A stretch of 8,800 nt of DNA, taken from an uncultured Pseudomonadales bacterium. Its GTDB lineage: Bacteria; Pseudomonadota; Gammaproteobacteria; Pseudomonadales; IMCC2047. The notes under the pieces are model-generated. The model saw only the letters and a program-made list of their open reading frames with translations. It searched no databases and was not told where the DNA came from. Position 1 is the first letter of the stretch. Each line of letters starts with the position of its first letter. Position numbers and translations under genes: made by a program. Positions 1 through 8,800 of this stretch are shown piece by piece. The DNA lies in assembly GCA_947258895.1 (NCBI GenBank), contig CAMYKE010000032.1:1-8800 (forward strand), read 5' to 3'.

Positions 1-216
1 AGCGTGCAAGATCCGGCGAGAAACCAAATAGGCAATTCGCACTGTACTGACAAGGCTTCTGGGCATTGGATCGCCGAATCGGTGAGATATGGCGGCTAGG
101 CCCCGGCTAAAAGCCGTAAAATAGACTTATGTCTAATATCTTTTTGCCGTTACCAATGCCACCTTCTGTTCACTAGGCGGCATGATCTCTTTTCAGGCCG
201 AGCCGGACACTGGATT
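1..216. other. Left-edge region without a supportable gene
   Basis: No reading frame with coding character is visible. One frame is open from base 1 to a TAG at 97-99 (32 codons), but it shows no family resemblance and could be chance or the tail of a gene starting outside. Two small palindromes are present: cggct/agccg at 104-116 with a 4-base loop or less, and tagac/gtcta at 122-135 with a TTAT loop. The second is followed five bases later by a run of five T (141-145). Together they could be remnants of a terminator for a gene ending left of the window, but the stems are only 5 bp. Confidence 0.4.
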
Positions 217-430
217 GAGGCAACTCTGACTAATACTCTGTAGGCGCCCTGGGGCGAGCCCTGCAAGCTTCATCCGCGGTGTTGGAAGTTTTGCCAATGC
301 GATAAGCATTGACTGTAACTCCCGCCTTGCAGCTAAAACCTTTGCCTACATGAATGCAGGTAAGGGGCGTGAGCAGCACCCGAAGCTTCAGATCTCGCAG
401 CGGGATTAAAGTATTAATCAGAATTGCCTT
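217..430 (+). mobile_element. Degenerate miniature inverted-repeat element, copy 1
   Basis: The ends form a 16-bp imperfect terminal inverted repeat: 217-232 (gaggcaactctgacta) against 415-430, 13 of 16 paired. The interior at about 264-340 is roughly 90% identical to the reverse complement of the element at 4664-4832, including a small stem-loop (ccaatgc 294-300 with gcattg 306-311). Copy 1 carries about 46 bp (roughly 341-386) that copy 2 lacks; part of it (339-365) is itself an imperfect palindrome. No transposase gene and no clear target-site duplication are seen. It is a non-autonomous element or decayed insertion-sequence remnant; its family is not assigned. It ends 36 bp before the response regulator start, so it may contribute to that gene's promoter. 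Confidence 0.65.
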
Positions 431-440
431 GCGATAGTAT
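412..440 (+). promoter_or_regulatory. Possible promoter of the response regulator gene
   Basis: Two weak -10-like hexamers lie here: TATTAA (412-417), inside the end of the miniature element, and TAGTAT (435-440), just outside it. The first aligns with TACTAT (minus strand, 4677-4682) in the same element end upstream of the kinase gene. Neither has a good -35 box at 16-18 bp, so this is a weak prediction. Confidence 0.2.
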
Positions 441-466
441 TTACCAGTGCGCGACCAGGAGGCACT

Positions 467-1120
467 ATGTACCATTTCCACATCGCGGATGACCATCCGC
501 TTTTCAGGAATGCATTACTGGAAGTGATTTCAAGTGATATGCCGGATGTAGTGACGACCCAGTCATCCGACTTTTCATCGACAATTCATGAACTGGAAGC
601 CAATCCGGAAACGGACATACTACTCCTCGATTTACATATGCCCGGCAGCCAGGACCTGTTTGGGCTGATCAGCGTCCGCGAGAAATTTCCGTTAATCCCC
701 GTAATGGTGATTTCTGCCAGCGACGACATCGATACCATTAGCCGCGCCATCGGTCACGGCGCAGCCGCTTTCATTCCTAAATCCGCCTCGCCGGATCAAA
801 TTACCGAAGCCATTAATGAGGTGTTGGAAGGTGAGAGCTGGGTACCCGAAGAACTGCGCGGCCGTTTAAAGCCTATCGCTGCCGAAGAAAAGGATATGGC
901 GGCAAAAATTGCAACACTCACCCCCCATCAATACAAGGTATTGCAATATATCCGCGAAGGCTGGCTCAACAAACAGATTGCCTATGAGCTGGGCATTACC
1001 GAGGCCACCGTAAAAGCCCATATCACGGCGATTTTCAGAAAGCTCGGGGCCTCCAATCGCACCCAGGCGGTAGTCATGCTGAGTAAAATGTCACTGGAAG
1101 AGATAGCAAGCGGTTCCTAG
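467..1120 (+). CDS. crbR: NarL/LuxR-family response regulator, CrbR/ErdR-like
   Basis: This is a DNA-binding response regulator of 217 residues, a normal length for the NarL/FixJ type. Residues 1-118 are a receiver domain with the acidic pair D8-D9, the phospho-acceptor D55 in LLLDLHMPG, the switch residue S83 and the invariant K105. Residues 148-210 are a LuxR-type helix-turn-helix: LTPHQYKVL, then LGITEATVKAHITAIFRKLG. The start is fixed by AGGAGG at 457-462, 4 bp before the ATG. It converges with the adjacent hybrid kinase, leaving 21 bp between stop codons. CrbR-type regulators activate acetyl-CoA synthetase and acetate uptake genes, and the symporter operon nearby fits this. The family call is firm; the CrbR assignment rests on resemblance and on the CrbS-type neighbour. 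The gene ends in TAG. Confidence 0.88.
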   Translation: MYHFHIADDHPLFRNALLEVISSDMPDVVTTQSSDFSSTIHELEANPETDILLLDLHMPGSQDLFGLISVREKFPLIPVMVISASDDIDTISRAIGHGAAAFIPKSASPDQITEAINEVLEGESWVPEELRGRLKPIAAEEKDMAAKIATLTPHQYKVLQYIREGWLNKQIAYELGITEATVKAHITAIFRKLGASNRTQAVVMLSKMSLEEIASGS

Positions 1121-1141
1121 CGCCTTCGTGAAATATCCGGG

Positions 1142-4100
1142 CTATATCCGTTTATTTACCTGCTGCAATAACGCCTTTAACTTACCCGGCTTAACCGGTT
1201 TTCTCAGCAGGTGGTAATTTTTTTCCTCCACCAGGATGGGTAAATCTTCATCCTGCGCCGCAGAAACAATGCATATGGCAAATCCGCTCCCCCAATGTCG
1301 CTGCATTTCCTCCGCCAGCTGAATACCCGTCGTCGCATCATCACCCAGTTGGTAATCCATGAGCAAAACACGGGGAGGACTGTTTTCCTGCAAATATTTT
1401 CTTGCCGTCAGCACTGAATTCAGGGTCACTATATGGCAATCCCATCGCCCCAGTAAACTGGCCAGGGCGGACAGGTTCTGCTCGTCATCATCAACGTAAA
1501 GCACTGAAAGGCCCGCGAGTTCCCCCGACGTCATAGGAGCCTGTTCGACCTGCGCAGCCGCTGCCGCAGTCGCCACCGGAAGCGAGACCGAAAAAAAGCT
1601 GCCCAGGTTAAGTGTGGAATGCATCCTGATTTCCAGGCCCAGCAGTTTGCTAAATCGCGAGGCTACTCCCAATCCGAGCCCAGCGCCCTCGGTATCCGTA
1701 GAAGCCCGGAAAAAATCTTCAAAGATCCGCCGCTGGTCTGCAGTGGATATACCTGGCCCCGAATCATATACACAGATCTCCAATCCCCAGCTGCGACGCC
1801 GGCAGCCAACCAGTATTTTTCCAGCATCCGTGTATTTCACCGCATTAGACATAAAATTTTGCACAATGCGACGCAAATAGCCCGGGTCCGTCTCGACGAA
1901 AAGTGAACATGGCACGTAATGCATTTCAACACCTTCAGCACACTGTACCGAAAACTGCTGGTAAAGCGGCTGCAGGAGGTCATCTACTGCAAATACCTTG
2001 GGGTGCGGTTTCAGGGTACCCGTATCCAGCTTGGCGATTTCAAACAATGACGAGATTATGGTTTCTGATGACTGGATTGCACTACGCAGATTACGGACAA
2101 CCTTCTTTTCTGCACTTTCCAGAACATCCGTCTCCATGAGCGTACTAACGTACAGATTAGCTGCATTCAGGGGTTGCAAAATATCGTGACTGGCAAGCGC
2201 CAGAAAGCGTGATTTACTTTTGTTTGCTTGGTCGGCTTCCATTTTTGCCTCGACCAGCTCGCTTTCAATTTTCTTTCTGCGCTCGATTTCCGTCCTCAGG
2301 TCAAAATTGATATTTTCAATGGTCTTGGTCCGTTCCTGAACCCGCTCCTCGAGATGTTCGTTTGCTTCCTCGAGCTGCTTCTGTGCGGAAATAAACTCGG
2401 TAATATCATCGTAGGTAGTCACATAACCACCGTTTGGCAACGGGGTTCCCTTGATTTCAATAACGCTACCCTGCCCACGGCTACGCACAATCCGATACGG
2501 TTTGGCAGCACGCAGATAGGTGATTCGCTTTTGAACGTGATCTTCGGTCAACCCCGGACCCATCATTCCACGTTCGGAGTTAAAGCGGACCAGATCCGCG
2601 ACGCTCGCCCCCACCGTCAACATGCCCTTCGGATAATTAAACATATCTTCGTAACGCTTGTTCCACGCCACCATTTCCATGCTTTCGTTCGCTACACTTA
2701 TGGCCGAAGAAATGTTTTCGAAGGAGGCAAACAAAATATCCTGGTTAAAGCGCAATGCCTTGGTGGTTTCCTCAAAGATATTCACCACATCCTCTACCCC
2801 GAAACCTTCACCTTCATGCAGGGTGGCTATCATGGAACGCGCGGAAGCGACCCCCACTACACCCGCGAGCGCCTGTTCTGCACGTTCCAGAACATCGGCG
2901 GAAACCAGTTCCTGAATGGCTTCATCCCCGACTTGCTGGAACACCTCGGAAGTCGCCCTGGGCCCGATAAACTGATGCAGCAGAGCCCTCAAATCATCTG
3001 CGAAGACTTGTAGCTGCTTGCCCTGGTACCCTGACATCTGCCGCTCACGGCGGCAAAAGGCAAGGCTTTGAATACGATCTGACAGGTGCGTTTTGTCCAG
3101 CAGGGAAAAGCCGACGTAAGCAGCGAGATTGCACGCAATACTGATTAGTACACCCCGGGTATAGCTATCACTGAATTCGAAATTAAACAGGTATTCGGGA
3201 CGCAACCAGCTTACATTTGCCAGGCCGCTCTCCAGTAGCTGCGGGTTCAGGACCCCTGCTTCGACGAGCAACGGCATCATCAGGGTGTAGAACCAGATAA
3301 AACCGCCCGCTACCAGCCCGGCATACACCCCCAGCGCATTACCTCGTCGCCACACCAGCCCGAGTAAAATAGCGGGCGCCAATTGCACAGCTAATGCAAA
3401 TGCAATTAGCCCGATACTGGTTAGGGCGGCATTCCCGGCCAGCGTGGCCTGGTAAACATACGCAAGAAATACGACCAATACGACCGTCGACCGACGAGCG
3501 AACATCAAGGCCGGTGAATAATCTCGGCTGCGGTTGCGCTCCGAATAACGCTTGATTAGTAGCGGCAGGATGACGTCATTACTCAGCATCTGGCTAAGCG
3601 TTACCGTGGCCACAATGATCATGGCGGTAGCCGCGGAAAAACCACCCAGGAAGGCCAACGTGGCGATCGTTGGCATATTCCTGGCCAGCGGTAACGCTAA
3701 TACATAACTATCGCCGGAAACTCCGGAACCATAAAAAATCGCGTTGCCTACCCAGGCGATGACCAACACAAAGCACATCACCAGCGCCAAATACCCGCTG
3801 AACGCCCACCGCGCTGTTTTCAGGTGCTGGTCTGAAATTCGCTCAACGAAGGTCACATGAAACATGCGTGGCAGGCAGAAAATAGCGCAGGCGGAAATAA
3901 CCGTCTCCACAACAAAACGTAAATTAAGCGTCGATTCCGCAAAGGGCTGGCCGGCATGCTCTAACAGCTGCTCGGAATCGATGTCCGACCACACCCAAAG
4001 GGCGAGCAGCGCAACAGATCCCAGAGCAATTAATTTAACCAGGGACTCAAAGGCAATCGCGCTCATTAAGCCGGCATGGTAACCCGATACGTCCAGCCGT

Positions 4101-4621
4101 TTGGTTCCAAACAGCAACGCAAATACCACCATGCTGGCTGCGACCAGGAAGGTAATATCATAGCGGGCAACACCCATATCCCCCATAGTCAATACCAGGC
4201 TGTCCGACACCGCTTTCAATTGCAGGGCAATGTAGGGGACCGTAGCCAGCAGCACGACGAGTGTGGTGGTAACAGCAACGCCCTGCCGCTTGCCATACCG
4301 CGATGAGAGGAAATCGGCAATGCTATGAACATTTTCCTGCTTGCAAATCTGCCCCATGCGCTCCAGCAGGGGAAAACCAAAAGTAAACAACAATATGGGG
4401 CCGAGTAATATCGGCAAGTACGACCAGCCGGATTGCGAGGCGGTGCCAACCAGCCCGTAAAACGTCCAGGAAGTACAGTAAACGCCCAGTGCCAGGGCGT
4501 AGACAATGGGATGCTGCGGCCAGCTGCCCTCAACAAACTGACGCTTGTCGCCCCTGCGTGCTGTCCAGAACAGCAACCCTATATAGGCTAGCACCGCAAT
4601 GATGACTACAGCTGGAGACAT
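1142..4621 (-). CDS. crbS: Sodium:solute symporter-fused hybrid sensor histidine kinase, CrbS-like
   Basis: This 1159-residue inner-membrane sensor kinase likely senses or co-transports a small carboxylate and phosphorylates the neighbouring regulator. Residues 1 to about 510 are a multi-pass SLC5/SSS transporter-like domain. A STAC linker follows at about 535-610, then a PAS domain at about 630-745 and a coiled coil at about 745-805. HisKA has H812 in LALASHDILQPLNA. The HATPase has N926 in NAVKYT, D953 in DSGPGIS, and GAGLGLG near 976-982. A C-terminal receiver has D1044-D1046, phospho-acceptor D1089 and K1141. All catalytic residues are present. The length and domain order match CrbS/MxtR kinases of the acetate switch. 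The ATG at 4621 gives the expected first membrane helix; its ribosome-binding site is weak (GAAGCGAG). The miniature element ends 42 bp upstream. No Hpt protein is seen. The gene ends in TAG. Confidence 0.92.
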   Translation of the reverse strand: MSPAVVIIAVLAYIGLLFWTARRGDKRQFVEGSWPQHPIVYALALGVYCTSWTFYGLVGTASQSGWSYLPILLGPILLFTFGFPLLERMGQICKQENVHSIADFLSSRYGKRQGVAVTTTLVVLLATVPYIALQLKAVSDSLVLTMGDMGVARYDITFLVAASMVVFALLFGTKRLDVSGYHAGLMSAIAFESLVKLIALGSVALLALWVWSDIDSEQLLEHAGQPFAESTLNLRFVVETVISACAIFCLPRMFHVTFVERISDQHLKTARWAFSGYLALVMCFVLVIAWVGNAIFYGSGVSGDSYVLALPLARNMPTIATLAFLGGFSAATAMIIVATVTLSQMLSNDVILPLLIKRYSERNRSRDYSPALMFARRSTVVLVVFLAYVYQATLAGNAALTSIGLIAFALAVQLAPAILLGLVWRRGNALGVYAGLVAGGFIWFYTLMMPLLVEAGVLNPQLLESGLANVSWLRPEYLFNFEFSDSYTRGVLISIACNLAAYVGFSLLDKTHLSDRIQSLAFCRRERQMSGYQGKQLQVFADDLRALLHQFIGPRATSEVFQQVGDEAIQELVSADVLERAEQALAGVVGVASARSMIATLHEGEGFGVEDVVNIFEETTKALRFNQDILFASFENISSAISVANESMEMVAWNKRYEDMFNYPKGMLTVGASVADLVRFNSERGMMGPGLTEDHVQKRITYLRAAKPYRIVRSRGQGSVIEIKGTPLPNGGYVTTYDDITEFISAQKQLEEANEHLEERVQERTKTIENINFDLRTEIERRKKIESELVEAKMEADQANKSKSRFLALASHDILQPLNAANLYVSTLMETDVLESAEKKVVRNLRSAIQSSETIISSLFEIAKLDTGTLKPHPKVFAVDDLLQPLYQQFSVQCAEGVEMHYVPCSLFVETDPGYLRRIVQNFMSNAVKYTDAGKILVGCRRRSWGLEICVYDSGPGISTADQRRIFEDFFRASTDTEGAGLGLGVASRFSKLLGLEIRMHSTLNLGSFFSVSLPVATAAAAAQVEQAPMTSGELAGLSVLYVDDDEQNLSALASLLGRWDCHIVTLNSVLTARKYLQENSPPRVLLMDYQLGDDATTGIQLAEEMQRHWGSGFAICIVSAAQDEDLPILVEEKNYHLLRKPVKPGKLKALLQQVNKRI

Positions 4622-4663
4622 AGTTCTCGCTTCTGTTACGAAACCCGGATGTTCTGACTTTGC

Positions 4664-4832
4664 AGGGCACCTCTGAATAGTAACTTAATCCCTCTGCGAG
4701 ATCTGGAGGTTTTAGTTGCAAGGCGGGAGTTGCAGCCAATGCTTATTGCATTGGTAAAACTTCCAACACCGCAGATGAAGCCTGCAAGTCTCTGTAAGCC
4801 AGAGGCATCAAGGTATTATTCAGAGGTGCCCT
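4664..4832 (-). mobile_element. Miniature inverted-repeat element (MITE-like), copy 2
   Basis: This 169-bp element is bounded by perfect 16-bp terminal inverted repeats: agggcacctctgaata at 4664-4679 and its exact complement at 4817-4832. It contains a central hairpin, CCAATGC/GCATTGG (4736-4742 with 4748-4754, 5-base loop). Its reverse complement aligns with 217-430. It has no room for a transposase. Flanks show no clean target duplication; ACTTTGC on the left and AACTTGC on the right are similar but not identical. It lies between the kinase start and the DUF4212 operon, so it separates their divergent promoters. Probably a non-autonomous derivative of an insertion sequence; I cannot assign the parent. 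Confidence 0.75.
4677..4682 (-). promoter_or_regulatory. Possible -10 box for the kinase gene within the element end
   Basis: On the minus strand this reads TACTAT, matching four of six bases of the sigma-70 -10 consensus, 55 bp before the kinase ATG. It aligns with TATTAA at 412-417 in copy 1. No convincing -35 box is seen, so this is tentative. Confidence 0.18.
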
Positions 4833-4865
4833 AACTTGCCAACGAGTATAACGGATTCGACATTA

Positions 4866-4889
4866 GTCGTATTTACGACCAAAGTCGTA
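4866..4889. promoter_or_regulatory. Triple GTCGTA half-site cluster, candidate operator of the symporter operon
   Basis: GTCGTA occurs at 4866-4871, its complement TACGAC at 4874-4879, and GTCGTA again at 4884-4889. The first two form an inverted repeat with a 2-bp spacer; the last two form one with a 4-bp spacer; the outer two are direct repeats 18 bp apart. The cluster lies about 75-95 bp before the DUF4212 ATG. A weak -10-like TAGATT (4913-4918) lies downstream with no good -35, as expected for an activator-dependent promoter. NarL/LuxR-type regulators bind short inverted half-sites, so the adjacent CrbR-like protein is the natural candidate. Binding itself is inference. Confidence 0.5.
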
Positions 4890-4962
4890 ACGCCAGCACC
4901 TGATTATGTTGATAGATTGCAATTGCCCAATCTGCAACGCGCATACAAATGAGGAACGAGGT

Positions 4963-5232
4963 ATGAACACAGAAGAAGAGATAGTTAACAAGGCGGCGTA
5001 CTGGAAAGCAAATGTGCGATTGATGATCACATTGCTTGTTATCTGGTTCGTCATTTCATTCGGTTTTGGCATTTTGCTGGTGGAACCGCTCAACAGTATC
5101 CAGCTCGGCGGCTATAAGCTGGGATTCTGGTTTGCGCAACAAGGCTCCATGTACGGATTCGTTGCGCTGATCTTTTTCTACGCTAAACGCATGACCGCAT
5201 TAGATCGCCAATTTGGCTTCCACGAAGACTGA
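4963..5232 (+). CDS. DUF4212 small membrane protein, putative symporter small subunit
   Basis: This 89-residue protein has two predicted membrane helices: about residues 16-40 (LMITLLVIWFVISFGFGILL) and 53-73 (FWFAQQGSMYGFVALIFFY). A short charged tail follows. FGFGILLVEPLN and GFWFAQQGS are typical of DUF4212 (TIGR03647), a family almost always encoded directly before a VC_2705-type sodium:solute symporter and thought to be its small subunit; the analogous E. coli pair is yjcH-actP. I chose the ATG at 4963 over the one at 4906 because GAGG sits 8 bp before it, the resulting length fits the family, and the 19 extra residues do not resemble it. The symporter starts 14 bp after the stop, so the two are very likely cotranscribed. 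The GTCGTA cluster lies upstream. Confidence 0.9.
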   Translation: MNTEEEIVNKAAYWKANVRLMITLLVIWFVISFGFGILLVEPLNSIQLGGYKLGFWFAQQGSMYGFVALIFFYAKRMTALDRQFGFHED

Positions 5233-5246
5233 GCAGGGGAATTATT

Positions 5247-6977
5247 ATGGAACTGCAAACTTTAACCTACATTGTAGTTGGCATTACCTTTGCCATCTAC
5301 ATCGGCATTGCCATCTGGGCGCGTGCCGGATCAACCAGCGAGTTCTATGTCGCGGGCGGGGGTATTCACCCTGTCGCAAATGGCATGGCAACTGGTGCTG
5401 ACTGGATGTCAGCCGCATCCTTTATATCCATGGCAGGATTGATCGCTTTCTATGGATATGGAGGGTCCGTATTCCTGATGGGATGGACCGGCGGATATGT
5501 GCTGCTGGCCATGCTGCTGGCGCCCTACTTGCGTAAACATGGCAAGTTCACCGTACCTGAGTTTATTGGCGACCGTTTTTACTCCAAGACAGCCCGCATC
5601 GTTGCGGTAGTGTGTCTGATTGTCGCGTCAGTAACCTATGTTATTGGCCAGATGAAAGGTATTGGCGTCGCCTTCTCCCGCTTCCTGGAAGTTTCTTACG
5701 GCACGGGGCTGCTGATCGGTATGTGTATCGTGTTTTTTTACGCGGTAACCGGTGGTATGAAAGGCATTACCTATACCCAGATCGCCCAATACGTCGTGTT
5801 GATTTTCGCCTACACGATTCCCGCTATCTTCATCTCATTGAACTTGACTGGCAACCCTATCCCACAACTGGGGCTGGGCAGCACCATGGTGGGGACGGAT
5901 ACCTACCTGCTTGATCGGCTGGACCAGGTGGTAACAGAGCTCGGCTTTGCGGAATATACCACCCAGGCACGACTGAGTTCGCTCAATATGTTTGTCTATA
6001 CCATGTCGTTGATGATTGGTACTGCGGGTCTGCCCCACGTCATCATCCGCTTCTTCACCGTACCCAAGGTGAAAGATGCACGCTCATCTGCTGGTTGGGC
6101 GCTGGTATTCATCACCATTCTTTACACTACGGCTCCTGCAGTTGCAGCGATGGCGCGTCTGAATCTGATGACGACTATCGAGCCTGCCGCTGGACAAAAC
6201 CTGGTTTATGAGGAACGTCCACAGTGGTTCAAGAACTGGGAAAAAACCGGTCTGCTGAAGTTTGAAGATAAAAACGGCGACGGCAAAATACAGTACACAC
6301 CTGACGCTACTACCAATGAAATGGTTACGGTTGACCGCGACATCATGGTGCTGGCTAACCCGGAAATTGCCAAGCTGCCCAACTGGGTAATTGCACTGGT
6401 CGCCGCCGGCGGTCTGGCTGCCGCGTTATCTACGGCTGCCGGTCTGTTGTTGGCAATTGCCTCTGCGGTGTCGCATGATCTGCTGAAAGGTGTCATAAAA
6501 CCGAATATCAACGAGAAACAGGAGTTGATGGCGAGCCGTGTCGCGATGGCATTCGCTATCGCCGGTGCAGGTTACCTGGGCTTCAACCCTCCGGATTTTG
6601 CCGCAGGAACCGTAGCCCTGGCCTTCGGTCTCGCTGGTTCCTCCATCTTCCCGGCATTGATGATGGGTATCTTCAGCAAACGCATCAACAAGGAAGGCGC
6701 GATTGCGGGCATGATCGCCGGCCTGACGGTAACCCTGTTGTATGTGTTCCAGCACAAAGGCATCATGTTTATTCCAGGCACTTCATTCCTGGGTGGCATG
6801 CCGAGCAACTGGTTCTTTGGTATTGAGCCTAATGCCTTCGGCGCCATTGGAGCAGTTGTGAACTTTTCGGTAGCAGCTGTTGTTTCCCGGGTAACAGCAA
6901 AGCCACCGGAAGAAATCCAGCACATGGTCGAGAATTTTCGTATCCCGGCTGGCGCAGGAGGCGCTCAGGCACACTAA
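5247..6977 (+). CDS. Sodium:solute symporter, VC_2705 subfamily (acetate/carboxylate permease-like)
   Basis: This 576-residue SSS-family (SLC5) transporter of the inner membrane has about 13 hydrophobic segments. Family signatures include ATGADWMSAASFISMAG near residues 48-64, GLPHVIIRFFTVP at 261-273, and ALSTAAGLLLAIASAVSHDL at about 393-412. S395-T396 line up with the sodium-binding Ser-Thr of PutP. A hydrophilic loop at about 310-375 includes DKNGDG (341-346), which resembles a calcium-binding loop but lacks the acidic residue at position 12. The full length and the preceding DUF4212 gene place it in the TIGR03648 group. Relatives such as ActP carry acetate and other short carboxylates; the exact substrate cannot be read from sequence. 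AGGGGA at 5235-5240 is 6 bp before the ATG. The CrbS/CrbR-like pair next door supports acetate-type uptake. Confidence 0.93.
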   Translation: MELQTLTYIVVGITFAIYIGIAIWARAGSTSEFYVAGGGIHPVANGMATGADWMSAASFISMAGLIAFYGYGGSVFLMGWTGGYVLLAMLLAPYLRKHGKFTVPEFIGDRFYSKTARIVAVVCLIVASVTYVIGQMKGIGVAFSRFLEVSYGTGLLIGMCIVFFYAVTGGMKGITYTQIAQYVVLIFAYTIPAIFISLNLTGNPIPQLGLGSTMVGTDTYLLDRLDQVVTELGFAEYTTQARLSSLNMFVYTMSLMIGTAGLPHVIIRFFTVPKVKDARSSAGWALVFITILYTTAPAVAAMARLNLMTTIEPAAGQNLVYEERPQWFKNWEKTGLLKFEDKNGDGKIQYTPDATTNEMVTVDRDIMVLANPEIAKLPNWVIALVAAGGLAAALSTAAGLLLAIASAVSHDLLKGVIKPNINEKQELMASRVAMAFAIAGAGYLGFNPPDFAAGTVALAFGLAGSSIFPALMMGIFSKRINKEGAIAGMIAGLTVTLLYVFQHKGIMFIPGTSFLGGMPSNWFFGIEPNAFGAIGAVVNFSVAAVVSRVTAKPPEEIQHMVENFRIPAGAGGAQAH

Positions 6978-6986
6978 CCGCCTGAG
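6964..6986 (+). repeat. Small hairpin across the symporter stop codon
   Basis: CTCAGGC (6964-6970) pairs perfectly with GCCTGAG (6980-6986) around a 9-base loop that contains the TAA stop. Its last residues are coding. It precedes the larger hairpin by about 10 bases and may help stabilise the mRNA end or slow ribosomes, but a 7-bp stem can also be chance. Confidence 0.35.
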
Positions 6987-6996
6987 ACAAGGTCTG

Positions 6997-7026
6997 AGGT
7001 CAGGCCCCTTTTAAGGGGTCTGACCT
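6997..7026 (+). terminator. Strong hairpin after the symporter gene, possible terminator or REP-like element
   Basis: AGGTCAG-G-CCCC (6997-7008) pairs with GGGG-T-CTGACCT (7015-7026) around TTTTAA. This is a 12-bp stem with one G-U pair. It lies 20 bp past the symporter stop and 80 bp before the next gene. Only three T follow the stem, so it is not a classical intrinsic terminator. It could attenuate transcription into the downstream genes or protect the symporter mRNA 3' end. Short palindromes with a GGGGTCTGACC core also occur as dispersed REP-type repeats, so a repetitive origin is possible; only one copy is in this window. Confidence 0.5.
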
Positions 7027-7105
7027 TTAGGCTCATCTGATTAATGACAGGATTTATCTGGCATCAATCGAAGCAGTCTTAACCAGAAAATAGGAGGCAC
7101 AACAA

Positions 7106-7618
7106 ATGTTTAAGAATAAACATATTATCGTTGCCATGATCGTCGCTCCCATTCTTGCGTTGCTGAGCTATTTTGCGACCGACCATGTGGTCAGCGAAAA
7201 GCCTCACGCGGCAATTGCTGGACAAAGCTATAAACTGGTCGCGAAATCAAACTGTCGGTATGAGAGTGGCCTCTGCACGTTAGAAAACGCCGAACTGAAT
7301 ATAACCTTGCGAGCCGAATTCCCGTCAGCCGACCAGGTCGTATTGTTGCTGACCTCAAATAATCCGCTCAAAGGCGCAAAAATAGCCCTGGCAAAGCCGG
7401 GTGAAAACAGCACCCCCGTCGAAATGAGTGCAATCGAGGCCGACACCACGCGCTGGAAAGCACAGCTCTACAGCCCATCAATCGAAGCTTCCTCGATCAT
7501 GCTGGTAGTGGCTGCTGGTGAATCCAGCTACTACGCGGAAACAGGCATTGCTTTCGCCAAATATGAAACGAATTTCTCTCGTGATGGATGGGCGAATAAT
7601 TCGCGTAACTCAAAATAA
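7106..7618 (+). CDS. Unrecognised membrane-anchored periplasmic protein
   Basis: This 170-residue protein matches no named family I can recall with confidence. Residues 6-24 (HIIVAMIVAPILALLSYFA) form one N-terminal membrane helix with positive residues before it, so the remainder probably lies in the periplasm. The body, about 36-160, alternates short hydrophobic and polar stretches, suggesting a beta-sandwich. It has just two cysteines, C50 and C57 (CRYESGLC), well placed for a disulfide. AGGAGG at 7092-7097 gives an 8-bp spacing and a secure start. It sits 128 bp after the symporter, beyond the hairpin, and 12 bp before the DUF294 gene, suggesting transcription with the latter. A role with the transporter or signalling is context inference only. 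FixH-like or copper-chaperone-like folds are alternatives, but I see no metal-binding motif. Confidence 0.85.
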   Translation: MFKNKHIIVAMIVAPILALLSYFATDHVVSEKPHAAIAGQSYKLVAKSNCRYESGLCTLENAELNITLRAEFPSADQVVLLLTSNNPLKGAKIALAKPGENSTPVEMSAIEADTTRWKAQLYSPSIEASSIMLVVAAGESSYYAETGIAFAKYETNFSRDGWANNSRNSK

Positions 7619-7630
7619 CGGTATCGCAGT

Positions 7631-8800
7631 ATGGTTGCTGAAACGGACGATATAAAGAGCTTTCTCTCCGACTACCCTCCCTTCGATGCGCTGGAACCGG
7701 AACAACTCGACCTGGCCGCTCGCAACCTGAAAATCGCCTTTAGAAAATCCGGCGAAATCATCGATTTTAACAGAATCGACCTGTGCCTTATCATTATCCG
7801 TACCGGGAGCATCGAGATACGACTGGCGGATGGCACCCTGGCCGATCGCTTAAGCACCGGCGGTTTGGTCGGCTATATGTCACTGCTCACCGACCAGGTT
7901 TCGGACCGCACCATTAGAGTGCTCGAAGACAGTCTACTGTATGAATTGAACGAGGCGACTTTCCATACACTTCGACACAAGTGCCGTACGTTTGAGTTGT
8001 TCTTTACGCGGGAACAGAACCGTAAATTGCGCGAGCTTATCCGGCCCCAGGATCAAAACCTGCAGCTCAATCTGCCCATCAGCGAACTCATGACGAAAAA
8101 CCCCGTGTGTGCTGATTCACGGATGACTATTAGAGAAGCCGCTCAACTCATGACTGAACGGCGTGTTTCTTCCCTGCTGATTAAAGAAAACGATAAGCTG
8201 GTAGGTATTATGACCGACCGGGATCTGCGCTCACGCGTCCTGGCGAAAGGGATTGAATCGAGCGAATGCGTGTCTACCATCATGACTGCCAATCCAGCCT
8301 CTATCGATTCAACTCGCACGGTTCACGATGCACAGCTGCAGATGATGTCCGCCAATATTCACCACCTGCCGGTGGTAGGTCACGGCACAAAAGCCGTCGG
8401 CATTGTTGCTCTGAATGACTTTATCCGCGCCAACAACAGCGAACCCGTATTCCTGATTCAAGCCATTGGTCGCGCCAAACAAAGAGAAGACATCTATCGC
8501 GTCGCGCGAGACTTGCCGGAACTTACGAGAAAGTTGATCAAAGCCGACGTCCGGGCCGACGAAGTAGGCCGCATTATTACCTCGGTTACCGACAGTATGA
8601 CCAAGAGGCTGCTGGGGCTGGGAGCGGATAAATTTGGTCCAGCGCCCTGTAGCTTCGCCTGGCTTGCATTTGGCTCGCAGGGACGACAAGAACAAATGTT
8701 GGGGTCCGACTAGGACAATGCCATGCTGATCAGCGATGAGATGAAGCCGGAAGATGATAGCTATTTCTTCAATCTGGCAAAATTCGTAAATGACGGCCTC
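7631..8800 (+). pseudogene. cNMP-binding/CBS/DUF294 nucleotidyltransferase-like gene with in-frame TAG; runs off the window
   Basis: Residues 1 to about 130 form a cNMP-binding-like fold. It is degenerate, with GGLVGYMSLL where active cyclic-nucleotide pockets have a Gly-Glu. Residues about 148-268 are two CBS repeats ending VGIMTDRDLR and VGIVALNDFIR. From about 275 the GlnD-like DUF294 nucleotidyltransferase begins, with its signature at 345-360: LAFGSQGRQEQMLGSD. The family continues DQDNA, but here codon 361 is TAG (8711-8713) and the frame then reads DNAMLISDEM, open for 29 codons to the edge. Relatives have about 600-640 residues. As read, the product would be 360 residues without a complete catalytic site. 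A real nonsense mutation or a sequencing error are both possible; an alternative annotation is a truncated CDS at 7631-8713. The start follows the previous gene by 12 bp with no clear ribosome-binding site, suggesting translational coupling. The family's function is poorly known. Confidence 0.8.
8711..8713 (+). other. In-frame amber codon replacing the motif glutamine
   Basis: TAG stands between GGGTCCGAC and GACAATGCC, which read GSD and DNA. The conserved family motif is (T/S)DQDNA, so a CAG to TAG single-base change explains it. The response regulator (1118-1120) and the kinase (1142-1144 on the minus strand) both end naturally at TAG, so TAG is an ordinary stop in this genome. Confidence 0.85.

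Follow-up and report, generated by a model that had tools for sequence, protein, structure and literature searches.

The window, by which is meant the whole 8,800-nt stretch of DNA that was analysed, carries genes for a LuxR-type response regulator, a hybrid sensor histidine kinase, the small and large subunits of a sodium/solute symporter, a 170-aa protein and a DUF294 protein whose reading frame is interrupted by a TAG codon (Table 1).

Table 1. Genes and features of the interrupted DUF294 locus
Feature	Coordinates	Strand	Remarks
LuxR-type response regulator	467-1120	+	ErdR is the top NCBIfam match, below cut-off; natural end at a TAG
Hybrid sensor histidine kinase (PAS, HisKA, HATPase, REC)	1142-4621	-	Perhaps CrbS-like; TAG just past REC
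DUF4212/sodium-substrate symporter small subunit	4906-5232	+	Pfam, NCBIfam
VC_2705 family sodium/solute symporter, large subunit	5247-6977	+	Upstream of the DUF294 gene, same direction
170-aa protein	7106-7618	+	Between symporter and DUF294 gene
Interrupted DUF294 gene	7631-8713	+	ATG at 7631, 360 codons and TAG
In-frame TAG, codon 361 of the DUF294 gene	8711-8713	+	Falls between the D-x-D aspartates
Open tail 3' of the TAG, same frame	8714-8800	+	29 codons, family-like, runs off the window

The regulator scored 196.9 bits against the ErdR model, for which the cut-off is 390, and the kinase was below the cut-offs of the NahK/ErcS-type models (best 342.2 against 400). CrbS is described with a symporter domain in the portion of the source available (PMC5715377), whereas Pfam at E 0.01 found no such domain in the kinase, including its N-terminal half, and the CrbS/CrbR reading of these two genes is therefore a tentative one. 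The symporter subunits were matched by TIGR03647 and TIGR03648. Among the matches listed, relatives of the large subunit were up to 90% identical, and the named symporter relatives came from Oleiphilus, Bermanella, Teredinibacter and other gammaproteobacteria. Neither Pfam nor NCBIfam gave a match for the 170-aa protein at E 0.01.

Several other elements were observed between the genes. Just upstream of the DUF4212/symporter genes are two adjacent palindromic candidate sites (4855-4890) that resemble the CrbR-dependent motif as given in the available part of its description (PMC5715377), one of them fitting a coarse pattern with 0 mismatches and the other with 1, and the same pattern also occurs at 121 and at 8772 with 3 mismatches each. 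The DUF4212 domain begins at residue 30 of the listed ORF, and an internal ATG (4963) is a likelier start of the small subunit, one that would leave space for a promoter downstream of the palindromic sites. Two inverted copies of a short element (256-432 and 4662-4832), complementary over 86 nt at 90% and over 50 nt at 80%, flank the regulator and kinase genes and are MITE-like in appearance, the second copy ending on either side in 33-nt terminal inverted repeats (4664-4696 and 4800-4832, 88%). A near-palindrome that is hairpin-like by eye is located between the symporter and the gene for the 170-aa protein (6998-7025). The window was scanned for tRNA genes and none was found, and Rfam gave no match at gathering scores.

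The interrupted DUF294 gene

The frame that begins at the ATG reads ...FGSQGRQEQMLGSD, then TAG (8711-8713), then DNAMLISDEM..., and is open to 8800, in agreement with the position of the stop and the open frame given in a preliminary description made from the letters alone. The identity proposed there for the gene was also borne out by Pfam, which placed a cNMP_binding domain at residues 52-115, CBS in two stretches, and a DUF294 domain at residues 294-360 that is cut at profile position 68 of 138. The match to PF03445 covers profile positions 2-68 of 138 only and passed the gathering score with 63.8 bits against 21. The product comprises cNMP-binding and CBS regions combined with the first half of a DUF294 nucleotidyltransferase domain. 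In the nucleotidyltransferase superfamily the D-x-D aspartates bind the catalytic metals, and in the translated product this pair is incomplete, as D360 is present and D362 comes after the TAG, where it is still encoded by the genomic frame. A search of solved structures with a full-length relative gave 37 matches, all in the CBS region and none in the DUF294 part.

The tail beyond the TAG was compared with 184 rows of relatives, to which its mean identity was 0.436, while the other two forward frames of the same bases gave 0.038 and 0.019 and shuffled tails (n = 500) gave a mean of 0.077 (sd 0.032, maximum 0.198). The preliminary description had held that the downstream frame still looks coding, and the identity of 0.436 against 0.077 for shuffled tails agrees with it. 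The codon-usage score of the tail was 0.376, within an upstream-frame range of -0.108 to 0.448, and one reverse frame of the tail also scored 0.261. In the columns conserved in at least 90% of rows, the window keeps 57 of 57 before the TAG and 7 of 8 after it, so that the lesion is either young or not real. The rest of the gene is intact as far as 8800. An intact tail together with conserved columns indicates that selection acted on the whole gene up to the time when the TAG arose, or that the TAG is absent from the organism.

Codon 361 in relatives

The residue encoded at codon 361 was Gln in all of the 184 aligned rows, made up of 119 proteins and 65 loci, as expected from the earlier claim that the TAG had replaced a Gln codon. 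At the 65 loci the codon was CAA in 34 and CAG in 31, a count that leaves out 7 of 72 loci without a usable ORF and includes some genomes twice. A stop or gap at this codon was found in none of the 184 rows. When the read-through frame was aligned with 35 relatives, residues D360, Q361, D362 and N363 were invariant, Gln361 of the window's own row being imposed by the read-through.

The DUF294 gene was detected in 142 of 398 genomes of one phylum (E 1e-30) and in 207 of 394 genomes of an order with close matches (E 1e-40), and no internal stop was present among the 150 matches listed from the phylum search or the 150 listed from the order search, both lists having been counted by eye. In one family the gene was present in 8 of 9 genomes at E 1e-70, and all 8 were without stops. 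Since none of these listed relatives (150, 150 and 8 rows) has an internal stop, the lesion looks private, and among the matches listed the TAG is not common to any relative examined.

The search for protein homologues admitted lengths of 198-630 aa, longer proteins being excluded, and the 120 best of 1,019, the window's own included, were considered. The other 119 listed were all at least 481 aa and none had the 360-residue form. No homologue above 50% identity besides the window's own protein was present among the 120 listed of 1,019, and the protein is the sole member of its cluster; a second sequence of this lineage, which would have backed a real allele, was thus not found. In a scan of genome contigs with the DUF294 gene 9 loci were obtained, all distant, of which the best across the full query was 36% identical, and among plasmid records 282 had a match and none reached 60% identity.

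Origin of the in-frame stop

An ordinary cause is the most likely one for the TAG, which would be either a private and young nonsense change or, if artefactual, a base error, and a new way of reading the code is not a likely explanation. Of the explanations offered in the preliminary description, a recent nonsense mutation and a sequencing error are those that the data support. We favour, at a probability of about 0.52, a nonsense change that is real, recent and unprogrammed and belongs to one strain or lineage. The frame in its full length would have been under purifying selection until very recently and translation would now end at residue 360, leaving the cNMP and CBS regions, half of the nucleotidyltransferase domain and only the first motif aspartate. 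With one aspartate and no C-terminal domain such a product is expected to lack catalysis. The gene neighbours an acetate-type symporter and would probably be under CrbS/CrbR control, in a setting where its loss may be tolerated. The TAG itself, the invariant Gln, the frame intact on both sides up to 8800 and the lack of this stop in the relatives examined are observed; that the TAG is real DNA, that the product is inactive, that the CrbS/CrbR link holds and that the loss is tolerated is inferred.

If an error of sequencing or assembly had arisen at a thinly covered contig end, or a minor variant had entered the consensus there, the gene of the organism would be intact, and this we hold to be a substantial possibility at somewhat under even odds; the weights given to the real allele and to the error or minor variant are matters of judgement and were not computed. 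Contig ends are often thinly covered, and 87 bases separate the TAG from the end of the window, possibly also that of the contig, so that a base error is a serious competing explanation. In the protein database the contig of the window's proteins has a length of 8800, which fits a window that is the whole contig, although this figure may just mirror the window's length. An isolated base error near a sequence end would give an identical picture, the remainder of the visible frame looking like a working gene and the reference genomes having no stop in the DUF294 gene among the matches listed. Against an error, no direct sign of one was seen and the final 87 bases, read in frame, match the family.

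The position of the stop within the catalytic motif was noticed after the fact, and its coincidence with the motif is weaker than it appears. Besides the site itself, 19 codons of the frame are one transition away from a stop, and four of them lie in the motif (residues 347-363), a segment of 17 residues rich in Gln and Arg, so that it is not unusual for a nonsense change to fall there. When all one-base routes to a stop are considered, 8 of 94 codon sites are in the motif. The TAG is located in the sequence CTAGG, which is what deamination of a Dcm-type CCAGG would leave. Dcm sites are a mutation hotspot, and such a methylation hotspot is one possible origin of the TAG, to which a search of the literature contributed nothing further. 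Sites of the CCWGG type are neither depleted nor enriched in the window (CCAGG 21 against 21.6 expected, CCTGG 17 against 18.3 expected). The tetranucleotide CTAG is rare in the window, with 5 found against 12 expected, and the TAG stops at 1118-1120 and 8711-8713 each lie within one of the five.

That the 360-residue protein is itself selected, as a stand-alone cNMP/CBS sensor without catalysis, is improbable. The TAG does come after the cNMP and CBS domains; it falls inside the DUF294 domain, however, and not at a domain border, and the tail is undecayed, whereas an old truncation of some use would be expected to have let it decay. Out of 1,019 homologues, the 119 listed besides the window's own, at least 481 aa each in a search that admitted shorter proteins, likewise speak against such a sensor, and the persistence of the sensory half that had been suggested earlier is possible and without support.

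Amber suppression or recoding, in which translation would insert an amino acid at the TAG and yield the complete enzyme, is less probable again, although the tail is intact and conserved and the reading of TAG as Gln is known, according to the accessible part of one source (PMC8629427), from some phages and eukaryotes. The regulator gene and the hybrid histidine kinase gene both end in TAG, so that a code-15-type reassignment of TAG is not seen within the window, and the natural TAG ends on two other genes had already been raised against a genome-wide reassignment in the preliminary description, an argument that the gene ends uphold. The REC domain of the kinase (residues 1040-1152 of 1159) is complete except for one profile position, and in one family 8 of 9 genomes have regulators that match that of the window to residue 209-212 of 217, their open frames being 218-224 aa. 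The use of Gln codons in six genes (CAG 62, CAA 29) was rejected as an argument on TAG, the ORFs having been cut at TAG by construction.

A pyrrolysine synthetase was over the cut-off in none of the 197 genomes sampled from an order with close matches, 188 of which had weaker matches below it, and of the 14 controls for this search 13 gave a signal and one was over the cut-off. We take the matches below the cut-off, in the genomes and in most of the controls, for those of other synthetases. The lack of a tRNA gene in the 8,800-nt window also counts against recoding. With neither a stop nor a gap at codon 361 in any relative row, there is no conserved recoding signal; programmed readthrough would have the stop conserved at the same codon in relatives, where Gln was found in 184 of 184 rows. 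TAG is unlikely to be a sense codon in this organism, and the amber suppression proposed earlier finds no support in the window or in the relatives examined. Least probable of all is a lineage-specific amber suppressor that would allow low-level production of the full DUF294 enzyme through the TAG, in which case catalysis, and not the sensory half, would depend on readthrough.

Comparison with known systems

The stop-to-Gln recoding of genetic code 15 in crAss-like phages and of eukaryotic codes resembles the present case in having TAG at a conserved Gln, and differs from it in that a single site is affected here, TAG serves as a stop in two neighbouring genes and the relatives have no sign of recoding. 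With the DUF294/GlnD-like nucleotidyltransferases (PF03445 with PF10335) the window frame shares the GS...R...D-x-D pattern and the CBS and cNMP partners; unlike those enzymes, its product stops between the two aspartates, and the C-terminal half, with any DUF294_C domain (PF10335), would fall beyond 8800.

A protein with cAMP-binding, CBS and nucleotidyltransferase domains, Pflu5625 of P. fluorescens SBW25, belongs to the CrbS/R regulon according to the available text of its description (PMC5715377), and is likened to the window gene by annotation only, having the same kinds of domain. The kinase and regulator of that CrbS/R acetate system seem to have counterparts in the window, while the same text, as far as available, reports no interruption of Pflu5625, unlike the window gene. 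A search of the literature for a link of DUF294 with acetate and a symporter found none. Deletion of a Pseudomonas gene annotated with the same domains had a negligible effect on growth on acetate, as stated in the portion available (PMC5715377), and the authors consider there that laboratory conditions may hide a role of Pflu5625 that more natural ones may show. If the TAG is real, loss of the catalytic half would probably be tolerated under many conditions.

As it stands the finding has little significance, a gene intact but for one in-frame stop being a common kind of lesion or error. The case is of use as a caution, in that a stop exactly on a catalytic residue looks meaningful, yet the motif is prone to stops that arise by one transition.
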